Shown here one piece after another: positions 1-64,000 of a DNA stretch of 64,000 bases. Made by a program: the position numbers and the translations under genes. The DNA comes from Bacteroides sp. (GTDB lineage Bacteria; Bacillota; Clostridia; Lachnospirales; Lachnospiraceae). Each line of letters starts with the position of its first letter. Position 1 is the stretch's first letter. The notes beneath the pieces are model-generated. The model was not told the origin of the DNA. It searched no databases and was given only the letters and a program-made list of their open reading frames with translations. Where the stretch lies: contig JAMPBO010000003.1 in assembly GCA_023666705.1 (NCBI GenBank), positions 1-64,000 on the forward strand, written 5' to 3'.

Positions 1-300
1 GCTTATCTCTACTTTGGACATGAACCGTGGTTTTACATATCATCGTGTAAAACCAATTTGTTGCCAGTAATAATCAATCACATCAGGCAGAGAAGAGTAT
101 TGGACAAATATATTTTGTTGTTCCCAAACAGCACTCCGCTGCCTATTTTTGTGAAATAAAGCATCGAAGTTTATTTGATAACAGATTCGTCAAAGACCGG
201 CTAAGCCGTAAAATTAAATCGAATACAATGCTTTAAAAACATTGTATTACATGCGTATAGGAAATACAAGTGATTTTTCTGTGAAAAAACCAAAAACAAA
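1..300. repeat. Dispersed repeat, copy A (related to 38955-39301)
   Basis: About 300 bases that match, with small indels, the stretch at 38955-39301 in the same orientation. Shared landmarks are a GGTTTTACA/TGTAAAACC stem (29-37 with 46-54), the run TTGCCAGTAAT near 60-71, a CGGCT-A-AGCCG hairpin near 198-209, and an AATACAATG/CATTGTATT stem (222-230 with 240-248). Copy B lies directly upstream of an Rpn-family nuclease gene on the minus strand, so copy A may be the upstream region of a second such gene lying just left of this window (inference). Copy A lacks roughly 60 bases present in the middle of copy B and 16 bases in the first loop. No coding capacity seen. Confidence 0.85.
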
Positions 301-319
301 AATTCATAAACAAATTAAA

Positions 320-349
320 TTGACATAAAACATTAATATAGTGTATAAT
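320..349 (+). promoter_or_regulatory. Sigma-A promoter for the 455-2193 gene pair
   Basis: TTGACA (320-325), 18-base spacer, TATAAT (344-349): both hexamers are perfect consensus. The predicted start near 357 leaves a leader of about 100 bases in which no obvious terminator or riboswitch was seen. It lies immediately after the end of dispersed repeat copy A. Confidence 0.75.
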
Positions 350-454
350 CAATGTCATTTTAATAATACAAATAAATTTGCTTGGGAATAATCTGAAAAT
401 AATTTATATTTTTAAACATGTATTATGTAAGCATAACAGGAGGAGGTATGAAAA

Positions 455-919
455 ATGTGTAGTCGTTATAAGAATTCGCAGATAAAGGTACATTATAAAC
501 AAGAAAGGAACGACACAAATATTAAAAATGAAATTCATAAAGTTATACCTGTAGTATTATCAGTTGCTTTTCAACTATTGCCAGTTTGGATATTGCTTCT
601 TATACAAGTTGTAACAATATGTCATTTTGATTTGGGAGATTACATAGGAAATTTGTTGGTTTTTACTATTGTTACTTGTGGCTCAAACTTGTTTAATTTA
701 TTTCAAAATAGGTATTATAAAAATAGCATAAGTTATGTAATTGCTTATATTTTTATATTGTGCTTTGCAAGTATTTTGCATTGTATAGTACTATTAGATG
801 ATTCGACCAAAATAGTGAATAAATATAATGTATTATTAGGATTATCGTTGTTTTTTACATCAATGCCAGTGATATTTAGTGTATGTCAAAATATGGGGAA
901 GGAAAGTAGCTTAGTATGA
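455..919 (+). CDS. Small membrane protein of unknown function
   Basis: A 154-residue protein I do not recognise. After a basic, polar N-terminus of about 27 residues it has four hydrophobic segments at roughly 28-52, 62-80, 90-112 and 124-141, so it is very probably an integral membrane protein. The ribosome binding site AGGAGG (441-446 region) sits 7 bases before ATG 455. An earlier ATG at 448 is better placed inside the SD tail but gives only four codons before a stop. It overlaps the next gene by four bases (ATGA), so the two are probably translationally coupled and may form one membrane complex (inference). Base composition is more AT-rich than most of the window. Confidence 0.7.
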   Translation: MCSRYKNSQIKVHYKQERNDTNIKNEIHKVIPVVLSVAFQLLPVWILLLIQVVTICHFDLGDYIGNLLVFTIVTCGSNLFNLFQNRYYKNSISYVIAYIFILCFASILHCIVLLDDSTKIVNKYNVLLGLSLFFTSMPVIFSVCQNMGKESSLV

Positions 920-2193
920 TATTTGGTATGATATGTTTTGTAGTAATAGTATGTATGACTATTTTGTGCATTTATATAATCCTTACTAAAAATCATTTGG
1001 GGGTTAAATACATACTTAATGAAGTCCATTCAGACAAAGTAAGAAGAATAAAAATAAAAGGGAATTCCCTGGAAATTTGTTGTAATAATAAGAACATTCG
1101 TATAGTACTAGAAGATGGGGATTTTTATTGTGAGAAAGATGGTGAAAAAGACAAGATTGGATTTGATGAATTTGAGTTCGAAAATATTCGCTTTCGGATA
1201 ACGCAAGAAGAGAAAAGGGGAAACCTTATTTTTTTATTACCATTAAGTATGATTGGTATAACAGTTATATTGTTGTTTCTGCAAGGATATATACTTATGG
1301 AATCGGAAGAAAGTAATACAGTTACGGAAATTACTCAAGACACACAAATGGAGAATAATGATAGTAGAGAAGAAAACATGATTTCAACTGGTACAAGTAA
1401 TGAAGAATCAACAGAGGATAGAGTAATAATTGATGATAGTCTAGATATACATTCCATAGTATTAAATAACAAACATCTTTTTCAAGATGAAATAGTGGTG
1501 AATTGGAATTCTTGTATGTTTGATGAGAATAAAAGACCATATATAGATGGGATATGTGAATTTGGATTTAATGCATCTGTTTATCAAGGTATTATTGATT
1601 GGAAAAAAGTCAAAGATGACGGCATTAGTTTTGCTATTATTAATGCGGGAAGCAGAGGCTATAAAGAAGGAAAAATATATATAGATTCTAATTTTATGGA
1701 AAATATACAAGGAGCCACTGAGAATGACATTAAAGTAGGTGTATCTTTTGCCTCACAAGCTATTAGCAAAGAAGAGGTAGATGAAGAGGTAGAACTAATA
1801 ATAGAGCTAATTGGAAATTATTCCTTGGATTATCCTATTGGTATTTCGTTAAATCGTGAACCAGACCACAGAGCAAGTATTTTAACAGATGAAGAATATG
1901 CTGACATTTTAAAGTACTTTTGTATTAAGGTGAAAAAACAAGGATATACGCCCATGTTGATGGCTTGGAATAAAACATTTGTACAAATGGGTGAAGAGCT
2001 TGATGGTTGTTTAAAACTTGTATCTAATAATAAAGATAATAATCAACTTGTATCTAAAGATGATAATATCCCGATAGGGATAAATAATTGTATTATTTGG
2101 CAGTATGAAGAAAGTCGTGCTGATATGATAGATGGTATTAGCAAAGGTCTTCCGGTCTCTCTGTATTTGAGCGGATATTTAAAGGATGACTAA
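916..2193 (+). CDS. Membrane protein with a degenerate GH25 lysozyme-like domain
   Basis: 425 residues. Hydrophobic segments at about 3-23 and 103-127 flank a small charged domain; a Ser/Glu/Asn-rich linker (129-175) leads to a C-terminal domain (about 213-418) recognisable as GH25 from its order of motifs: FNASVYQGIIDWKKVK, FAIINAGSRG, DSNFMENIQGA, VGVSFASQAIS, and a final WQYEESRADMIDGI. GH25 muramidases use an Asp in G-x-D-x-S-x-Y-Q, a D-x-E pair after the YPI strand and an Asp in V-D-L-N near the end. Here the first is Asn219, the pair is replaced by the Ser311-Leu-Asn stretch, and the last falls in PVSLYLSG with no Asp. The fold therefore seems kept without the catalytic acids, pointing to peptidoglycan binding or a scaffolding role rather than hydrolysis (inference). 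Coupled to the preceding membrane gene by a four-base overlap. Confidence 0.75.
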   Translation: MIFGMICFVVIVCMTILCIYIILTKNHLGVKYILNEVHSDKVRRIKIKGNSLEICCNNKNIRIVLEDGDFYCEKDGEKDKIGFDEFEFENIRFRITQEEKRGNLIFLLPLSMIGITVILLFLQGYILMESEESNTVTEITQDTQMENNDSREENMISTGTSNEESTEDRVIIDDSLDIHSIVLNNKHLFQDEIVVNWNSCMFDENKRPYIDGICEFGFNASVYQGIIDWKKVKDDGISFAIINAGSRGYKEGKIYIDSNFMENIQGATENDIKVGVSFASQAISKEEVDEEVELIIELIGNYSLDYPIGISLNREPDHRASILTDEEYADILKYFCIKVKKQGYTPMLMAWNKTFVQMGEELDGCLKLVSNNKDNNQLVSKDDNIPIGINNCIIWQYEESRADMIDGISKGLPVSLYLSGYLKDD

Positions 2194-2243
2194 CTACCAT
2201 AAAATTTTTTAAAAATTAATTCCTGTTTCTGCGTTTGAAAGTG

Positions 2244-2280
2244 TGTCACAAAATAATTATCAATTAGTTATTTTGTGACA
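2244..2280. terminator. Strong 13-bp hairpin between convergent genes
   Basis: A perfect 13-bp inverted repeat (2244-2256 with 2268-2280, arms TGTCACAAAATAA) with an 11-base loop lies between the 3' ends of the GH25-like gene (+) and the phosphofructokinase gene (-). The position suits a bidirectional terminator, but no clean T-run follows on either strand, so termination may rely on the arm's own A/T tracts. Confidence 0.55.
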
Positions 2281-2293
2281 TCCACTTCGTTCT

Positions 2294-3514
2294 TTACAGC
2301 AAATGCGATATATCAAGATATTTTGGTATACCTGCCTCATATTCAATTGGAACCTCGCCTAAAATGAGCGGTGCTAAATAGGATGTCATTTCTTCTGTTA
2401 CATAATTTTTTTCTTCAGTTATCCAATTTAACGGCACCGCCTTTGCTTTATTTGCAACCTCACCAACAGGCACGGAGGCAAGCTCATAGCTGTACGGCTG
2501 ATTGCAGGTACGTGTAAGCGTTGTCATAAAACCGCTTTTGCCGTCCTGTACAAGCGTTACAGCTTTCCTGCCGAGCAGGAAGGACTCGTCCAAATCGGTT
2601 TTTGATGCCATATGTCCTGCACACCTTTGAAGAACATTGATTTCGACGGAGCGGACCTTTATATTTAAGCGTGCCTTAACAAGAGTTTCAAGATATTTTC
2701 CGGCACCGCTTAGCTGGGCGTGACCAAATTTATCTGCAGCGGCAGAGGTGGCAGATAAGTAAACGCCGTTTGCATCATGAACACCTTCTGATACGGCTAC
2801 GATTATATTTTGATGTATGTGAAGCAAATGTTTCAAGTCGGATAAAAATGCTTCCTCATCAAATGCAACCTCTGGAAGATATATCAGGTGCGGAGCGGCA
2901 TTTTTACCGTCCCGTGCAAGTACGGAGGCTGCCGTTAACCAGCCTGCATCCCTGCCCATAATTTCAACTATGGTTACACTTTCAACGTCATATATGTATG
3001 TGTCATATGCAATTTCGCGTATGCTGGACGCAATATATTTTGCGGCGGAGCCGAAGCCCGGTGTGTGGTCGGTATGTACTAAATCGTTGTCAATGGTTTT
3101 TGGTATGCCTGCAATTTTTATATCACTGTCTATAGACAAGGCGTATTGGGACAGCTTATCCACTGTGTCCATGGAGTCATTTCCGCCGATATAAAAAAAT
3201 GCATCAACATTCATTTTTTCAAATATACCAAAAATCTTTTCGTAGGAGCCTGTATCCACTTCCATGGAAGGAAGCTTAAACCGGCATGAGCCTAAATATG
3301 TGGCGGGGGTGCATTTGAGACGGTTGATAAATTCAGGCGTGCTTGGTGTCAAATCGAGAAACTGTTCCCGTATAACACCCTGTATTCCGTGAATGGAACC
3401 GTATATAGTTTCGAAACAGCCGCTTTCCGTAATTTCTTGAATTATGCCTGCAAGTGAGGCATTAATGGCTGCTGTAGGCCCACCGGACTGGGCAACGATA
3501 CAATTTTTTTTCAT
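2294..3514 (-). CDS. pfp: Pyrophosphate-dependent 6-phosphofructokinase
   Basis: Phosphorylates fructose-6-phosphate in glycolysis, probably using pyrophosphate, in the cytosol. The chosen start (ATG at 3512-3514, protein starting MKKNCIVAQSGGPT) has GGAG six bases upstream; a slightly longer start at 3526 would overlap that ribosome binding site. Length is 406 residues from this start. Family motifs visible: the N-terminal SGGPTAAIN loop, GGNDSMDT and PKTIDND. The Asp after GGN and the Lys before TIDND are the residues that distinguish PPi-type from ATP-type enzymes (which have GGDGS and PGTIDND). MGRDAGWL is the usual substrate-binding stretch. Stands alone, convergent with the preceding pair. 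The phosphoryl donor is inferred from these two residues only. Confidence 0.9.
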   Translation of the reverse strand: MKKNCIVAQSGGPTAAINASLAGIIQEITESGCFETIYGSIHGIQGVIREQFLDLTPSTPEFINRLKCTPATYLGSCRFKLPSMEVDTGSYEKIFGIFEKMNVDAFFYIGGNDSMDTVDKLSQYALSIDSDIKIAGIPKTIDNDLVHTDHTPGFGSAAKYIASSIREIAYDTYIYDVESVTIVEIMGRDAGWLTAASVLARDGKNAAPHLIYLPEVAFDEEAFLSDLKHLLHIHQNIIVAVSEGVHDANGVYLSATSAAADKFGHAQLSGAGKYLETLVKARLNIKVRSVEINVLQRCAGHMASKTDLDESFLLGRKAVTLVQDGKSGFMTTLTRTCNQPYSYELASVPVGEVANKAKAVPLNWITEEKNYVTEEMTSYLAPLILGEVPIEYEAGIPKYLDISHLL

Positions 3515-3663
3515 AATAATCTCCATTGTATTATCTCATATCATCATTTCCAAACGTGTAATATCAATCAATATATCATAATGACTGACAGATAAAGAAT
3601 AGCATACTCTAAAAAAAATAGCTATATTAACTTTATTCTTCCATTAATTTCCCTAATATTTAC

Positions 3664-3692
3664 TTGAAAATAGCATACAATTATTATATAAT
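3664..3692 (+). promoter_or_regulatory. Sigma-A promoter of the 6S-like RNA
   Basis: TTGAAA (3664-3669), exactly 17 bases, TATAAT (3687-3692). Predicted transcription start near 3699, just upstream of the structured RNA. Confidence 0.75.
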
Positions 3693-3698
3693 TAGAGA

Positions 3699-3906
3699 AA
3701 CAAAATGTTATTTACATATATATCTGGGATGCTCGACAACTCCTGTTTATTTTGAACCTACATTTTCTTTAAACGGGATTCCTATATCGTAGCCATATGT
3801 CAGGCCTCCGATTGCAGTGGAAGACAGAAAACTACGTGCGGTTGCCCACCTAGCTTTGCTAGGAGTCAAAAGGCAGGAACCGGCATTTCCGGATATATAT
3901 TTTTTT
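3699..3906 (+). ncRNA. ssrS: Probable 6S RNA
   Basis: A noncoding stretch of about 200 bases with its own consensus promoter. The ends pair: ATATATCTGG (near 3718-3728) with CCGGATATAT (3889-3899), followed by a T-run at 3900-3906, which gives a closing stem plus terminator. Inside are the strings I associate with Firmicute 6S RNAs: TTGAACCTACA, AAACGGGATTCC, GGCCTCCGATTGCAGTGG and AAGGCAGG, with a CCTAGC/GCTAGG hairpin near the 3' end. 6S RNA mimics an open promoter and sequesters vegetative RNA polymerase in stationary phase. Length and long, interrupted rod shape fit. A covariance-model search was not possible; another structured RNA cannot be excluded. Confidence 0.7.
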
Positions 3907-3929
3907 GGAAAACATGGAAGAACTGATAT

Positions 3930-6260
3930 ATGAAAAGAAAGATTTATTTATTTCTGGGGCTGTTTTTCACCCTGGCAGTAATTTCTATAATTTCAAAAGA
4001 AATATCAAGAGTAATCAAAAACAAGGCTGACAAGAAACAGGCGGTGCAGACGGAGCTTGATGCATCAGGGGAGGAAGCAGATAAGGCTACGGATACGGAT
4101 TCCGATGTTGCATGTTATTCTTATGATGAGGTTGAGGATATGGTGAAATATCTCTCGGACTCGGAGGATACACTGACACAGCTTGCAAGACTTGTTGACC
4201 CCCTTTCAAAGAGTAATAAAATCACTGTTTCTTATGTGAAAAATGTTGCACGGATTATAGGGGTACCTGATACCGTGTATGAGGAGCAGCTTGGCGATAG
4301 AGACGAGGATGCTTTCGTAAGCTGTGAGGAGTTTGATGCGATTTATCACAATATGGTGGATACGGATGTGGTAAACGGTCTTGACAGAAAAAATGTACTT
4401 ATATTTGAAACGGAATATGTGGATGAAACGGTTGTCGTAAATGATGGCAACAGTCGGTATACATTTGGGACGGACTACATGGAGGAGTTTGAAAACCGTC
4501 TGTTGGATGTATATGTCAAGAATGATGTTATATTTAAGGTAAATGGTTTTGCAACAGGGACTGTGATTCTGAAGCATGTGTGGGTAGATGATGTTCAGGA
4601 TGGCATGTGTACATTTGTTTATAAGGGAATGGAAAAGACATATCCGCTGGATGCCCACAATTTAGACGCAAAAGCAGGACGCATCGCCACTTTATACATA
4701 TCCGATGCAGGAATAAGCCGTGTGGATATGCAATATACAAGCATCCAAGGGCGGGTTCTTTCGGCGGACGAAAAAATTCAGATGCAGGACAAAGCACCAT
4801 ATGAAATGGATGAGGATTTTGCCATATATGATACAGCTTCTTTAGAAGTTTTGTATGAGGAAAGTCTGGAGCTTTTGAAGGGTTATCCAAGTATTAAGCT
4901 GGTGCTCAAGGACGGAAAGGCATGTGCGGCAATTTTAGATGGAGAGCGGGCCGAAGAGCTGATACGGGTCATCTTGTCGGACAGCGATTTTGTATCCTAT
5001 GAATTTGAAACTGTGACGGTATCGTGCAAAGGTGATTTTAAGGTTACATATCCGAATGATGAGGAGATAAGCTTCGCAAAGGGAAAAACAGTTACAATAA
5101 ATTGTGAAGATTATGATAACAGGGACAAAATTGTAATCAGTCCGGTGAATCCGCAGGATGGTATCATCATTGAGAATATCATAAGGGAGTGCGGGAAACC
5201 GGTATATGGGGGTACAATTGAAATTAATGTAAAAAGTGACTGCCTGTACATAATAAATGAGCTGCCGCTGGAAAATTATTTGTATGGAGTTGTGTCAAGT
5301 GAGGCTCCAAAGGATTTTGAGCCTGAGGCACTTGCGGCATTGGCAATCTGTGCAAGGGCTTATGCATATGGTAAAATGCATGACGGAAGCTTTAATGATT
5401 ATGGGGCAGATTTGGACGACTCCACATTCCGCCAGATGTATAACAATGTTTTAAAGACAGAAGAAAGCATTAAGGCGGTAAAGGATACATATGGAATCGT
5501 GCCTGTATACGACGAAAAGGTTATATTCCCGATGTATTTTTCAACATCCTGCGGCATGACATGTACCAATGATGAAATCTGGGGTGGTACGGCTTATGAT
5601 TATATGGTATCAAACATTCAGGATATCAAAAAAAGTCATGAGGATCTTTCCGACGAAGAACGGTTTGAGGAATTTATCAAAAATGGACTGGGCTATGACA
5701 TGATTGAGTGCAAGCTGCCATATTACAGATGGGATATAAGCTTTACCGATGAGGAGATTGGGGAAGCGGTGAACAATAACCTTGGCGACAGAATCAGCAT
5801 GTCCCCAGATAACATTAAGGTAAAAAATGACAAGGACGAATTTGTTAAAAAAGAGATAAAGGATATCGGTGATATCAAAAATATTACGGTGACGGAGAGA
5901 AGTGAAAGTGGAATTGTGCTTGCCATGGAGATAGAGGGAAGCGAGGAAACAATTCGTGTTACGGGACAGACCAATATAAGGAACCTGATTTCACCGATTA
6001 ACCAAAATATTGAACGAAATGACGGCTCTGTTGTAGCAGGCTGGACATCACTGCCAAGCACATTTTACTATGTTGAAAAAATAGATGGCGGATTTACGAT
6101 TCATGGCGGCGGCTTTGGACATGGTTCAGGACTTAGTCAGAATGGTGCAAATGTTTTGGCACAAATGGGGTATAATTATAAGTATATCATCAGATATTAT
6201 TTTTCCTACGTTGACCTTGAGATGATATATGATGTTCAGGATGCCGGCGAGGAGGAGTAA
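3930..6260 (+). CDS. SpoIID/LytB-domain protein
   Basis: 776 residues with an N-terminal membrane anchor (about 5-22) and a long extracytoplasmic region. The C-terminal part carries the SpoIID signature: PLENYLYGVVSSEAP (Glu in SSEAP is the catalytic position in SpoIID), ALAALAICARAYAYG, a Cys-containing YFSTSCGMT stretch, and the closing GGGFGHGSGLSQNGANVLA. SpoIID is a lytic transglycosylase that trims denuded glycan strands; SpoIID family members also act in vegetative wall remodelling. This copy is about twice the size of B. subtilis SpoIID because of a 400-residue N-terminal region I do not recognise. The gene starts only 24 bases after the terminator of the 6S-like RNA, so it may be read from that promoter. 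The next gene follows the stop directly. Confidence 0.85.
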   Translation: MKRKIYLFLGLFFTLAVISIISKEISRVIKNKADKKQAVQTELDASGEEADKATDTDSDVACYSYDEVEDMVKYLSDSEDTLTQLARLVDPLSKSNKITVSYVKNVARIIGVPDTVYEEQLGDRDEDAFVSCEEFDAIYHNMVDTDVVNGLDRKNVLIFETEYVDETVVVNDGNSRYTFGTDYMEEFENRLLDVYVKNDVIFKVNGFATGTVILKHVWVDDVQDGMCTFVYKGMEKTYPLDAHNLDAKAGRIATLYISDAGISRVDMQYTSIQGRVLSADEKIQMQDKAPYEMDEDFAIYDTASLEVLYEESLELLKGYPSIKLVLKDGKACAAILDGERAEELIRVILSDSDFVSYEFETVTVSCKGDFKVTYPNDEEISFAKGKTVTINCEDYDNRDKIVISPVNPQDGIIIENIIRECGKPVYGGTIEINVKSDCLYIINELPLENYLYGVVSSEAPKDFEPEALAALAICARAYAYGKMHDGSFNDYGADLDDSTFRQMYNNVLKTEESIKAVKDTYGIVPVYDEKVIFPMYFSTSCGMTCTNDEIWGGTAYDYMVSNIQDIKKSHEDLSDEERFEEFIKNGLGYDMIECKLPYYRWDISFTDEEIGEAVNNNLGDRISMSPDNIKVKNDKDEFVKKEIKDIGDIKNITVTERSESGIVLAMEIEGSEETIRVTGQTNIRNLISPINQNIERNDGSVVAGWTSLPSTFYYVEKIDGGFTIHGGGFGHGSGLSQNGANVLAQMGYNYKYIIRYYFSYVDLEMIYDVQDAGEEE

Positions 6261-7127
6261 TTGCGAAAAGTAGTAGGCAGTATTATCAAAATCATAAATA
6301 AAGGAACCGAGGACAGTCTGCCGGCATACGCTGCCCAAACAGCATTTTTTGTCATGTTATCATTTTTCCCGTTTGTTATAATGATAATCATGGCAGCGAC
6401 CCACATACCTTTTGCAAGACAAAATATAGTTGCGGAGCTGCTTGATATTTTGCCTGATGAATTTCATTCGTATATTATGTATCTTGTGGATGATATTATG
6501 TATGGAGGCGGAAGCTCCTTTACAATCATAACCGTGCTTTTGACCATGTGGTCTGCCGGGAAAGGGATACAGGCAATGACATATGGATTAAATAAGGTAT
6601 ACGGGGTTGAACGTGCAAGGGGATTTATTCTGACAAGATTAATCAGTGCATTATACACAATCATTTTTATGGTTATCTGTGTGGCACTTATGATTTTAAA
6701 TGCATTTGGAAATGACATAGCAGCCAAAATCGTATTTTCAAGACCTGAGCTTGCCAACGCCACTGCACTTTTATTAAGTGTCAAGGGTGTGCTGACGTTT
6801 ATGATTTTCTTTGTATTTATACTACTGATATACTATCAGCTGCCAAACCGCAAGGGACGCTTTAAGGATGAGGCAATTGGTGCCATATTTGCTGCATTTG
6901 CATGGATGGTAATGACAAGAGGCTTTGCCATTTACATGCGGTTTGCAACAAAGGCATCCTATATGTATGGCAGTCTTACATCCATTGTTGTCATACTCAT
7001 TTGGCTTTATGTGGGCATGCAGATTATATTGTATGGTGCGGAATTTAATTCCCTTCGCCCGGTATTTTTTAAAAAAGAAGAAAAAGATGAAAATGCAGAT
7101 AGCAATAATGAAAATGCTGTGGTATAA
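6261..7127 (+). CDS. YihY/BrkB family membrane protein
   Basis: 288 residues with about six transmembrane segments and the family hallmarks AYAAQTAFFVMLSFFPF near the N-terminus, TMWSAGKGIQAMTYGLN in the middle, and LIWLYVGMQIILYGAEFN near the C-terminus. YihY/BrkB proteins are widespread inner-membrane proteins once misnamed RNase BN; their transport function is not firmly established. The start is TTG, immediately after the stop of the SpoIID-like gene; GAGGAGGA at the end of that gene provides the ribosome binding site, so translation is coupled. C-terminus is acidic and polar. Confidence 0.9.
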   Translation: MRKVVGSIIKIINKGTEDSLPAYAAQTAFFVMLSFFPFVIMIIMAATHIPFARQNIVAELLDILPDEFHSYIMYLVDDIMYGGGSSFTIITVLLTMWSAGKGIQAMTYGLNKVYGVERARGFILTRLISALYTIIFMVICVALMILNAFGNDIAAKIVFSRPELANATALLLSVKGVLTFMIFFVFILLIYYQLPNRKGRFKDEAIGAIFAAFAWMVMTRGFAIYMRFATKASYMYGSLTSIVVILIWLYVGMQIILYGAEFNSLRPVFFKKEEKDENADSNNENAVV

Positions 7128-7173
7128 TATTGTGGCGAATGTTTAGAGTATATGTCCAATGGAGGTAAATAAA

Positions 7174-8409
7174 ATGTACGATTTTGATGAGATACAAGGC
7201 TTTGACCCTGAGGTTGCACAGGCAATGACGGATGAGATTAACAGACAAAATGATAATATTGAGCTGATTGCTTCTGAAAATATTGTATCCAAGGCAGTTA
7301 TGGCTGCCATGGGAAGTCCGCTCACAAACAAGTATGCGGAAGGATATCCGGGGAAGCGGTATTATGGTGGATGTGAGCACGTTGATGTTGTTGAGGATTT
7401 GGCAAGAGAGCGGGCAAAGGAGCTTTTCGGATGCGAATATGTAAATGTCCAGCCACATTCAGGTGCACAGGCAAATATGGCAGCGTTTTTTGCCATCATG
7501 GAGCCGGGGGATACATTTATGGGCATGAATCTTGCACATGGCGGACATCTGACACACGGTTCACCTGTTAATTTGTCAGGAAAATATTTCAACGTTGTTC
7601 CTTACGGCGTAAATGATGATGGATTTATAGACTATGATAAGGTTCTTGAAATTGCAAAGGAGTGTAAGCCGAAGCTTATCGTGGCTGGTGCTTCTGCATA
7701 TGCAAGGGCAATCGATTTCAAACGGTTTCGTGAGATTGCAGACAGCGTAGGAGCAGTGCTTATGGTTGATATGGCTCATATTGCAGGACTTGTTGCAGCA
7801 GGCGTACATGAAAGCCCAATTCCTTATGCACATGTTACGACAACGACGACCCACAAAACTTTAAGAGGACCACGTGGCGGCATGATTCTTTCAAGCAATG
7901 AGGTAAATGAGAAGTATAACTTTAATAAGGCAGTATTTCCGGGCATTCAGGGAGGACCTCTTATGCATGTTATAGCAGCAAAGGCGGTTTGCTTAAAGGA
8001 AGCCCTTACTGATGAGTATAAGCAGTACCAGAAGCAGGTTGTCAAAAATGCAGCAAAGCTTGCACAGGCACTTACAGACAGAGGGTTCAAAATTGTCTCA
8101 GGCGGTACAGATAATCATCTGATGCTCGTTGATTTACAGAACCTTGACCTTACCGGAAAAGAGGTTGAAAAGCTTCTTGATTCGGTGCACATCACATGTA
8201 ACAAGAATACAGTTCCAAACGACCCAAAATCACCATTTGTAACCAGCGGAATCAGACTTGGTACACCTGCAATCACAACCCGTGGTGCAAATGAGGAGGA
8301 TATGGTTACCATAGCGGATGCCATAAAGGCAGCAGTGATAGATCAGGATAATGATAAAGCTATGGCACTGGTAAAGAGTATTACTGATAAGTATCCTTTA
8401 TATAAGTAG
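7174..8409 (+). CDS. glyA: Serine hydroxymethyltransferase
   Basis: Interconverts serine and glycine with tetrahydrofolate as one-carbon carrier, using PLP. I start at ATG 7174 (protein MYDFDEIQG) because GGAGG lies 7 bases upstream; an in-frame ATG at 7159 overlaps that site. The protein is 411 residues, normal for bacteria. Visible motifs: [50 protein letters not shown], and the PLP-binding lysine in [14 protein letters not shown]. No glycine riboswitch was seen in the short upstream gap of 46 bases. Confidence 0.97.
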
Positions 8410-8424
8410 TATATCATAAAAGAT

Positions 8425-8461
8425 GGGCTGTTAAAGTAAGGTTTCAATACTGTAACAGCTC
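8425..8461 (+). terminator. Weak hairpin between glyA and ftsH
   Basis: A 9-bp stem with one G-T pair (8425-8433 with 8453-8461) in the short glyA-ftsH gap. There is no T-run after it, so it may be an mRNA processing or stability element rather than a terminator. Confidence 0.35.
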
Positions 8462-8481
8462 ATTGTTAATTGGAGAGATGT

Positions 8482-10413
8482 ATGGACGATAATCATAATC
8501 AGAGTAATAACGAGAGCAGTAATAATAACAATAACAACACAAACAACAATGACAACAAAAAGAAGCCATCGGCAACGATTATTATTTTAATATTGTCGGT
8601 TTTGCTTACACTGGCATTTTGGCAGGCATACAGCAGATTTAAGGATTCGGGCAAGGAGAAGCTTACCTATGATGAGTTCCTTACCATGCTTGAAGAAGGA
8701 AACGTGCAAAATGTCAAAATTTATGGCAATGAGATAACCTTTGAGCCTGCGGTAAAGGACGAAAATGCAGTGCATGAGGTGTCATACAGCGTCGTAAAGG
8801 CGGATGATTACAATTTAGTGGAACGACTGGATAAGGCAGGAGTCACCTTCGAGGAGATAGACGAGGGCGGAAGTATAATCATAAATACCATATTATCTTA
8901 CGGAATTATGATAGTAGCCTTTTACGTTTTGATGATGCTCATTATGAAAAGTGCCACAAAGAGCGGTGGTGTAATGGGAGTCGGAAGGTCCAATGCCAAA
9001 ATGTATGTCCAGACGGAAACGGGAGTTACGTTTAAGGATGTTGCAGGTCAGGAGGAGGCAAAAGAGTCTCTGACTGAGATGGTTGATTTCCTTGAAAAGC
9101 CTGAAAAATACCTCCAAATTGGAGCAAAGCTTCCGAGGGGGGCACTTCTTGTCGGACCGCCTGGAACAGGAAAAACACTTTTGGCAAAGGCAGTTGCAGG
9201 CGAGGCAAAGGTGCCGTTTTTCTCACTTTCGGGTTCAGACTTCGTTGAGCTTTATGTTGGTGTCGGTGCTGCAAGAGTAAGAGATTTATTTAAACGTGCA
9301 AATGCAATGGCACCATGTATTATATTCATTGATGAGATTGACGCAATCGGAAGAAGCAGGGACACAAGGCATTCAGGAGGAGATACGGAGCGGGAGCAAA
9401 CCTTAAATCAGCTCCTTTCTGAGATGGATGGTTTTGACACATCTAAGGGTATTGTTGTGCTTGCGGCAACGAACCGGCCTGAGGTTTTGGACAAGGCACT
9501 GCTTCGTCCAGGACGGTTTGACAGAAGAATTATCGTATCAAAGCCTGATTTGCAGGGAAGAATTGACACGATAAAGGTTCACATGAAGAACGTGAAAATC
9601 GATGAGACAGTCAACTTAAGGGAGCTTGCCCTTGCGACGGTCGGTGCAGTTGGTGCAGACCTTGCAAACATTGTAAATGAGGCAGCACTTCTTGCCGTGC
9701 GGAATGGAAGGGAATATGTTTCACAGGCAGATTTGCTCGGTTCCGTTGAGGTTGTTTTTGCAGGTAAGGAAAAGAAAGAAAAGCTGCTAAGCAAAAAGGA
9801 AAAGGAAATTGTCGCTTATCACGAAGTAGGACACGCACTTGTATCTGCACTCCAAAAAAATACAATGCCAATACAAAGAATTACGATAGTTCCGAGAACA
9901 GGCGGAGCCTTGGGTTATGTATGGCAGGTACCGGAGGAAGAAAAGCAACTTGAAAGCAAGAAGGAGCTTGAGGAGGAAATCGTAATCTGCCTCGCAGGAC
10001 GTGCGGCGGAGGAGCTTAAATTTGACTCTGTGACAAGCGGTGCTGCAAATGATATAGAAAAGGCAACGAATATAGCCAGAACGATGATAACCATGTACGG
10101 AATGTCTGATAAATTCGGCATGGTACAGCTTGAAAGCATAACGGGGCAGTATCTCGATAACAGACGTGTGTTAAACTGCTCATATGAGACGGAAACCAAG
10201 GTTGATACAGAGGTTAAAAATATGATTAAGGCGGCATATGAGAAAGCACTGAAGCTTCTGAAAAAAAATATGTCCACCCTTGATGCGATTGCAAAAACCC
10301 TGTACGAAAAGGAAAATATTACGGGCGAGGAATTTATGAAGCTTTACGAAAAGCATCAGAAGGTAAAGCTTAAAAATACGACAGATTCAGGAGCAAAAAG
10401 TGATGGAATATAA
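8482..10413 (+). CDS. ftsH: ATP-dependent zinc metalloprotease FtsH
   Basis: Membrane-anchored AAA+ protease that extracts and degrades membrane and short-lived cytosolic proteins. 643 residues from ATG 8482, which has GGAGAG upstream; an in-frame TTG at 8470 lies before that site and is rejected. Order: a strikingly Asn-rich cytosolic N-terminus, TM1 (about 30-46), extracytoplasmic domain, TM2 (about 132-154), Walker A GPPGTGKT (about 225), Walker [13 protein letters not shown], second-region-of-homology arginines in RPGRFDRR, and the zinc-binding HEVGH (about 446). The C-terminus overlaps the next gene. Confidence 0.97.
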
Positions 10414-10990
10414 TTTTTATGCCACTGTTTCACGGATGAAATATATTGAGCGATGGGCATTGATGCGGAATACAAGGGCGGAAAATTTGTCCGAGCATTC
10501 CCTTGAGGTAAGCATGATTGCACATGCACTTTGCATTATCGGCAATGAGCGGTATGGGAAAACTTTGGATGCGGATTATGCGGCACTGGTGGGCATCTAC
10601 CATGACGCATCAGAAATCATTACGGGAGACATGCCGACACCGATAAAATATTATAACAGGAGCATAAATGAGGCGTTTAAGTCAATTGAGGACGAGGCGA
10701 ACAGGAAGCTGCTTGCGCAGCTTCCTGATGATATCAGTAAGCACTATGAAAAATATTTTTTCAGGCCCGATGACAGGGAATATGAATGGCGTCTTGTAAA
10801 AGCGGCGGACAAAATTTCGGCACTGATAAAATGTCTTGAGGAAGAAAAAACAGGCAACAGGGAGTTCGGCGTGGCAAAAAGTACGACGGAAAAAACAGTT
10901 GCAGGGCTCGGAGAGGAGCTTCCTGAGGTGCGGGATTTTATAGCGGAGTGCCTGGGTGCATTTTCAAAAACCTTGGACGAGCTCAATTAA
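10403..10990 (+). CDS. yfbR: YfbR-like 5'-deoxynucleotidase (HD domain)
   Basis: 195-residue HD-domain protein closely resembling E. coli YfbR, which removes phosphate from deoxyribonucleoside monophosphates in pyrimidine salvage and dNTP pool control. Seen here: SRMKYIERWALMRNTRAENLSEHSLEV in split form (RWALMRN, NLSEHSLEV), YHDASEIITGDMPTPIKYYN, and LVKAADKISALIKCLEEE. These carry the metal-binding His and His-Asp residues. ATG 10403 overlaps the last codons of ftsH, so the two are translationally coupled. Confidence 0.92.
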   Translation: MEYNFYATVSRMKYIERWALMRNTRAENLSEHSLEVSMIAHALCIIGNERYGKTLDADYAALVGIYHDASEIITGDMPTPIKYYNRSINEAFKSIEDEANRKLLAQLPDDISKHYEKYFFRPDDREYEWRLVKAADKISALIKCLEEEKTGNREFGVAKSTTEKTVAGLGEELPEVRDFIAECLGAFSKTLDELN

Positions 10991-11060
10991 AATACACCAA
11001 AAATTTACAAAACAGATACATATTTGATGCAATTATGTGGTAACATGGAGGAGAAAAAAG

Positions 11061-12089
11061 ATGGCATTGCACATGGTAAAAAGTGTACCAAGTCCTGAAG
11101 AAATTAAACAGGCACACCCTATGGAACAGGAGCTTGCTGACATAAAGGCAGCAAGAGACGAGGAAATAAAAAAGATTTTTACGGGAGAGTCGGATAAGTT
11201 TATTGCGATTATAGGTCCCTGCTCTGCAGATTATGAGGTATCGGTGCTTGATTATCTCTGCAGGCTTGCGAAGGTCCAGGAAAAGGTTCAGGAAAAGATT
11301 ATGATTATACCGAGAATCTATACCAATAAGCCTAGAACGAACGGCTCGGGCTATAAGGGAATGTTACATCAGCCGAATCCTGAGAATAAGCCTGACTTTA
11401 TCGAGGGTGTAAAGGCAATCCGTAAAATGCACATTAAGGCGATTAAGGAAACAGGGCTTACTGCTGCTGACGAGATGCTTTATACGGATAACTGGCCATA
11501 TCTTGAGGATATACTGTCTTATGTGGCAATCGGTGCAAGGAGTGTGGAAAATCAGGCACACAGGCTTACGGCAAGCGGCATTGACGTGCCTGTCGGCATG
11601 AAAAATCCTACAAGCGGTGATTACAATGTAATGCTCAATTCCTGTATCGCAGCACAGGCAAAGCACACGTTTTTGTTTGCGGGATACGAGACGAAAACAG
11701 ATGGAAACCCGCTTGCACATTGTATTTTAAGAGGCTCAGTTAACAAGAGCGGACAGTCCATAGCAAATTACCACTATGAGGATTTAAAGCTTTTGTCAGA
11801 TATGTACGAGAAATTTGATTTGGCAAATCCTGCGTGTATTGTGGATGCAAACCACAACAATTCAGGGAAGCAGTGGGACCAGCAGCCTAGAATTGTAAAT
11901 GAAATACTTCACAGCATGAGACATTCCGCAGAGGTGAAAAAGCTTGTAAAGGGTGTTATGGTAGAAAGCTATATTGAGGATGGAAACCAGCCTATCGGAG
12001 GCGGCTGCTATGGCAAATCCATCACGGACCCGTGCCTTGGCTGGGAGAAATCGGAGGCACTCCTGTTATCCATGGCCGAGCAGTTGTAA
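11061..12089 (+). CDS. aroF: 3-deoxy-7-phosphoheptulonate synthase (type I DAHP synthase)
   Basis: First step of the shikimate pathway: condenses phosphoenolpyruvate with erythrose-4-phosphate. 342 residues from ATG 11061, preceded by GGAGGAG; an in-frame GTG at 11037 lies upstream of that site. Type I (AroFGH-like) motifs: AIIGPCSADYE, RIYTNKPRTNGSGYKG, GARSVENQAHR, PVGMKNPTSGDY, IVDANHNNSGKQW, VMVESYIEDGNQP and SITDPCLGWE. Another shikimate gene, aroA, is 24 kb away in the same window. Which paralogue (feedback by Phe, Tyr or Trp) cannot be told from sequence alone. Confidence 0.95.
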   Translation: MALHMVKSVPSPEEIKQAHPMEQELADIKAARDEEIKKIFTGESDKFIAIIGPCSADYEVSVLDYLCRLAKVQEKVQEKIMIIPRIYTNKPRTNGSGYKGMLHQPNPENKPDFIEGVKAIRKMHIKAIKETGLTAADEMLYTDNWPYLEDILSYVAIGARSVENQAHRLTASGIDVPVGMKNPTSGDYNVMLNSCIAAQAKHTFLFAGYETKTDGNPLAHCILRGSVNKSGQSIANYHYEDLKLLSDMYEKFDLANPACIVDANHNNSGKQWDQQPRIVNEILHSMRHSAEVKKLVKGVMVESYIEDGNQPIGGGCYGKSITDPCLGWEKSEALLLSMAEQL

Positions 12090-12128
12090 TGGCATGTCAA
12101 TTTGGGCATAAGAGGAGGATACTGCAAG

Positions 12129-12512
12129 ATGAATATATTTAATATACTGATTCCGAAACAGGATCTTACATATTTGAATGGAAACGATACGATGGACAAG
12201 GCTGTAGAATTCCTTATGGCAAGCAGTTTTACTGCTGTGCCTGTCATTGATGAGGGCGGAAGGCTTGAGGGCGTGGTCAGCGAAGGCGATTTTCTTCGCG
12301 TGGTTATGGCACATGGCACCGAGGAGCTTGCAACCATGACTGTAAGGGATATCGTTCATTTGAGTGTTGACGATTACGTTTTTAACAGCACGGAGGCAGA
12401 AAAGATAATGGAAAAAATACTGGATAGAAATTTTCTTGCAGTCATTGACGACAGAAATATATTTATCGGTATTATAACAAGGAGAAGCGTAATGCTTGCT
12501 CTTAAAAAGTAG
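12129..12512 (+). CDS. CBS-domain pair protein
   Basis: A 127-residue stand-alone protein made of two CBS motifs. First CBS about 15-62 (AVEFLMASSFTAVPVID then GVVSEGDFLR), second about 70-125 (EKIMEKILDRNFLAVID then GIITRRSVM). CBS pairs usually bind adenine nucleotides or S-adenosyl compounds; no catalytic domain is attached, so the partner is unknown. ATG 12129 follows AGGAGGA; an in-frame TTG at 12102 has no comparable site. Lies between DAHP synthase and the DUF951 gene, only 8 bases from the latter, so probably co-transcribed. Confidence 0.88.
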   Translation: MNIFNILIPKQDLTYLNGNDTMDKAVEFLMASSFTAVPVIDEGGRLEGVVSEGDFLRVVMAHGTEELATMTVRDIVHLSVDDYVFNSTEAEKIMEKILDRNFLAVIDDRNIFIGIITRRSVMLALKK

Positions 12513-12520
12513 GATATTCT

Positions 12521-12697
12521 ATGGAATTTCAGATCGGTCAAAAAATAAAACTGAAAAAGTCTCATCCTTGCGGGGGAAACTGTTGGGAAATTCAGCGTGT
12601 CGGTATGGATTTCAGATTGAAATGTACCTCATGCGGACGTTCCATAATGGTTCCCCGCAAAACGGTTGAGTCATCCTTTAAAGGCTTTCTTGGTTAG
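12521..12697 (+). CDS. DUF951 family protein
   Basis: A 58-residue protein. It starts MEFQIGQKIKLKKSHPCGG and contains WEIQRVGMDFRLKC followed by CGRSIMVPRKTVE, the conserved order of the DUF951 family (V-x-L-K-K-x-H-P-C-G, W-E-I, D-F-R-I-K-C, C-G, M-L-P-R). Two Cys-rich knuckles (HPCGGNC and CTSCG) suggest a small metal-binding or nucleic-acid-binding fold; the function is not established. AGGA overlapping the stop of the CBS gene serves as ribosome binding site, so it is coupled to that gene. Confidence 0.88.
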   Translation: MEFQIGQKIKLKKSHPCGGNCWEIQRVGMDFRLKCTSCGRSIMVPRKTVESSFKGFLG

Positions 12698-12916
12698 GTT
12701 TTTCTGTACTTAAAAATTCACGAATATTTTTGTTTAATATTTTTCCGCTTTGGGAATAATTGGAATAACATGTTGTAAAAAAGTGCAAAAAGTCACCATG
12801 TGATAATGAGCAAAATGCCAAAAATTATTTTTTGGGGTGATTGACTCTTACTTAAATGAAAAAAATTTGTTAATATAATAGTGTAGTTATAGTTAAATTA
12901 AGAAAAGGAGGAAGAA
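12698..12916 (+). promoter_or_regulatory. Intergenic region with carD promoter
   Basis: 219 bases without a gene. TATAAT at 12874-12879 is the probable -10 for the CarD-like gene; TTGACT at 12841-12846 is 27 bases upstream, too far for a normal -35, and no good hexamer lies at the usual distance. CarD proteins stabilise open complexes at weak promoters, so autoregulation at a -35-poor promoter is conceivable (inference). Confidence 0.45.
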
Positions 12917-13411
12917 ATGTTTGACGTTGGAGATTATATTGTGTATGGCATTAACGGAATATGCCGTGTAGCCGATATTACACATCCGGAAATTTCAGGA
13001 GCAGATAATAACAGATTGTATTACGTTTTAATTCCGGAAAAAGAGAGAAACAGTAAATTGTTTTGTCCGGCAGATAATGACAGGATAATGATTAGGAAAG
13101 TAGTCAGTAACGAAGAAGCCCGTAAGATTATCGAAGAGTCTAAGGATATAGAACCTCTTGACATACCAAATGAGCGGATGAGGGATGACAGCTACAAGAG
13201 TGTCATGAAAAGCGGAGATTGCAGGAAGTGGATTCAAATTATTAAAACACTTCATATCAGAAAAAAGGAACGTGAGGAAAACGGAAAGAAAATAACCGCG
13301 ACCGATGAGAGATATCTCAAGATGGCAGAGGAGGATTTGTACTCTGAGCTTGCTCTTGCCACAGGAAGCGATAAGGAACACATAAAGGAAATTATCTTAG
13401 AAAGCATCTAA
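12917..13411 (+). CDS. CarD-like transcriptional regulator
   Basis: 164 residues. The N-terminus (FDVGDYIVYGINGICRV...) is the CarD/CdnL/TRCF RNA-polymerase-interacting domain, which binds the polymerase beta subunit and modulates promoter opening. The C-terminal half is helical with basic and acidic stretches (IRKKEREENGKK, AEEDLYSELALATG), matching the usual CarD C-terminal helical domain that contacts promoter DNA. Ribosome binding site AAGGAGGAAG is strong. The gene is monocistronic, ending in a clear intrinsic terminator. Confidence 0.92.
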   Translation: MFDVGDYIVYGINGICRVADITHPEISGADNNRLYYVLIPEKERNSKLFCPADNDRIMIRKVVSNEEARKIIEESKDIEPLDIPNERMRDDSYKSVMKSGDCRKWIQIIKTLHIRKKEREENGKKITATDERYLKMAEEDLYSELALATGSDKEHIKEIILESI

Positions 13412-13434
13412 AGCATAAGTCGGTGTTGTTCACT

Positions 13435-13470
13435 GAAAAAAACCTGCCATATTACAGCAGGTTTTTTTAG
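13435..13470 (+). terminator. Intrinsic terminator after carD-like gene
   Basis: Stem AACCTGC (13441-13447) with GCAGGTT (13457-13463), extended by flanking A and T runs, followed by seven T residues. Textbook rho-independent terminator. Confidence 0.9.
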
Positions 13471-13478
13471 TTTACAGG

Positions 13479-13507
13479 TAGAAAAAGGGAATAATATCTG
13501 ATATAAT
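13479..13507 (+). promoter_or_regulatory. Extended -10 promoter of the AI-2E family gene
   Basis: TGATATAAT (13499-13507) is an extended -10; the -35 position (TAGAAA, 13479-13484) is poor, as is common for extended -10 promoters. It lies about 70 bases before the gene's start codon. Confidence 0.5.
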
Positions 13508-13574
13508 TTTGGGGTGTACGATATATGGAGAAATAACAGTAATCGTTACGTTTTAGATACAAGGAGGAATTTGA

Positions 13575-14930
13575 ATGGGGAAAAAATGGAATAAAAACAT
13601 GATAAGGGCAGGTGTGGTATTTACTATATCCATTTGTACATGTATTTTATTCGGTGAGCTTTTAAAGCAGTGGAAGGCACTGGTTGTTATCTTGGGCAAA
13701 ATATTTTCTGCTCTGACCCCTATTATAATAGGCTTCATATTTGCATTTTTGCTAAACCCTATTATGATATATATCAGACGGGGCATGGCATATATTTTTT
13801 CAAAAATATGGAAAAACAAGGAATACAATGTTTTATACCACAAAACTAAGGTCCCGTCCCTGATTATTACACTATTAGTATTTATCGGGATTTTGGCAGG
13901 CTTTTTGTGGATGGTGATACCGCGTATTTACGACAGCCTTAAGGTACTGGTGGATAATATGCCAAGATATCTTGACAATGCACAGGCATGGGTTGAAAAA
14001 ATGTTTGCCAAAAATGAGATGCTTGAGGGAAGATTTTCCGAAATTATCAATTACATTGAAAATAACGTCATGACCATTGTGGAAGGCAAAATCATGCCCA
14101 ATATTGATACTATCGTGTTGCAGATATCATCGGGAGTTATGGTTGGTGTAAAGGCAGTTTTGAATTTCTTTGTCGGACTGATTGTAACCGTATATTTACT
14201 TGGCAGCAAGGATGTTCTTCTTGCACAGGGCAAAAAGATAATCTACTGTGTTTTTTCAAAGAAGACAGGCAATAAGATTTTGGAGGGCTTTGCCTATATT
14301 AATTCCGTGTTTGGTGGCTTTATAAATGGAAAAATACTGGATTCCATCATTATAGGAATTATATGCTTTATATTCACAAGTGTGATAGATATGGAGTATG
14401 CGGTGCTCATAAGCGTGATTGTCGGCTGCACCAATATCATCCCATTCTTTGGACCGTTTATCGGGGCAATACCGGGTGCGTTACTTGCACTTATGGATGC
14501 ACCGATTATGTTTGTGATATTTATTATATTTATACTTGTGCTGCAGCAGTTCGATGGAAACATTCTCGGACCACTGATACTTGGAGATTCGACCGGTATT
14601 TCAGGTATATGGGTTCTGATTGCAATTCTTGTGGGCGGAGATTTATTCGGAGTTCCGGGCATGATACTGGGTGTTCCCGTGTTTGCCTGCATTTACGCAT
14701 TTTTTGCTGTCCAGCTCCGGGACGGGCTCCGGGCAAAGAATTTATCTTCAAAAACAGAGGATTACTTCAGACTGACAGGCTTTGACACTGAAACGGGAGA
14801 ACCGAAATATGCACAAAAGCTTTATGGAAGAAGACCAATTAAAAACAAAAAGAAAAATTTCTTTCAAAGGATAAAGGCAAAAAAAGATGCGGCAAAAGAC
14901 AAAGCAGATGACAAAAAAGAGGAGGAGTAG
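13575..14930 (+). CDS. AI-2E family transporter (PerM/YdiK-like permease)
   Basis: 451 residues, about eight transmembrane segments. Family traits: paired N-terminal helices with IIIGFIFAFLLNPIM, a central amphipathic region with RYLDNAQAWVEKMF, and the C-terminal block of VFGGFINGKILDSIIIG, ALISVIVGCTNIIPFFGPFIGAIPG and LQQFDGNILGPLILG. Members are annotated as autoinducer-2 exporters or, in other lineages, as Na+/H+ antiporters; the substrate here is unknown. A long basic tail (rich in Lys) ends the protein. Strong AAGGAGG site upstream. Followed after two bases by the CbiE/CbiT-like gene. Confidence 0.9.
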   Translation: MGKKWNKNMIRAGVVFTISICTCILFGELLKQWKALVVILGKIFSALTPIIIGFIFAFLLNPIMIYIRRGMAYIFSKIWKNKEYNVLYHKTKVPSLIITLLVFIGILAGFLWMVIPRIYDSLKVLVDNMPRYLDNAQAWVEKMFAKNEMLEGRFSEIINYIENNVMTIVEGKIMPNIDTIVLQISSGVMVGVKAVLNFFVGLIVTVYLLGSKDVLLAQGKKIIYCVFSKKTGNKILEGFAYINSVFGGFINGKILDSIIIGIICFIFTSVIDMEYAVLISVIVGCTNIIPFFGPFIGAIPGALLALMDAPIMFVIFIIFILVLQQFDGNILGPLILGDSTGISGIWVLIAILVGGDLFGVPGMILGVPVFACIYAFFAVQLRDGLRAKNLSSKTEDYFRLTGFDTETGEPKYAQKLYGRRPIKNKKKNFFQRIKAKKDAAKDKADDKKEEE

Positions 14931-14932
14931 AT

Positions 14933-15835
14933 ATGGCAAAGGGAAGCTACACAACCGGACAGATACTTGATTGGATGGGCTATTTTTCAAAGACAATGGA
15001 GGTCAGTCCGGAAAAGATAAAACTTTTGGACATTTGCGGAAAGATGAAAAATGTAATACCGCTTGTTGAAACGCACAAGAGAATCATCATATTTGCGGAT
15101 GAAATGCATGAGGATTTGTTCTATGAATTTTGGGAGGCAGGCTTTGGTGACTATGATATGTGGTACGGAGTGGGCATCAAGGAGGAAGGACAGGTCAGAC
15201 ATGTTAAGATTAAAGAGGTCATAAACAGAAAGATAACCGCACCAACCGTAATATTTATTTTAAATGAAAATACGAGAGAGTCCTACCGTATCGGAATGAG
15301 AAATGATATGTTCTCAAAAGGACCAATCAAGTATGTTGGTAACGAGATCAGGGCCGTCATCATGAGCCTTCTCGGCGTCGATTCCCAGGATACCATATGT
15401 CTTGTGGATGCAGAAAGTATTGCGATAGAGGCTGCATTCGTGGCAGGAGACGGAACCATTATCTGCGTGGAAAATGATAATGGGGCAAAGGAAACAATGG
15501 AGGATAATGTGCGGCAGTTCGGCGTCCACAATGTAATGATTATCCCTGACCTCGATAAAGAGTCCATGGATAGTATACCGGTTCCGAGGCTGTCATTTAT
15601 CGTTGCAAATAAGCACCTTGAAGAGGATATTGCGAGACTGCTTAAGAAAAATCCTAAGATGCAGTTTGTAATCTATACGCTTGAACTTGATATTTTATCA
15701 GGCATTAAGGGCTTGTTTGAAAAGTATGGAATCGGCAATATGGAGGTTATTCAGATATCGGTTTCCAAGACGGACAAGAACAGCGTATTTGTAGCACAGC
15801 CTTCACCATGGCTGATAACAGGCGAGGTGGTATAG
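14933..15835 (+). CDS. Degenerate CbiE/CbiT-like (precorrin-6 methyltransferase fold) protein
   Basis: 300 residues. The second half follows CbiT-type methyltransferases: FSKGPIKYVGNEIRAVIMS, then AIEAAFVAGDGTIICVEND and MEDNVRQFGVHNVMII. In CbiT the segment before IEAA is the glycine-rich SAM loop (D-x-G-A-G-T-G-S); here it reads LVDAESIAIEAA, with no glycines. The first half (about 45-120) weakly resembles CbiE, with GFGDYDMWYGVG and a PTVIFILNE strand. This looks like a CobL-type CbiE-CbiT fusion that has lost SAM binding and taken another role (inference). No cobalamin gene is nearby. It is packed between a permease (2-base gap) and the DUF4250 gene (0-base gap), upstream of leuS. Confidence 0.55.
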   Translation: MAKGSYTTGQILDWMGYFSKTMEVSPEKIKLLDICGKMKNVIPLVETHKRIIIFADEMHEDLFYEFWEAGFGDYDMWYGVGIKEEGQVRHVKIKEVINRKITAPTVIFILNENTRESYRIGMRNDMFSKGPIKYVGNEIRAVIMSLLGVDSQDTICLVDAESIAIEAAFVAGDGTIICVENDNGAKETMEDNVRQFGVHNVMIIPDLDKESMDSIPVPRLSFIVANKHLEEDIARLLKKNPKMQFVIYTLELDILSGIKGLFEKYGIGNMEVIQISVSKTDKNSVFVAQPSPWLITGEVV

Positions 15836-16021
15836 ATGGCGATTGGAAAACTGCCAAAGGATGCAATGATGCTGATTAGCTTTGTAAATACAAGAATGAG
15901 AGACGAGGGAATAGGCTTGGATGACCTTTGTGTACAGTTTGAAGCAGACAGGGAAACGCTTGAGGAAACGCTTGGTAAAATAGGATATATTTACAATGAT
16001 GAGCTAAAAAAGTTCGTGTGA
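15836..16021 (+). CDS. DUF4250 family protein
   Basis: 61 residues, matching the small DUF4250 family: LPKDAMMLISFVNTRMRDEG, LDDLCVQFEADRETLEETL and IGYIYNDELKKFV. The middle reads like a helix-turn-helix (LDDLCVQFEADRETLEETLG), so DNA binding is possible, but no function is established. The ATG follows the stop of the preceding gene with no gap, so it is translated by coupling. Confidence 0.85.
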   Translation: MAIGKLPKDAMMLISFVNTRMRDEGIGLDDLCVQFEADRETLEETLGKIGYIYNDELKKFV

Positions 16022-16078
16022 AGCTGCGAACTAAAATACATTTATAAAATTATATGCTGACTGGAGGAAGGAAAAAGC

Positions 16079-18505
16079 ATGGCGAGTGGATATAATCATA
16101 AGCTGATTGAAGGAAAATGGCGTAAAAAGTGGGAGGAAAATCCCATAAATGTAAATGATGGAAAGAAACCAAAATATTATTGTCTTGATATGTTTCCGTA
16201 TCCGTCAGGAAACGGTCTTCATGTGGGACATTGGAGAGGGTATGTAATATCGGACGTATGGAGCAGATACAAGCTGATGCAGGGACATTATGTGATACAT
16301 CCAATGGGTTGGGATGCATTTGGACTTCCAGCGGAAAATTATGCGATTAAAAATGGTGTACATCCAAGTATATCCACGTCAGCCAATGTTGCCAACATCA
16401 AGAAACAGATTAATGAGATAGCGGCGATTTATGATTGGGACATGGAGGTAAATACGACCGACCCTGAGTACTACAAGTGGACCCAGTGGATATTTGTGCA
16501 AATGTTCAAAAAGGGACTTGCATATGAAAAGCAGATGCCGATTAACTGGTGTCCGTCCTGTAAGACGGGACTGGCAAACGAGGAGGTTGTAAACGGTAAA
16601 TGTGAGCGTTGCGGTGCCGATGTCACAAAGAAAAATCTCCGCCAGTGGATGCTCAAAATAACTGCATATGCTGAGAGGCTTCTGGCTGACCTTGAGGGGC
16701 TTGACTGGCCGGAAAAGGTTAAAAAAATGCAGAGTGAATGGATTGGAAAATCCTACGGTGCAGAGGTGGACTTCAAGGTTGACGGAATGGATGAAACTAT
16801 CACCATATATACGACCAGACCGGATACCCTTTACGGAGCGACTTTTATGGTTCTTGCACCAGAGCATGAGCTGGCAGCAAAGCTCTCAACGGCTGAGACG
16901 AAGGAAGCAGTGGACAAGTATATTTATGAGGCTTCCATGAAGTCAAATGTTGACCGTATGCAGGACAAGGAAAAAACAGGTGTGTTTACAGGTAGCTATG
17001 CCGTTAATCCTTTAAACGGAAAAAATATTCCCATATGGCTTTCGGATTATGTTCTTGCCGACTATGGTACAGGTGCAATTATGTGTGTACCTGCCCATGA
17101 TGACAGGGACTTTGAGTTTGCAAAGAAGTTTAATTTGCCGATTGTTCAGGTGATTGCCAAGGATGGTAAGGAAATTGAAAATATGACAGAAGCGTATACG
17201 GATGCGTCGGGCATTGTTATAAATTCAGGTGAGTGGAATGGTATGGAATCCTCCGTCTTGAAGAAGGAAGCCCCTGCCATGATAGAGGAAAAGGGTTACG
17301 GAAAGAAAACCGTAAACTATAAGCTGCGTGACTGGGTATTTTCCCGTCAGAGATATTGGGGCGAGCCGATTCCGATTGTGCACTGTCCTGACTGTGGGGC
17401 GGTACCGGTGCCTGAGAGTGAGCTTCCGCTGCTTCTTCCTGATGTTGAATCCTATCAGCCGACAGGAACAGGTGAGTCTCCGCTTGCAGATATAACGGAG
17501 TGGGTAAATACGACATGTCCATGTTGCGGAAAGCCCGCAAAGAGGGAGACAAACACAATGCCCCAGTGGGCGGGTTCATCATGGTATTTCTTAAGATATG
17601 TTGACAGCAAAAATCGGGAGGAGCTTGTCAGCAGGGAAAAGGCAGACAAGTACCTTCCTGTGGATATGTATATCGGAGGGGTAGAGCATGCCGTGCTGCA
17701 CCTTTTGTACTCAAGATTTTACACAAAGTTCCTCTATGATATCGGGGTTGTTGATTTTGAGGAGCCATTTAAGCGGCTGTTCAATCAAGGCATGGTCTGC
17801 GGTAGGGACAAGGTTACGGGTGCTGCCACAAAAATGAGTAAGTCCCTTGGTAATATTGTATCGCCGGATGATATTGTGAGAGATTACGGTTGTGACACAT
17901 TGAGAATGTATGAGCTGTTTATTGGACCGCCTGAGCTTGACTCTATATGGGACGACAGCGGTATGGAGGGTATATACAGATTTATAAACCGTTTTTACAC
18001 AATGTTTACATCCAACCTTGATAAAAATGCACCTGAGACAAAGGAGCTTGTCAAGCTTCGTAACAAGCTTGTGTTTGACATTACACAGAGACTTGAGCAA
18101 TTTAATTTAAACACGGTTATTTCGGGCTTTATGGAATACAACAATAAGTTCATGGAACTGACAAAGGCTGGCGGCGTTGACAGGGAAACCCTTAAAACAA
18201 TGGTTCTTCTGATTGCTCCATTTGCACCGCACATGGGTGAGGAGCTTTGGGAAATGCTTGGCGGTGAGGGTTCCGTATTCCATCAGGCATGGCCGACCTA
18301 TGATGAGTCAGCCATGAAGGATGATGAAAAAGAAATTGCCGTTCAGATAAACGGCAAGACAAGGGTTACAATCAACATTTCCGTAAATGACGATAAGGAC
18401 ACAGTGATTGCAAGTGCAAAGGAAGCCTTGGGAGACAGGCTTACAGGCAATGTCATAAAGGAAATATATGTTCCGGGCAAAATAGTAAATATCGTTATGA
18501 AATAG
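16079..18505 (+). CDS. leuS: Leucyl-tRNA synthetase
   Basis: Charges tRNA-Leu. 808 residues, class I synthetase: HVGH (the HIGH motif, about residue 48), the zinc-type insertion with CPSC and CERCGADV, the editing (CP1) domain with [28 protein letters not shown], and KMSKS (about 585), then the anticodon-binding and C-terminal domains. GGAGGAAGG precedes ATG 16079. No T-box leader is visible in the 57-base upstream gap, in contrast to pheST in this window. Its last 11 bases overlap the 3' end of an opposing gene. Confidence 0.97.
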
Positions 18506-18881
18506 ACATGAACGACTTAATCATTTGAAACTTTTGTCGCTCGGCAGGTGAAAGCGACTCCTCGATGGCATCTAACAGGAGTTCGCTTTCATTTTTTGTG
18601 AAGCTCATCTGACGGCGGTTTAACTCCTGATTGATTTTCATGATTTCCGGCAGCAGCTCCTCCATGGACTTATATTTGCTCTGCTCCTTTATCTCCATTA
18701 TGATTTTTATTTTCATGGGGTCAATATTTTTCAGCTTAGGATTATTTTCAAAGGAACCTGAAGCGTTGTCGGAGTACCTGTTATCGTTATTGCCATTGTA
18801 TCTACTGGAAGCATTATCATATCTGCTGTTATTGGAATTGCCGTTGTACCGGTAATTATTGTTGTTATATCTGTTATACAT
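18495..18881 (-). CDS. Asn/Tyr-rich small protein of unknown function
   Basis: 128 residues I do not recognise. The first 47 residues are almost only Asn, Tyr, Arg, Ser, Asp and Gly in loose repeats (RYNGN, RYDNAS, RYSDNAS); the rest is a charged helical region ending [19 protein letters not shown]. The start is 2 bases after the stop of the upstream minus-strand gene, and AAAGGGA lies 6 bases before the ATG. Its stop codon lies inside leuS. Together with the next two minus-strand genes it has the flavour of spore-coat-type proteins (inference from composition only). Confidence 0.7.
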
Positions 18882-18883
18882 GT

Positions 18884-19318
18884 TTATTCCCTTTCATTTA
18901 ATATTGACATGACACTATCATATAAATTTTGTGAGCCGTTGTAATGTTCAGCAGGTTCTGTAAAGTGGGTTTCGCAAGGCGGCTCAGGTGGCGGCTTTGG
19001 CATGGAATTCATTACCTCCATCATCTGCATCATCTGCTTCATTTGTTTGAAGGTATTTGCGTAATCTCCGGGAAGAATACTGCATATACTGCCGAGCATT
19101 TCTTCCGAGCTTGTGGGGTGGCAGTCGAAGCCGCATTCGGATATATATGCCCTGTCATTCAGGCTTTGCATTATCATTGTAAGCTCACGGTATTTTATGT
19201 AAAGAATCAGAGGGAGCTTGTATTGGTAATCTACAAAAGGAACCATAGCTTCAAGGAGAAAAAGTGAATCGTCATTTATTAATTTGTCGAGAGGGTGAAT
19301 ACGCATCGGACGATTCAT
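18884..19318 (-). CDS. Small protein of unknown function
   Basis: 144 residues, unrecognised. It has a cluster of Met (KQMKQMMQMMEVMN), then a Pro-rich stretch (MPKPPPEPP), and three Cys. No signal peptide or clear membrane segment. GGAGG lies 8 bases before the ATG. It is adjacent to the Asn-rich gene and probably forms an operon with it. Confidence 0.65.
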   Translation of the reverse strand: MNRPMRIHPLDKLINDDSLFLLEAMVPFVDYQYKLPLILYIKYRELTMIMQSLNDRAYISECGFDCHPTSSEEMLGSICSILPGDYANTFKQMKQMMQMMEVMNSMPKPPPEPPCETHFTEPAEHYNGSQNLYDSVMSILNERE

Positions 19319-19371
19319 GGTATATCCTCCGTTTCACTATGATTATTATTAATAGTATATGCATAAAATAT

Positions 19372-19404
19372 AAGGCTGATGCCCATTTGCGGAACAACAG
19401 CCTT
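19372..19404 (-). terminator. Probable terminator of the Cys-rich gene
   Basis: AAGGCTG (19372-19378) pairs with CAGCCTT (19398-19404). Read on the minus strand it follows the Cys-rich gene and is followed by an A/T-rich stretch, so it may separate that gene from the two genes downstream. Confidence 0.5.
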
Positions 19405-19447
19405 TTCTTTCCTTTGGTTGTAATATATAAGCTGTTACTTAAAAATA

Positions 19448-19684
19448 TTAGCAACCACAGCCACAACTGTTGCTGTTTCCACCACAGCAGAAGAGAAGGA
19501 TGAGTATAATCCAAATCCATTCACAGCTATTGCAGCCACAGCCGTCTCCACCGAAGAAGCTACCGCTGTTACCGTTTCCGAGGAATAAGATAATTAAAAT
19601 AATCCATATGCAGCTGCAGTTATTTCCTCCGCTGAAAACATTTCCGCAGCCACAACCACACTGAGTTGCTGATAAATCGCTCAT
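19448..19684 (-). CDS. High-cysteine small protein with two hydrophobic repeats
   Basis: 78 residues with about 14 Cys. Two units can be seen, each a Cys/Gly cluster followed by a Trp and a run of Ile/Leu: CGCGCG...CSCIWIILIILFL and CGCNSCEWIWIILILLFCC, ending in CGCGC. Clostridia carry short proteins of this kind, some named chorion-class high-cysteine proteins by automatic annotation; a spore-surface or membrane-associated structural role is often assumed but not shown. GGAGG lies 7 bases before the ATG. Confidence 0.75.
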   Translation of the reverse strand: MSDLSATQCGCGCGNVFSGGNNCSCIWIILIILFLGNGNSGSFFGGDGCGCNSCEWIWIILILLFCCGGNSNSCGCGC

Positions 19685-19763
19685 GGCATACCTCCAAATT
19701 ATTCTTATGCTTTATACTATTCATTCTTTTGCAAGTTGTTAAAAATGTTTTTGTCAAAATTAA

Positions 19764-19792
19764 TTGAGACTATTGGAAAAAAGAGGTATAAT
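19764..19792 (+). promoter_or_regulatory. Sigma-A promoter for the gene at 19827
   Basis: TTGAGA (19764-19769), 17 bases, TATAAT (19787-19792). This excludes the upstream TTG at 19764 as the start of translation, because the start codon would lie within the promoter. Confidence 0.7.
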
Positions 19793-19826
19793 AAAACGAG
19801 TATGCATTAATGTGAGGATATCTGTA

Positions 19827-20765
19827 TTGACAAAAAAAAGGTTTGAAAGTCTCATAATGAAGAACACACTTGCTGTTGCCATTCCGGCTCTGGCTGTTTT
19901 TGTGGTACTTGTTTTTATGTTTTTGCGGTATCCGATTTTGGAAAGAATCAGTAGTCAGAATATTGATCATGCAATTAATCTCAATGAGACGCTTTCAACA
20001 TTATATAAAAATCACACAGGCAATGTTACATATCAGGTAACGGATCTTAAGTATACAGGTCTTGACTATTATGTGGACGGTAAGCTTAAGGGAGCCTATT
20101 ACTATTATATGACAGATGGGAATCTTGTGTTTTTTCTGATGCGGACGGACAAGCCGGAGGCATCAGTCAGCAAGCGGGTCAAGGGTACAATTGTGAGGGA
20201 TAATGTATCCGCTGATTATATTGTAAACCAGCTTTCGATGGAGGCAGGGCTGTCGGATGACCTGCTTAAAAATTATACATGTGAATATATTATAAGCGAG
20301 ATGGATTATCCGTATCTGTTCATTTTTATGGTTTATCTGCTGTTTCTTACACCTATTATTATTTGTGCAATTATTTTGGGCTATACAATGTGTGTGTGGA
20401 CAAATCCCTCCATGCATCCGCAGTCAAGGCAGCTTTTGGCTTACGGTACACCAAAGGATGTCATTGCCGAGCTTGATAACCAATTGAAAAACAGCTTAAT
20501 TTATAAGTCGGGGAATATTTACATTACGATGGAGTATATGGTGGTCAGCTATCTCACGAAAACCGATGTGGTGAGGCTGGATGCCATAAGATATTTATCG
20601 AAGGACATCATTGAAAAGAAAATGGGATTTGGAAAAAAAAGAGAGGTTTTCAGACTGACAATGGAAAATCCTGACAAAATGTATTACGAGGTTGATTTTG
20701 GAAGTGAGGAGATTACGGACATTGTTATGGAATACATTAGGGATGTGAATAAATATGGTGTATAG
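19827..20765 (+). CDS. Two-TM membrane protein of unknown function
   Basis: About 312 residues starting at TTG 19827, which has GAGGA 8 bases upstream; ATG 19857 is the alternative but has no clear ribosome binding site. Hydrophobic segments at about 16-34 (AVAIPALAVFVVLVFMFLR) and near 178-202 (YLFIFMVYLLFLTPIIICAIILG) frame an extracytoplasmic domain of about 140 residues; the C-terminal 110 residues should be cytosolic. I do not recognise the family. Monocistronic between its own promoter and the pheST T-box. Confidence 0.7.
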   Translation: MTKKRFESLIMKNTLAVAIPALAVFVVLVFMFLRYPILERISSQNIDHAINLNETLSTLYKNHTGNVTYQVTDLKYTGLDYYVDGKLKGAYYYYMTDGNLVFFLMRTDKPEASVSKRVKGTIVRDNVSADYIVNQLSMEAGLSDDLLKNYTCEYIISEMDYPYLFIFMVYLLFLTPIIICAIILGYTMCVWTNPSMHPQSRQLLAYGTPKDVIAELDNQLKNSLIYKSGNIYITMEYMVVSYLTKTDVVRLDAIRYLSKDIIEKKMGFGKKREVFRLTMENPDKMYYEVDFGSEEITDIVMEYIRDVNKYGV

Positions 20766-20778
20766 GGTTAAAAATTAC

Positions 20779-20806
20779 TTGACACATCAAAACATTGTGC
20801 TAGAAT
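20779..20806 (+). promoter_or_regulatory. Promoter of the pheST T-box leader
   Basis: TTGACA (20779-20784), 16 bases, TAGAAT (20801-20806) with TG one base before it, giving an extended -10. Predicted start near 20813. Confidence 0.8.
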
Positions 20807-20812
20807 ACCATT

Positions 20813-21062
20813 ATGTGAATAATTAGAAGCAAGGATGGTGCAACAAGGATTATCATATGCGGACAGAGATGAAAGGTCATGGGCTGAAAGCCTTTCTTCG
20901 TTTCGTGGTAGTCTCATTTTCACACCGGAGCTATGTGCCTGAACTAACAGTAGGGCACATCGTTTTATGTACGTTACACATAGCAAAGAGCAGTCTGTAA
21001 GGACTGAAAATGGGTGGTACCGCGGATTAGTTTCGTCCCTTATTTATAAGGGATTTTTTTAT
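20813..21062 (+). promoter_or_regulatory. T-box riboswitch (tRNA-Phe)
   Basis: The leader contains the T-box bulge sequence GGGTGGTACCGCGG (21012-21025), followed by a strong terminator, so it is the classic tRNA-sensing attenuator: uncharged tRNA stabilises the antiterminator and allows pheST transcription. TGGT would pair with an ACCA acceptor end, which suits a discriminator A, as in tRNA-Phe. TTC at 20919-20921, followed by A, is a candidate specifier codon for Phe on the 3' side of the stem I region. An ATGTGCC/GGGCACAT hairpin (about 20933-20961) is a plausible internal stem. Specifier assignment is inference from the downstream genes. Confidence 0.88.
21036..21062 (+). terminator. T-box attenuator terminator
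   Basis: Perfect stem TCCCTTAT (21036-21043) with ATAAGGGA (21046-21053), then eight T. Competes with the antiterminator containing the T-box sequence. Confidence 0.9.
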
Positions 21063-21063
21063 T

Positions 21064-21175
21064 TTATAAGAAAGTTCTTCGAACTTTCTTATAAGGCAGG
21101 ATTAAAAATCCTGCTAGGATTCGCCCAAAGTGCCATTAAAGTTGTAGTAGCATAAAGAGTGCTGAAGGCACTTTG
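21064..21175 (+). repeat. Array of three perfect hairpins between T-box and pheS
   Basis: Three successive inverted repeats fill the gap: a 14-bp perfect stem with 3-base loop (21064-21094), an 8-bp perfect stem with 3-base loop (21096-21114), and a 9-bp stem CAAAGTGCC/GGCACTTTG around a 32-base loop (21126-21175). None has a following T-run of note. They would be in the pheST mRNA after antitermination. Origin could be a small palindromic intergenic element; no second copy was found in the window. Confidence 0.75.
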
Positions 21176-21203
21176 TTCTTGCATTTAAGTAGGAGGAAAG
21201 AGA

Positions 21204-22223
21204 ATGAAGGAAAAGCTTCAAAGCATCAAAGATGCGACGCTTGCAAAAATTGAGGCGGCACAGGATGCAAATATGATTAATGAAATTAAGGTGTCAATCC
21301 TTGGCAAAAAGGGAGAGCTTACACAGGTGCTTAAGGGCATGAAGGATGTTGCTCCTGAGGACAGACCAAAGGTAGGACAGCTTGTGAATGAAGCAAGACA
21401 GAGCATAGAAAGCAAGCTTGAGGAAAAGCTTAAGAGTATCAATAAAGCGGTGAGAGCCGAGAAAATGAAACGTGAAACGATTGACGTTACACTTCCGGGA
21501 GTAAAGAAAATTCAGGGACACAGACATCCGAACCAGATTGCAATTGAAGATTTGGAGAGAGTGTTTATCGGTATGGGCTATGAGGTTGTCGAGGGTCCGG
21601 AGATTGAATATGACAAATATAACTTTGAGCTTCTGAACATACCTGCAAATCACCCTGCAAAGGATGAGCAGGATACCTTTTATATTACAAAGGATATTTT
21701 GTTAAGAACCCAGACATCCCCTGTTCAGGCAAGAATTATGGAGCAGGGAAAGCTTCCAATCAGAATTATTTCACCGGGCAGAGTGTTCCGCTCTGACGAG
21801 GTGGACGCAACACATTCGCCATCCTTTCATCAGATGGAGGGTCTTGTAATAGACAAAAACATTACCATGGCTGACTTAAAGGGAACGCTTGACCAGTTTG
21901 CAAAGGAGTTCTTTGGTGAACATACAAAGACAAAGTTCAGGCCGCATCATTTCCCGTTTACGGAGCCATCGGCAGAGGTTGACATAACTTGTTTTAAGTG
22001 TGGTGGTAAGGGCTGCCGTGTCTGTAAGGGAAGCGGCTGGATAGAAATTCTCGGATGTGGAATGGTTCACCCACACGTACTTGAAATGTGTGGAATTGAC
22101 CCTGAGATATATTCGGGCTTTGCGTTTGGCATCGGTCTTGAGAGAGTAACCTTACTGAAATATGAGATAGATGATATGCGTCTTTTGTATGAGAATGATG
22201 TGAGATTTTTAAATCAGTTTTAA
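21204..22223 (+). CDS. pheS: Phenylalanyl-tRNA synthetase alpha subunit
   Basis: 339 residues, the usual bacterial length. N-terminal coiled-coil arm (about 1-90), then class II catalytic core: HPNQIAIEDLERVFIGMGYEVVEGPEIE, DTFYI, LLRTQTSPVQAR, ISPGRVFRSDEVDATHSPSFHQMEG, and motif 3 in SGFAFGIGLERV. A four-Cys knuckle (CFKCGGKGCRVC) is inserted in the core, seen in many Firmicute PheS proteins. AGGAGGAAAG precedes ATG 21204. Works as an alpha2-beta2 tetramer with PheT encoded 24 bases downstream. Confidence 0.97.
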   Translation: MKEKLQSIKDATLAKIEAAQDANMINEIKVSILGKKGELTQVLKGMKDVAPEDRPKVGQLVNEARQSIESKLEEKLKSINKAVRAEKMKRETIDVTLPGVKKIQGHRHPNQIAIEDLERVFIGMGYEVVEGPEIEYDKYNFELLNIPANHPAKDEQDTFYITKDILLRTQTSPVQARIMEQGKLPIRIISPGRVFRSDEVDATHSPSFHQMEGLVIDKNITMADLKGTLDQFAKEFFGEHTKTKFRPHHFPFTEPSAEVDITCFKCGGKGCRVCKGSGWIEILGCGMVHPHVLEMCGIDPEIYSGFAFGIGLERVTLLKYEIDDMRLLYENDVRFLNQF

Positions 22224-22247
22224 TTTGTGAAAGTAGAGGTAAAGTAT

Positions 22248-24674
22248 ATGAATACACCAATATCGTGGATAAAAGCATACGTTCCTGATTTGGACGTGGA
22301 TATCAATGAATTTGTTGACGCCATGACTCTTTCAGGCTCCCATGTGGAGGGCTATGAAAAAAAGGACAAGAACCTTGAAAAGATTGTTGTGGGACGGATT
22401 GAAAAAATAGAAAAGCATCCGGATGCAGACAAGCTTATCATCTGTCAGGTTAATGTGGGAAGCCAAATGCTGCAAATCGTGACGGGAGCACCAAATTTAA
22501 AGGAGAAGGATGTGGTTCCTGTTGTTCTTGACGGCGGCAAGGTAGCAGGCGGACACGACGGATCACCGCTTCCTGCGGATGGAATTAAAATAAAAAAGGG
22601 AAAGCTGAGGGGCGTGGACTCTTATGGTATGATGTGCAGCATAGAGGAGCTTGGTGCATCGAGAGATTTGTATCCTGAGGCACCTGAAAACGGAGTTTAT
22701 GTATTCCCTGAGGAGGCGGACGTTCAGCCTGGGGATGACGCTGTTGCGGCACTTGGACTGAATGATGCCGTAGTCGAGTATGAGATTACGTCAAACAGGG
22801 TTGACTGCTTCTCCATGATTGGTATGGCAAGGGAGGTTGCGGCAACCTTTGATAAGAAGTTTATTCCTCCTGTTATTACCGTAAAGGGTAGTGGCGGAGA
22901 TGTAAATGATTATGTATCGGTTGAGGTACAGGATACGGAGCTTTGCCCACGCTATACGGCAAGGGTTGTGACGGACATTAAGATTGGTCCATCACCAAAG
23001 TGGATGCGGGAACGGCTTGCGGCATCAGGTATTCGCTCAATCAACAATTTGGTTGACATAACTAACTATGTGATGGAGGAGTACGGTCAGCCGATGCATG
23101 CCTATGACCTTGACACGATTGCAGGAAACAAAATTATTGTGAGACGTGCAAAGGATGGAGATAAATTTACAACTCTGGATGGTCAGGAAAGAACCATGGA
23201 CCATGATGTACTTATGATATGTGACGGTGATAAGGAAATTGGTATTGCAGGTATCATGGGCGGAGAAAATTCCATGGTTACGGACAACATAAAAACCTTG
23301 TTGTTTGAGGCTGCATGCTTTGACGGAACCAATATCAGATTGTCCTCCAAGAGAATCGGTCTTACCACGGATGCGGCAGCCAAGTTTGTAAAGGGGTTAG
23401 ACCCAAATCTTGCAATTGAGGCAATGAACAGGGCATGTCAGTTAATTGAAGAATTTGGATGCGGTAAGGTAGTAGATGGTGTAGTAGATGTGTATCCAAA
23501 TCCGGTTTTTGCCTTAAAGCTGCCATTTGAACCTGAAAAAATGAACCGTCTTTTGGGAACAGAGGTATCACGTGAACAGATGCTTGGTTATTTTGAAAAA
23601 CTAGGTCTTAGCTATGATGAAAAGACAAATCTGCTTACAATACCGACATTCAGACAGGATTTAAAGTGTATGGCAGACCTTGCAGAGGAGGTAGGAAGAT
23701 TTTACGGATACGATAACATTCCTACCACACTTCCAAAGGGTGAGGCAACTGCAGGTAAAAAGCCTTATTCAGAACGGATTGCCGACAAGGTCAGAACGAT
23801 TTGTGAGAGCAATGGATTTTCGGGTGCAATGTGCTATTCCTTTGAAAGTGCAAAGGTATTTGATAAGCTTCTGCTTGCTGATGATGCAAAGGAACGAAAT
23901 GCAATTGAGATTATGAATCCTTTGGGCGAGGATTTCAAGATAATGAGAACACTTCCATTAAACGGAATTCTTACATCCATTGCGACAAACTATAACAGAA
24001 GAAATAAAGAGGCAAGACTGTATGAGCTTGCAAATGTATATATTCCAAAGTCGCTTCCGCTTACAGAGCTTCCGGACGAAAAAATGAAGCTGGCAATGGC
24101 AATGTACGGAGCAGGTGACTTCTTCGATTTGAAGGGGGTACTCGAGGAAATGTTTGATAAGCTTGGCTTTGGCAGGGAGGTTACTTTTGAACCTGCAAGC
24201 AGCCATACATTCCTGCATCCGGGAAGACAGGCGGATATCAGGAAGGGCAAGCTTGAGATTGGATATATTGGACAGCTTCATCCTGAGGCTGCTGACAATT
24301 ACAATATTAAGGCAGAGGTATACGTTGCAGTGCTTAACATGGATGTTGTCACAATGCTTTCTACCTTTGACCGAAAGTATGAGGGAATCGCAAAGTTCCC
24401 TGGAATGACAAGAGATTTAAGCCTTGTTGTGGATAAGTCTATCTTTGTGGGACAGATTGAGGCAGTGATAAAGAAATGTGGCGGAAGTCTGCTTGAGTCC
24501 GTCAAGCTCTTTGATGTGTATGAGGGTGAGCAGGTTGCAGAGGGCAAGAAGTCTGTTGCTTACAGCATGACCTTCCGTGCGAAGGACAGAACCCTTGAGG
24601 ATGCCGAGGTAAGTAAGCTGATTGACAAAATCCTAAGTGAGCTTGGCAAAATGGGAATTGATATACGTGCTTAA
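22248..24674 (+). CDS. pheT: Phenylalanyl-tRNA synthetase beta subunit
   Basis: 808 residues from ATG 22248 ([18 protein letters not shown]); an in-frame GTG at 22227 lies before the AGAGG site and is less likely. Domains in order: N-terminal B1, a tRNA-binding OB fold (about 40-150; [25 protein letters not shown]), B3/B4 editing domain, B5, the class II-like core, and the C-terminal anticodon-binding FDX-ACB fold (about 715-808; [14 protein letters not shown]). Translated with pheS under T-box control. Confidence 0.96.
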
Positions 24675-24715
24675 GCATTTGTTGTAATGCAAAAAGGCAG
24701 TCTGCGGAGGTATTT

Positions 24716-25753
24716 ATGGAACAGGAATTTAAGCTGAGTGATTTTAATTATGAGCTCCCGCAGGAGCTGATAGCCCAAGATCCGCTTTTAAAGAGAAGCG
24801 ATTCACGGCTGATGGTCTTAGACAGGGAAAAAAATTCCATAGTGCACAGACATTTCCATAATATCACGGATTATTTTAATGAGGGAGACTGCCTCGTAAT
24901 TAATGATACAAAGGTTCTTCCTGCACGTCTGATTGGCGTGAAGGAGGAAACTGGTGCGTCCATTGAGGTGCTTTTGTTAAAGCGGCTCGGGGACAAGACG
25001 TGGGAGGTTCTTGTAAAGCCGGGAAAAAAGGCAAAGCCAGGGGCGGTTTTGTCCTTTGGTAATGGGAAGCTGGTCGGTGAGGTGAAAAATGTGGTGGAGG
25101 ACGGAAACCGAATCATTGAGTTTCGCTACGACGGAATCTTTGAGGAGGTTTTGGATGAGCTTGGACAGATGCCACTCCCTCCTTATATAACCCACAGGCT
25201 GGAAGATAAAAACCGGTACCAGACCGTCTATGCCGAGCATACAGGGTCGTCGGCAGCACCTACGGCAGGACTTCACTTTACAAATGAGCTTTTAGATGAA
25301 ATAAAAGCAAAAAATGTCCGTGTGGCAAAAATAACACTTCATGTGGGACTTGGCACATTTCGCCCCGTCAAGGTTGAGAATATCAAGGAACATCACATGC
25401 ACAGTGAATACTATGTAATTGATGATGAGGCGGCAGGGCTTATTAATGATACGAGAAAAAACGGCGGTAAAATAATAGCGGTTGGGACTACAAGCACAAG
25501 AACGCTTGAGTCAGTGGCGGACGAACGTGGATATATCAGACCATGCAGCGGTTGGACTGATATTTTTATCTATCCGGGATATAAATTTAAGGCAGTGGAC
25601 AGACTAATTACAAATTTCCATTTGCCTGAGTCAACCCTGCTTATGCTTGTCTCCGCCTTTTATGACAGGGAGCGGGTGCTTGATGCATACGGGCAGGCAG
25701 TTCGTGAAAAATACAGATTTTTTTCTTTTGGTGACGCAATGATATTGCTGTAA
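24716..25753 (+). CDS. queA: tRNA preQ1(34) S-adenosylmethionine ribosyltransferase-isomerase
   Basis: 345 residues. Transfers and isomerises the ribosyl moiety of SAM to preQ1 at tRNA position 34 in queuosine synthesis. Visible signature: [86 protein letters not shown] and [18 protein letters not shown]. The start at ATG 24716 has GGAGG 7 bases upstream. It is only 41 bases from pheT, and could be read from the same T-box-controlled promoter. Confidence 0.96.
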
Positions 25754-25801
25754 TGATACAAAAGGAAATGAGGTTCTATTTTAGAAAGAGTTATAAGATA
25801 T

Positions 25802-27631
25802 ATGAGATCGTTAAAAAGAAGTTTAAAAATGTTTCGGTATAATGCACTTGCCATCATTTTTTTTGAACTGATATATAAAATATTATCACTGGCAATTTTG
25901 GCACCGGTAATTTATTATCTGTTAAATTATTCCGTGAAATGTGCGGGAATTCCATATCTCACGACTAACAACATGCATTTATATTTACAGGCACCATCAA
26001 CATATGGAATTTTCTTATTGATGTTGTTGGCTGTTTCCATGCACATTCTGGTCGATATTTCAGCACTGATTTATGCCATGGAGGCATCGCACAGGGAGGA
26101 TAAGACAAACCCTTTTGAGTTGCTGTTGAAGGGCTTTTTTAATGCTGTCAGAATCATCAATCCAAGAAATATGCCGATTATACTTTATATTATTTTCGTG
26201 CTTCCGTTTATCAATACGGTTTTTATTTCAGGTTCCATTGCAAGCATTAAAATACCGAAGGTGTTTGCACGTTTCATTATGCAGAATAAAACGGTAATCA
26301 CTTGTGTGGGTCTTGTTTACCTTGCAGTCTGCATCTGGGCAATGTTTTATGTGTTTACCCTCAATTATTTTGCAATTTATAAGGTCAGCTACAGGGATGC
26401 TGTCAGAATGAGTAAAAAGACAGTTAAGAAGCATAGGTTTAAGGTGTTGTCCGGAATTATATTTTGGAATATAGTCATAACGGCATTGCTGTTTTTGCTT
26501 GAGGGAACACTTGCGTCTGCGGTCTTAAGCCTGCTGACAAAAATCATTTCCTACAAGCAGCTATATTTTGTTTTCCGGAATATTGTAAGGGTGAGCTTTG
26601 TCATTTTATATCTGTTGTTTTCGCTTATTTCCACACCGCTGATTTATGCATATATTTGCAACAGCTTTTACGAGATAGAGGGCGATATCGGCTTTGAGGA
26701 ATACGAGAAGATAATGGAAAAACGGGGGGAGAAGTGGGACTATCCTTCCGTTGGAAAAAAGAAAAAGATAACCGCTGTCTTTGTGATTATTTTTGCAATT
26801 GTGCTAAATGTCTTTTATGCGTATTTAAGTCTCAGCAACAGGGTAGGGCTGCGAATCGCATATCCTACAAGGGCAAGTGTCACGGCCCACAGGGGTGACT
26901 CGGAGCATGCACCTGAAAATACAATGTCTGCGATTGCACTTGCTGTTGAAAACCAGGCGGATATTATTGAAATAGACGTGCGACAGACAAAGGACGGACA
27001 GTTTGTTATCATGCATGATGCAAGCTTAAAAAGGACTACAGGCGTAGATAAAAATGTTGAGGATGTGACCTTTAATTTTATACGGAATTTGGATGCAGGA
27101 AGCTGGTATTCGGAGGAGTATGCCGGGGAAAAGGTACCTACATTGGAGGAGGTGCTTATCTTTGGGCAGCAGAATAATGTATTTCTGAATATAGAGTTAA
27201 AGCCTGCGGATACGAATTTCAATTATGCACAGGGCATTATGGCACTGATAGAGCAGTATGACTACATTGACCACTGTTATGTTGCATCTACGGATTACAA
27301 CATTCTCAAAGAAATGAAACTGTTAAATGAGGATATACAGACACTATATATCATGAAAATGGCATTTGGAGACTTTGGTGATATGCAGGATATTGATGCT
27401 TTCAGCATCAGACACAATTTTATAAGCAGTGAGATTGTGCGTGACATACACAAGCAGGGAAAGCTTGTGTACGGCTGGACGATAAATACAAAGGAGAGCA
27501 TAAAAGGTCTTTTGCTGCTTGATGTGGATGGTGTCATAACGGATGACCCATACGAAACAAAAGGTATCATTTATAATGCCAATGACAGTCTTCTCACGGA
27601 TATCATGCAACGGCTGATTAAGGAATATTAG
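25802..27631 (+). CDS. Membrane-anchored glycerophosphodiester phosphodiesterase
   Basis: 609 residues. An N-terminal membrane domain of about 340 residues with 7-8 hydrophobic segments (the GPDPase membrane domain type) precedes one more membrane helix (about 322-345) and an extracytoplasmic GDPD domain (about 360-595). GDPD catalytic signature: TAHRGDSEHAPENT, EIDVRQTKDGQFVIMHD, LKRTTG, NIELKP and VYGWTINTKES. GDPD enzymes hydrolyse glycerophosphodiesters or teichoic-acid-like polymers to glycerol phosphate. Ribosome binding site is weak (GAAAGAG). No close operon partner. Confidence 0.92.
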   Translation: MRSLKRSLKMFRYNALAIIFFELIYKILSLAILAPVIYYLLNYSVKCAGIPYLTTNNMHLYLQAPSTYGIFLLMLLAVSMHILVDISALIYAMEASHREDKTNPFELLLKGFFNAVRIINPRNMPIILYIIFVLPFINTVFISGSIASIKIPKVFARFIMQNKTVITCVGLVYLAVCIWAMFYVFTLNYFAIYKVSYRDAVRMSKKTVKKHRFKVLSGIIFWNIVITALLFLLEGTLASAVLSLLTKIISYKQLYFVFRNIVRVSFVILYLLFSLISTPLIYAYICNSFYEIEGDIGFEEYEKIMEKRGEKWDYPSVGKKKKITAVFVIIFAIVLNVFYAYLSLSNRVGLRIAYPTRASVTAHRGDSEHAPENTMSAIALAVENQADIIEIDVRQTKDGQFVIMHDASLKRTTGVDKNVEDVTFNFIRNLDAGSWYSEEYAGEKVPTLEEVLIFGQQNNVFLNIELKPADTNFNYAQGIMALIEQYDYIDHCYVASTDYNILKEMKLLNEDIQTLYIMKMAFGDFGDMQDIDAFSIRHNFISSEIVRDIHKQGKLVYGWTINTKESIKGLLLLDVDGVITDDPYETKGIIYNANDSLLTDIMQRLIKEY

Positions 27632-27658
27632 TCCGTGAAATAGTTGATATGGAAAATA

Positions 27659-28906
27659 TCAGGCAGTAAAATATGCCTCTATGAGTCTGGTAAGCTCCAT
27701 ATAATCATTTTTGTGTATCAGTTCATTTGCAGAATGCATGGCAAGCATTGGTATTCCAATATCTGCTGATTTCACGGGGATGTAAGAGGATAAAATCGGA
27801 CCTAAGGTTTGACCGCCTGCCATTCCCGAACGGTTTGCCTGACGCTGCAGCTTTATGCCGCTATTTTTGCACAGGGCGGAAATTACGGCACCTGCTTCAC
27901 TGTCTGTCACATACCTTTGGGAGGCACTGCTTTTTAAAACGATACCATCACCTAAAATTACGGTATTTGTCACATCACTTTTTTCTGTATAATTTGGATG
28001 GGTTGCATGGGCAACATCGATGGAAAGCGTAAAGGTACTTGCTTGTTCTGGTTTTCCACCGTTTATTTTTTCAATTAGTTCTTTTAAAAGAATGGAGTCT
28101 GCACCCTGCTTGGAGCGGCTTCCAATTTCCTCGTTATCAAAAAATGCGGCAACGGCAGTACAATTTGGATTCCCGCATGTCAAAAGGGCATGGCAAAGAG
28201 CACTTACCGAGGAAATATTGTCAATTCTCGGAGAAATAAGAAGCTCATCGTTTATTCCCGCAAATTCAGGTTTCCCATATACATAAAGGTATAGGTCGTA
28301 GTCTAAAATTGCTTCGGGTGCAATATGCTCCCTGCCGGCAATATAGTCAAGGAGTGGATTTGCATTTTCGTCATCGGAAAAAGAGGAGAGAAGTCCTGCT
28401 ATCGGTATCAGCTCCTTTTGCACATCCGTTTCTGTAGTTTTCTTGTTTCGTGCTAAATGTGGTGCCAAATTTGGTATTACAAAAAGTGGTTTTTCAGAGT
28501 CAAAGAGGCGGACTTTAGGCGAAAATACGGTTTCACCTGCGAGCACGAGCTTTCCTGCCAGACCGAGGGGTCTGTCGAACCAGCTTGCGGTTATGAGACC
28601 ACCATATGGCTCCGTATTTACCTGAAGATATCCATTTTTTCGTATGATTGGATTTGGCTTGAGCTTGAGCATCGGAAAATCTGTGTGTGCCGCAGCAATA
28701 CGTATATTGGAGCTTCGTTGATTATAAATAAAAGCCACAAGCATGGAAGAATAAGGGGACAGCATATATTTTCCACCGTCCGTAAGGTTAAATCCGCTAT
28801 CTGCATCAAGGCTGATAAATCCGTTTTTGGAAAGAAGCTTTTTACATTCGTCAACGACATGAAACTGCGTTTTTCCTTTTTCAAGAAGCTTAATAAAATT
28901 TTCCAT
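27659..28906 (-). CDS. M18 family aminopeptidase
   Basis: 415 residues. Two-metal aminopeptidase of the aspartyl-aminopeptidase (ApeB/M18) family, releasing N-terminal acidic or neutral residues from peptides in the cytosol. Metal and catalytic motifs: AAAHTDFPMLKLKP, TEPYGGLITASWFDRPLGLAGK, SPRIDNISSV, FFDNEEIGSRSKQGADS, SIDVAHATHPNY and GIPMLAMHSANELI. Single gene, convergent with the GDPD gene, with no terminator visible in the 27-base gap. Confidence 0.93.
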   Translation of the reverse strand: MENFIKLLEKGKTQFHVVDECKKLLSKNGFISLDADSGFNLTDGGKYMLSPYSSMLVAFIYNQRSSNIRIAAAHTDFPMLKLKPNPIIRKNGYLQVNTEPYGGLITASWFDRPLGLAGKLVLAGETVFSPKVRLFDSEKPLFVIPNLAPHLARNKKTTETDVQKELIPIAGLLSSFSDDENANPLLDYIAGREHIAPEAILDYDLYLYVYGKPEFAGINDELLISPRIDNISSVSALCHALLTCGNPNCTAVAAFFDNEEIGSRSKQGADSILLKELIEKINGGKPEQASTFTLSIDVAHATHPNYTEKSDVTNTVILGDGIVLKSSASQRYVTDSEAGAVISALCKNSGIKLQRQANRSGMAGGQTLGPILSSYIPVKSADIGIPMLAMHSANELIHKNDYMELTRLIEAYFTA

Positions 28907-28981
28907 GTTATACCTGCTTTTTTGTTTATTGTATTCAAATGATAGATTGAATGTGGAAATGCTTTTTCAAAACTATCTTTA

Positions 28982-29701
28982 TTATTGGTTTCTGAGACAC
29001 CGCTTTATAAAATCATAAATGGTCTGCGTTGTTTTTTCATCGTAATGGAGACCATCGTATGTAGTATACCCGTTTGTTGTCAAAAAAGTATAAGTATCAA
29101 TTATTTTTATGCCGGAGCCGTTCAGTCCCTCGAGCATTTTCGTGTTAAAGCTTTCCACTGCGGCATTTGTGACAGGATAGCCTATGCTTGCACATTTTGC
29201 ATCATCCACAGGGTTTACAAGCATGTAGTATACCTCGGCGTCACAGCTTGTGTTAAGCTGGGTGAGAGCCTGAACATAGCCGTCATTTCCAACGCCTACA
29301 TCATTTACACCCAGACCGACAATAATCCGCGTATTGTTGTCTGCGTTTGCCATGATGTCACTCATATGGCTATTTAAATAATAAAGCCCCACGCCATTTT
29401 CGCAAAAAAATGAATCAGATGCACTTTTACATTCTGACATGGCGACATATCTTGAATCACCGACAAATATGTAAGTATGGGTATCCGGCACTTCCGTATC
29501 CTCCCCGGCTAAATCGTCTGAAATGTTAAAATCAGCATTTGTTGTTAAAATTAAATCACTGTAATCAGCATCTTTTGTTGTTACCGCATCTTCAGCTGTC
29601 TTGCGGTTATCTTCATAGCTTTTATAGAGTAAAACCTCTGTAGTGCCAAGTAAAAGAAAAACAATCAGCAGAAAAATCCATATTACATTGTCTGATTTCA
29701 T
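28982..29701 (-). CDS. Membrane-anchored SGNH/GDSL-like hydrolase
   Basis: 239 residues from ATG 29699-29701 (protein MKSDNVIWIF), which has GGAG 8 bases upstream; an in-frame GTG at 29710 overlaps that site. One N-terminal membrane segment (about 6-25) and a linker lead to an SGNH-type domain: block I FVGDSRYVAM (Ser nucleophile), a block III-like GLGVNDVG, and DGLHY with the expected Asp and His near the C-terminus. The enzyme probably acts outside the membrane on acylated or acetylated wall or carbohydrate substrates (inference). Confidence 0.85.
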   Translation of the reverse strand: MKSDNVIWIFLLIVFLLLGTTEVLLYKSYEDNRKTAEDAVTTKDADYSDLILTTNADFNISDDLAGEDTEVPDTHTYIFVGDSRYVAMSECKSASDSFFCENGVGLYYLNSHMSDIMANADNNTRIIVGLGVNDVGVGNDGYVQALTQLNTSCDAEVYYMLVNPVDDAKCASIGYPVTNAAVESFNTKMLEGLNGSGIKIIDTYTFLTTNGYTTYDGLHYDEKTTQTIYDFIKRCLRNQ

Positions 29702-29725
29702 AGCTGGCACTCCGATCTTTTTATT

Positions 29726-29763
29726 TAAGCAGGGAGTCCGCCAACAGCGGCAGTCCCTGCTTA
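29726..29763 (-). terminator. Hairpin downstream of the ABC permease gene
   Basis: Ten-base arms (29726-29735 with 29754-29763, TAAGCAGGGA type) with an inner CCGC/GCGG stem. It follows the ABC operon on the minus strand. There is no T-run after it in that direction, so efficiency is uncertain. Confidence 0.6.
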
Positions 29764-29824
29764 GTGCCTAGTATATCATATATGGTTTGAAAAGTTAAGA
29801 GATAAGTTGTGGGATATGTCCTTT

Positions 29825-32221
29825 TTATTCGTTTGCCTTAAGGCTTGTTACCATGTCTATCGTTTTTACTTTTCTTGCAAGCATCATATTTACAATATAG
29901 GTAACGATAAATGTTCCAGCTGCTCCTGCTATATATGTAACAGGATTTATATGTACCAGCATATCAAAGTTGTCACCGATTGCCATTTTAAATATAAGCA
30001 CCGTCATCATGTAGCCAAATGGCATTCCGAGCAAAATTGCGACAATTCCGATCCATATGTTCTGCATTACATATATTTTCTTTATCTTTTTCGCCCGAAA
30101 TCCCAGCACCTTCATTGTGGCAAACTGATACTGCTTTTCGGAGAAGGAGAGTATGCCGAGATTGTAAATGATTACCACTGCAAGTATCACAGATACGCCG
30201 ATTAACAATCCGACAAGCATGTTCATCATATCAATCATGGACAGTGTTCCTGTTTTCAGCTCCGCCTTATTTTGAATGATGGATACGCCCGGTATACTTT
30301 TTACACCGTCAAGGTCAGCATTTGTGTAAACGGCATCAGGCTTGTAATCTATGCCAAGCTCCTTTGCATATTCCCTTGTTATGCCAAAGCTTTGCCCCTG
30401 GGGTTCCTTGTAGGTTCCGATAATCTCCGTTTTGTATTCCTCATCCTCCCCATAAACGCTCCATGTGACGGTATCGCCCTGTTTCAGTCCAAGGTTATCT
30501 GCCAGCTTTTCGGAAAGATATATGCCGCCATCGGATATCGTTATGTGCTGTGCCTTATGACCCGTATACCTTACAAGTCCATCGGAATCGTTTATAACAA
30601 GTCGCTGCGTGCTTTTTTCCCCATCAGGGGAGGTATATTCGATTGCAAGGGTCATGCTTGTGGCATCCCCATATTTATCATATATGTTTTCTAAATCCTC
30701 ATCGGATATTCCTGATTCCAGTGAAAGCTTATAGCCAAACTGATATAGCTTTTCAAACTGCCAGTCTATAAAAAATTTCATTGTGTCCCTCATGCCAAAC
30801 GCACACACAATCAGCATGGTGCAGCCGACAATTCCAGCAATTCCCGTAGCCGTTCTTCCCTTATTTCTCTTTATATCCCTAAGATTCCATCTGACATCGA
30901 CTGGGAATTTTTTTGTGAGTCCTCTTGACGGCTTCACCTCGCCCGCCTTAACCTTAGGAACCTCAAGCCGGAGTGCTTCACTGGCAGGCTCACTCAAAAC
31001 TTTGCGGCAGGTAAGATAAGTCACAAATGTAATCAGTGCCACAACTCCGCAGGCGACAACATATACAACAGGAAGCGTCTTTACCCTCATGTCAGGCATT
31101 TCAAACATTTCCACCTGCATACTGATAAAGAAGTTTCCGATTAAAAGCCTTCCTAAGACAATTCCCAAAGCTGCAGCCAAAAGACTTATGAAAAAGCCAT
31201 AGCTGATGTAATGCCACTGAATCTTTCTTCTTTTGATTCCGAGTGCCTTCAGCGTTCCTATCTGTGTCCTCTGTTTTTTTACAAAGCGGTGCATGGTAGT
31301 AACGACAGAAAGAATTGCAATGAACAAAAACAACAGCGTGAACACGCTTGAGTAGGTTTTGCCCTCGTCAACCTCACTCTGGTATTCTGCTACGGATATG
31401 TTTGCATCTCTGTCTGTCACCGCTGTGGCTGTTTTTATTTTATTTTGGATATCCGACTTGACAGTCTCTAAGTCTGCATCATCCTCCACATCAACATAGA
31501 CATTTGTAAATATATAGTGCTCCGCCGGGTCAAACTCAGGCAGAGCCATATCAAACACTTCATCTGTGACATCATTTACCGATATATCCAGTTCACTGGC
31601 AATTTCTTTCTTTGCCTCATCAATCATGAATTGCTGTGGAAACATATCCATCGGCATATATGCAAAGCCATAGTCCTCATGGGTAGGGAATATTGCCGAC
31701 TCATCCTTGATGCTATATACATGGTCGGGCGTATTGACAAGTCCCAATATTTTTCCTGTGATTTCATAATCGTTATATGTAAGCGTAATTTCATCGCCAA
31801 CCTTAACCCCTATATTTTCCGCAAGATAGCTGTCAAACCAAAAGCCCTTTTTGTCAGGAGCAAAGCTCTCGCCGTCCACTACATGCATAACTGATATTTC
31901 GTTTGTTTCTATAAAGTTCGCTTCGATGTCAACATTGTCAAAACTATTTAAGCTCGTATTGATCACAAGTGCCCGCTCTGCATTTTTCACGCCGTCAAGC
32001 TCACGGATTTCCTTCATGGCATCATCGTCAAAGTTTTCTCCCATAAGCCACAGGTCCTGAAGATTATTTTTTTCATAATACCGGTTTGCACTGTCCTCCA
32101 TACCGTCCATATAGGCATGTATTCCTGAAAAAGCAAGCACTCCGAGAAACGCCATAAGAAAAATGGTAATAAATGAGGACAGATTATTTTTTATATCCCG
32201 CATTGCCTTACGCTTTAGCAT
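29825..32221 (-). CDS. ABC transporter permease (FtsX/MacB type, 8-10 TM)
   Basis: 798 residues from ATG 32221. First membrane helix at about 15-37, a large extracytoplasmic domain (about 40-265), a three-helix FtsX block (about 270-400), another helix near 440, a second extracytoplasmic domain, and a final three-helix FtsX block (about 680-785). This duplicated layout is that of permeases working as two-FtsX-domain proteins with one ATPase partner, for example in peptide or lipid export or extraction. The ATG overlaps the stop of the ATPase gene by one base (TAATG). Confidence 0.92.
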   Translation of the reverse strand: MLKRKAMRDIKNNLSSFITIFLMAFLGVLAFSGIHAYMDGMEDSANRYYEKNNLQDLWLMGENFDDDAMKEIRELDGVKNAERALVINTSLNSFDNVDIEANFIETNEISVMHVVDGESFAPDKKGFWFDSYLAENIGVKVGDEITLTYNDYEITGKILGLVNTPDHVYSIKDESAIFPTHEDYGFAYMPMDMFPQQFMIDEAKKEIASELDISVNDVTDEVFDMALPEFDPAEHYIFTNVYVDVEDDADLETVKSDIQNKIKTATAVTDRDANISVAEYQSEVDEGKTYSSVFTLLFLFIAILSVVTTMHRFVKKQRTQIGTLKALGIKRRKIQWHYISYGFFISLLAAALGIVLGRLLIGNFFISMQVEMFEMPDMRVKTLPVVYVVACGVVALITFVTYLTCRKVLSEPASEALRLEVPKVKAGEVKPSRGLTKKFPVDVRWNLRDIKRNKGRTATGIAGIVGCTMLIVCAFGMRDTMKFFIDWQFEKLYQFGYKLSLESGISDEDLENIYDKYGDATSMTLAIEYTSPDGEKSTQRLVINDSDGLVRYTGHKAQHITISDGGIYLSEKLADNLGLKQGDTVTWSVYGEDEEYKTEIIGTYKEPQGQSFGITREYAKELGIDYKPDAVYTNADLDGVKSIPGVSIIQNKAELKTGTLSMIDMMNMLVGLLIGVSVILAVVIIYNLGILSFSEKQYQFATMKVLGFRAKKIKKIYVMQNIWIGIVAILLGMPFGYMMTVLIFKMAIGDNFDMLVHINPVTYIAGAAGTFIVTYIVNMMLARKVKTIDMVTSLKANE

Positions 32222-32925
32222 TACCACTCCACCTCCTCAATACTCTTAGGAGCTTCATTTTGGACAACGGATTTAATTTTGCCGTTTTTAACCCGTATTA
32301 CCGTGTCGGCAATGTCCGCAAAAAGGCTGTTATGGGTTACGATAATAACCGTGTTCCCTTCATTTTTGCACTGCTCCATAAGGAGCTTTAATACATCAAC
32401 ACCCGTTGCCGAGTCAAGGGCTCCCGTAGGTTCATCGCAAAGAAGTACCTTTGGGTTTTTGGCAACTGCCCTTGCAATGGAAACTCTTTGTTGCTCGCCG
32501 CCTGAAAGCTGGTTCGGAAATTTATTTTCGTGCTCGGAAAGACCGACCTTTTCGAGTGCTATATGGGAATCTATGGGATTTTCCACAATATCCTTTACAA
32601 GCTCCACATTTTCCAAAACCGTAAGTGTCGGGAGAATGTTATAAAACTGGAATATAAATCCAACGGAGCCTGCACGGTAATCGCTTAATTTATCCTCCGA
32701 ATACTTTGATATGTCCTCGCCGTCCACAATCACCTGTCCCGCTGTAGGAATATCCATTCCTCCAATAAGATTAAGCAGTGTGGATTTGCCTGCACCTGAA
32801 GGTCCTAATATCACCACAAACTTTCCCTTTTCAATTTCAAGGTCTACACCATCTAATGCGTTAAATTCTTTTTCGCCTGTGCGGTATGTTTTTTTGACAT
32901 TTTTTAGCTCTACGATTTTATTCAT
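32221..32925 (-). CDS. ABC transporter ATP-binding protein (MacB/LolD family)
   Basis: 234 residues, cytosolic ATPase partner of the FtsX-type permease. Walker A GPSGAGKST, Q-loop GFIFQFYNILPTL, signature LSGGEQQRVSIARA, Walker B VLLCDEPTGALD and the H-loop VTHN. The family couples ATP hydrolysis to mechanical motion of the permease rather than classical import. AGGAG lies 7 bases before the ATG. The operon is preceded by a complex promoter/leader at 32966-33088. Confidence 0.95.
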   Translation of the reverse strand: MNKIVELKNVKKTYRTGEKEFNALDGVDLEIEKGKFVVILGPSGAGKSTLLNLIGGMDIPTAGQVIVDGEDISKYSEDKLSDYRAGSVGFIFQFYNILPTLTVLENVELVKDIVENPIDSHIALEKVGLSEHENKFPNQLSGGEQQRVSIARAVAKNPKVLLCDEPTGALDSATGVDVLKLLMEQCKNEGNTVIIVTHNSLFADIADTVIRVKNGKIKSVVQNEAPKSIEEVEW

Positions 32926-32965
32926 TGCAAATTCTCCTTTATCTGTTTTTTATTTTTAACTTCAT

Positions 32966-33088
32966 GTTAGCCATAACTAACTTAATGTTTAAAAAAATAA
33001 TGCGTCTGCACATTCTAAAAGGGCTATCAGCAAAGAATATTTGATAGCCCTTTTAGTATATCAAGCTTACAGTTAGTTGTCAATAACT
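32966..33088 (-). promoter_or_regulatory. Promoter, operator-like repeats and leader of the ABC operon
   Basis: On the minus strand TTGACA (complement of 33078-33083), 17 bases, TATACT (33055-33060) with TG one base before it: a near-ideal promoter with start near 33048. Two 16-base sites match GTTA-N8-TAAC at their ends: 32966-32981 in the leader and 33072-33087 covering the -35. This spacing of like sites suggests binding by one dimeric regulator (inference). The leader also holds a 5'-proximal hairpin (33015-33055) and, at 32996-33016, a short AATG/CATT-type stem followed by seven T on the minus strand. Confidence 0.65.
33015..33055. terminator. 15-bp perfect hairpin at the ABC operon transcription start
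   Basis: Arms CTAAAAGGGCTATCA and its exact complement (33015-33029 with 33041-33055, allowing for the 12-base loop). Read on the minus strand the predicted RNA begins inside the first arm, so the transcript would open with a GGGCTATCA stem followed by TTTT. It may protect the 5' end or act as an early attenuator; it also looks like a terminator for plus-strand traffic. Confidence 0.6.
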
Positions 33089-33214
33089 ATCGGCGTTCAA
33101 ATATCTTGCTTTTGTGAGTTTATAAATAATTTGGCTTGGTATGACGATATACTATATAGTTTATAAGATAGTTTGAAAAGGATTTCAAATCGGTTCTTCA
33201 AGGAGGAGTAAAAT

Positions 33215-33859
33215 ATGCATATTACAAGGGATAATTATTCTTATTACGCAAAAATGGTGCAGATGATGGGAAACAATGCAGACAGCGGTGACTCATTGTC
33301 TGATTGTGATTACGGTAATTTTTCATTGCGGTTTCAGCCTGTCAATATTAAGTTTTCTAAGCCTGACTGGAACAAGATTATGACGAAACGTGATAAGCCT
33401 GCAATGTCGGAGGAAGAATTTGAGGAGGCAATCAAGGAACTGGCAAGGAAAGAATTTTCCACAGGAAAAAGAGACGATGCCGCATACAGAAAATTATGTA
33501 TGCAGCATGGAGAAACCGTATCTCCTGACAGAAAAGCAATTTACGATGCCAGCATGAAAAAAACAGGCGGAAAAATGAATGCCGCATGTATGTTTTGGGA
33601 TGCAAAAGGAAATAAAACCCTCTCCTATAATCCTGAATCAAGAAATTGGAAAGCTATAAGTACCGATGAGGAATTTGCCAGGGCAAGGGAATTTACATCC
33701 ATATACAATGAGGAATTAGCCCGCCTACGTAAGGAATATGGCGAAAATGCAAAAGGAACCGTATCCTATCAGCAGATAAAGTCTGATTCTGCTATGGGAG
33801 GTAGCGTAACGTCTGCGGCAGAAAAAGGAATGGGGGATTCACTTGATTTACGGATATAG
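33215..33859 (+). CDS. Hypothetical protein
   Basis: 214 residues, family not recognised. Hydrophilic, no membrane segment or signal peptide, rich in Lys, Glu and Met. It begins MHITRDNYSYYAKMVQMMGNN and ends in a Ser/Ala/Gly-rich tail. Strong AAGGAGGAG ribosome binding site 8 bases before the ATG. A possible promoter TTGGCT (33131) - 18 bases - TATAGT (33155) lies upstream, divergent from the ABC operon. The gene may be regulated together with that operon because the two share the same intergenic region (inference). Confidence 0.75.
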   Translation: MHITRDNYSYYAKMVQMMGNNADSGDSLSDCDYGNFSLRFQPVNIKFSKPDWNKIMTKRDKPAMSEEEFEEAIKELARKEFSTGKRDDAAYRKLCMQHGETVSPDRKAIYDASMKKTGGKMNAACMFWDAKGNKTLSYNPESRNWKAISTDEEFARAREFTSIYNEELARLRKEYGENAKGTVSYQQIKSDSAMGGSVTSAAEKGMGDSLDLRI

Positions 33860-33927
33860 TTGTTCGGCAATTGCAAAGCTTCATATAAACAAATTAACGA
33901 TTTTTCATAAGCACATTCGCAAATAGT

Positions 33928-33956
33928 TTCCACTCTTAATTATTTTGTGTTATAAT
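33928..33956 (+). promoter_or_regulatory. Extended -10 promoter of the hydrogenase-like/HD-GYP gene
   Basis: TGTTATAAT (33948-33956) is an extended -10; TTCCAC at 33928 is a poor -35 at 17 bases. Predicted leader of about 130 bases contains a 7-bp stem TTCCTTA/TAAGGAA (34025-34051). I see no known riboswitch in it. Confidence 0.5.
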
Positions 33957-34094
33957 GTTACATTATGTTGTAGTCTGTCAATTGCCAAAGTGATTTACAG
34001 CAATAGACGATAACAGCTATTCCGTTCCTTATATTTATCGTTTGTAAGGAAAAATGATTACGGGAAGATAGGTTGCAGAAGGGAGAAACAAATA

Positions 34095-36062
34095 ATGAGT
34101 CAGTTGGTCTATACGAACGAAAAGTGCCAGGGGTGTAACCGTTGCATTTCGGTCTGTCCGGTTTTGACTGCCAATTATTCTGTCCAGTCGGGAAATGGAC
34201 AGCGGATAGAGGTACATAGTGAAAACTGTATCGCATGCGGAGCCTGCTTTGATGTTTGTGAGCATAAGGCCAGAGAATATTATGATGACACGGAGCAGTT
34301 TTTCCGTGATTTAGAGCGTGGGGAGCAGATATCTGTGCTGCTGGCACCCTCCTTTCAGGCAAATTATCCAGAGGAATATGCCTCCATACTGGGTGGCTTA
34401 AAGGCTTTAGGTGTGAATCGGATTATCAGTGTCAGCTTTGGTGCTGACATTACGACATGGGGATACATCAATTATATTGCGGAGCATAAGCTGGAGGGAG
34501 GAATTTCCCAGCCATGTCCTGCAGTGGTAAATTATATTGAGCACTATGCACCGGATTTGATACCGAAGCTGGTACCGGTTCATAGTCCGTTGCTTTGTAC
34601 GGCGATTTATGCGAAGAAATATATGCATATTACGGATAAGCTTGCATTTATTAGCCCGTGTATTGCAAAAAAGGTGGAGATTACCGACCCGAATACGCAT
34701 GGCTATGTGTCTTATAATCTGACTTTTCAGCATTTTATGGAATATGCAGGCAGGCATCATATTTTTGGAGAGGATGCTACCGATGAGATTGAATATGGGC
34801 TGGGCTCTGTTTACCCTATGCCGGGAGGACTGAAGGAAAATGTCTACTGGTTTTGTGGTGAGGAAGCACTGATACGGCAGGTAGAGGGAGAAAAACGGGC
34901 ATATGACTTTTTGGAGGATTACAGGAAACGGCTGGCAAGAGGGCAGCGGCTTCCGTTTATGGTTGATATTTTAAACTGTGACCGTGGCTGCCTTTATGGG
35001 ACAGGTATTGAGATGGCAAGAAATTATTCCGAGGATAATTTTTATAATCTTCAGGAAATCAGAAAGGGATGCAAGAAAAGTGAGGGCGAAAATCCGTTTT
35101 CTGCAAGACTGGCACCAAAGCAACGGTTAGAACAGTTGAACCGACAGTTCTCGGAATTGGATATCCGGGATTTTATGCGGAGCTATACCGATAAATCAAA
35201 CACCATTTCCCTGCGTGAACCGAGCGAGAAAGAGTTGGATGAAATTTTTATTCTCATGAACAAAACGGATTGGGAGAAAAGAAATATTAATTGCGGAGCT
35301 TGCGGATATGGAAATTGCCAGGAAATGGCAGCAGCAATTTTTAACGGAAGCAATGTACCGAAAAACTGCGTACATTTTATGAAAGATGAAATAAATGAAT
35401 TTTCCGTCCAGTTGAAGGAACAGAATGCGGAATTAAAGCGTGTCATTCAGGAAGAAAAAGAAGGGGAACTGTTCATTAATCAGGTAATACGTGCCTTTGC
35501 AAAAAGCATTGACCTTAAGGATCAGTATACAAAGGGGCATTCTTTCCGTGTGGCAGAATATGCAAAAATGATTGCCGAAAAAATGGGATACAGCGATAAA
35601 ACCCTTGAAAACGTATATTATATTGCATTGCTTCACGATATTGGAAAGGTTGTAATTCCTGAGAAAATTTTAAATAAGCCCGGCAAGCTGACGGACGACG
35701 AGTATGAAACAATAAAAAAGCACGCACAGTATGGATATGATATTCTCAAGGAAATTGACTGCCTGCCGAATCTGGCATTGGGAGCGGGGTATCACCACGA
35801 GCGTTTGGACGGAAAAGGATATCCAAATGGAAAGCAGGCGGAGGAAATTCCGCAGATTGCAAAAATTATTGCAGTTGCAGATACCTTTGATGCTATGTAT
35901 TCAACCCGTCCGTACAGGGTACGTATGCAGATGGATGACATTGTTACCGAGCTGAAGCGGGTTTCAGGAACCCAGTTGGATGCGGAAATTGTAGACGTCT
36001 TTTTGGGACTGATTATGGAGGGCACCTTTGAGGAGAATGCATTGGTAGGAGATATAGTATGA
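34095..36062 (+). CDS. Ferredoxin - [FeFe]-hydrogenase-like - HD-GYP fusion, probable redox/H2 sensor
   Basis: 655 residues, cytosolic. Order: two [4Fe-4S] motifs (C11/C14/C17/C21 and C45/C48/C51/C55); a [FeFe]-hydrogenase large-subunit-like domain (about 75-345); a cysteine motif of the Fe-S (omega) type, CGACGYGNC with a later Cys (400-425); a coiled coil (about 430-460); and an HD-GYP domain (about 465-640) with LLHDIGK and the full HHERLDGKGYP. In the hydrogenase domain QPCP (Cys141), SPC (Cys189) and NCDRGC (Cys295, Cys299) line up with the four H-cluster ligands, while the proton-relay Cys of TSCCP is Pro140. So a cofactor could bind but fast turnover is unlikely. HD-GYP domains hydrolyse cyclic di-GMP; H2 or redox control of cyclic dinucleotide level is the inferred role. 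The stop overlaps aroA by four bases. Confidence 0.85.
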   Translation: MSQLVYTNEKCQGCNRCISVCPVLTANYSVQSGNGQRIEVHSENCIACGACFDVCEHKAREYYDDTEQFFRDLERGEQISVLLAPSFQANYPEEYASILGGLKALGVNRIISVSFGADITTWGYINYIAEHKLEGGISQPCPAVVNYIEHYAPDLIPKLVPVHSPLLCTAIYAKKYMHITDKLAFISPCIAKKVEITDPNTHGYVSYNLTFQHFMEYAGRHHIFGEDATDEIEYGLGSVYPMPGGLKENVYWFCGEEALIRQVEGEKRAYDFLEDYRKRLARGQRLPFMVDILNCDRGCLYGTGIEMARNYSEDNFYNLQEIRKGCKKSEGENPFSARLAPKQRLEQLNRQFSELDIRDFMRSYTDKSNTISLREPSEKELDEIFILMNKTDWEKRNINCGACGYGNCQEMAAAIFNGSNVPKNCVHFMKDEINEFSVQLKEQNAELKRVIQEEKEGELFINQVIRAFAKSIDLKDQYTKGHSFRVAEYAKMIAEKMGYSDKTLENVYYIALLHDIGKVVIPEKILNKPGKLTDDEYETIKKHAQYGYDILKEIDCLPNLALGAGYHHERLDGKGYPNGKQAEEIPQIAKIIAVADTFDAMYSTRPYRVRMQMDDIVTELKRVSGTQLDAEIVDVFLGLIMEGTFEENALVGDIV

Positions 36063-37336
36063 AATTGAAAAGGGTAAAAAATATAAATGGGGAACTGACT
36101 GTTCCGGGAGATAAATCCATATCACACAGAAGTATTATGTTAGGTTCCCTTGCAAAGGGGACAACGGAGGTGACGGGATTTTTGCAGGGAGCAGACTGTC
36201 TTTCCACAATCGCCTGCTTCCGTAAAATGGGTGTGGATATCGTGAACCAGAATGAAACGGTTGTCATCCACGGAAAAGGTATGAGGGGGCTTGAGGCACC
36301 AAGGGATACCCTTGATGTAGGAAACAGTGGAACAACGACAAGGCTCATGTCAGGTATATTGACTGCACAGCCTTTTTTGTCCCGTGTGACAGGGGATGCA
36401 TCCATACAAAAAAGACCGATGAAGCGGATTATAACACCGCTTGCCATGATGGGAGCGGATATACGAAGCGAGTTTGGCAATGACTGTGCACCGCTTGTAA
36501 TCAAAGGCACAAAGTTAAAGGGAATCAGTTATATGTCGCCTGTTGCATCGGCACAGGTAAAATCAGCCGTGCTCTTTGCAGGACTTTATGCAGAGGGAGA
36601 GACTTCGGTAACAGAGCCTGTTTTAAGCAGAAATCATACGGAGCTTATGCTGGAACAATTTGGTGTGGATATAAAATCGGAAGGAAAAACGGTAACAGTA
36701 TCACCTGCGGAGGAGCTTTTGGCAAGAAAAATAAATGTGCCGGGAGATATTTCTTCAGCAACCTATTTTATGGTTGCGGCTGCAATTACACCAAACTCCT
36801 GTGTAACGATAAAAAACGTCGGAATCAATCCTACAAGAGATGGAATTATAAAAGTTTTGAATAGGATGGGTGCGGACCTGTCGGTTGAAAATGTGTCCAA
36901 AACAGGAGAACCGACAGCAGATATAACAGTCAGAACATCAAAGCTTAAGGGCTGTGAGATTGGCGGAGACATGATTCCTACCCTAATAGATGAAATACCT
37001 GCAATTGCTGTTCTGGCATGTTTTGCAGAGGGAGAAACTGTTATAAGGGATGCGGAAGAATTAAAGGTAAAGGAATCAAACCGCATAGACGTTATGGTGT
37101 CTAACTTAAAAGCCATGGGTGCAGATATAGAGGCAACAGAGGATGGAATGATAATCAATGGTGGTAAAGACCTCCATGGTTCGCACATAGACAGTAAGCT
37201 TGACCATCGGATTGCAATGAGCTTTGCGGTTGCTGCCATGAATGCTGACGGTGAGACGGAAATAGACGGATTTGAATGTGTGGATATATCGTATCCAACA
37301 TTTTACAAAGACTTAAGCAGACTGGTTGCAGACTGA
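36059..37336 (+). CDS. aroA: 3-phosphoshikimate 1-carboxyvinyltransferase (EPSP synthase)
   Basis: 425 residues. Transfers the enolpyruvyl group of PEP to shikimate-3-phosphate. Motifs: VPGDKSISHRSIMLGSLA (Lys and Ser of the active site), LDVGNSGTTTRLMSG, RPMKRIITPL, PVASAQVKSAVLFAGL, RDGIIKVL, EIPAIAVLACFAEGETVI, LKVKESNRI, and DHRIAMSFAVAAM. Starts inside the end of the hydrogenase-like/HD-GYP gene (ATGA overlap), so its translation may depend on that sensor gene. No ribosome binding site other than GGAGATA in the upstream coding sequence. Confidence 0.96.
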   Translation: MKLKRVKNINGELTVPGDKSISHRSIMLGSLAKGTTEVTGFLQGADCLSTIACFRKMGVDIVNQNETVVIHGKGMRGLEAPRDTLDVGNSGTTTRLMSGILTAQPFLSRVTGDASIQKRPMKRIITPLAMMGADIRSEFGNDCAPLVIKGTKLKGISYMSPVASAQVKSAVLFAGLYAEGETSVTEPVLSRNHTELMLEQFGVDIKSEGKTVTVSPAEELLARKINVPGDISSATYFMVAAAITPNSCVTIKNVGINPTRDGIIKVLNRMGADLSVENVSKTGEPTADITVRTSKLKGCEIGGDMIPTLIDEIPAIAVLACFAEGETVIRDAEELKVKESNRIDVMVSNLKAMGADIEATEDGMIINGGKDLHGSHIDSKLDHRIAMSFAVAAMNADGETEIDGFECVDISYPTFYKDLSRLVAD

Positions 37337-37347
37337 TGTAAAAGTAT

Positions 37348-37506
37348 GGGCTGCCATATCGGGAATGCCATGCCATAATATAAGAAAACCGTTTGAAGAC
37401 GTCGGTACTTAGGTGGCGTATTTTGGCACCTTAGTACCGTTACGTCTTTAATTGAGCGAAAGCGTGTTTTCGTTATTATGGCATGGACATTCTTGATGGG
37501 CAGCCC
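37348..37506. repeat. Very long imperfect hairpin (about 159 bases) after aroA
   Basis: The outer arms pair GGGCTGCC (37348-37355) with GGGCAGCC (37498-37505 region), then GGGAATG and CATGCCATAATA with TATTATGGCATG and CATTC; an inner hairpin pairs AAGACGT, GGTACT and AGGTG with CACCT, AGTACC and ACGTCTT. A T-rich run (37510-37520) follows on the plus strand. It lies between convergent genes, so it may terminate both, but its size is far above a normal terminator; a miniature mobile element or structured RNA is possible. Confidence 0.75.
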
Positions 37507-37518
37507 GTGTTTGTTTTT

Positions 37519-37896
37519 TTATACGTCAATTGTAGGTACATCATCAGCTTTGTCGTCAGCGGTTTCCTCATCCTTTGCAGTTTCAGTACCTGTGGCTTCC
37601 GTATCCGCAGCTTCTGCTACTGGCTGCTCGTCCTGATTGATGGAAACATAATCTCGTTCAGCAGGTGTGATATCCTCGAAGAATATTTCATCTTCCTCAA
37701 CAAAGTCTTCCTCATTTTCATTTGAGATTGGAAGCTTTTCCTTTATTGCTGTTGTAACCTTTTTAATTTTTTCATCAACATTATGTTCCTGATATACCTT
37801 TGATTCCCTGATTTTGTCCTTAAATGCATAGCAAAGACCACCGACTGCGGCTGCAGTGACAGTGATTTTGAGCAATCTTTTTACTACTTTTCCCAT
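37519..37896 (-). CDS. Small membrane-anchored acidic protein
   Basis: 125 residues, family unknown. Basic start and a short hydrophobic segment (about 9-25, ITVTAAAVGGLCYAF), a Lys-rich region, then a highly acidic C-terminus rich in Glu, Asp, Ala and Thr. This is the layout of a single-pass protein with a long charged tail. GGAG lies 7 bases before the ATG. It has its own promoter. Confidence 0.75.
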   Translation of the reverse strand: MGKVVKRLLKITVTAAAVGGLCYAFKDKIRESKVYQEHNVDEKIKKVTTAIKEKLPISNENEEDFVEEDEIFFEDITPAERDYVSINQDEQPVAEAADTEATGTETAKDEETADDKADDVPTIDV

Positions 37897-37943
37897 AATA
37901 AATCTCCTTTACAGTTATATTTTACGCAAGTAAACTGTTTATT

Positions 37944-37972
37944 ATTCTAATACATAAAAAACTAAAAATCAA
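37944..37972 (-). promoter_or_regulatory. Promoter of the small acidic protein gene
   Basis: On the minus strand TTGATT (37967-37972), 17 bases, TAGAAT (37944-37949). The leader to the ATG at 37896 is about 40 bases. Confidence 0.65.
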
Positions 37973-38051
37973 GCAGGACTCAAATATTCGGTTTTTCATT
38001 CTAATATTAAAAATAAAATAAGCGTATTTTGTATATGATTTTAAAATTATT

Positions 38052-38936
38052 TTAGTTGAAGATTTCATTTTTTAATTCTGTGATCTGTTCGATGGGAAGC
38101 CCTGAGTATTCGGAAATTTCCGCAACAGACAGTTTGCCAGCTTTCAGCATCTTGATTGCCAACTGCATTTTTTCCTGCTCGGCACCTTGTTCTAAGCCCT
38201 GCTCTAAACCTTGTGCAATACCTTGTTCCAAACCTTGCTCAATACCATCCTCTACGCCTTCTTCATATTTTTCCCGATAATGCATTTCAAGCGTCATATA
38301 ATCAACCCTCCACTTCTCATTGCTTCTTACGGACTTAACTGCGGTTTCCAGTTCTTCTGTAAAAGCATCCGATGCCGCCTGTCCGTCTATGTAATCCAGT
38401 AGCCGTTTCATTTCAGGCGTTACATCATTCATGGTTCCCTTGGTATTTAATATAATCTTTGTTGTCTCATCGCCAAGATCGATTTCATAATCCTGTAAAC
38501 ATCGGTTTTCAAATGTGTAAATGTGCCGTCCCTTACCGAATAAATCAAAGGTGCAGATAAAAATGACAAAGCTCCGTTTTAGATCTTTGTAGTCTCCGCC
38601 CTTTTCCAGTATGTTCAGGTCTATCATCCCCTGATAATATCGTGACCGCTTCGGCAGGTTTTTATTTATGGATACCTGCATCTCTATATTATATACCGTA
38701 CTTTTGTCATCTTCAACATAAACATCAAGCCTTACAGACTTTGCATCTGCCGCAAGGTCTATTGTTTCCTGCGTTCTTGGATATTTTATGTCTGATATAC
38801 GGATACCAAGTATTGTTTCCAGAAACGGCTTGCAGTACTTGGGGTTCCGCATAATAACCCCAAACATGAAATCATCCTTAAGTTCCAGTTCCTCAAAGCG
38901 TTTGACGTTTTTCTTTTCGTTCTTGTTTTTGTTCAT
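38052..38936 (-). CDS. Rpn family recombination-promoting nuclease / PD-(D/E)XK protein
   Basis: 294 residues. Starts with a basic tail, then FEELELKDDFMFGVIM and LDVYVEDDKSTVYNIEMQV, which contains the D-x(n)-E-x-Q pattern of the PD-(D/E)XK core in Rpn/transposase_31 proteins. E. coli RpnA-E are DNA endonucleases that promote RecA-independent recombination; family members are often found in several near-copies per genome. Residues near 232-258 form a run of four-residue units of the type G-L-E-Q, encoded by 12-base tandem repeats, then a helical C-terminus with LSVAEISEYSGLPIEQI. Upstream is dispersed repeat copy B. Confidence 0.88.
   Translation of the reverse strand: MNKNKNEKKNVKRFEELELKDDFMFGVIMRNPKYCKPFLETILGIRISDIKYPRTQETIDLAADAKSVRLDVYVEDDKSTVYNIEMQVSINKNLPKRSRYYQGMIDLNILEKGGDYKDLKRSFVIFICTFDLFGKGRHIYTFENRCLQDYEIDLGDETTKIILNTKGTMNDVTPEMKRLLDYIDGQAASDAFTEELETAVKSVRSNEKWRVDYMTLEMHYREKYEEGVEDGIEQGLEQGIAQGLEQGLEQGAEQEKMQLAIKMLKAGKLSVAEISEYSGLPIEQITELKNEIFN
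38181..38252 (-). repeat. Six 12-bp tandem units in the Rpn-family gene
   Basis: Six imperfect 12-base units on the plus strand (type AAACCTTGCTCx) encode consecutive GxEQ-type tetrapeptides. Whole-unit gain or loss would keep the frame, changing protein length without inactivating it. Confidence 0.8.
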
Positions 38937-38954
38937 TCAATCTCCTCCCTTGTC

Positions 38955-39301
38955 CTTTGGACATGTACCATGGTTTTACAGAGTCCTTTCGAAACTTATC
39001 ATCGTGTAAAACCAAATTTGTTGCCAGTAATAGTCAATCACATCAGGCAGAGAAGAGTATTGAACAAATATGCTTTTAAAGTGAGCCAACCTTGAGCCAA
39101 TCTGTCAAATACAGTTTGTTTCTTAATCGAAATCTTTGTTACAGCCTCCGCTGCCTATTTTTGTGAAATAAAGCATCGAAGTTTATTTGATAACAGATTT
39201 GTCAAAGACCGGCTAAGCCGTAAAATTAAATCGAATACAATGCTTCGAAGACATTGTATTACATGCGTATGGAAAATACAAGTGATTTTTCTGTGAAAAA
39301 A
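38955..39301. repeat. Dispersed repeat, copy B (related to 1-300)
   Basis: Begins about 20 bases upstream of the Rpn-family start codon and runs to 39301. It shares with copy A the GGTTTTACA/TGTAAAACC stem (38972-38980 with 39005-39013), the TTGCCAGTAAT run, the CGGCT-A-AGCCG hairpin near 39210-39221 and the AATACAATG/CATTGTATT stem (39234-39242 with 39252-39260, with a loop CTTCGAAGA versus CTTTAAAAA in copy A). The stem arms are the same while loops differ, consistent with a selected structure or a shared mobile unit. Confidence 0.85.
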
Positions 39302-39334
39302 TACAGTCATAAAAAACATACCATCTGCAATTAC

Positions 39335-39363
39335 TTGACTTATCAGTGTTGAAAATTTATAAT
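39335..39363 (+). promoter_or_regulatory. Sigma-A promoter of the hybrid kinase operon
   Basis: TTGACT (39335-39340), 17 bases, TATAAT (39358-39363). As with copy A at the left end, a near-consensus promoter begins shortly after the dispersed repeat ends. Confidence 0.75.
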
Positions 39364-39454
39364 TAAAGGATTATAAGGGGATTTGTCTGCAAAAGACCGT
39401 GAAAAGCTTGAAACACCGCTTTAATTTGAGAATGGCGATGTTGGAGGTGGTATA

Positions 39455-41560
39455 TTGAAAAAGTATAAAAATCGTATTTTGCTTATTTGTACATGTGGTT
39501 TTGCTATTATATTTATAGTCGCTTTGTTGAGCTGGTTTTATAATCAGCTTAACGTGAAATCCTACAACATTACGATTGAGAACACGATAGAGCTTGCGGA
39601 GCATGACCGCATATCAATAGAGGCTGTGAATGATACAAACTGGGAAATGGCGGAATCCATTCATTATCGTATGCTACGTTATGGATATAAAAGTCTGGAT
39701 GAAATGCAGGCACAGCTGAATGTAGAACAAAATTCAAGTACCTTTGAAAAAATATATTATATCACGCAGGATGGAATGGCATATTCGGGTGATTATACAA
39801 TAACAAAGGAAGAAAAATTCCAACAGGCATTTCTTGACAATGACGGACGCTTTGTTATGCGTCTTGATAACACAGACGGCATTATGAACGAAATGAAAAA
39901 GGAATATCTGGTTTATGGTATTTCCATTAAGTCGTTTGAGTTAAACGGTATTGTTTTTACGGGCATGGTTTGTCAAATGTCACTGGACACAATCCACAAT
40001 ACCATGATGATTGAAAGCTATGACGGACAGGGGTATAGCAGTGTAATAGACATGGAGGGTAATTATATTGTCAGGGTCAACCGCAGCTATGATGTATTAT
40101 TCCGTGAAAATTTTTTTGAAGGCTTAAGTCATGGTTACATAGATGGTAAGGCGGTCAATGTGGATGCGGTTATGCAAAAAATGCGTGACAAGGAGCGGTT
40201 TACCCAAACCTATATAGACGATGACAAAAACGAAAAAATCGTAACTTTCTGTCCTGTGGAAGATACGGACTGGTATTTTATCATTGTGATTTCCGACAGC
40301 ATTGTAAAAAGCCAAAGTAACAGCCTGATGCGAATGTCCGCAATTATAATTGCCATTATACTGATTGTCATCGGACTGATTGCGACACTGCTGTTTGTCA
40401 CTGCAAATAAATCCGTAAAAGCAACGGCACAGGTGGAAGCCAGAAGTGATTTCCTGTCAAATATGAGCCATGAAATCAGGACACCGCTTAACGGACTGAT
40501 TGGTCTTAACTATCTTATGCAGGAGAATATCAGCAATGAGGAAAAACTACAGGATTACCTGAAAAAATCTGCTGATACGGCACAATATCTTCTGTCACTT
40601 GTGAATGATATTTTAGATATGTCAAAGCTGCAGGCGGGAAAGGTGAATTTGTTTTATGAGCCTGTGAATTTAATTGATGTAATAGACAATGTAGCGTCCA
40701 TGCAGCGGTTTAATATCGAGGAGCGTGGTATAAGGTTTATCGTGGAGACAGAGGCGGAGTATCCTGTGATAGAGTGTGACGAAACACGGTTGAAGCAGGT
40801 GCTTATGAATTTGTTAAGCAATGCGGCAAAGTTTACGCCATCAGGCGGTCATATCCTGCTAAAGCTATGGCAGGATAAGGCACAAAATGATAAGGTTTGT
40901 ACATATTTTAAGGTAGAGGACAGTGGCTGTGGAATGAGTAAAGAATTTTGTAACCATATATTTGAGGCATTCACACAGGAAAAAGGAGCGAACACGAAAA
41001 GCCAAAAGGGCACAGGTCTTGGAATGGCAATCAGTCATCTGCTGATGCAGTCCATGCAGGGTGATTTGAGTGTTGAAAGCGAATTAGGGAAAGGAAGCTG
41101 TTTTACTGCAAAATTTACCGCAAAGGTTATGGATGATGTGGACGATAAGACGGTTCACACTGAAAATATAAAAGAAACAGAAATCGGGAATCTGCATATT
41201 TTAATTGCAGAGGACAATGAGCTGAATGCTGAAATATTGACAGGTATATTGGAAGGTGTTAATGCTAAGGCGGAGATTGCCCAAAATGGTCAGGAAGCAG
41301 TCGATAAATTTTCTGCATCCGGGGTCGGGGAATATGATGTTATTTTAATGGACGTTCAAATGCCTGTTATGAATGGCTATGAAGCAGCACAGGCAATCCG
41401 GAAGCTGAACCGTGATGATGCAAAATCAGTTATTATATTTGCGTGTACGGCAAATACCTTTCGTGAGGATGTGGACCGTGCCATTGAGAGCGGCATGAAT
41501 GATTTCCTTGGAAAACCAATTGATGTAAATGAGTTGATGAGAAAGCTGAGGGGTATATGA
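39455..41560 (+). CDS. Hybrid sensor histidine kinase / response regulator
   Basis: 701 residues. TM1 (about 9-28), an extracytoplasmic dCache-like sensing region of about 260 residues, TM2 (about 293-316), HisKA with FLSNMSHEIRTPLNGLIG (phospho-His near 339), HATPase with LMNLLSNAAKFTPSGG (N box), VEDSGCGM, FEAFTQ and GTGLGMAI, then a C-terminal receiver with AEDNELN, LMDVQMPVMNG (phospho-Asp near 632) and GKP. The signal would pass by phosphorelay to an unlinked partner; no DNA-binding output domain is attached. TTG start at 39455 follows GGAGGTGG. The stop overlaps the next gene by four bases. Confidence 0.93.
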   Translation: MKKYKNRILLICTCGFAIIFIVALLSWFYNQLNVKSYNITIENTIELAEHDRISIEAVNDTNWEMAESIHYRMLRYGYKSLDEMQAQLNVEQNSSTFEKIYYITQDGMAYSGDYTITKEEKFQQAFLDNDGRFVMRLDNTDGIMNEMKKEYLVYGISIKSFELNGIVFTGMVCQMSLDTIHNTMMIESYDGQGYSSVIDMEGNYIVRVNRSYDVLFRENFFEGLSHGYIDGKAVNVDAVMQKMRDKERFTQTYIDDDKNEKIVTFCPVEDTDWYFIIVISDSIVKSQSNSLMRMSAIIIAIILIVIGLIATLLFVTANKSVKATAQVEARSDFLSNMSHEIRTPLNGLIGLNYLMQENISNEEKLQDYLKKSADTAQYLLSLVNDILDMSKLQAGKVNLFYEPVNLIDVIDNVASMQRFNIEERGIRFIVETEAEYPVIECDETRLKQVLMNLLSNAAKFTPSGGHILLKLWQDKAQNDKVCTYFKVEDSGCGMSKEFCNHIFEAFTQEKGANTKSQKGTGLGMAISHLLMQSMQGDLSVESELGKGSCFTAKFTAKVMDDVDDKTVHTENIKETEIGNLHILIAEDNELNAEILTGILEGVNAKAEIAQNGQEAVDKFSASGVGEYDVILMDVQMPVMNGYEAAQAIRKLNRDDAKSVIIFACTANTFREDVDRAIESGMNDFLGKPIDVNELMRKLRGI

Positions 41561-42894
41561 TGAAATGGAGGAATGCAGTTGTGAAAAAAATATCAGTAAC
41601 GGTCATATTGATGGTGTTATTCAGTGTTATTATGGCAGGATGCGGCAACAAAAAGGAGACAGTGACAATTAATATCAAGGTTCCAACCCTTACAATGTCA
41701 ACACCGGCGGATTCTGACGTGACATCAGCACTTATTTTCCTTGAAAAGGTCAAGGAGGATTTTGTGGAGCAATATGAGGATGCAGATGTAATTATCAACC
41801 TGACGGAATTTGATCTGGTCAAAGAGGATGAAGCGATAAAAGGCTGCTTCGACACGGACGACGCAGTGGATGTGCTGTATGAGGGATATTTTAATATGGC
41901 AACTTATATACATACGGGCAGGGTTGTTCCACTGGATGATATCATTTCCAGTGATTTGCGTGCGGATATTAATCAGAGTTATTGGGATATGAGCAGCATA
42001 AATGGGAAAACATATATGATGCCGTTTTTGAGTCTCCAAAATATTATGGTATATAATAAAGAGCTGATGCGTAATGCGGGCTTGGATCAATATATTGGCG
42101 ATGATGAGGAAATACAAAACTGGAGTCTGGAGGAGTGGGAGGAAATTCTTTCCACATTGAAAAAAAACAATCCGGAGGGTGTTTATTGTATGCCGATGTA
42201 TGCAGGAAATAATCAGGGAGATACGCACGTTATGTCGTTAATACGGTCCCAGGGAAGTGATTTTTTCGATGAAAACGGACGTTTCTACATCAATACGCCT
42301 GAGGGTATTGCAGGTTTACAGTGGATTAAGGACAATTATGACAAGGGTTATTTTCCACCGCACTGTGCTGATATGGAAATTAACGATATGGGAGAGCTGT
42401 TCTATAACGGACAAATGGTTTTGTATATCGGAAATAACGCCATGAATGATGACGTAACGGACATTGATTATGGAATGGTAAATTTCCCATGTGCCAGCGG
42501 CAATGGGATTGCGACATCGTTTGTGACAGGATTTGAGGTGTTTGATAACGGAGACGAGGCAAAATTAAAGGTTGCAAAGGATTTTGTAAAATATGTTTAT
42601 GAAAATGAAAAATGGATGGATTATTCAGCAGGCGGTATTCCTGCAAGTAATACCATAGCACAAAAATACAAAAGTGATATAAAACGGCTTCATGCGTATA
42701 TCGAGAATGCTGATAATGTGGTGGATTTCACCAATAACAATCCGAACTGGCGGGGTGTGAGAGATGTATTTTATCCAATAATCAATGATTTGCTGTCAGG
42801 TGAAATAACCGCTGCGGAAGCTGCAGAAGCACTGGACAGAGATTGTAATAATGCGATTGAGGAGGGGTATGAGAGCAGTACCCTTCATGATTAA
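41557..42894 (+). CDS. Extracellular solute-binding lipoprotein coupled to the hybrid kinase
   Basis: 445 residues. Signal peptide with lipobox VIMAGC (lipidated Cys about 28), then a type-1 substrate-binding fold as in carbohydrate ABC importers: LDDIISSDL, YMMPFLSLQNIMVYNKELMRNAGL, WSLEEWEEILSTLKK, TPEGIAGLQWIKDNYDKGYFPP, and GIATSFVTGFEVFDNGDEAKLKVAKDFVKYVY. No permease or ATPase gene adjoins it. The start overlaps the kinase stop, so the two are made together; the likely role is to present a ligand to the kinase sensor domain instead of a transporter (inference). ATG 41560 is an equally possible start. Confidence 0.9.
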   Translation: MMKWRNAVVKKISVTVILMVLFSVIMAGCGNKKETVTINIKVPTLTMSTPADSDVTSALIFLEKVKEDFVEQYEDADVIINLTEFDLVKEDEAIKGCFDTDDAVDVLYEGYFNMATYIHTGRVVPLDDIISSDLRADINQSYWDMSSINGKTYMMPFLSLQNIMVYNKELMRNAGLDQYIGDDEEIQNWSLEEWEEILSTLKKNNPEGVYCMPMYAGNNQGDTHVMSLIRSQGSDFFDENGRFYINTPEGIAGLQWIKDNYDKGYFPPHCADMEINDMGELFYNGQMVLYIGNNAMNDDVTDIDYGMVNFPCASGNGIATSFVTGFEVFDNGDEAKLKVAKDFVKYVYENEKWMDYSAGGIPASNTIAQKYKSDIKRLHAYIENADNVVDFTNNNPNWRGVRDVFYPIINDLLSGEITAAEAAEALDRDCNNAIEEGYESSTLHD

Positions 42895-42962
42895 ATGGTG
42901 TGCTTGTAAACGAACATTTAAAATTACGAACCCCAAGTGAGGTTAAGATGTAGGAGGAAAAC

Positions 42963-43226
42963 ATGAATAAACATTTATCAGCAGCGGCAAAGAATTATAT
43001 CGTTTGTGGTGCCCTCATGGTTATTGTGGGTATATCACTTTTGATGATTGGGAAAGCTTCCTTTGGTATAGGATGTATTATTTTTGGTGTACTGTTTTTT
43101 GCAGGGGCAGTGGGATTGATAGCATCAGGCAAGGGTTATGTGTATACACACGATGAAGAGAACCATAGTGCAGAAAAGAAAGCATCTAAAACAGAAAAGG
43201 ACAGTTCCAAGAAGGAGAACGAATAA
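42963..43226 (+). CDS. Small two-TM membrane protein
   Basis: 87 residues, unrecognised. Two hydrophobic segments (about 12-30 and 34-55) with a short hairpin turn, then a charged tail rich in Lys, Glu and Ser. AGGAGG lies 6 bases before the ATG. Five bases separate it from the MutS-like gene, so the two are probably co-transcribed. Confidence 0.7.
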   Translation: MNKHLSAAAKNYIVCGALMVIVGISLLMIGKASFGIGCIIFGVLFFAGAVGLIASGKGYVYTHDEENHSAEKKASKTEKDSSKKENE

Positions 43227-43231
43227 CAGAT

Positions 43232-45046
43232 ATGGATATGGAGCAGGAGCTTAATTACTATACAAAGAAAAAAATTCGTCTTGAGGAAGATAAGAGAAAG
43301 CTTGAACGGAGTTTTTCTTATATTTCAACCCTGAGGGGAATCACCTTTGCATTGGGGATTGGGCTTATAATAGTCGGAGCGGCGGACAATAAAAGAATTG
43401 CGTTATATGCAGGCGTGCTATTGCTTCTTTTGTTTTTTGCTTTTGTGGTAAGACATGGAATTGTATATAAAAAGCAGCAGTGGACAAAAAACATGCTTGA
43501 GTCGGCTGAACGTTATATAGGCAGATTTACCGAGGCGTGGAGAACCTATGATGATACAGGGGAAAGCTTCCTTAGCAAGGAAGATGCTGTGGCATATGAC
43601 GTTGATTTGCTTGGTGCAAATTCTTTATATCAGTTGATTAATGTCTGTCACACTGATATGGGAAGAGAATTGCTGGCAGACGAATTAAAGCTGAACAAGG
43701 ATCTGGCAGATAACCTTGAAGAAAGAAGACAGGCAGTGAAGGAGCTTGTAAGGCTGCGTGAGTTTGCCATAGAATTTGAGGCGGCAGGGATGCAGCAGAA
43801 GGAGAACAAAAGCTCTTTTGATGCAGTGAGCTTTTCAGGGTATTGCAGAGATAAGGATGCAGGAATTGTTCCAGGGTGGGCGAAACTATTTCGCATGGTT
43901 TTGCCGGCGGTGGAGCTTGTACTGCTTGTATTATGGCTGTGTGGAGTCATTCATTATGGATATCCGCTGATTGGTTTTATCGTAAATCTTGCCATTACAT
44001 GGTTGACGAAAACCGTGACAGATAAGATTATGTCACCATTTTACCAGCTGGGTAATTCCATAGATGGGTATATTAAAATGCTTGATGTCATGGAAAAATA
44101 CAGTTTTGAGGCTCCGCTTTTAAACAGGCTTAAGGATAGCATATGTGGTCAAAATGGTGCACGTTCCGGCTTTAAACAGCTTGGAAAAATCATGCAGGCA
44201 TATCATGTTTCCTTTAATCCGCTTGTGCACCAGTTATTGAGCGGGGTTATTCTTTGGGATTATCAGCTTGCTGCCATTATCTCCAAATGGAAAAAACAGT
44301 ATGGGGAAAATGCCTGCGGATGCTTTGCAGTTATTGCCCAAATGGAACTGCTATTAAGTCTTTCCGTTGTGGGAAAGGTCAGGACTACATGTGGGGCACA
44401 GGTGGAAAAATGCACGGATGGAAAGGTTTTTCTCTGCGGTGAAAATATTTACCATCCCCTGATAAAGCCTGAGACAGTTGTGGCAAATTCCGTGTCATTC
44501 AGTGGAGGAGTTACCATAATCACAGGTTCAAACATGTCAGGCAAGACAACATTTTTAAGGACAATTGCAATTAACCTTGCACTTGCATATATGGGTGCTC
44601 CTGTCTGTGGTGAAAAATTGAAAGCTGGCTACATGAAGCTGTTTACCTCCATGCGAATTACGGATGATGTTGCGGGAGGAATTTCAACCTTTTATGCGGA
44701 AATACTCCGTATAAAGGCGATGGCAGATTATAGAAAAAATAACAAACCGATGCTTTGCCTTATTGATGAGATATTTAAGGGTACAAATTCAGCGGACCGT
44801 ATTGTGGGTGCGACGGAGGTTATTAGGGGGCTTAGCTCAGACAATTGCATGACAATCGTTTCCACACATGATTTTGAACTTTGTGAAATAAAGGACAAGT
44901 CAGGGAAAGAAGCGGTAAATTATCATTTTGAGGAATATTACGAGGAGGATGCATTAAAGTTTGATTACACCATAAAAAATGGAAGGTGCACAACGACAAA
45001 TGCAAGGGCTATTTTAAGAATGGCAGGTTTTGATGTAAAAAACTAA
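43232..45046 (+). CDS. Membrane-anchored MutS-like ATPase
   Basis: 604 residues. Hydrophobic segments at about 34-48 and 52-70, and again near 214-232 and 235-250, are followed by a MutS-type C-terminal ATPase domain (about 400-600): Walker A ITGSNMSGKTTFLRT, an ISTFYAEILRIKAM stretch, Walker B CLIDEIFKGTNSADR and STHDFELCEI. The mismatch-binding N-terminal domain of true MutS is absent. Membrane-linked MutS-like proteins of this kind occur in gut Firmicutes and Bacteroidetes with no proven function. It differs from MutS2 by lacking an SMR nuclease domain. Confidence 0.88.
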   Translation: MDMEQELNYYTKKKIRLEEDKRKLERSFSYISTLRGITFALGIGLIIVGAADNKRIALYAGVLLLLLFFAFVVRHGIVYKKQQWTKNMLESAERYIGRFTEAWRTYDDTGESFLSKEDAVAYDVDLLGANSLYQLINVCHTDMGRELLADELKLNKDLADNLEERRQAVKELVRLREFAIEFEAAGMQQKENKSSFDAVSFSGYCRDKDAGIVPGWAKLFRMVLPAVELVLLVLWLCGVIHYGYPLIGFIVNLAITWLTKTVTDKIMSPFYQLGNSIDGYIKMLDVMEKYSFEAPLLNRLKDSICGQNGARSGFKQLGKIMQAYHVSFNPLVHQLLSGVILWDYQLAAIISKWKKQYGENACGCFAVIAQMELLLSLSVVGKVRTTCGAQVEKCTDGKVFLCGENIYHPLIKPETVVANSVSFSGGVTIITGSNMSGKTTFLRTIAINLALAYMGAPVCGEKLKAGYMKLFTSMRITDDVAGGISTFYAEILRIKAMADYRKNNKPMLCLIDEIFKGTNSADRIVGATEVIRGLSSDNCMTIVSTHDFELCEIKDKSGKEAVNYHFEEYYEEDALKFDYTIKNGRCTTTNARAILRMAGFDVKN

Positions 45047-45082
45047 CAAAAAAAAATCTCAAACTTGTTAAATTAGCATTAT

Positions 45083-45154
45083 GCATTATGCATAATGCCA
45101 ATTATATGAAATAACTAAAATGCTAGTTGACTTTGAAAATGATTTGGGTATAAA
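45083..45154 (+). promoter_or_regulatory. Palindrome and promoter before the 693-residue protein
   Basis: A perfect 16-base palindrome GCATTATGCATAATGC (45083-45098), with half of it repeated just upstream (45076-45082), lies before TTGACT (45127-45132), 16 bases, TATAAA (45149-45154). The palindrome could be an operator for a dimeric regulator. Confidence 0.55.
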
Positions 45155-45172
45155 ATAAAGGAGGTGAATTAT

Positions 45173-45187
45173 ATGATAAGGGGGTAA
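45173..45187 (+). other. Four-codon leader ORF with near-perfect ribosome binding site
   Basis: ATG ATA AGG GGG TAA. AAGGAGGTGA, the best Shine-Dalgarno in the window, ends 5 bases before this ATG and not before the main gene at 45195, which begins 7 bases after the stop. The ribosome may load here and reinitiate; alternatively the site serves the main start at a long distance. Translation not proven. Confidence 0.45.
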
Positions 45188-45194
45188 GTGACCT

Positions 45195-47276
45195 ATGGCA
45201 TTACCGGCAAACATTACAACCGGCTCTGACAACAACGTATTGTCAATAGCAGCTTCCAATAACAAAGGACTGTTGATTCGGTTTTTGAATGAGCAGGTTG
45301 AAGATGGTTTTTACGCATTGGTTATTGATTATTTAAAGGACAGCAATTTCGATTTATCAAATATGATGGTCGATGAGGACGTCAAGGCTCAGTGCACAAA
45401 GCTGTATGAGTTAGGAGAGTTCGTCGACCAGAATATCAAAGCAACAGGCAGGTACGAGATAGAGGAATGGATTGAACCATTGTTCCGTTTTGTATACGGT
45501 GATATTTCACCATCAGACATTGACGCACCTATCAGTACAACAGGTCTGTATCGTTACAGTATTTGGCTTATATATTTATATCAGAGAGAAGCTTTTACGG
45601 ACGCCATGAGGCTGATTGGTGACAGGATAGCACCATTGCTTATCAATGTAAGCTATCAAATTCTTGAGGATGATGACAGACCGAAAAATTATGACAAGGC
45701 TGTCATGGGATATCTGGATCTCATCAATGTAATCATGGAGATGGGGATTCCTGCTGAGGGACCAAACGCTGATGCTTACATGAACAATCTTGAAGTATTG
45801 TTTGATTATGTAGTTGAGGATCCGCATGTTGGAAATGACTACAAGATACAGTTCAGTATCGGATTATTTAATACCTACATAAACAATAAGGATTACAATA
45901 AAGCATTTGAATTTTATGGATTGAATGCGGAGTATATCCCGATTGATAACATGGCGGTTTATGAGAGCTTTAAAGAACTTATTAGGAATACAAATTCACC
46001 ACAGAATACTACTGTTTTGAGCAGAAGTGTAATAAACGCAATATCAAAGCAGGAAATATACAACAAGAGAATCGATACGTTGATAGGCGAGGTTTCATCG
46101 TTTGTAAAGAAGGTGTACCAGTATGTTGAAAACGAGCCGAATATGAAGAAAAATCTTCAAATTCTGGGTGCGGGTGCATCCCTGAAGGACAAGGCAAACA
46201 TTTTTGAGGGACTGTATGAGTACAATCTTGTATTTTATGAGTGTGGTATCAAGGAGCTTGTCAATCAGGATATCAGCAACCGCTCATGGGAAGAAAAGTA
46301 TGAGGTGCTTGAGCTTCTTTATACAACGCTGAACGTTATATTTGACGGCTACAACGTATATGAAATTTCAAATAAGATAGAGCATCAGTATGTTGAGCTT
46401 ACATGGATTGGAAATTATGTAAATGCCAACCCTACACTTCTGAAGTTATTCTTCAGTGTCAAGGAGAAGATTAAGGCATTTAAGGTTAGAAAGAATTCCA
46501 TACTTGAAAAGTCAAAGACAAACTACGAGATAAAGAAACTGATTGATGACAGACAGAAAGCACTTGTGTTTATGTCTGCCGAGGATATGATTGTAAATGG
46601 TCTTAACAGCGGCAGAGTGAACATCATCAATAACAATTACGATCCAAAGAGGGCAGAAAGATACCTGATTAAGACATATGCAGATATTCAGGTTCCTGCA
46701 AAGTATAAGAAGGCAGAAGTTCAAACAGGTGGAAAGCTTTTTGGAAAGAACTCAGCACCTGCCATGGATGCCGACCTTAAGAGACTGCTTTCCGACACGA
46801 AGATTGAGGAAATGCTTCTTAAGTCAGAGTGGCTTTGGCATCAGTATGAGGATAAGGGTGCTGACGCACAAACTCCGGAGGAGAGCACATACAGTGCCGT
46901 GTGCCTGATTAAGGTTGTTGAAAAGCTCCTTGATAAGAAGGCAGGTACCCAAAGAACTGAGTCGGCTCCAAATAAGAAAGTTATTATTACAAAGACAGGC
47001 AAGGTTATTGAGCTTTCAGATGAGGGAAGTCAGGCTCCTGTGTCAAACACAATAGCATCACCTTCCATTATTGAGAGCATTGAAAATATTATTGTTGCTC
47101 TTAAGAATAAGTCGGATGAAAATGTTGCATATGTAAAGTCATATGTAAATGACTGGCTTGAAATGATAGTTGGAGTAAAACTTGACAAAAGCACGATGCT
47201 CTCGTTGTTCGAGGCTGAGGAGCTTAGAACAAAGACCCTTCAGGTTATCAAAAAGCTGAGAGCAGACCTATTATAA
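45195..47276 (+). CDS. Large cytosolic protein of unknown function
   Basis: 693 residues, family not recognised. No signal peptide or membrane segment; long helical stretches with few cysteines, which suggests an alpha-helical repeat or scaffold. Residues near 485-500 contain VNIINNNYDPKR. A disordered, Lys/Glu/Ser-rich linker (about 585-625, VIITKTGKVIELSDEG) precedes a C-terminal helical segment (IIESIENIIVALKNKSDENV). The gene has a good promoter, an unusual leader with a very strong Shine-Dalgarno, and its own terminator, so it is probably well expressed. Confidence 0.75.
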   Translation: MALPANITTGSDNNVLSIAASNNKGLLIRFLNEQVEDGFYALVIDYLKDSNFDLSNMMVDEDVKAQCTKLYELGEFVDQNIKATGRYEIEEWIEPLFRFVYGDISPSDIDAPISTTGLYRYSIWLIYLYQREAFTDAMRLIGDRIAPLLINVSYQILEDDDRPKNYDKAVMGYLDLINVIMEMGIPAEGPNADAYMNNLEVLFDYVVEDPHVGNDYKIQFSIGLFNTYINNKDYNKAFEFYGLNAEYIPIDNMAVYESFKELIRNTNSPQNTTVLSRSVINAISKQEIYNKRIDTLIGEVSSFVKKVYQYVENEPNMKKNLQILGAGASLKDKANIFEGLYEYNLVFYECGIKELVNQDISNRSWEEKYEVLELLYTTLNVIFDGYNVYEISNKIEHQYVELTWIGNYVNANPTLLKLFFSVKEKIKAFKVRKNSILEKSKTNYEIKKLIDDRQKALVFMSAEDMIVNGLNSGRVNIINNNYDPKRAERYLIKTYADIQVPAKYKKAEVQTGGKLFGKNSAPAMDADLKRLLSDTKIEEMLLKSEWLWHQYEDKGADAQTPEESTYSAVCLIKVVEKLLDKKAGTQRTESAPNKKVIITKTGKVIELSDEGSQAPVSNTIASPSIIESIENIIVALKNKSDENVAYVKSYVNDWLEMIVGVKLDKSTMLSLFEAEELRTKTLQVIKKLRADLL

Positions 47277-47308
47277 AATAGACACACAAAAAAACCTTTA
47301 TCATAATT

Positions 47309-47340
47309 GGAGGTATCTTTGAAAGATGCCTCCTTTCTTT
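47309..47340 (+). terminator. Intrinsic terminator after the 693-residue protein
   Basis: GGAGGTATCTTT (47309-47320) pairs with AAGATGCCTCC (47323-47333), one G-T pair, followed by TTTCTTT. Confidence 0.8.
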
Positions 47341-47387
47341 GTATTATAGGAAATTAACAAAACGGTGAATCAGGTGGTGAGGCAAGG

Positions 47388-49220
47388 ATGGAAGAAACAT
47401 CTAATTTTGATATTGAGGAAGAATTGAAAAAGCTTCCAAATTCTCCAGGGGTATATCTTATGCATGACAGCCGGGATGAAATACTGTACGTGGGTAAAGC
47501 CGTTAATCTTCACAACAGGGTACGGCAGTATTTCAGAAATGGACATGGACATAACAATTCGCCTAAAATTACAAAAATGGTAGATCAGATTGCTTACTTT
47601 GAGTACATTATTACATCCTCGGAGGTTGAGGCTCTGATATTGGAGTGTAACCTGATTAAGGAGCACAGACCAAAATACAATACAATGATGACGGATGATA
47701 AGGGGTATCCTTATATACGGCTGACGGTTGAAGAAGCGTATCCGCGGCTTCTTTACAGTCATACAATGAAACGGGACAAATCAAAATATTTTGGACCATT
47801 TACGAGTGGAAAGGCGGTTAAGGACACAATAGAACTTTTGAACAAGGTTTACAATTTGAGAACCTGCAATAAAAGACTGCCGCAGGAAATCGGAAAGGAC
47901 AGACCGTGTCTTTATTATCAGATTGGACAGTGTAAGGCACCGTGCAACAATTATATATCCTCTGAAGAATATAAAAAACAGGTGGATGGTGTGATATCGT
48001 TTTTAAATGGCAATCATAAGGATATTGTAAATAAAATAAATGCTGATATGAAGGAATATGCGGAACAGCTTGAGTTTGAAAAGGCTGCCGAGTGCCGTGA
48101 TTTACTGGAAAGCATCAAATTTATAGCGGATAAACAAAAGGTGAACTCGCTTGGCGGGGATGACAGGGACATTATTGCTTATGCTGCAGGAGAAAAGGAT
48201 ATTGTCGTGACGATATTTTTCGTGCGTGATGGTAAGCTTCTTGGCAGGGAAAATCACCATATGAATGGAGGCTCTGAGGATGCACCGGGAGAAATACTGG
48301 CAGCATTTATAAAACAATTTTACCTTGGGACACCGTATCTTCCAAAGGAGATTGTTGTGCAGGATGAGATAGAGGATGCTGCTTTAATAGAGGAATTTTT
48401 GACAAAGAAAAAGGGCAGCAATGTAAAAATAAATGTTCCGAAAAAAGGCGATAAGAGCAAAATGGTTTCTCTCGCAAAGGATAATGCGGCACTTGTCTTA
48501 AATCAGGATATGGAGCGGATAAAGAGGCAGGAAAAGCGTACTGTAGGTGCAGCAAGAGAAATAGCGGATGCACTCGGTATTTCATCTGCGGACAGGATGG
48601 AGGCGTTTGATATTTCCAATATATCAGGTACGTTGTCTGTAGCATCCATGGTCGTATTTGAAAAAGGAATGCCGAAGAGAAACGGGTACAGAAAATTCAG
48701 GCTGAGAACTGTCACGGGACCTGATGACTATGCATCCATGAAGGAGGTGCTTAGCAGGAGATTTACGGATGAAAAGCTCGATGTGCTTCCGGATGTCATT
48801 ATGATGGATGGAGGAAAGGGACAGGTAAATATAGCACTTATGGTGCTTGACAGCTTAGGTCTTGACATACCTGTCTGCGGTATGGTAAAGGATGATAAGC
48901 ATAGGACGAGGGCACTTTACTACAACAATGAGGAAATTCAATTTCCAAGAGGCAGTCAGGCGATGCTTATGGTTACGTCGCTTCAGGATGAGGCACACAG
49001 ATTTGCCATTGAATATCACAGACAACTGAGAAGCAAAAATCAGGTCAAATCTGTTTTGGATGATATCCCGGGGGTCGGTGATGCCAGAAGAAAACAGTTG
49101 ATGAAGCATTTTAAGGATGTGGAAAACATCAAAAAAGCATCGGCTGATGAGCTTGCTGCACTTTCGGGCATACCGGAACGTGTGGCAAAAACCATATATA
49201 ATTTTTTCCATCCGCAGTAA
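47388..49220 (+). CDS. uvrC: Excinuclease ABC subunit C
   Basis: 610 residues. Makes both incisions in nucleotide excision repair within the UvrABC system. GIY-YIG nuclease domain at the N-terminus (about 15-95; SPGVYLMHD, ILYVGKAVNLHNRVRQYF), a Cys-rich part (PCLYYQIGQCKAPC), the UVR motif (about 210-240), the RNase H-like endonuclease domain (ISNISGT, PDVIMMDGGKGQVN, HRFAIEYHR) and tandem HhH motifs at the C-terminus (LDDIPGVGDARRKQLMKHF). Length is normal. Confidence 0.97.
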   Translation: MEETSNFDIEEELKKLPNSPGVYLMHDSRDEILYVGKAVNLHNRVRQYFRNGHGHNNSPKITKMVDQIAYFEYIITSSEVEALILECNLIKEHRPKYNTMMTDDKGYPYIRLTVEEAYPRLLYSHTMKRDKSKYFGPFTSGKAVKDTIELLNKVYNLRTCNKRLPQEIGKDRPCLYYQIGQCKAPCNNYISSEEYKKQVDGVISFLNGNHKDIVNKINADMKEYAEQLEFEKAAECRDLLESIKFIADKQKVNSLGGDDRDIIAYAAGEKDIVVTIFFVRDGKLLGRENHHMNGGSEDAPGEILAAFIKQFYLGTPYLPKEIVVQDEIEDAALIEEFLTKKKGSNVKINVPKKGDKSKMVSLAKDNAALVLNQDMERIKRQEKRTVGAAREIADALGISSADRMEAFDISNISGTLSVASMVVFEKGMPKRNGYRKFRLRTVTGPDDYASMKEVLSRRFTDEKLDVLPDVIMMDGGKGQVNIALMVLDSLGLDIPVCGMVKDDKHRTRALYYNNEEIQFPRGSQAMLMVTSLQDEAHRFAIEYHRQLRSKNQVKSVLDDIPGVGDARRKQLMKHFKDVENIKKASADELAALSGIPERVAKTIYNFFHPQ

Positions 49221-49287
49221 ATAAATGTAGCCTGAAACTATATGTCAGCATGAATTGGTATAGATTAGATAAAGCGAGGTACACCAT

Positions 49288-49800
49288 ATGTTTAGAATTT
49301 TTTATCCGACGGAATATTATGACTCAACCTATTCCATTGATTTTGGGAAATATTACAGAAAAGGGTATCGGGCAGTTATATTTGATATCGACAATACGCT
49401 TGTGGAGCATGATGCACCTTTGGATGAGCGGGCGGAACGACTGATACGGAAGCTTATGAAGCTTGGATATTCCGTATGCTTTTTGTCCAATAATGATGAG
49501 GAGCGTGTTGCCAAATTCAACAGGGAGCTTGGGGCATATTACATTTATAAAGCGGGAAAGCCACTTCCGTCAGGTTACCGTGAGGCAATGAAAAAAATGG
49601 GTACGGATGAAGGAAACACCCTGTTTGTGGGTGACCAGTTATTTACCGACATATGGGGTGCAAATAATGCGAAGCTTCACAGTATTTTGGTAAAGCCCAT
49701 AGCAAAACACGAGGAAATACAAATCATATTAAAGCGTATCCCTGAAAAGCTGGTTCTGTTCTTTTATTTAAAAAAACACAAAATCAAAGGCAGAAAATAA
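49288..49800 (+). CDS. YqeG family HAD-type phosphatase
   Basis: 170 residues. HAD superfamily class IIIA: motif I VIFDIDNTLVEHD (nucleophile Asp), motif II FLSNN, Lys in KAGKPLP, and motif III FVGDQLFTDIWGAN. This matches YqeG-type phosphatases, which in some bacteria act on phosphatidylglycerophosphate; the substrate here is not determined. The start ATG 49288 has GCGAGG upstream. It ends in a shared terminator with the porB gene facing it. Confidence 0.92.
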   Translation: MFRIFYPTEYYDSTYSIDFGKYYRKGYRAVIFDIDNTLVEHDAPLDERAERLIRKLMKLGYSVCFLSNNDEERVAKFNRELGAYYIYKAGKPLPSGYREAMKKMGTDEGNTLFVGDQLFTDIWGANNAKLHSILVKPIAKHEEIQIILKRIPEKLVLFFYLKKHKIKGRK

Positions 49801-49824
49801 AGGGGCTGTGACAGCCCCTTTATT
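49798..49824. terminator. Bidirectional terminator between YqeG and porB genes
   Basis: AAAGGGGCTG (49799-49808) pairs with CAGCCCCTTT (49812-49821), loop TGA, with T-rich sequence following on the plus strand and A/T flanks on both sides. Confidence 0.85.
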
Positions 49825-49826
49825 AT

Positions 49827-50759
49827 TTACCGTGAGCACTTAAATAAAAGATCTTCCCAGCGGCGGTCAACCTCCTCCTGATATTGAACAAGAAGCTGTT
49901 CATTTTCAGGCTTAAACAGGTGCTTGAAACGTCCCTGTGTTTTGAGGAAATCCTCAATCGGAAGCTTTTTCTTTGGCTCATAGTTTAATATCCACTTGCC
50001 ATCAACAACCTCAAACAAAGGCCAGTAGCAGGTTTCAACTGCAAGCTTACATATATTCATGATATCAGGTGTATCGTATCTCCAGCCTCTAGGACACGGA
50101 GCCATAACATTTAAGAAGGCAGCCCCTGGAGTATAGATAGCCTTTTCTGATTTTTCGTACAAATCCTTCATGGTTCCGATCAGGGTTGACTGTGCAACAT
50201 ACGGAATGTTGTGGTTTGCGATTATTGCAGCCAGATCCTTACGGTTTTGCATTTTACCGTTGGAGTGTGAGCCGACAGGCGTTGTTGTCGTGTCTGCATA
50301 CATAGGGGTTGCAGAGGAACGCTGTATGCCTGTGTTCATGTATGCACCGTTATCGTAGCATACGTAAACCAAATCGTGGTTTCGCTCCATGGCTCCTGAA
50401 AGTGACTGAAGCCCTATATCGTAAGTTCCGCCGTCGCCGCCAAAGGTGATAAATTTATAATTTTCGGATAATCTGCCTCTTTTCTTCAAGGCATGATATG
50501 CAGTTTCAACACCTGAGAGCGTAGCGCCTGCATTTTCAAAGGTGTTGTGTATATAGCTGTCCTCCCATGCAGTGTACGGATACATAAAGGAAGATACCTC
50601 AAGGCATCCTGTAGCATTGCCTATTACAGCCTTGTCCTCAGGCTTTAAGGCACGAAGAACTGTTCTTACGGCAATCGTGGCACCACAGCCGGCACACATT
50701 CTATGCCCCGGAGCAAGTCGTTCCGGTTTATTCATTACTTCTTTAAAATTAAAAGCCAT
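49827..50759 (-). CDS. porB: 2-oxoacid:ferredoxin oxidoreductase, beta (TPP) subunit
   Basis: 310 residues. Thiamine-diphosphate-binding subunit of the four-subunit pyruvate (or related 2-oxoacid) ferredoxin oxidoreductase. Visible: RMCAGCGATIAVR (Cys of the subunit's cluster), GNATGCLEVS, and the TPP/Mg signature GGDGGTYDIGLQSLSGAMERN with YDNGAYMNTG, plus APCPRGW. Last gene of the minus-strand order gamma-delta-alpha-beta; GGAGG lies before the ATG. Together with ferredoxin it makes acetyl-CoA and reduced ferredoxin for H2 formation. Pyruvate specificity is inferred. Confidence 0.93.
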   Translation of the reverse strand: MAFNFKEVMNKPERLAPGHRMCAGCGATIAVRTVLRALKPEDKAVIGNATGCLEVSSFMYPYTAWEDSYIHNTFENAGATLSGVETAYHALKKRGRLSENYKFITFGGDGGTYDIGLQSLSGAMERNHDLVYVCYDNGAYMNTGIQRSSATPMYADTTTTPVGSHSNGKMQNRKDLAAIIANHNIPYVAQSTLIGTMKDLYEKSEKAIYTPGAAFLNVMAPCPRGWRYDTPDIMNICKLAVETCYWPLFEVVDGKWILNYEPKKKLPIEDFLKTQGRFKHLFKPENEQLLVQYQEEVDRRWEDLLFKCSR

Positions 50760-50774
50760 ATCCTTTTCCTCCGT

Positions 50775-51956
50775 TTACTTTCTAAGACCGATATATTTGA
50801 AATTCTCAATGTCAGCAGTGCCCGAAACATAATTTATAAGATCCTGATATACTGCCTTTGCTTCGCTTACGGTGTAATCGCGTCCGCCGATTCCATAAAA
50901 ATAATTTACGGCAATGGACGTTGCCTTAAAATCAAATAATGCAGCCTTAAGCTCTGAGCCAATTGGACCTCCGCATGCGGAAAAGCTTTCAGCCCTGTCC
51001 ATAATTGCGATTGCTTTCACGTGTTTTAACGCATTTACAATTGCTTCGGCAGGAAATGGTCGGAATACCCTTATTTTGAGTAAGCCTGCCTTGATTCCTT
51101 CCTCCCTTAGCTCATCAATGGCATCCTTTGTCGTGCCTGCTGCTGAACCAATCATCACGATGGCGTATTCTGCGTCCTCAAGCTTATACTCCTCAAAAAA
51201 TCCATATTTTCTTCCTGATATCTTTTCAAATTCTTTTGCAACCTCAAGAATGACCTTTTTTGCATTTTCCATGGCAAGACGCTGGTTCATTTTCGTTTCC
51301 ATGTAGAACGGAGAGTTCGCATAAGGACCTACAGCCATTGGCATATTCGGATTTAAAAGATAATTTTCAGGCTTGTATTCGCCCACAAAGTCTTTTACCT
51401 TATCATCCTCAATCAGCTCTATATTTTCAACTGCATGGCTTGTGATAAAACCGTCCTGACATGCCATCAGGGGAAGTCTTACGTCAGGGTGCTCTGCAAT
51501 TCGGAAGGATTGGATAAAGTTGTCATACGCTTCCTGATTGTTTTCCGCATAAATCTGAATCCATCCGGAATCTCTTGCACCCATACTGTCTGAGTGGTCA
51601 CAGTTAATATTGATAGGACCCGTAAGCGTTCTGTTCACTAAAGCAAGCACAACGGGAAGCCTGTCGGAGGCAGCTACGTAAAGCAACTCCCACATATATG
51701 CAAGACCGCAGGAGGACGTGGCAGTAAGTGCTCTTGCACCTGCAGCATTTGCACCCATGGTTGCACTCATGGAGCTGTGCTCAGACTCCACGGGTATAAA
51801 TTCAGTATCTATTTCACCATTTGCAATAAATGTGGATACCATCTGTGGTATTTCGGTTGAAGGGGTGATAGGAAATGCAGGCATTACATCAGGGTTAATC
51901 TGTTTTATGGCGTAAGCCACGGCTTCATTTCCTGACATTCTTTCGCGGATTGACAT
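50775..51956 (-). CDS. porA: 2-oxoacid:ferredoxin oxidoreductase, alpha subunit
   Basis: 393 residues. Pyrimidine/transketolase-like subunit with GNEAVAYAIKQINPDVMPAFPITPSTEIPQ, ESEHSSMSATMGANAAGARALTATSS, RTLTGPININCDHSDSM, and the C-terminal transketolase_C part (GLLKIRVFRPFP, IAIMDRAES). Sits between delta (2 bases) and beta (16 bases), so all four subunits are one operon. Confidence 0.93.
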   Translation of the reverse strand: MSIRERMSGNEAVAYAIKQINPDVMPAFPITPSTEIPQMVSTFIANGEIDTEFIPVESEHSSMSATMGANAAGARALTATSSCGLAYMWELLYVAASDRLPVVLALVNRTLTGPININCDHSDSMGARDSGWIQIYAENNQEAYDNFIQSFRIAEHPDVRLPLMACQDGFITSHAVENIELIEDDKVKDFVGEYKPENYLLNPNMPMAVGPYANSPFYMETKMNQRLAMENAKKVILEVAKEFEKISGRKYGFFEEYKLEDAEYAIVMIGSAAGTTKDAIDELREEGIKAGLLKIRVFRPFPAEAIVNALKHVKAIAIMDRAESFSACGGPIGSELKAALFDFKATSIAVNYFYGIGGRDYTVSEAKAVYQDLINYVSGTADIENFKYIGLRK

Positions 51957-51957
51957 A

Positions 51958-52266
51958 TTACATACCCTCCTTCATCGTTATTGCACCAAAGCTGCAGACC
52001 TTTTCGCATATTCCGCAGCCCTTGCAGTGGTCATAATCAAAATCCTCACGTCTTCCGTCTGATACGGGTATCGAGCTGTCCGGGCATACAGGAGTGCACA
52101 AAAGACAGTGGGTACACTTGTCCCAATCGATAACAGGGGTCTGGGTACGCCATTCACCCGTGTTAAATCTGCGGGAACCACCACCGCCGTAAATCTGGTT
52201 TCCCGGCGTAATGTCATAATAAGGACTTTGTTCATTTATCTTTGTTATATCTGTTGCCTTTGACAT
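51958..52266 (-). CDS. porD: 2-oxoacid:ferredoxin oxidoreductase, delta (ferredoxin-like) subunit
   Basis: 102 residues. Two 4Fe-4S clusters in the C-terminal half: CTHCLLCTPVCPD and CKGCGICEKVCSFGAI. Transfers electrons from the TPP site to external ferredoxin. The ATG overlaps the stop of the gamma-subunit gene by one base (TAATG), showing tight coupling. Confidence 0.95.
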   Translation of the reverse strand: MSKATDITKINEQSPYYDITPGNQIYGGGGSRRFNTGEWRTQTPVIDWDKCTHCLLCTPVCPDSSIPVSDGRREDFDYDHCKGCGICEKVCSFGAITMKEGM

Positions 52267-52838
52267 TATTTCACCTCCTGAAATGCCATTTTCAGGGCAT
52301 TCATGTTGCCCTCGATAACTTCCGGCTTTTTAGCAAATTTATGTTGATAGGATGCTTCCATGTGTGAAAGGAAAACGTCTTTGTCCATAATATCAGCGAC
52401 CTTTACGATGGCAGCAAGCATCGGTGAATTTGGGAAATATTTTCCGAGCGTTGCCATGGAAACCTTGTGGGCGTCAATGATGTAGATACTGCCCTCGTAG
52501 CCCTTTAACAAAGGAATGATTTCTTCTTTGGATTTTGTTGTGTTTATGATAATACCGCCGTCTTTCTTAAGACCGTTTGTAACATCAACGGAGTGCAGAA
52601 GCGTTTCATCAACAACAACTACATAATCAGGCTCATAAATGTTTGAATGTACACGTATGGCGGAGTCGCCTATTCTGTTATATGCCGTTATCGGTGCACC
52701 CATCCGCTCAGGTCCGTATTCAGGGAAGCCCTGAACGTGCATGCCTGTGGAAAAAGCAACATCAGCTAACAGGAGTGCTGCTGTCTTGGCACCCTGTCCG
52801 CCACGGCCATGCCATCTGATTTCAATATTTTTCTTCAT
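52266..52838 (-). CDS. porC: 2-oxoacid:ferredoxin oxidoreductase, gamma subunit
   Basis: 190 residues. N-terminal RWHGRGGQGAKTAALLLADVAF and FPEYGPERMGAPITAYNRI are hallmarks of the gamma domain of PFOR-type enzymes. First gene of the operon, with GGGAGTAG before its ATG and an upstream leader of about 100 bases to the predicted promoter. Confidence 0.93.
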   Translation of the reverse strand: MKKNIEIRWHGRGGQGAKTAALLLADVAFSTGMHVQGFPEYGPERMGAPITAYNRIGDSAIRVHSNIYEPDYVVVVDETLLHSVDVTNGLKKDGGIIINTTKSKEEIIPLLKGYEGSIYIIDAHKVSMATLGKYFPNSPMLAAIVKVADIMDKDVFLSHMEASYQHKFAKKPEVIEGNMNALKMAFQEVK

Positions 52839-52944
52839 AAATACTACTCCCTCTCTTTGAACGTCAGTCCATTACCTGGCAGTTTCCAGTAAAACCCAAA
52901 TTTGCTTACAGAAAATGGCTGAATGTTACATAAAAACCTAAACT

Positions 52945-52972
52945 ATTATATCATTCCGACAAAAAAAGTAAA
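52945..52972 (-). promoter_or_regulatory. Promoter of the porCDAB operon
   Basis: On the minus strand TTTACT (52967-52972), 16 bases, TGATATAAT (-10 complement of 52945-52950), an extended -10. Divergent from the promoter at 53011, which drives the zinc-ribbon genes. Confidence 0.6.
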
Positions 52973-53010
52973 TACCATCAAACAAAAAAACACTTATTTG
53001 TACATATTTC

Positions 53011-53039
53011 TTGAATATGTTTTTTGAAGTTGGTATAAT
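53011..53039 (+). promoter_or_regulatory. Promoter of the zinc-ribbon membrane gene pair
   Basis: TTGAAT (53011-53016), 17 bases, TATAAT (53034-53039); the ATG at 53097 is about 50 bases after the predicted start. Confidence 0.7.
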
Positions 53040-53096
53040 GATATGGACTTTGTACTTTACATGAGATACCAGCATGAGAAATAATGGGAGTTAGAT

Positions 53097-53573
53097 ATGA
53101 GCAAGAAATGTTGTGGAAAAATTTATCCGGATGATGCGGAAATTTGTGATATATGTGGACTGCCGATTGAACAGACATCAGATGATGCGGATGAGGACGT
53201 TTTTCTTATGATGATGGAGCAGGAGGCACAGACAGACGGGGAAGTCCTGCCTGACGAGGAAGAAGACGGGGAAGCGTCAGACGGTGAAAAAACAGTTGAT
53301 GGAAAAAACGACAAAGCTTCCAAGGGATTTAAGGCGGCAGGAATTGCGTTTTTAAGTCTTGCCGTGATTGGCTTTGTCTTAGTTGGAGTGTGCATATATT
53401 TTATGGTTATTTCACCGTATTATGACAAGAACGATACACGCTTTGATTTGAATTATCCTGAGCTTGCATCAAACGCTGACGCAGACAAAATAAGGGAATC
53501 ACTGGATATGATGGCTACACCGTCAGATGCGACAATTTCGGATGCTGCTCCGGAAGACCAGGAGGTGGAATAA
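53097..53573 (+). CDS. Zinc-ribbon membrane protein
   Basis: 158 residues. A short N-terminal zinc ribbon (CCGKIYPDDAEICDICGLP), a long acidic linker rich in Glu and Asp (about 27-78), one membrane helix (about 83-105), and a short acidic outer tail. Zinc-ribbon-TM proteins of this type are common in Lachnospiraceae and not characterised. The stop overlaps the next ATG by one base (TAATG). Confidence 0.8.
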   Translation: MSKKCCGKIYPDDAEICDICGLPIEQTSDDADEDVFLMMMEQEAQTDGEVLPDEEEDGEASDGEKTVDGKNDKASKGFKAAGIAFLSLAVIGFVLVGVCIYFMVISPYYDKNDTRFDLNYPELASNADADKIRESLDMMATPSDATISDAAPEDQEVE

Positions 53574-55045
53574 TGAGACAGACGTGGAGAAAATGTATTA
53601 TTATTTCATTTGTACTGATTACACTGGAGCTTGTGGGAAGTATCATTTTCCTGAGTCCGTACTATAAGGTGCGTCGTGTATTTGACAATATAGATGCAGG
53701 GCAGTGGCCGAAGGCACTGGAATATTATGAAAAGCTAAATGATGAACAAAAAGAGGAGGTCATGTCATACCTTGATTCCTATGCGGCATCCATATGTCAG
53801 GATTACATAGATGGTAAAAAGAGCTATGAGGAGGCGGCAGCAGGACTGGATGCGATAAAAAGCATAGAAAAGACAGGCATGATATTTGACAAGTACAGTA
53901 AAGATTTAGACCATAACGAGCTAAAGAGAATTATGACGGAATATTGGCAGGCGGTATTAAGCTATGACATTGAGACAGCACATGAAACCAATACCCGTTC
54001 CATGAATGTACAAAAGCGAATGAAAACGGTTGACAAGGAACAATATATGATAGAGCTTCTCAATGAAACATATCAGGATTTTTTGGATGAGAAAATATCA
54101 TATGATGCCATGGCTGCCATGTCCGTGCTGATAACAAATTCATCCTACTATGATGCATATGAGTATTCCGGCGTCATACTGAACAATGCACTATGTGTAA
54201 ATGTATACCGAAGTCACTATGACGAGCTTGTAAAGCTGAGAGATAACAAAAAATATCTGCAGGTTATGAGAGCATGCAACGGGGCAGTCCTTGACCCTAC
54301 TGACACAAATTACCAAAACAAATACAAGGCATTATATGACGATGCTTATAAGCTTGGCATTCCGTATTATGAAGATGTGCTTGCCGGATTAATTTCGGCT
54401 GACAAAAAGGATAAGGCTTCTGAGCTTATGAATGAAATCGCAAAGGTTTATGGTGATGACTTTGATTTGGAATCAGTAAAGCGTTCCATGCTTAGTGATT
54501 GGCAGCTTGCTTATCTGGATTTTATGGAGGATATGGAAAGCAGGCTCAAGTCTGACCTTATGGGATCTGACACGGGAAACTATATACTTGAGAATAAGTA
54601 CGACCAGCTAAAACCCGATTCCATTTTGCTTCACGATATAAATGGTGATGGAGTAGCAGAGCTGTTTTTGTTTAACTCTGCATTTGTGGGAAATGACTAT
54701 GTGGGCTGTTTTGTGTACACATATGACGGAAGCAGGGCAGTGTATGCAGGCTATGCAAATGTAAGAAGCTTTTGCACGGATAGCTGTCTTTTGACCTTCC
54801 CGCTTGCATTTGGCAGAAGCGAGGGAACCGAATACAGCCTTACCGAGTTTGACGGTGCTTCGTTATACGAGACTTCAAGCTGTCAGGATATGGGTGGAAC
54901 CTATTACGTTAACGGTGCTGAGGCGGATGAGCTCACATACATGTCACAAAGAACTTCTATCTTGGGACATGAGAGCGAATACGCAATTGGAAATTCAAAA
55001 TACGACAGTATTGCCGATGCTGAAAAGCACATTATGGCATATTAA
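53573..55045 (+). CDS. Membrane-anchored helical protein, partner of the zinc-ribbon protein
   Basis: 490 residues. One N-terminal membrane helix (about 8-28), then an extracytoplasmic region. Residues 35-330 are largely helical with TPR-like character ([22 protein letters not shown]); the last 150 residues contain [13 protein letters not shown], a calcium-binding-like D-x-N-x-D-G pattern followed by strands, as in FG-GAP-type or dockerin-like loops. Family not recognised. Translated with the zinc-ribbon gene, so the two may work together. Confidence 0.75.
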
Positions 55046-55074
55046 CATATAAACAATTAAATGGAGGACATAAA

Positions 55075-57357
55075 ATGATTCAATTATACGAAACGGGAGC
55101 GTACCTGTTAAACGGAACCGGGCTTGTACGTGATGATGCGGATGCACAGGCAAAGCTTGGCAACAAGGGCATCAGCATATCGAAGGAAGATGCAGCAAAA
55201 AATACAATAGCATACGGTATTTTGGAGAAACACAATACATCTGGTGATATGGAGAAGCTTAAAATAAAGTTTGACAAAATGACGTCCCATGATATTACAT
55301 TTGTTGGAATTATACAGACGGCAAGGGCGTCGGGACTTACGGAGTTTCCGATACCGTATGTCCTTACCAACTGCCACAATTCGCTTTGTGCAGTCGGTGG
55401 AACAATCAATGAGGATGACCACATGTTTGGACTTTCCTGTGCAAAAAAATACGGCGGGGTTTATGTTCCTCCCCATCAGGCGGTTATTCACCAGTATGCA
55501 AGGGAAATGCTTGCAGAATGTGGAGCCATGATACTTGGCTCGGACAGTCACACAAGATATGGTGCACTTGGTACGATGGCAATCGGTGAAGGCGGCGGCG
55601 AGCTTGCCAAGCAGCTTTTGAAGAGAACCTATGATGTTGCCAAGCCGGGGGTTATCGCCATTTATCTGGATGGTGAGGTTACAAAGGGCGTGGGACCTCA
55701 GGATGTGGCACTTGCAATTATCGGTGCAACCTTTGATTGCGGATACGTAAAAAATAAGGTTATGGAGTTTGTTGGACCGGGTGTGGATAAGATGTCTGCT
55801 GATTTCAGAATTGGCATCGATGTAATGACCACAGAGACGACGTGTCTCTCCTCTATTTGGAAGACGGATGATGAAATTAAGAAATGGTATGAAATCCACC
55901 AGAGACCGGAAGCTTATCAGGAAATGAATCCGGGTGATGTTGCATATTATGACGGGGTTGTATACGTAAATCTGTCAAAGATTAAGCCAATGATAGCAAT
56001 GCCATTTCATCCAAGCAACGTATACACCATAGAGGACTTAAATAAAAACCTTATGGACATTCTTGAGGATGTTGAGAAAAAGGCACTTGTATCTCTGGAT
56101 GGCAAGGTTGATTTTACACTCAAAAATAAAGTGAGGGACGGAAAGCTTTACGTGGATCAGGGCATCATTGCAGGCTGTGCGGGCGGCGGCTATGAAAATA
56201 TTGTTGATGCCGCAGACATTTTACGCGGACGCTATATCGGTGCTGATGAATTTACTTTAAGTGTTTACCCTGCAAGTACACCGATTTACATGGAGCTTGC
56301 AAAGAATGGAAGGCTTGCGGATATTATCGGAACGGGAGCAATCGTAAAAACGGCATTTTGCGGTCCTTGCTTTGGTGCGGGAGATACGCCTGCAAATAAT
56401 GCATTCAGTATCAGACATTCAACGAGAAACTTCCCGAACAGGGAGGGTTCGAAGGTTCAGAGCGGACAAATATCATCCGTTGCACTGATGGACGCACGTT
56501 CCATAGCAGCAACCGCTGTAAATAAGGGATATCTTACGGCAGCAACAGATATTGATGTTGAATATACGTCACCGAAATATTTCTTTGACAAGAGCATATA
56601 TGACAACCGTGTATATGACGGTGTTGGAAAGGCGGACCCGTCCGTTGAAATAAAATTTGGACCAAACATAAAGGATTGGCCTGAAATGATACCGCTGACG
56701 GACAATCTTCTTCTCAAGGTTGCATCCGTAATTAACGACCCTGTTACGACAACGGATGAACTGATACCGTCAGGGGAGACATCCTCCTACCGGTCAAATC
56801 CCCTTGGACTTGCAGAGTTTACCCTTTCAAGGAAGGATCCGCTTTATGTGGGACGTGCAAAGGCAATACAGGCAGTGGAACGGGAACGGGAAGCAGGCGG
56901 ATGCCTCTGCAAGACGAGCGACGAAATGCATGGAATTGTCCATACGATAAAGGAGAAATATCCTGAAATAAAGGGAAAAAATCTAGGATATGGAAGTACA
57001 ATCTTTGCCGTTAAGCCGGGGGATGGTTCTGCGAGAGAGCAGGCGGCATCCTGCCAGAAGGTTCTTGGTGGATGGGCAAATATTGCCAAGGAATATGCTA
57101 CGAAGCGGTATAGGTCGAACCTGATAAACTGGGGTATGCTTCCATTTGTCATGGATGAAGATTATCAATTTTCAGTTGACGATTATATCTTCATTCCAGA
57201 CATAGCGGACGCAATAAAAAATAAAAGTGAGATAATTAAGGCTTTTGTCGTTAATAATGAAATGAGGGAGATATCTCTTACACTTGGTGATTTAACTGAT
57301 GATGAAAGAGATATTATATTGGCAGGCTGTCTCATAAACTATTATAAAGGAAATTAG
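55075..57357 (+). CDS. Aconitase family hydratase
   Basis: 760 residues. Aconitase/homoaconitase/IPM-dehydratase superfamily: Fe-S ligand Cys in an AGCAGGGY block and CGPCFGAGD, with [23 protein letters not shown] in the N-terminal part and a C-terminal swivel domain with NYGSTI-like [10 protein letters not shown] single polypeptide, as in bacterial aconitase. Citrate to isocitrate is likely but neither citrate synthase nor isocitrate dehydrogenase is next to it, so the exact substrate is open. GGAGG lies 7 bases before the ATG. Confidence 0.88.
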
Positions 57358-57360
57358 TGA

Positions 57361-57375
57361 AACGATATTATCGTT
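57361..57375. repeat. Short inverted repeat after the hydratase gene
   Basis: AACGATA-T-TATCGTT, a perfect 7+1+7 inverted repeat, beginning right after the stop codon. Could be a weak hairpin or an operator; no T-run follows. The rest of the gap to 57463 holds no gene that I can see. Confidence 0.4.
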
Positions 57376-57462
57376 ATTATCACATGGTAAAGGTATCCCT
57401 GTTTGTAGTATACTGATTATGAATGGGTGGTAACGTGATTTTTACGGAAAGGAGGCTTTCGG

Positions 57463-57891
57463 ATGGTAACAATATGGTTGATTCTTTCGGCAGTACTGGT
57501 TGTGATGGAGATAATCTCTCTTGGACTTACAACGGTGTGGTTTGCAATCGGAGCACTTGTTGCGGCACTTGCGGCATTTTTCCATGCAAGCTTTGGCATT
57601 CAGCTTATCATATTTGCGGTTGTATCCCTTGTATTGCTCGTCCTTATGGGACCGCTTGCAAGGAAACACCTCATAAAAGAACCTGAAAAAACAAATGTGG
57701 AAGGGCTGGTAGGCAAGGTCGGAATCGTAAAAAGCACGATTGACAATCTAAAGGCAGAGGGCGTGGTAATGCTCAATGGAACGGAATGGACGGCACGCTC
57801 CGAAAACGACGCAGTTATAGAAGCAGAGAGTCAGGTTGAAGTCTGCTCCATAAGCGGCGTGAAGCTCATCGTAAAAAAGGTAGAAAAGTAG
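57463..57891 (+). CDS. NfeD family membrane protein
   Basis: 142 residues: three N-terminal membrane helices (about 3-20, 25-42, 47-66), then a C-terminal OB-fold domain (about 75-142; EGLVGKVGIVKSTIDN, GTEWTARSEND). NfeD proteins work with SPFH proteins in lipid microdomains, and the next gene encodes one. Strong AAAGGAGG upstream of the ATG. Confidence 0.93.
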   Translation: MVTIWLILSAVLVVMEIISLGLTTVWFAIGALVAALAAFFHASFGIQLIIFAVVSLVLLVLMGPLARKHLIKEPEKTNVEGLVGKVGIVKSTIDNLKAEGVVMLNGTEWTARSENDAVIEAESQVEVCSISGVKLIVKKVEK

Positions 57892-57919
57892 CAAAAAAAA
57901 ATAGTAGGAGGGAAATTGA

Positions 57920-58879
57920 ATGGTTTTATCAGAATTTTCAGGAGGACAGGTATTTATACTGTTTTTGGTATTTTTGGTGGTTATTATAGCAGCAAGCTGT
58001 ATCAGGATTGTGCCACAGGCACATGCATATGTTATTGAACGTCTTGGAACGTATCAGGCAACATGGTCGGTAGGTTTCCATATGAAGTGGCCGATTATTG
58101 ACAAGGTTGCTCAGAGAATATCCTTGAAGGAGCAGGTTGTGGATTTTGCACCGCAGCCGGTTATCACAAAAGATAATGTTACAATGAGAATCGATACGGT
58201 TGTATTTTTTCAGATTACAGACCCAAAGCTGTTTGCCTATGGAGTGGAAAAGCCAATTATGGCTATCGAAAATCTTACGGCAACAACACTTAGAAACATA
58301 ATCGGTGATTTGGAGCTTGACCAGACACTTACGTCAAGAGAGACAATCAACACAAAAATGAGAGCAACCCTTGATGTTGCTACGGATCCCTGGGGTATCA
58401 AGGTAAACCGTGTTGAGCTTAAGAACATTATACCTCCGGCAGCCATTCAGGATGCCATGGAGAAACAGATGAAGGCTGAGCGTGAAAGACGTGAGCAGAT
58501 TCTGATTGCTGAGGGTGAAAAGAAATCGGCAATACTCCGGGCTGAGGGTCAGAAGGAATCACTGATTCTCTCGGCTGAGGCAGAAAAGCAGTCTGCAATA
58601 CTTCGGGCTGAGGCAGCGAAAGAAGCAACCATCAGACGTGCAGAAGGTGAGGCAGAGGCAATACTCACGGTTCAAAGGGCAAACGCAGATGGTATTAAGT
58701 TCTTAAATGAGGCGGCACCTGAAACGGCAGTGCTTACCCTTAAGAGCCTTGAAGCATTTGCAAAGGCAGCTGACGGAAAAGCAACAAAGCTTATTATTCC
58801 GTCCGAAATTGCAAGCATTGCAGGGCTTGCGTCATCACTTACTGAAATTGCAGTTGATAAGAAGGAGCCGAACGCATAA
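57920..58879 (+). CDS. SPFH/band 7 (stomatin-like) protein
   Basis: 319 residues. One N-terminal membrane segment (about 10-30), then the SPFH domain (RIVPQAHAYVIERLGTYQATWSVGFH, ALDNVTMRIDTVVFFQ-type strand) and a long Ala/Glu-rich coiled coil (AERERREQILIAEGEKKSAILRAEGQKES). It forms oligomeric rings at the membrane with NfeD. Gene order NfeD-SPFH with a 28-base gap is conserved in many bacteria. Confidence 0.93.
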   Translation: MVLSEFSGGQVFILFLVFLVVIIAASCIRIVPQAHAYVIERLGTYQATWSVGFHMKWPIIDKVAQRISLKEQVVDFAPQPVITKDNVTMRIDTVVFFQITDPKLFAYGVEKPIMAIENLTATTLRNIIGDLELDQTLTSRETINTKMRATLDVATDPWGIKVNRVELKNIIPPAAIQDAMEKQMKAERERREQILIAEGEKKSAILRAEGQKESLILSAEAEKQSAILRAEAAKEATIRRAEGEAEAILTVQRANADGIKFLNEAAPETAVLTLKSLEAFAKAADGKATKLIIPSEIASIAGLASSLTEIAVDKKEPNA

Positions 58880-58967
58880 AGCACGGCTCTACCTTCTTTG
58901 GCGGAATCGGCTTGGCATTGAGGGGTATCGTCCACGTGAAGGATGAGGAAGAATAGCAGGAGGTACT

Positions 58968-59333
58968 ATGGGTAATAAGCTTGTATTGCAAAATGAGGCA
59001 TTAAAACAGCTTATAGATTACAGTGATAACATTATTAAGGCTGCAAGGTTGGTCATAACTGAGCTGCGCGGTGCCGGACAGGATGACACGGAGGAGCTGT
59101 TTAATCTTGTCATTCAGGGAATAAACTGGGAGATAGAGGTATTTAATAACTGTGAACAGTTAATAAATAAAGACAGTGTTTACGTTGATAAAAGTAAAAT
59201 GGCTTCTGCAGTAGGAAGACTTGGCGTTGTATTACAGGAGAAGGATGATATTAAGATAGCGGCATGTCTTGAGGTGGATTTTCTGCCATTTTTGGAAAGT
59301 ATGAAAAAAGCGGGTAATAATGTTGTACAATAA
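58968..59333 (+). CDS. Small helical protein of unknown function
   Basis: 121 residues, unrecognised. Mostly amphipathic helices (ALKQLIDYSDNIIKAARLVITEL, NWEIEVFNNCEQLINKD); no membrane segment. AGGAGG lies 5 bases before the ATG. It follows the NfeD-SPFH pair and precedes glgC, and could be read from the SPFH operon. The 88-base gap before it has no feature I can support. Confidence 0.7.
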   Translation: MGNKLVLQNEALKQLIDYSDNIIKAARLVITELRGAGQDDTEELFNLVIQGINWEIEVFNNCEQLINKDSVYVDKSKMASAVGRLGVVLQEKDDIKIAACLEVDFLPFLESMKKAGNNVVQ

Positions 59334-59356
59334 ATAGAAAAAATGTACAAAAACTA

Positions 59357-59385
59357 TTTAATTTTTTTACTATTAATGCTATAAT
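59357..59385 (+). promoter_or_regulatory. Promoter of glgC-glgD
   Basis: TTTAAT (59357-59362), 17 bases, TATAAT (59380-59385) preceded by TGC, giving TGCTATAAT, an extended -10. Confidence 0.6.
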
Positions 59386-59416
59386 ATAGCTAAATTATGC
59401 TAAAAGGGGTGACATT

Positions 59417-60685
59417 ATGATTAAGAAAGAAATGATAGCTATGCTTTTAGCGGGTGGACAAGGAAGTCGTTTGGGCGTTTTGACTTCTAAACTGGCTAAA
59501 CCGGCGGTAGCTTTTGGGGGAAAATACAAAATTATTGATTTTCCACTCAGTAATTGTATTAATTCCGGAGTGGATACTGTAGGTGTTCTTACGCAGTACA
59601 GACCTCTTAGACTTAATCAGCACATCGGTATTGGTATTCCGTGGGATTTGGATAGAAGCGTGGGCGGCGTTACGGTTCTTCCTCCTTACGAAAAGAGTAC
59701 AAACAGTCAGTGGTACACAGGTACCGCCAATGCCATATACCAGAATTTGGAATATATAGATTACTATAATCCGGACTATGTGCTTATACTGTCAGGAGAC
59801 CATATTTACAAAATGGATTATGAGAATATGTTGGATTTCCACAAATCCAGCAAGGCAGACATAACCCTTGCAACTTATCAGGTTCCTATGGAGGAGGCAA
59901 GCCGTTTCGGTGTTGTCATTACAGACGAGACAGGCTGCATAAAGGAATTTGAGGAAAAACCTGAAAATCCTAGGAGCAACAAAGCTTCCATGGGTATATA
60001 TATTTTCAGCTGGAAGTTGTTAAGGGAAGCACTTGTGGCTTTGAAGGACCAAAAGGGCTGTGACTTTGGTAAGCATATCATTCCGTACTGTCACGAGAGG
60101 GGCAGCAAGATATGTGCTTACGATTACAAGGGATATTGGAAGGATGTTGGAACACTCGGCTCCTATTGGGAAGCAAACATGGAATTGGTCGACATAATTC
60201 CTGAATTTAATCTCTATGAGGAGTTTTGGAGAATTTATACCAAGAGCGATATACTGCCTCCGCAGTATGTTGCACCGGAAGGCTCCGTGACAAAGAGTAT
60301 TGTAGGTGAGGGAACAGAGGTCTTCGGTGAGGTAGATAATTCCGTTATTGGTTCCGGTGTATCCATCGGCAAGGGAGCAGTTATCAGAAATTCGATTATT
60401 ATGAATGGGGTTACAATCGGTGATGGTGCTGTGATAGACAAAGCTATTATCGCCGAGGGAGTCGTGATAGGAGATAATGCTGAGCTTGGCGTTGGTGCAG
60501 AGGCACCGAATGAGCTTGCACCACACATTTATGCATATGGTTTAGTGACAATCGGTGAGAATTCAACCGTACCTGCCGGTGTAAAGATTGGTAAAAATGT
60601 CGCAATCTTTGGCGAGACAACGATAGAGGAGTATCCTGATGGATTACTCAAGAGCGGTTCAAGTATAATAAAGGCGGGTGAGTAA
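59417..60685 (+). CDS. glgC: Glucose-1-phosphate adenylyltransferase
   Basis: 422 residues. Makes ADP-glucose from ATP and glucose-1-phosphate for glycogen. N-terminal nucleotidyltransferase domain ([65 protein letters not shown]) and C-terminal left-handed beta-helix with isoleucine-patch hexapeptides ([21 protein letters not shown]). Two bases separate it from glgD. In Firmicutes GlgC and GlgD form a heterotetramer with GlgC as the catalytic partner. Confidence 0.96.
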
Positions 60686-60687
60686 AG

Positions 60688-61812
60688 ATGAGAGCGATTG
60701 GTATTATTTTAGCAGGCGGCGGCAGCAGCAAGATGGGTGACTTGTCAGCAAAGAGAGCGGTTGCTGCAATGCCTATAGTAGGAAGCTACAGAGCTATAGA
60801 TTTTACATTGTCCAATATGACAAATTCACACATTCAGAAGGTGGCTGTTTATACACAGTATAATTCACGCTCCCTGAATGAACACCTGAATTCATCGAAA
60901 TGGTGGGATTTTGGTAGAAAGCAGGGGGGTCTGTATGTATTTACACCGACAATAACTGCAACAAACAGTTATTGGTACAGAGGTACTGCAGATGCACTTT
61001 ATCAGAACATTAATTTCCTGAAATCAGCCCATGAGCCATATGTTGTGATTGCATCAGGTGACGGAATTTATAAAATGGATTATAACAAGGTGCTTGAGGA
61101 ACACATTGCCACAGGAGCGGATATCACAATTGTATGTAAGGATATTCAGCCGGGTGAGGATGATATCAGCAGATTTGGCGTTGTGAAGCTTGACAAGGAT
61201 AACAGGGTGATAGGCTTTGAGGAGAAGCCGCTTGTTGCAGAGACAAACACCGCATTTATAGGTGTGTATGTTGTCAGAAGAAGACAACTGATTGAGCTCT
61301 TGGAGACATGTGCTGCTGAGGGAAGAAATGATTTGGTAAATGACGTTCTTGTAAGATATAGGAGCGTAAAAAAGATATATGCGTACAAGCTTGACTCTTA
61401 TTGGAGAAACATCGGAAGTGTTGACTCGTACTTTAAGACGAACATGGACTTCCTGAAAAAGGATATCAGGGATTATTTCTTCCGCGAATATCCGGAGGTG
61501 TACTCCAAGGTTGAGGATTTACCACCTGCAAAGTATAATGGGGATGCGGTGGTGAATAACAGTCTTGTGGCAAGCGGATGTATCGTAAATGGAACCGTTG
61601 AGGATTCCATCTTATTTAAGAAGGTTTATGTGGGTAACAACTGTGTAATCAAAAACTCTATCATACTTAATGATGTTCATATAGGTGATAACTGTTATAT
61701 TGAAAACTGCATCGTCGAGAGCAGGGATACGCTCCGTGCGAACACCGTAAGAACAGGTGAACCAGATGACATCAAGGTTATTGTAGAGAAGAACTTTAGA
61801 TATTCCTTGTAG
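60688..61812 (+). CDS. glgD: GlgD, regulatory subunit-type paralogue of glucose-1-phosphate adenylyltransferase
   Basis: 374 residues. Same fold as GlgC, but the N-terminal loop reads [21 protein letters not shown], lacking the Arg-Leu and Lys-Pro-Ala residues of the GlgC active-site loop. [10 protein letters not shown] and [21 protein letters not shown] are kept, as is the beta-helix. This is the pattern of a GlgD subunit that raises GlgC activity instead of catalysing. Confidence 0.95.
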
Positions 61813-61846
61813 GGATTGTCTATTGACCATTAAAGGGGGTTATAAC

Positions 61847-62116
61847 ATGCAAATAACTGATGTAAGAGTCAGGAAGGTTACGAAGGAAGGCAAGATGAGA
61901 GCCGTTGTTTCAATTACTATCGACAATGAGTTTGTTGTTCATGACATCAAGGTAATTGAGGGTGAGAAGGGTTTATTTATTGCCATGCCTAGCCGGAAAG
62001 CATCTGACGGCGAGTATAGGGACATCGCTCACCCTATTAACTCGGAGACAAGAGAGAAGATACAGTCACTCATATTGGAGAAGTATGAGGAGTCTGCTTC
62101 TGAGCCGGAGGAATAA
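61847..62116 (+). CDS. spoVG: Septation / RNA-binding regulator SpoVG
   Basis: 89 residues from ATG 61847, preceded by AAAGGGGG; an in-frame TTG at 61823 lies before that site. Contains [46 protein letters not shown] split at its usual beta strands, [18 protein letters not shown], the SpoVG signature. SpoVG binds nucleic acid and influences septation and virulence or sporulation genes. It lies between glgD and hprK, close enough (35 bases) to glgD to be co-transcribed. Confidence 0.95.
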
Positions 62117-62129
62117 TAGCATTAGAGTG

Positions 62130-62195
62130 GGTTGTCGCACAATTCGGCAGTCACGCGGCAAAAGTGTGGCTGCCAAATTGTGCGATAACCTTTTT
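62130..62195 (+). terminator. Long hairpin terminator after spoVG
   Basis: Arms of about 24 bases: TCGCACAATT and GGCAG/CAC (62135-62153) pair with GTG, CTGCC and AATTGTGCGA (62164-62185), flanked by GGTT/AACC; four small mismatches and a 9-base loop. Five T follow (62191-62195). Much longer than needed for a terminator. Confidence 0.7.
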
Positions 62196-62241
62196 CGCTT
62201 TATAAGAAAATTTTGACAGGAAACATTGTGGAGGCTTAAAT

Positions 62242-63186
62242 ATGGAGGAAGAATACAGCGTAACAGTGACCGAGCTCATAGAAAAAATGAAGCTGATTAA
62301 CCATACACCGGATATTGATACTGACAAGATATTGATAAAGGATCCGAACATGAATCGTCCGGCAGTCCAGCTTGCGGGATTTTTCGAGCATTTTGATGCG
62401 GCACGTATCCAAATATGTGGAAATGTTGAGTATGCATACATTGAAAATGTACATACCGAGCAAGAAAACAGGGATATACTTGTCAAGCTTTTTGCTTACA
62501 AAATACCGTGTCTTATTTTTTGCAGGGGCATAATACCTTTTGATTATATTATAGAGGAAGGAAAAAAACATGGTATACCGATTTTAACGGACCGGTGTGA
62601 GACGACATCGGAGTTTGTCCATGAGGTAGTAAAATGGCTTCATGTCAGGCTTGCACCAAGAATTTCCATTCATGCGGTTTTGGTGGATGTGTATGGCGAA
62701 GGTGTACTGATTATGGGAGACAGTGGTATCGGAAAAAGTGAGGCGGCACTTGAGCTTATCAGAAGAGGACACCGTCTTGTATCCGATGATGTTGTTGAAA
62801 TCAAAAAGGTGAGTGACGAGACACTTGTAGGCTCAGCACCTGATATTACCAGACATTTTATTGAATTGCGGGGTATCGGAATTATAGATGTCAAGACAAT
62901 GTTTGGTGTAGAGTGTGTAAAGGATACACATACAATCGATCTGGTCATCAATCTGGAGGAATGGAACAAAGAAGCAAATTATGACAGAATGGGGTTGGAG
63001 GACCAGTACACGGAGTTTCTTGGAAATAAGGTTGTAAGCCATTCCATACCGATACGGCCTGGAAGAAACATTGCAGTTATTGTTGAGTCGGCTGCTGTAA
63101 ATCACAGGCAGAAGAAGATGGGATATAATGCTGCACAGGAGCTTTACAACAGGGTGACACAAAATATTGCTAAAAATTCAAAATAA
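62242..63186 (+). CDS. hprK: HPr kinase/phosphorylase
   Basis: 314 residues. Phosphorylates or dephosphorylates HPr at Ser46, linking glycolytic flux to catabolite repression. N-terminal domain (about 1-130), then the kinase domain with P-loop GDSGIGKSEAALELI and the signature RGIGIIDVKTMFG, VSDDVVEIK and PIRPGRNIAVIVE. GGAGG lies 9 bases before the ATG. It is 19 bases from the ROK glucokinase gene, a natural partner in sugar metabolism. Confidence 0.96.
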   Translation: MEEEYSVTVTELIEKMKLINHTPDIDTDKILIKDPNMNRPAVQLAGFFEHFDAARIQICGNVEYAYIENVHTEQENRDILVKLFAYKIPCLIFCRGIIPFDYIIEEGKKHGIPILTDRCETTSEFVHEVVKWLHVRLAPRISIHAVLVDVYGEGVLIMGDSGIGKSEAALELIRRGHRLVSDDVVEIKKVSDETLVGSAPDITRHFIELRGIGIIDVKTMFGVECVKDTHTIDLVINLEEWNKEANYDRMGLEDQYTEFLGNKVVSHSIPIRPGRNIAVIVESAAVNHRQKKMGYNAAQELYNRVTQNIAKNSK

Positions 63187-63205
63187 CAATTAGGAGGATT
63201 ATAAG

Positions 63206-64000
63206 ATGGCAAACTATGTATTTGGTGTAGATATTGGCGGAACAACGGTAAAGATTGGATTGTTTACCGTAGACGGTGTTCTTACAGACAAATGGGAGAT
63301 AACGACAAGGGTTGACGAAGGCGGAAAATATATTTTGGGAGATATCGCTTCTTCCATAGAGGACAAGCTTGCAGAAAAGGATATATCAAAGGCTGACGTT
63401 GCAGGTATCGGTATGGGTGTTCCGGGACCGGTCAAGGAGGATGGAACGGTATTAAAGTGCGTAAACCTTGGATGGGGCATTTTCAATGTTGCGGAGGAAC
63501 TGTCAAGTATTACCAGTCTTCCCGTTAAGGCAGGAAATGATGCAAATATGGCTGCACTTGGCGAGATGTGGCAGGGGGGTGGCAAAGGTTATACCAACAT
63601 TGTCATGGTTACGCTTGGTACAGGTGTCGGTGGTGGTATTATCATAAACGGTAAAATGCTTTCCGGTGTAAACGGTGCAGGCGGCGAAATCGGACATATT
63701 CAGGTTAATGAGGATGAGTCTGAGGTTTGTGGCTGCGGACGCAAAGGATGTCTGGAGCAATATACATCTGCAACCGGTATCGTAAGATCTGCAAACATAG
63801 CATTAAATAATACGGAAAAACCGTCAAGCCTTAGAAATTTGCAGTATGTCTCATCAAAGGAGATTTTTGACGCAGCACAAAGCGGTGATGAGCTTGCAGC
63901 ACAGCTTGTTGAAAACCACGGCAAATGTCTCGGTAAGGCATTGGCACAGATTGCATGTGTTGTTGACCCTGAGGTATTTGTTATCGGCGGCGGAGTTTCA
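63206..64000 (+). CDS. glcK: ROK family glucokinase (partial, runs off the window)
   Basis: At least 265 residues; the 3' end lies outside the window. ROK signatures: DIGGTTVKIGLFT (phosphate-binding), GIGMGVPGPV, NDANMAALGEMW, TLGTGVGGGIIINGK, NGAGGEIGHI and the zinc motif CGCGRKGCLEQYTS. GAGGATTAT precedes the ATG. Phosphorylates glucose to glucose-6-phosphate; glucose specificity is inferred, since some ROK members are kinases for other sugars. Confidence 0.92.
   Translation, partial: MANYVFGVDIGGTTVKIGLFTVDGVLTDKWEITTRVDEGGKYILGDIASSIEDKLAEKDISKADVAGIGMGVPGPVKEDGTVLKCVNLGWGIFNVAEELSSITSLPVKAGNDANMAALGEMWQGGGKGYTNIVMVTLGTGVGGGIIINGKMLSGVNGAGGEIGHIQVNEDESEVCGCGRKGCLEQYTSATGIVRSANIALNNTEKPSSLRNLQYVSSKEIFDAAQSGDELAAQLVENHGKCLGKALAQIACVVDPEVFVIGGGVS

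Follow-up and report, generated by a model that had tools for sequence, protein, structure and literature searches.

In a gut bacterium, a single polypeptide of 655 residues, encoded on the forward strand at 34095..36062, joins the domain order of a sensory hydrogenase to an HD-GYP output domain, and the joining is real rather than a product of chance. The gene lies in the window that we analysed, i.e. the whole stretch of 64,000 nucleotides at positions 1 to 64,000 of contig JAMPBO010000003.1 (assembly GCA_023666705.1, Bacteroides sp.; GTDB lineage Lachnospiraceae), and its product, conserved and apparently of single origin, is a new form within the sensory [FeFe]-hydrogenases, themselves a putative class. 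We propose that it would act in the cytosol as an H-cluster-bearing sensor of H2 and/or ferredoxin redox state that controls the HD-GYP phosphodiesterase, a reading to which we give a probability of about one half. The novelty lies in the HD-GYP wiring of a sensor that is already known, more often MCP-linked, yet poorly understood. Because the sensor is covalently tied to an easily assayed enzyme, H2 signalling through an H-cluster becomes testable in vitro with no kinase or chemotaxis pathway to reconstitute, and, if the proposal is true, H2, a central gut gas, would be tied to second-messenger control in the Lachnospiraceae.

The ATG start, the Pfam domains and 16 full-length orthologues define the gene. 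The stretch AAGGGAG (34079..34085, +), which resembles a ribosome-binding site, lies 9 bases 5' of the ATG. A candidate promoter-like site, TTTCCA-18-TATAAT (33927..33956, +), matches at 10 of 12 positions; the region holds 10 such sites versus 8.8 (s.d. 2.9) in shuffles, which is the chance level. From its N terminus the protein carries a di-cluster ferredoxin domain (residues about 5-60, 34107..34274, +; Pfam Fer4_10 at 5-55) with cysteines 11, 14, 17, 21 and 45, 48, 51, 55, followed by an [FeFe]-hydrogenase domain (residues 79-302, 34329..35000, +; Pfam Fe_hyd_lg_C, E 1.5e-28, with a profile alignment and a structure model) and a C-terminal [4Fe-4S] motif, Cx2Cx4Cx16C (C400, C403, C408 and C425; 35286..35372, +; Pfam FeS, PF04060, at 398-426). 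The sensor-to-output joint is a long predicted helix (residues 426-471, 35370..35507, +; DSSP on a model whose pLDDT there is mostly below 60), and the HD-GYP phosphodiesterase domain completes the chain (residues 468-632, 35496..35990, +; Pfam HD_5, E 1.9e-36). Pfam bears out the original prediction of two ferredoxin-type clusters, a hydrogenase-like domain, an extra Cys motif and an HD-GYP domain in one polypeptide, and the extra motif is identical to the C-terminal cluster motif given for sensory groups C/D in the available text of the published work. The two best NCBIfam models, both under cut-off, are monomeric [FeFe] hydrogenase B1 and c-di-GMP phosphodiesterase response regulator. Beyond the C-terminal cluster, Pfam matches read to E 0.1 include no PAS domain.

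The search for homologues of the same domain order, proposed with the original prediction, was fruitful. Patterns derived from the window protein were run against genomes representing 84,980 species, and the best 80 of 158 loci comprise 16 further full-length fusions (72-87% identity, one genome per species) and 64 loci with the same sensor and an MCP-type output; one more copy of the fusion (L039), at a contig edge, is 74% identical and belongs to another genus. An order-level scan gave rows from 93 of 392 genomes, of which only the window spans the whole query. Two alignments were built, A1 with 47 rows and A2 with 72 of the 81 sensor rows. In the 17 full copies 18 of the 20 cysteines are kept throughout, namely all 16 cluster-motif cysteines (the eight of the ferredoxin domain included), C168 and C254, while 16 copies retain C326 and 12 retain C556. 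A pattern search showed the Cx2Cx4Cx16C spacing in 173 of 180 relatives. Both sensor and HD-GYP domains are under purifying selection, with dN/dS against the window copy, in unsaturated comparisons, of about 0.05-0.07 for the sensor and 0.05-0.09 for the HD-GYP domain (10 of the 16 copies). Such values, together with conservation in every full copy, argue that the fusion is more than chance.

Within the hydrogenase domain, a profile of 72 sensors was aligned to solved hydrogenases. In the main segment of the match C141 and C189 coincide with H-cluster ligands, and C295 and C299 coincide with the last two in a second segment, which taken by itself is weak (i-Evalue 18 against CpI); one Pfam stretch, 79-302, spans all four. 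The four positions had been correctly predicted, and all are kept in 17 of 17 full fusion copies and 72 of 72 sensors. The predicted replacement of the proton-relay cysteine by proline also holds, as Pro140 aligns with CpI residue 299 in the same profile, in a local motif SQPCP instead of TSCCP. Read by the L1 pattern in 180 rows of relatives, some of them duplicates, this position is proline in 147, another residue in 3 and without a reading in 30, and proline occurs there in about 10% of the HydDB sensory set according to the portion of PMC10055695 consulted. K192 falls on the Lys of MPCxxK, P85 lies in the AP motif and S164-P165 are likewise pocket residues. The full-length model (pLDDT 63.5, pTM 0.53) was poor over the N terminus and the HD-GYP domain, and a separate model was used for the sensor region instead; its Foldseek TM scores by query are 0.55-0.64 among the 50 matches listed, in a fold comparison that covers model residues 1-369 only and barely includes the C-terminal cluster domain. 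With the proton-relay cysteine and TSCCP absent and SQPCP present, the protein is not a member of catalytic groups A/B, and its sequence features place it in the published 'putative sensory hydrogenase' type (groups C/D, M2f/M2e).

The closest characterised proteins are TmHydS and TamHydS, which, in the parts of the papers seen, share with the fusion two N-terminal [4Fe-4S] clusters, the H-domain, the C-terminal Cx2Cx4Cx16C motif and loss of the C299 equivalent. The sensory features named there are that motif, the loss of C299 and altered M353 and M497; at the latter two positions the window protein has Ser187 and Leu293, the same residues as TamHydS. Past this cluster TmHydS has a PAS domain, which TamHydS lacks. 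The fusion, with HD-GYP and no PAS match, falls outside group C / M2f in the TmHydS sense. The text available on the two enzymes describes their study in vitro and mentions no cyclic-dinucleotide output, whereas the fusion is known from sequence.

We infer that the fusion may hold an H-cluster, and H2 is its putative ligand. The leading alternative, which we consider rather unlikely, is a hydrogenase fold filled with cubanes only and lacking the [2Fe] subsite. Such a protein would signal oxygen, or the redox state of ferredoxin, to its HD-GYP output, and H2 would be irrelevant to it. The loss of the proton-relay cysteine fits this alternative, as does the distribution of the maturase HydG across 397 Lachnospiraceae genomes, 107 of which matched our query at E up to 1e-60, some through HD-GYP alone. 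HydG is encoded by 176 of the 397, and its presence is independent of the sensor (38 of 83 sensor genomes versus 138 of 314 others; Fisher p = 0.80), with sensor genomes defined by an N-terminal match at E 1e-60 or better, so that those holding only more distant modules are counted among the others; HydG is absent from 22 of the 44 sensor genomes of at least 97% completeness. Since carriage of the sensor is unlinked to HydG, an H-cluster-free redox sensor stays a candidate. HydF, sought at E 1e-50, had no match in 8 of the 16 fusion genomes, whose completeness is not given.

Against the H-cluster-free alternative, the pocket positions that we checked, Lys192 among them, are invariant in 72 of 72 sensors, and the eight fusion copies whose genomes are HydF-negative show no change at them. 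Moreover, 7 of these 8 genomes encode TSCCP hydrogenases (one only as a contig-edge piece), so that a lack of HydF is not peculiar to the sensor and may be a gap in the data; we did not accept HydF absence as proof that no H-cluster is made. A TSCCP hydrogenase with no HydF match, as in the genomes of L113, L114, L119, L120, L121, L124 and L136, implies that the assembly has gaps or that maturation takes an unexpected route. More generally, either these assemblies often lack the maturases or the assumed need for them does not hold. The window's own genome has all three maturases, HydF and HydG adjacent on contig 31 and HydE on contig 25, outside the window; their presence permits an H-cluster and shows no more than that. 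In vitro, the sensory enzymes characterised so far take up the [2Fe] cofactor, as the available text reports. The original prediction that the protein links H2 or ferredoxin redox state to cyclic-dinucleotide signalling is supported in part.

The phosphodiesterase motifs are intact as predicted, HDIGK at 514-518 and HHERLDGKGYP at 567-577, and across the 17 full copies only two x residues of the GYP motif vary. The metal ligands H482, H514-D515, H543, H567-H568 and D596 are likewise kept in 17 of 17. Among solved structures the best relatives are V-cGAP3 (5z7c, 145.9 bits) and then PmGH (4mcw, 132.3 bits), which have the catalytic domain and HD-GYP motifs of the fusion but different sensor domains. 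Tyr478 aligns with the third-metal Glu of PmGH, at which V-cGAP3 also has Tyr, and this suggests a two-metal site. That Glu we take to be E185, and the alignment speaks against a three-metal (PmGH) type.

The domain is predicted to break down c-di-GMP or a cGAMP, and the sensor may act to raise or to lower its activity. A working sensor whose HD-GYP substrate is 3',3'-cGAMP and not c-di-GMP seems improbable to us: the top rank of the cGAMP-specific V-cGAP3 over PmGH and the shared Tyr at the third-metal position point that way, but substrate is not reliably predictable from HD-GYP sequence similarity, and the 19 GGDEF matches over cut-off in the same genome favour c-di-GMP a priori. Those matches and one PilZ protein came from a check of the genome that had been advised at the outset. 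No c-di-GMP-I riboswitch (RF01051) was found in this genome, in a search that gave no match in control genomes either.

The output domains attached to related sensors suggest how the fusion arose. In the family survey, 100 classified ORFs comprise 80 of MCP type, 8 with a histidine kinase, 8 with GGDEF-EAL, 2 with HD-GYP (L039 and the window protein), a single stand-alone ORF and L035, a second copy that is truncated, after exclusion of six contig-edge or partial N-terminal rows (G285, three; G313; G333; G355); 'MCP', here and in the species scan, denotes similarity at E up to 1e-3 to the C terminus of the paralogue in the window's own genome, the one protein checked by Pfam. The GGDEF-EAL-fused sensors are L044, L046, L047, L049, L053, L055, L056 and L057. 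By patterns that may miss variants, the GGDEF signature occurs in none of the 8, EAL in 5 and DDFG in 7, so most of them look like phosphodiesterase outputs. One sensor thus appears, from these sequences, to be wired to chemotaxis, to phosphorelay and, via the two unrelated folds HD-GYP and EAL, to cyclic-dinucleotide breakdown.

A tree of 178 sensor regions, made by a quick method with a midpoint root and carrying a long-branch warning, nests the 18 HD-GYP rows, as one change (SH-aLRT 97), in a large portion made up of MCP rows; two changes are needed to explain the EAL rows and six to explain the kinase rows. As the fusion forms a single clade among MCP relatives, one output-domain swap suffices. 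The simplest account would have HD-GYP take the place of the MCP domain around residues 440-460 of the long helix, a junction inferred from the point at which the match to MCP relatives ends. Apart from the fusion, the closest HD-GYP domain in the 397 genomes is 65% identical and belongs to a receptor of 982 residues (L040), the domains of which are Reg_prop-Y_Y_Y-HD-GYP; its sensor differs in being a beta-propeller without an Fe-S match, and the swapped domain probably came from receptors of this type. Another reading, a catalytic hydrogenase that works slowly and whose C-terminal domain is degenerate or incidental, would account for the fold and the four H-cluster ligands but is very improbable, given the loss of TSCCP, the unbroken HD-GYP metal ligands under purifying selection and the signalling role indicated where the same sensor elsewhere ends in an MCP, kinase or EAL domain.

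The window's own genome has three PF02906 genes, no second one being found on the window's contig; one (L001) carries TSCCPAW, and there is an MCP paralogue (L002, MCPsignal by Pfam) that is 60% identical to the fusion over the sensor. At least one further module-like protein (frames of 598-712 residues) is encoded in 13 of the 16 fusion genomes, and in four the second locus is of MCP type (L149, L164, L167 and L175, in the contig sets of L124, L116, L121 and L119).

In the mechanism that we favour, the ferredoxin-type clusters and the hydrogenase domain would sense H2 and/or ferredoxin redox state at an H-cluster site suited to binding and not to fast turnover, and the signal would pass via the C-terminal cluster domain and the long helix to the HD-GYP domain, which would then shift how much c-di-GMP, or another cyclic dinucleotide of its kind, the cell contains. 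The oxidation state of the C-terminal cluster of TamHydS does not respond to H2 in the published text available, so we prefer a conformational to a redox relay, and by analogy signal transfer in the fusion may not depend on a redox change at this cluster. The protein would have arisen once in the Lachnospiraceae, when HD-GYP replaced the MCP output of an existing sensory hydrogenase, and since the MCP paralogue is kept in the same genome, one stimulus could reach both chemotaxis and cyclic-dinucleotide turnover. More tentatively, an H2-bound hydrogenase may directly gate a cyclic-dinucleotide phosphodiesterase in the same polypeptide, so that H2, acting also through the MCP twin, would set both swimming direction and the motile or sessile state, in a sensor family that would have recruited HD-GYP as well as EAL.

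The HydDB table, as far as it was available, lists [FeFe] groups C1 (histidine kinase-linked), C2 (chemotactic, MCP) and C3 (serine/threonine phosphatase-linked), all putative, and no HD-GYP class. Group C2 appears to have the same kind of sensor, and the nearest relatives of the fusion and the L002 paralogue end in an MCP domain as it does; the fusion, whose output is HD-GYP, falls outside it. In the same source, [NiFe] group 2c (diguanylate cyclase-linked, putative) resembles the fusion in its proposed link from H2 to c-di-GMP, but is an unrelated [NiFe] protein tied to synthesis, whereas the fusion is tied to breakdown. The sections consulted of a 2022 review (PMC8924675) still call the role of sensory [FeFe]-hydrogenases putative, with physiological evidence wanting, and no hydrogenase-HD-GYP fusion was found in the titles and abstract openings of the open-licence papers that our searches listed.

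The gene overlaps aroA (EPSP synthase; 36059..37336, +) by the four bases ATGA. We did not find aroA beside the other 17 fusion copies, in flanks of at most 6 kb that are shorter at several loci, and as it adjoins the fusion in the window only, it is probably not part of the system. A conserved operon partner was rejected, as no neighbour is kept across 17 loci. The recurring neighbours, an ABC-ATPase cluster at 9 of 17 loci and a kinase-containing cluster at 6, are generic and differently placed, and a wider neighbourhood is shared only among close relatives (L119/L120/L121/L123, L124/L136 and pairs such as L112/L114). Around the locus, a 214-residue ORF without a Pfam match lies immediately 5' of the fusion gene (33215-33859, +), a PD-(D/E)XK (PDDEXK_2) transposase-family nuclease is encoded close by (38052-38936, -), and a hybrid histidine kinase-receiver with a TTG start (39455-42894, +) overlaps the gene of an extracellular solute-binding protein by 4 bases. 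Elsewhere in the window, Rfam gathering matches mark a 6S RNA (3718-3899, +) and a T-box leader (20823-21043, +).
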